A DNA stretch of 6,084 nucleotides from Chloroflexota bacterium (GTDB taxonomy: Bacteria > Chloroflexota > Anaerolineae > Anaerolineales > Villigracilaceae): positions 1-6,084 of the forward strand of contig JAKANW010000199.1 of assembly GCA_021823555.1 (NCBI GenBank), written 5' to 3'. Made by a program: the position numbers and the translations under genes. Shown in pieces: positions 1-6,084 of this stretch; position 1 is the stretch's first letter, and the number at the start of each line of letters is the position of its first letter. The notes beneath the pieces were generated by a model, which was given only the letters and a program-made list of their open reading frames with translations, was not told the DNA's origin and did no database searches.

Positions 1-342
1 CCGGCCACGTATATCGTTGGAAATTTGGTTGGCGGGCTTATCTTTGGCGTAGGTATGGCCCTGACCGGGTACTGACCGGGTACCTGCATCGCCGGGTCCG
101 GCGAAGGAAAATTGGATTATATCGTGCCTGGTTTGCTCGGTTTCCTGATTGGAGCGATCATCTACGGTCTGACTTATCAGCAGATATTCCCCGTCATTTC
201 CAATATTGCAAATTATGGCAACGTTGTCATTCCCGACCTGTGGAACATCAGCCCATTCCTTTTCATTCTCTTCTTCGCGTTGTTCTCTCTCCTGTTGTTT
301 TATCTGATCGACCGGGCAGGATTGCAACGCAGCGAGAAATAG
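1..342 (+). CDS. YeeE/YedE-family sulfur-compound transporter, 3' part, probable selenoprotein
   Basis: This is the C-terminal 113 residues of a YeeE/YedE (TsuA-like) inner-membrane protein, a family that imports thiosulfate and, in some members, is linked to selenium metabolism. The 5' end lies outside the window. Frame 1 is open from base 1 to the TAG at 340-342 apart from a TGA at codon 25 (73-75). Around it the protein reads G-M-A-L-T-G-Y-[TGA]-P-G-T-C, then G-E-G-K. The family signature is G-Y-C-P-G-T, so the TGA replaces the conserved pore cysteine. Both sides keep family character: a helix at about 5-23, another at 41-58 and a last one at about 85-104. A hairpin follows the TGA at a SECIS-like distance. 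Another Cys lies four residues after the TGA. The family also includes half-length forms, so the full length is unknown. I favour selenocysteine over a broken gene because the frame, the motif and the hairpin all agree. A point nonsense mutation or sequence error remains possible. Confidence 0.8.
73..75 (+). other. Probable selenocysteine (UGA) codon
   Basis: This TGA lies in frame at the invariant Cys of the YeeE/YedE G-Y-C-P-G-T motif, and the same frame continues with conserved residues for 88 codons. A Cys codon differs from TGA only in its third base. Other genes in the window (psrB, psrC, arsR) end in TGA, so it is not reassigned to Trp or Cys throughout. Decoding as Sec would need selA, selB, selC and selD elsewhere in the genome, which cannot be seen here. 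Confidence 0.7.
76..107 (+). promoter_or_regulatory. SECIS-like hairpin after the UGA
   Basis: The stem TCGCCG (89-94) pairs perfectly with CGGCGA (99-104) around the tetraloop GGTC (95-98). Counting the U of UGA as 1, the loop is at 23-26. In E. coli fdhF, as I recall it, the SECIS tetraloop is also GGUC at 22-25, with a bulged U at 17 and G23/U24 contacting SelB. Here U89 is also at position 17 and could either pair with A104 or be unpaired. Weak extra pairing is possible below (C87 with G106, C84 with G107). The structure is read by eye with no energy calculation. Confidence 0.65.
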
Positions 343-381
343 CAGTGATCGGTATCCCATGCTGATTAGTGGTTATCACTG
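343..381 (+). repeat. Imperfectly spaced inverted repeat between yeeE and psrA
   Basis: CAGTGAT (343-349) is the exact reverse complement of ATCACTG (375-381), with 25 bases between. It starts immediately after the transporter stop codon and ends 23 bases before the psrA start. It could be a regulator site or an intercistronic mRNA hairpin. Competing pairings (AGTG 368-371 with CACT 377-380) and the short arms make chance plausible. I saw no convincing -35/-10 promoter in the 62-base gap. Confidence 0.25.
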
Positions 382-394
382 ATCGCTGGCAACT

Positions 395-398
395 GGAG
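395..398 (+). promoter_or_regulatory. Ribosome binding site deciding the psrA start
   Basis: GGAG lies six bases before ATG 405. This supports 405 over the in-frame GTG at 369, which has no such site and would put twelve non-family residues in front of the Tat signal. Confidence 0.7.
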
Positions 399-404
399 AT
401 AACT

Positions 405-2570
405 ATGTCGAATACATTGTCACGACGTGACTTTCTAAAATTGGGCGGAGCCGCAGGCGCCGCGCTGGCTGCAGGGAGTTTTATTCCCCCGCAAGTGGCG
501 CAGGCAGCACGCGCAGCCGGGCATCTCAATGCCAATGGCGATGGCTATATACCCAGCATGTGTGAAATGTGCGTCTGGCGTTGCGGCCTGCTCGCCAAGG
601 TCAAAGATGGGCGCGTAGTCAAACTGGAAGGCAATCCCGAGCATCCCCATTCCAAAGGCAACCTGTGCCCGCGCGGACAGTCCGGTCTGATGAATACTTA
701 TGATCCTGACCGTGTGTTAACTCCGCTCATTCGGGTGGGACAGCGTGGCGAGGGGAAATTTCGCAAGGCCACTTGGGACGAAGCGCTGGATTTGGTCGCC
801 GGCAAGATGAAGGAAATAAAGGATAAGTATGGGCCGGAGGCAATGGTTTTCTCCTCCACCCACAACCTGTCCCAGCCATTATTTGAAAACTTGCTCGGCG
901 CTTTTGGCTCTCCTAATTACGGCACACAACGCAGCCTGTGCTTCAACGCCATGATCGTCGCCAACCTGATGACCTTTGGCATGGAGGAACCGAATCGTTC
1001 ATATGAAAATGTGAAGTACATTATTCTCACCGGGCGCAACCTGATGGAGGCCATCTCCACTTCCGAAACGCACGACTTGAGCCATGCAATTGACTCAGGT
1101 GTAAAGGTCGTTTATCTCGATCCGCGTTTCACGAAGACTGCCGCAAAGGCCGCCGAGTGGCTGCCCATCAAACCTGGTACTGACCTGGCTTTTCATCTGG
1201 CGCTGCTTAACGTCATCATAGGCAACAACCTGTATGACAGTTACTTTGTAAATAATTATATTGTCGGGTTCGATGGATTAGCCAACGAAGTACGAAAGTT
1301 CACTCCTGAATGGGCCTCCAAGATCACCGGCATCCCTGCTGAGACGATTGACCGTATCGCGCGTGAGTTTACCGCGGCCGGGAAATATGCCCTGGCGCAC
1401 AATGGCTGGCGCACCTCCAATTTCGTTAATTCATTCGCGGCTCAACGTGCCATTTCCGCCCTGAATGCAATTGTCGGCAATTGGGGCACTACCATGTTTC
1501 CGGCCGCGGCAGAGGGCGCAGGGTTGGGCGCGCCATCCCAGCCGCCGTATCCGCGCGTTTCAGCGCTGCGACTGGATGGCGTTCCATGGAAGTATCCCTT
1601 TGTTCCGCTAAAAATAGGCGTTTTCCAGGAGTTACGTGATGGCATCGTCGCGGGCGATCCCTATCAACCGCATGGTTGGTTCATCTCACGCCAAAATCCG
1701 ATCATGTCCATCCCGGATCGCGATAAAACACTGGAAGCTTTCAGCAAAATGGATTTTATCGTCACTGTGGATATCATCATGAATGATACAGACTGGTTCT
1801 CAGATATCGTCCTGCCTGAAGCCTCCTATCTCGAACGTTATGATCCACTCAATGTGGTGGGCGACAAAGCCTTCCTGCGTCAGCCTGTGATCGAGCCGCA
1901 AGGGGAAGGCAAATCAGCTTTGTGGATTTACAAGCAGCTCGGTGAGCGGCTGGGACTTGGTGACTACTTCCAATATAAAGACGAGGAAGACTATCTGCGC
2001 CAGCAGCTTGCACCTCTCGGCGTCGGCCTGGATGATGTCAAGGCCAAAGGCTATATAGAACTCCCTGGAGGAGACGGTCTTGAATATACCTGGAATACAA
2101 CCAGCGGCAAGATCGAACTCTATTCCGAAACGCTTGCCAAAGCCGGATTTGCCGGGACGACCACCTGGGAGGAGCCGCCTCAACCTGCCGAAGGTCAGTT
2201 CTACCTGCTCACCGGCAAGGTGGCGCAATCCACCCAGTTTGGCTCGCAGAACAACCAACTGCTTCATAAGTATATTGATGAACCCCGCCTGTGGATGAAT
2301 GCCAAGGTTGCTGCCGAAAAGGGTTTGGCGGATGGTGATTGGGTGGAGGTAACCAGCGATGTTGGAAAAGTTCACATTCTCTTGAATGCGACACAGGCCA
2401 TTCGTCCCGACTGTGTTTATATGACGCCCGGCTTTGGTCATCTTTCCAAAGGCTTGACCACAGCTTACGGCGTAGGCGCAAGCGACTCTGTCCTGCATGT
2501 TACATATACAGACCCGGTCAGCGGCGGTCAAGCGCTCAGCCAAACCTTTGTCACTGTAAAAAAGGCTTAG
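405..2570 (+). CDS. psrA: Tat-exported molybdopterin oxidoreductase, polysulfide/thiosulfate reductase type catalytic subunit
   Basis: This is a 721-residue member of the DMSO-reductase superfamily, closest in layout to PsrA/PhsA, which reduce polysulfide or thiosulfate outside the cytoplasm with a Mo-bis-MGD centre. The N-terminus carries a twin-arginine signal (S-R-R-D-F-L-K at 6-12, then an Ala/Gly-rich stretch to about 35). The N-terminal [4Fe-4S] motif is C53-x2-C56-x3-C60-x27-C88. The probable Mo ligand is C179 in Q-R-S-L-C-F-N, close to the Cys173 ligand I recall for Thermus PsrA. It is Cys, not Sec. The central Mo-cofactor domain follows, and the C-terminal dinucleotide-binding domain begins near residue 597. 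Length is normal for Psr/Phs and shorter than typical arsenate reductases (ArrA). It is followed ten bases later by the Fe-S subunit, and the sulfur transporter upstream favours a sulfur substrate. Exact substrate and direction of reaction cannot be read from sequence; a Qrc-like or tetrathionate role is possible. The symbol marks the family only. Confidence 0.88.
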   Translation: MSNTLSRRDFLKLGGAAGAALAAGSFIPPQVAQAARAAGHLNANGDGYIPSMCEMCVWRCGLLAKVKDGRVVKLEGNPEHPHSKGNLCPRGQSGLMNTYDPDRVLTPLIRVGQRGEGKFRKATWDEALDLVAGKMKEIKDKYGPEAMVFSSTHNLSQPLFENLLGAFGSPNYGTQRSLCFNAMIVANLMTFGMEEPNRSYENVKYIILTGRNLMEAISTSETHDLSHAIDSGVKVVYLDPRFTKTAAKAAEWLPIKPGTDLAFHLALLNVIIGNNLYDSYFVNNYIVGFDGLANEVRKFTPEWASKITGIPAETIDRIAREFTAAGKYALAHNGWRTSNFVNSFAAQRAISALNAIVGNWGTTMFPAAAEGAGLGAPSQPPYPRVSALRLDGVPWKYPFVPLKIGVFQELRDGIVAGDPYQPHGWFISRQNPIMSIPDRDKTLEAFSKMDFIVTVDIIMNDTDWFSDIVLPEASYLERYDPLNVVGDKAFLRQPVIEPQGEGKSALWIYKQLGERLGLGDYFQYKDEEDYLRQQLAPLGVGLDDVKAKGYIELPGGDGLEYTWNTTSGKIELYSETLAKAGFAGTTTWEEPPQPAEGQFYLLTGKVAQSTQFGSQNNQLLHKYIDEPRLWMNAKVAAEKGLADGDWVEVTSDVGKVHILLNATQAIRPDCVYMTPGFGHLSKGLTTAYGVGASDSVLHVTYTDPVSGGQALSQTFVTVKKA

Positions 2571-2580
2571 AGGTGTAATC

Positions 2581-3372
2581 ATGACAGAGATTAAACATCA
2601 CGCTTATCTTTTTGATGCCACACGCTGCATTGACTGCCGCGCTTGCATGGTGGCTTGCAGCGTGGAGAACAATATCCCGATGGATAAGACCCGCATCTGG
2701 GTGGCCGGGATCGGTCTCAAAGGCGAATATCCTGAACTGGAACGCGCCTCGATGGCCTACCATTGTATGCACTGCGAACATCCTGATTGTATGTCTGCCT
2801 GCCCAGTGGGAGCTTACAGCAAACGCGAAGATGGCCCGGTCATCTACAACCCGGACGTTTGTATCGGCTGCCGCTATTGCATGAACGCCTGTCCCTTTGG
2901 CGTACCGCATTTTGATTACGACAAGGGAATTATCGCCGGCGCTTTCATTGACAAATGCACTTTCTGTCCCCAACGTATTGACAATGGTCAGGAGCCGGCC
3001 TGTGTGGCCACCTGTCCCACCGACGCGTTGGAATATGGCGACCGCGATGAACTGATTGCCAAGGCGCATGCCCGCCTTGCAGCGCACCCTGACCGCTACA
3101 TTAACCATGTCTACGGCGAGTTCGAGAATGGCGGAACCTCTTATCTCATTCTTTCGCATGTGCCATTTGGCGAACTGGGCCTGCCCAACCTGCCCGAAAC
3201 ACCCGTTAATGCAGTCAGCGAAACAGTCATGGGTATCACCATCCCATTTGCCCTCAGTTGGGGCGCGGTACTGACGGGCGTTACCGTGGGTGTGCACGCC
3301 TATAACAAGAAAAAAGAAGCAGACAAAAAACAATCTGTTGAATCGGAAAAACAACCGGAGGAAACGAAATGA
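2581..3372 (+). CDS. psrB: Four-cluster [4Fe-4S] electron-transfer subunit with C-terminal membrane anchor
   Basis: This 263-residue subunit carries electrons between the Mo subunit and the membrane subunit. Sixteen Cys form four ferredoxin-type cluster sets: C16/19/22/26, C62/65/70/74, C94/97/100/104 and C126/129/141/145. The second has x4 and the fourth has x11 spacing, as in the DmsB/PsrB/HybA family. There is no signal peptide, so export probably occurs by riding with the Tat-tagged PsrA partner. Unlike simple PsrB proteins it has a hydrophobic helix at about 216-238, followed by a Lys/Glu-rich tail to 263, which resembles the tail anchor of HybA. The start ATG is preceded by AGAGG (2569-2573) at seven bases, overlapping the psrA stop. 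Its TGA stop overlaps the next ATG (ATGA), so translation is likely coupled. The tail orientation (anchor inside the membrane, charged tail toward the cytoplasm) is inference. Confidence 0.88.
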   Translation: MTEIKHHAYLFDATRCIDCRACMVACSVENNIPMDKTRIWVAGIGLKGEYPELERASMAYHCMHCEHPDCMSACPVGAYSKREDGPVIYNPDVCIGCRYCMNACPFGVPHFDYDKGIIAGAFIDKCTFCPQRIDNGQEPACVATCPTDALEYGDRDELIAKAHARLAAHPDRYINHVYGEFENGGTSYLILSHVPFGELGLPNLPETPVNAVSETVMGITIPFALSWGAVLTGVTVGVHAYNKKKEADKKQSVESEKQPEETK

Positions 3373-4529
3373 GAATGCAGGTTACCATTACCCCGCGCCT
3401 CCGCTTAAGCCCGCTGGTCATGGTTTTGCTAGCTCTGATGGGCATAGCTTTTGTCGTTGCCATGGCCCGTTATATCTATGGGATCGGCGCCATTAGCGAC
3501 CTGAGCTACTCCTACCCGTGGGGTTTCTGGATCAGCTTTGACCTGTTCACCGGCGTTGCCATTGGCAGCGGCGCGTTCGTCATGGCTGCGACCGTATACA
3601 TCTTCGAGTTAAAGGAATTCCGTCCTTTGCTCCGCCCCTCGGTGCTGACCGGCTTTCTGGGTTACATCATGGTTGTCATTGCCCTGCTGGTTGACCTGGG
3701 CCATCCTGAGCGCATCTGGTACATGATGGTCCACTGGAACCACACATCGGTCTTGCTGGAGATCGGCATCTGCGTGATGTCCTACCTGACGGTGCTGGCC
3801 ATCGAATTCGCCCCGGTTGTATTCGAGGGGGTCAAGTGGCAGAAGTTTGCCCACTTCATTCACAAATTCATCATGCCGTTTGTGATCCTGGGCGTGGTGC
3901 TCTCCACCCTGCACCAATCCTCGCTCGGTTCCCTGTTGCTGATCCAGCCTGCAAAGCTGTATCCGTTATGGTGGACGCCCATCCTTCCGGTTCTATTCTT
4001 CATCTCTGCGGTTTCCATTGGCTTGGCGATGATCATCTTCGAATCGTCGCTCAGTTCACGCTATTTCAAACGCGGCCTGGAAATTCATCTGTTGGAGAAA
4101 CTTGCCAGTGCCATTCCGGTCGTCCTGGCAATCTACCTAGTTGTCAGGTTCACCCAACTGACTATCGCCGGTGATTTGAAATACCTGTTTACCAGTGGAA
4201 TGATGAGCATCCTGTTTTGGACGGAGATCATCCTCGGTTCAATCCTGCCCCTGATCCTGTTCTCGTTTAAGCGGGTCCGCCAAAGCCCCAACGGACTCCT
4301 GGTCGGCGCAATCATCCTGCTGGTCGGCATGATCCTGGATCGCTTCGATGTGAGCTGGTTGGCTGTCCGCCACCCCGACCCACTGACCTATTTGCCAACA
4401 TTCATGAGCAATGTTCATTACATTCCGTCTCTGCCGGAAGTTTCCGTTTCCATTGGCATCTTCTCGGCTGGGATTCTGGCTTTCGGCCTGGCGGCCAAGT
4501 ACCTGCCGCTCTTCGAAAACGAGGAATGA
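3369..4529 (+). CDS. psrC: NrfD/HybB-type quinone-interacting membrane subunit
   Basis: This 386-residue integral membrane protein would exchange electrons with the quinone pool for the psrAB enzyme. I count about ten hydrophobic helices: roughly 14-36, 53-78, 90-110, 126-150, 166-190, 203-225, 247-266, 277-300, 309-324 and 357-380. Family marks are G-H-P-E-R at 111-115, H-Q-S-S-L-G-S at 182-188 (typical of HybB-like members) and Y-I-P-S-L-P-E at 351-357. Ten helices and about 390 residues fit HybB or QrcD better than the eight-helix, shorter PsrC. The match to a HybA-like partner upstream is consistent. The start ATG overlaps the psrB stop and has GGAGG at 3357-3361. No haem-binding pattern is evident, as expected for NrfD proteins. 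The psrC symbol is used for position and role; a hybB-like name would be equally fair. Confidence 0.87.
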   Translation: MRMQVTITPRLRLSPLVMVLLALMGIAFVVAMARYIYGIGAISDLSYSYPWGFWISFDLFTGVAIGSGAFVMAATVYIFELKEFRPLLRPSVLTGFLGYIMVVIALLVDLGHPERIWYMMVHWNHTSVLLEIGICVMSYLTVLAIEFAPVVFEGVKWQKFAHFIHKFIMPFVILGVVLSTLHQSSLGSLLLIQPAKLYPLWWTPILPVLFFISAVSIGLAMIIFESSLSSRYFKRGLEIHLLEKLASAIPVVLAIYLVVRFTQLTIAGDLKYLFTSGMMSILFWTEIILGSILPLILFSFKRVRQSPNGLLVGAIILLVGMILDRFDVSWLAVRHPDPLTYLPTFMSNVHYIPSLPEVSVSIGIFSAGILAFGLAAKYLPLFENEE

Positions 4530-4531
4530 AG

Positions 4532-4548
4532 ATAACCGGTCCGGTTAT
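4532..4548 (+). promoter_or_regulatory. Perfect 17-bp dyad, candidate operator
   Basis: ATAACCGG (4532-4539), a central T, then CCGGTTAT (4541-4548) form a perfect inverted repeat. It begins three bases after the psrC stop and ends 23 bases before the arsR ATG. The position suits autoregulation by ArsR or control by the cupin protein. As RNA it could form a seven-pair stem with a three-base loop, but only TTT then GG follow, so a Rho-independent terminator is unlikely. It may modestly lower readthrough into arsR. Confidence 0.5.
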
Positions 4549-4571
4549 TTGGAATATTTGAGGAGATACCC

Positions 4572-4898
4572 ATGACCCAGGAAGCCACTATCTTTGGTAT
4601 GCAAGCCGAACTGTACCTGGCAATGGGCCACGCGATTCGGTTGAAGATCGTATACCTGTTGCTCAAAGAAGGGCCCAAAAGGGTCAACAGTATTGCTGAA
4701 AGCCTCGAGATCAATCAGACTACCATCTCCCGTCATCTTGCGCTGCTGCGAAATGTGGGCATTCTCACTGCCCGGCGACAGGGAACAGATATGATCTATC
4801 AGATTGCCAGCCCCAAAATCGTTAGCGTTTGTGATTTGATGCGTGATATGTTGGCAGAACGGGAAAGCCAGCGTTCGGAAATCGCGCAGAAGATGTGA
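4572..4898 (+). CDS. ArsR-family winged-helix transcriptional regulator
   Basis: This is a 108-residue ArsR/SmtB-type repressor-like protein. The N-terminal helix leads into A-M-G-H-A-I-R-L-K-I at 17-26, the recognition region is N-Q-T-T-I-S-R-H-L-A-L-L-R at 48-60, and the wing is around A-R-R-Q-G-T-D-M-I-Y at 67-76. Length is normal for the family. The start has GAGGAG at 4560-4565, six bases before ATG. It contains one Cys only (C87), without the CxC metal motif of ArsR/SmtB and without the two-Cys pair used by sulfide-responsive SqrR/BigR. The inducer is therefore not obvious. Its place after a sulfur-respiration operon and beside a 17-bp dyad suggests local control, possibly self-regulation. 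The ligand could be a sulfur or selenium species through C87, but this is inference. There is no sign of truncation. Confidence 0.85.
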   Translation: MTQEATIFGMQAELYLAMGHAIRLKIVYLLLKEGPKRVNSIAESLEINQTTISRHLALLRNVGILTARRQGTDMIYQIASPKIVSVCDLMRDMLAERESQRSEIAQKM

Positions 4899-4917
4899 TG
4901 CGCCGGACTTGAAAGAT

Positions 4918-5586
4918 ATGCCGCCCGCATCCTTGTTCACGCCCCGCCGTCGCGCAGCAGGCTACCCAAAAGGCTCACAACCTGCCGAGAATTGTACGTC
5001 CGGCGCAAATGTTGTGGGATTACGCCTGCGCGCCCTGCGCAAGGAACAAAAATTGTCCCTGCGGGCGTTGGCAGGGATGAGCGGACTCAGCATCAATACC
5101 CTCAGCTTGATCGAGCACGGACGCACATCTCCCAGTGTCAATACGTTGCAGCAAATTGCTGAGCAATTGCAGTGTCCTATAGCAGCTTTTTTTGAATATA
5201 GTTTGGAAGGCAAAAAAGTAGTGTACCAGCAAGCCGGTGAGCGTCCACGTGTAACCTTCAAGCACGGGACCATGGAAGATCTGGGAGCAGGCATGCCTCG
5301 TATGGGGGCTGAACCGCTCATCTTTACGATGGAACCCAATGCCGATAGCGGCAATAGCCCCAGCGTGCATACCGGGCGTGAATTTGTTTACTGTATTGAG
5401 GGTCACATTCTTTACCTGATAAATAATGATGCATACCTGCTCTCGCCAGGTGACAGCATCTTGTTCGATGCGTATCTGCCCCACCGCTGGAAAAATGTCG
5501 ATTCCATGCCTTCCAGCGCCCTGTTTGTCCTTTGTCCCATGGATGCGCGCGAACACCCAAGCGAGAGACACTTCATGCCAGAATAA
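4918..5586 (+). CDS. XRE-cupin transcriptional regulator
   Basis: This 222-residue one-component regulator has two domains. An N-terminal tail of about 32 residues (Arg/Pro-rich) precedes an XRE/Cro-type helix-turn-helix at about 34-93, containing the core S-L-R-A-L-A, the turn S-G-L-S-I-N-T-L-S-L-I-E and S-P-S-V-N-T-L. A cupin domain covers about 110-215, with first motif H151...E155...E161-G162 and second motif P177-G-D...P188-H189-R190. Cupins of this fusion class usually bind a small ligand or metal; which one is unknown. Start 4918 is 19 bases after the arsR stop. It lacks a clear Shine-Dalgarno sequence, so translation may depend on coupling. An upstream in-frame ATG at 4843 would overlap arsR and add residues with no family character. 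An in-frame GTG at 5014, near the domain border, is an alternative. Confidence 0.83.
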   Translation: MPPASLFTPRRRAAGYPKGSQPAENCTSGANVVGLRLRALRKEQKLSLRALAGMSGLSINTLSLIEHGRTSPSVNTLQQIAEQLQCPIAAFFEYSLEGKKVVYQQAGERPRVTFKHGTMEDLGAGMPRMGAEPLIFTMEPNADSGNSPSVHTGREFVYCIEGHILYLINNDAYLLSPGDSILFDAYLPHRWKNVDSMPSSALFVLCPMDAREHPSERHFMPE

Positions 5587-5615
5587 TGAAAACCTATCTG
5601 TGGGCATTTACAATC

Positions 5616-5623
5616 AAAGGAGG
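5616..5623 (+). promoter_or_regulatory. Strong ribosome binding site for the cytochrome gene
   Basis: AAAGGAGG lies five bases before ATG 5629. It is the strongest Shine-Dalgarno match in the window and fixes the start of the following open-ended gene. Confidence 0.8.
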
Positions 5624-5628
5624 TACCA

Positions 5629-6084
5629 ATGTCTCACAAACGTCAATTGACGATCGTTCTTGCGGGGATCACTCTGTTGATCCTGAGCATATCCTTCCTT
5701 GCATCGCCCTCTCCTGCTTTGGCGCAATGCGGGGAACCTCCCCTGACGCGATCATCCTGTATTACCTGTCATGAGACGCAGACACCCGTCCTCGACCAGG
5801 GTGAGTGGCACATCATCCATGCCCCCCAGGATCTCTGCATCAACTGTCATGGAGGCAATGGCACCAGCATGGACAAGGCGCTTGCGCATGGCGGCCTGAT
5901 TGCCAACCCATTGAACAACATCTACACAGATTGTCATAGCTGCCATCCGGATGATTACACTGTACGAGCGAACCGGTATGCGACAACTTTGGGGATGTCA
6001 GCCAGTAGTTGCGCCACCCCGACAGCGGTACTTGCTGTCCCGGTCAGGTATCAGCCCGTTGTCATCCAGCCAAGTGAAGCGCCG
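5629..6084 (+). CDS. Secreted multiheme cytochrome c, 5' part
   Basis: The frame is open from ATG 5629 to the window end (152 codons seen, no stop), so the gene is truncated on the right. A Sec signal peptide is visible: positive start S-H-K-R, hydrophobic core at about 8-25, cleavage probably after A-L-A (32) before Q33. Three c-type haem sites follow: C44-I-T-C-H48, C70-I-N-C-H74 and C102-H-S-C-H106. Further Cys at 34 and 128 and His at 61, 64, 87 and 103 could supply ligands or disulfides. After about residue 128 the chain becomes Pro/Val-rich with no more CxxCH in view, and it may lead to a membrane anchor or linker beyond the window. It would sit outside the cytoplasmic membrane as an electron carrier. 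Its place 42 bases after the regulators suggests it serves the Psr-like enzyme, by inference. It does not look like NapC/NrfH, which would have a membrane helix and four or more haems. Confidence 0.85.
   Translation, partial: MSHKRQLTIVLAGITLLILSISFLASPSPALAQCGEPPLTRSSCITCHETQTPVLDQGEWHIIHAPQDLCINCHGGNGTSMDKALAHGGLIANPLNNIYTDCHSCHPDDYTVRANRYATTLGMSASSCATPTAVLAVPVRYQPVVIQPSEAP

Follow-up and report, generated by a model that had tools for sequence, protein, structure and literature searches.

According to the accessible part of PMC9312934, the bacterial selenoproteins described so far are for the most part considered redox proteins; the same source lists a YeeE/YedE selenoprotein. One example of the latter, WP_012471001.1 with the motif GUxSG, is given in the available portion of PMC13188914, where the Sec-containing YeeE/YedE is credited to PMC2398784 and PMC5029168. 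Within the main texts, the word YeeE was absent from PMC2398784, and neither YeeE nor YedE occurred in PMC5029168 or PMC12013277; the words YeeE and selenoprotein both occur in PMC12170894. In TsuA, the YeeE protein of Spirochaeta thermophila, Cys293, Cys91 and Cys22 are aligned across the membrane (PMC11073785, in part), and Cys91 and Cys293 are indispensable (PMC11582611, in part). The same portion of PMC11582611 describes PmpA and PmpB, in which YeeE is divided between two genes, and discusses, as an open question, covalent chalcogen chemistry versus hydrogen bonding as the way in which such channels work. Among the listings and opening lines of abstracts in the open-licence literature, no Sec form was found of the YeeE half described below, or in the class in which it occurs.

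An in-frame TGA in a YeeE/YedE half-gene

We analyzed a stretch of 6,084 nucleotides from a Chloroflexota bacterium, referred to as the window. Its main features are as follows.

1..342, + strand: yeeE2, N-half (PmpB-like) YeeE/YedE protein, 5' end beyond the window, read as ...TGY-Sec-PGTC... (from the ORF list, profile search and full-length relatives)
73..75, + strand: in-frame TGA, taken as selenocysteine, at the column of TsuA Cys91 (from alignments)
85..87, + strand: Cys codon four residues after Sec (UPGTC)
89..104, + strand: SECIS-like hairpin TCGCCG-GGTC-CGGCGA, with the loop beginning after 19 nt from the TGA (yardstick, fdhF)
369..2570, + strand: PhsA/PsrA-like molybdopterin oxidoreductase with a Tat signal, the next operon gene; as the start, ATG at 405 is favoured over the first GTG, at 369
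2581..3372, + strand: 4Fe-4S electron-transfer subunit, HmcB/HybA-like (from profile search and relatives' operons)
3369..4529, + strand: NrfD/HybB/HmcC-like membrane subunit (from profile search and relatives' operons)

Positions 1-342 form a single forward frame whose sole interruption is the TGA at 73-75; it reads GMALTGY, the TGA, and then PGTCIAGSGEGKLDY. The window holds only the 3' part of the gene, truncated at the 5' side by the window edge, and standard ORF calling splits yeeE2 at the TGA. The 24 residues preceding the TGA matched PF04143 with an E-value of 1.3e-4 and 22.1 bits, under the curated cut-off of 27 bits, and the piece after the TGA gave no PF04143 match by itself in the profile search of the window. 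The original prediction was that a TGA interrupts a YeeE/YedE gene in frame at this position, which both the letters of the window and the recurrence of the TGA in relatives confirmed for a YeeE/YedE half-gene.

Scanning genome contigs with the read-through protein yielded 51 Chloroflexota loci (set 1), whose record titles name Anaerolineales, Anaerolineae, Anaerolineaceae, Anaerolinea, Chloroflexi or Chloroflexota, and in one case Brevefilum fermentans. The codon at the Sec column was TGA in 27 of them, TGC in 23 and TGT in one. No other stop occurred in the aligned frame of any of the 51 loci, and the genes were otherwise open from the chosen start, with one (L050) running off the contig end. 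Of 400 Chloroflexota genomes sampled, 20 matched; seven matches were close (77-99% identity), five of these with TGA, and the remaining 16 matches (32-37% identity) had no stop. A class-wide sample of 396 genomes gave matches in 45 genomes at 46 places, with TGA at 28 and Cys at 18. Seven of these places were set 1 loci again (four TGA, three Cys), and the other 39 matches constitute set 2 (24 TGA and 15 Cys, seven of the Cys rows being distant, at 34-39% identity). TGA at the same column in 27/51 and 28/46 cases excludes chance, with the proviso that all loci come from related Chloroflexota and the rows are not independent. The TGA/Cys pairs that the original prediction expected among homologues were found in both sets (27 TGA and 24 Cys of 51; 24 and 15 of 39).

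Two further features accompany the TGA. A Cys four residues downstream of the Sec column was present in all 52 TGA genes but in only 23 of 39 Cys genes. In addition, dN/dS for the region after the TGA had a median of 0.11 (maximum 0.48) over those 222 of the 325 pairs for which dS was usable; purifying selection acts downstream of the TGA.

Several additional observations concern the residues around this column. Three residues before Sec/Cys (window 64-66), Thr accompanied Sec in 27 of 52 TGA genes, while Ser accompanied Cys in 25 of 39 Cys genes and Thr in one. The near-identical genes L089 and L090 also differ by Ser/Thr here, and a co-change of this residue with Sec/Cys is possible from the alignments. 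L107, L108 and L111 form a Cys-only clade in which VCAAP replaces the usual CPGT motif. One genome (G654) holds two TGA-containing copies, L088 (69% identity to the query) and L110 (47%).

A SECIS-like hairpin follows the TGA

In bacterial SECIS elements, the apical loop contains G and is located roughly at +16 to +37. In the window, the loop of the hairpin at 89-104 lies in a register similar to that of E. coli K-12 fdhF, in which GGU follows after 18 nt; the GG of the SECIS-like loop is placed at +18/19. We defined a hairpin motif as a stem of at least five pairs with a loop of 3-5 nt that begins with GG and starts after 17 to 21 nt; this motif was set after viewing set 1, and its exact limits were fixed after a looser criterion had been run on set 2. 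The motif was present in 28/28 TGA genes versus 3/24 Cys genes (L004, L012 and L017), and in 21/24 TGA genes versus 1/15 Cys genes (L089) in set 2, where the strict form was missing from the TGA genes L106, L109 and L115. The looser criterion, the best hairpin with a GG loop, was satisfied by 17/24 TGA genes versus 2/15 Cys genes of set 2. Synonymous recoding (200 draws each) gave the motif in a mean of 4.0 of 28 genes (maximum 12) and 5.2 of 24 genes (maximum 10). By this motif of our own, the SECIS-like element sought near the TGA in the original prediction is present in the window and in nearly all TGA relatives.

Two main solutions of the hairpin were observed: a GGUC tetraloop, encoded by GGG-TCC, and a GGN triloop, encoded by GGN-GGC or GGN-AGC. 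The pair flanking the triloop was mostly C-G (23/52) or T-A (7/52) in TGA genes and was mixed in Cys genes. Codon likeness among TGA genes was 0.685 inside the element versus 0.41 outside, and the corresponding values for Cys genes were 0.539 and 0.44-0.45. An Rfam scan of the window at the gathering score detected no family and no SECIS. Among the Cys genes that carry the motif, L017 lies in a genome (G017) in which all four Sec genes were absent by the criteria used; the hairpins of L017, L004 and L012 are possible further SECIS fossils.

Sec genes in the genomes of relatives

Sec genes were searched in 50 genomes of set 1 (26 TGA and 24 Cys); L048, whose record prefix is the same as that of L032, was omitted. 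SelA matched in 26/26 TGA genomes (25 over cut-off) versus 19/24 Cys genomes. Over their cut-offs, SelB was found in 22/26 TGA versus 20/24 Cys genomes and SelD in 24/26 versus 18/24, and a tRNA-Sec of at least 57 bits occurred in 21/26 versus 19/24; G002 had a partial tRNA-Sec match of 51.3 bits. In four Cys-form genomes (G010, G013, G017 and G041), SelA, SelB, SelD and tRNA-Sec were all absent by the criteria used. For set 2, SelA and SelD were searched in 23 TGA and 15 Cys genomes: SelA matched in 22/23 TGA genomes (21 over cut-off) versus 14/15 Cys genomes (13 over), and SelD was over cut-off in 20/23 versus 14/15. The check for Sec genes raised with the original prediction, carried out on the genomes of TGA relatives, therefore found them in nearly all: 48 of 49 TGA-form genomes of both sets had a SelA match, and the remaining one (G704) has a SelD with TGA. 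The gaps in some TGA genomes are presumably due to incomplete assemblies.

Among 14 control genomes, SelB matched in all 14 but was over cut-off in two; SelD was over cut-off in two and SelA in one. tRNA-Sec matches at E ≤ 0.001 occurred in 50/50 genomes and in 14/14 controls (five over cut-off), and the 57-bit limit was set after viewing the table; the many scores of about 45-48 bits probably stem from other tRNAs with a long arm. Sec genes were common in both TGA and Cys genomes, and therefore discriminate little between the two: they permit the Sec reading but do not prove it. From these relatives we infer the Sec machinery of the window's host.

SelD provided an internal control. We examined 67 stretches, comprising all 43 set 1 places over cut-off and 24 set 2 places; 11 SelD genes of set 2 Cys genomes and one fragment without a stop were left out. 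In 66 of the 67, TGA was the only stop and occupied the same active-site position (AG-TGA-A-x-K). The exception (G732, which carries L085 and L172) had Cys at this position. This genome has the Cys form, and SelA matched in the other 14 Cys genomes of set 2 but not here, a combination consistent with loss of Sec use.

Alternative readings of the TGA

An 11-base perfect direct repeat (TGACCGGGTAC, at 62-72 and 73-83) overlaps the TGA, as might be expected if the codon were a sequencing or assembly error caused by slippage, or if the gene were a pseudogene. The perfect repeat was absent in 27 TGA relatives, all of which keep the TGA, and slippage was rejected for this reason. For the family as a whole, error and decay were refuted because 27 of the 51 loci, which stem from other assemblies, likewise carry TGA at this column and are otherwise free of stops in the aligned frame, because dN/dS downstream of the TGA is 0.11 and because the hairpin is co-conserved; the lone TGA with further disabling mutations that the original prediction named as counterevidence was not what the relatives contained. 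We consider a defective or misread gene extremely improbable. Decoding of TGA as Trp (table 4) or as some other standard residue, with no role for selenium, was given the same very low standing. It would fit a database relative (P0059, one of 37 aligned) that shows Trp at the Sec column, as a table-4 translation would; the Trp of P0059 is probably such a translation of TGA. However, the non-TGA relatives have Cys at the DNA level in every case (24/24 in set 1 and 18/18 in the class sample, three of them shared with set 1). In L020, L029 and L043, yeeE2 itself ends at a TGA as its ordinary stop, which argues against TGA as Trp, and TGA also terminates the hmcB-, nrfD- and arsR-like genes of the window. 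Together with a hairpin that tracks the TGA and a SelD that is itself a Sec gene in these genomes, this led us to reject Trp decoding.

Sec genes can terminate at UGA under selenium scarcity. The TGA could serve as a programmed stop, with the C-terminal part made separately from TTG 112, or as a selenium-sensing regulatory switch, and a TTG-started ORF of 76 aa is present at 112-342. Such truncation would cut within the most conserved motif, whereas the Cys relatives make one continuous chain, and of the 28 TGA genes only seven have TTG at column 38 (112-114). Truncation, judged for the start at TTG 112, was rejected on these grounds; we regard it as highly unlikely, if marginally less so than the two readings above. 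That the TGA at 73-75 is a selenocysteine codon is very highly probable, and we put the overall explanation, in which a Sec codon read through SECIS/SelB insertion lies in a split sulfur channel, at a probability of about 0.9.

The transporter half, its pore column and its operon

The full-length relative P0122 of locus L006 (186 aa, one TGA) matched PF04143 at positions 10-162 with 77.8 bits (cut-off 27). P0123, encoded directly upstream, matched PF04143 at 170-309, corresponding to the C-half. L006 thus has the arrangement of a PmpAB-type split YeeE, with adjacent N- and C-half genes and one conserved Cys/Sec column in each. The partner C-half, which lies outside the window, retained the cysteine of a GGCTSG motif in 49/49 loci where it was found, and gave no match against the PDB by sequence.

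In an alignment of residues 5-37 with residues 71-103 of S. thermophila TsuA, the Sec column corresponds to Cys91; this match is weak (phmmer E 0.054), and Cys91 falls in register with a GN..GG..FG.GM context. Replacement of the family's key Cys by the TGA, as originally proposed, agrees with this weak alignment and with the essential role of Cys91 given in the available part of PMC11582611. Sec and the +4 Cys are the sole Cys/Sec positions of P0122, so that it has no counterpart of TsuA Cys22. The predicted structure of the full-length relative (38-row alignment) was poor (pLDDT 48.6, pTM 0.29), so the mapping onto TsuA is one of sequence only. The TsuA models of NCBIfam scored well under their cut-offs (39 of 400 bits for NF052577 and 28.3 of 645 for NF041049), and the genes are split; no NCBIfam model covered the yeeE2 protein above its cut-off.

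The usual gene order in the relatives is arsR, cytochrome, yeeE1, yeeE2, phsA-like, hmcB-like and nrfD-like; for some loci, the automatic list omits single members. A PhsA-like gene, whole or in part, was downstream in 49/51 loci; it was not seen in L028 and L050, where the contig ends soon after. The PhsA-like protein of the window matched the Thermus enzyme 2VPW over nearly its whole length (455 bits) and carries a Tat signal, so that this reductase is probably active outside the membrane. After the operon, the window contains at 4572-5586 and 5629-6084 an ArsR-type regulator, an HTH-cupin regulator and a cytochrome resembling the one at the operon front; the genes at 4572-6084 are possibly the start of a second copy of the operon.

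We propose the following model, in which Sec in the protein, the heterodimer, the substrate and the direction of transport are all inferred. The hairpin at 89-104 would recruit SelB with Sec-tRNA(Sec), and Sec would be inserted where TsuA has Cys91, the middle cysteine of its pore relay. The yeeE2 product would represent the PmpB-like N-half of a divided YeeE, and the partner half, upstream in relatives, would supply the GGCTSG Cys. Both halves would most likely form one channel for sulfane-sulfur species (thiosulfate, polysulfide or similar) serving the Phs/Psr-type respiratory reductase of the same operon, a polysulfide/thiosulfate-type complex. Transport of sulfur species by YeeE1-YeeE2 is reasonably likely. 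As a relay residue, Sec would be more reactive and more readily reduced, perhaps in combination with the +4 Cys; a true redox pair of the two is conceivable but rather unlikely.

Switching between Sec and Cys

A tree of 84 rows was built with the codon masked, the seven distant Cys rows left out and a midpoint root; its bootstrap had not settled. On this tree, the TGA label needed 13 changes, of which well-supported branches force at least seven. A tree of the first 52 rows needed six changes, at least two of them forced by supported branches, again with the bootstrap not settled. L089 (TGT) was nested in a supported group with the TGA rows L090, L086 and L088. Around the codon, L089 and L090 share 144/150 bases and have an identical hairpin; identity over the operon stretches is 93-95%, and SelA and a TGA-type SelD have been retained in both genomes. 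L089 is best read as a Sec-to-Cys change that would have left a fossil SECIS. L101 (TGT), within another supported and otherwise TGA group, is likely a second such case. With a midpoint root and unsettled bootstrap, the direction of switching elsewhere in the tree can only be suggested.

The documented cases of Sec-to-Cys change in bacteria are mainly FdhA and SelD according to the available part of PMC13188914, and the literature consulted calls this direction rare in bacteria. The repeated Sec/Cys switching observed here, including the fossil SECIS, is the most unusual aspect of this family, and such switches bear on how often bacteria abandon Sec. As a tentative idea that we hold to be somewhat improbable in full, Sec may have been ancestral for this transporter half in Anaerolineae, with a UPGTC Sec-Cys pore pair that would covalently take up and release sulfane sulfur, and lineages may have reverted repeatedly to Cys.

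Comparison with known systems

Sec in the place of a relay cysteine within a membrane channel for sulfur raises the question of covalent chalcogen chemistry versus hydrogen bonding, and close Sec/Cys pairs in one operon offer a natural experiment on channel chemistry. The gene had originally been put forward as a new selenoprotein. The Sec reading stands, but a Sec form of YeeE/YedE (PF04143) with the GUxSG motif has already been published (PMC13188914, accessible part); the present gene is therefore a new subfamily or variant and not a new family. It shares with the WP_012471001.1 type, as far as that source describes it, membership in PF04143 and a Sec predicted to replace the family Cys. 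Compared by motif only, the two differ: the motif here is [Y/F]UPGTC (YUPGT in the window) and not GUxSG; TsuA Cys91 itself sits in GGCASG. In addition, the present protein is an N-half of ~183 aa in Anaerolineae, with a C-half that keeps Cys in GGCTSG.

With TsuA/YeeE of Spirochaeta thermophila (PDB 6LEO, 8J4C and 8K1R), the common point is the alignment of Sec with Cys91, one of three relay cysteines; however, TsuA consists of one chain (339 aa in 6LEO) and contains Cys but no Sec, whereas the yeeE halves here are split. The selenium-metabolism membrane protein YedE/FdhT showed weak similarity (E 3.1e-6 for NF033796 and 4.3e-5 for TIGR04112), with scores far under the cut-offs (26.6 of 350 and 22.9 of 200 bits); YedE/FdhT is a proposed selenium transporter and not a selenoprotein of the present type. 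The PmpA/PmpB system, likened here by its description in the available part of PMC11582611, likewise has two half-length genes that correspond to the C-half and the N-half of YeeE; the halves in our loci differ in being about 180-195 aa and not about 130, in having a Sec form and in belonging to an operon with a Phs-like reductase.
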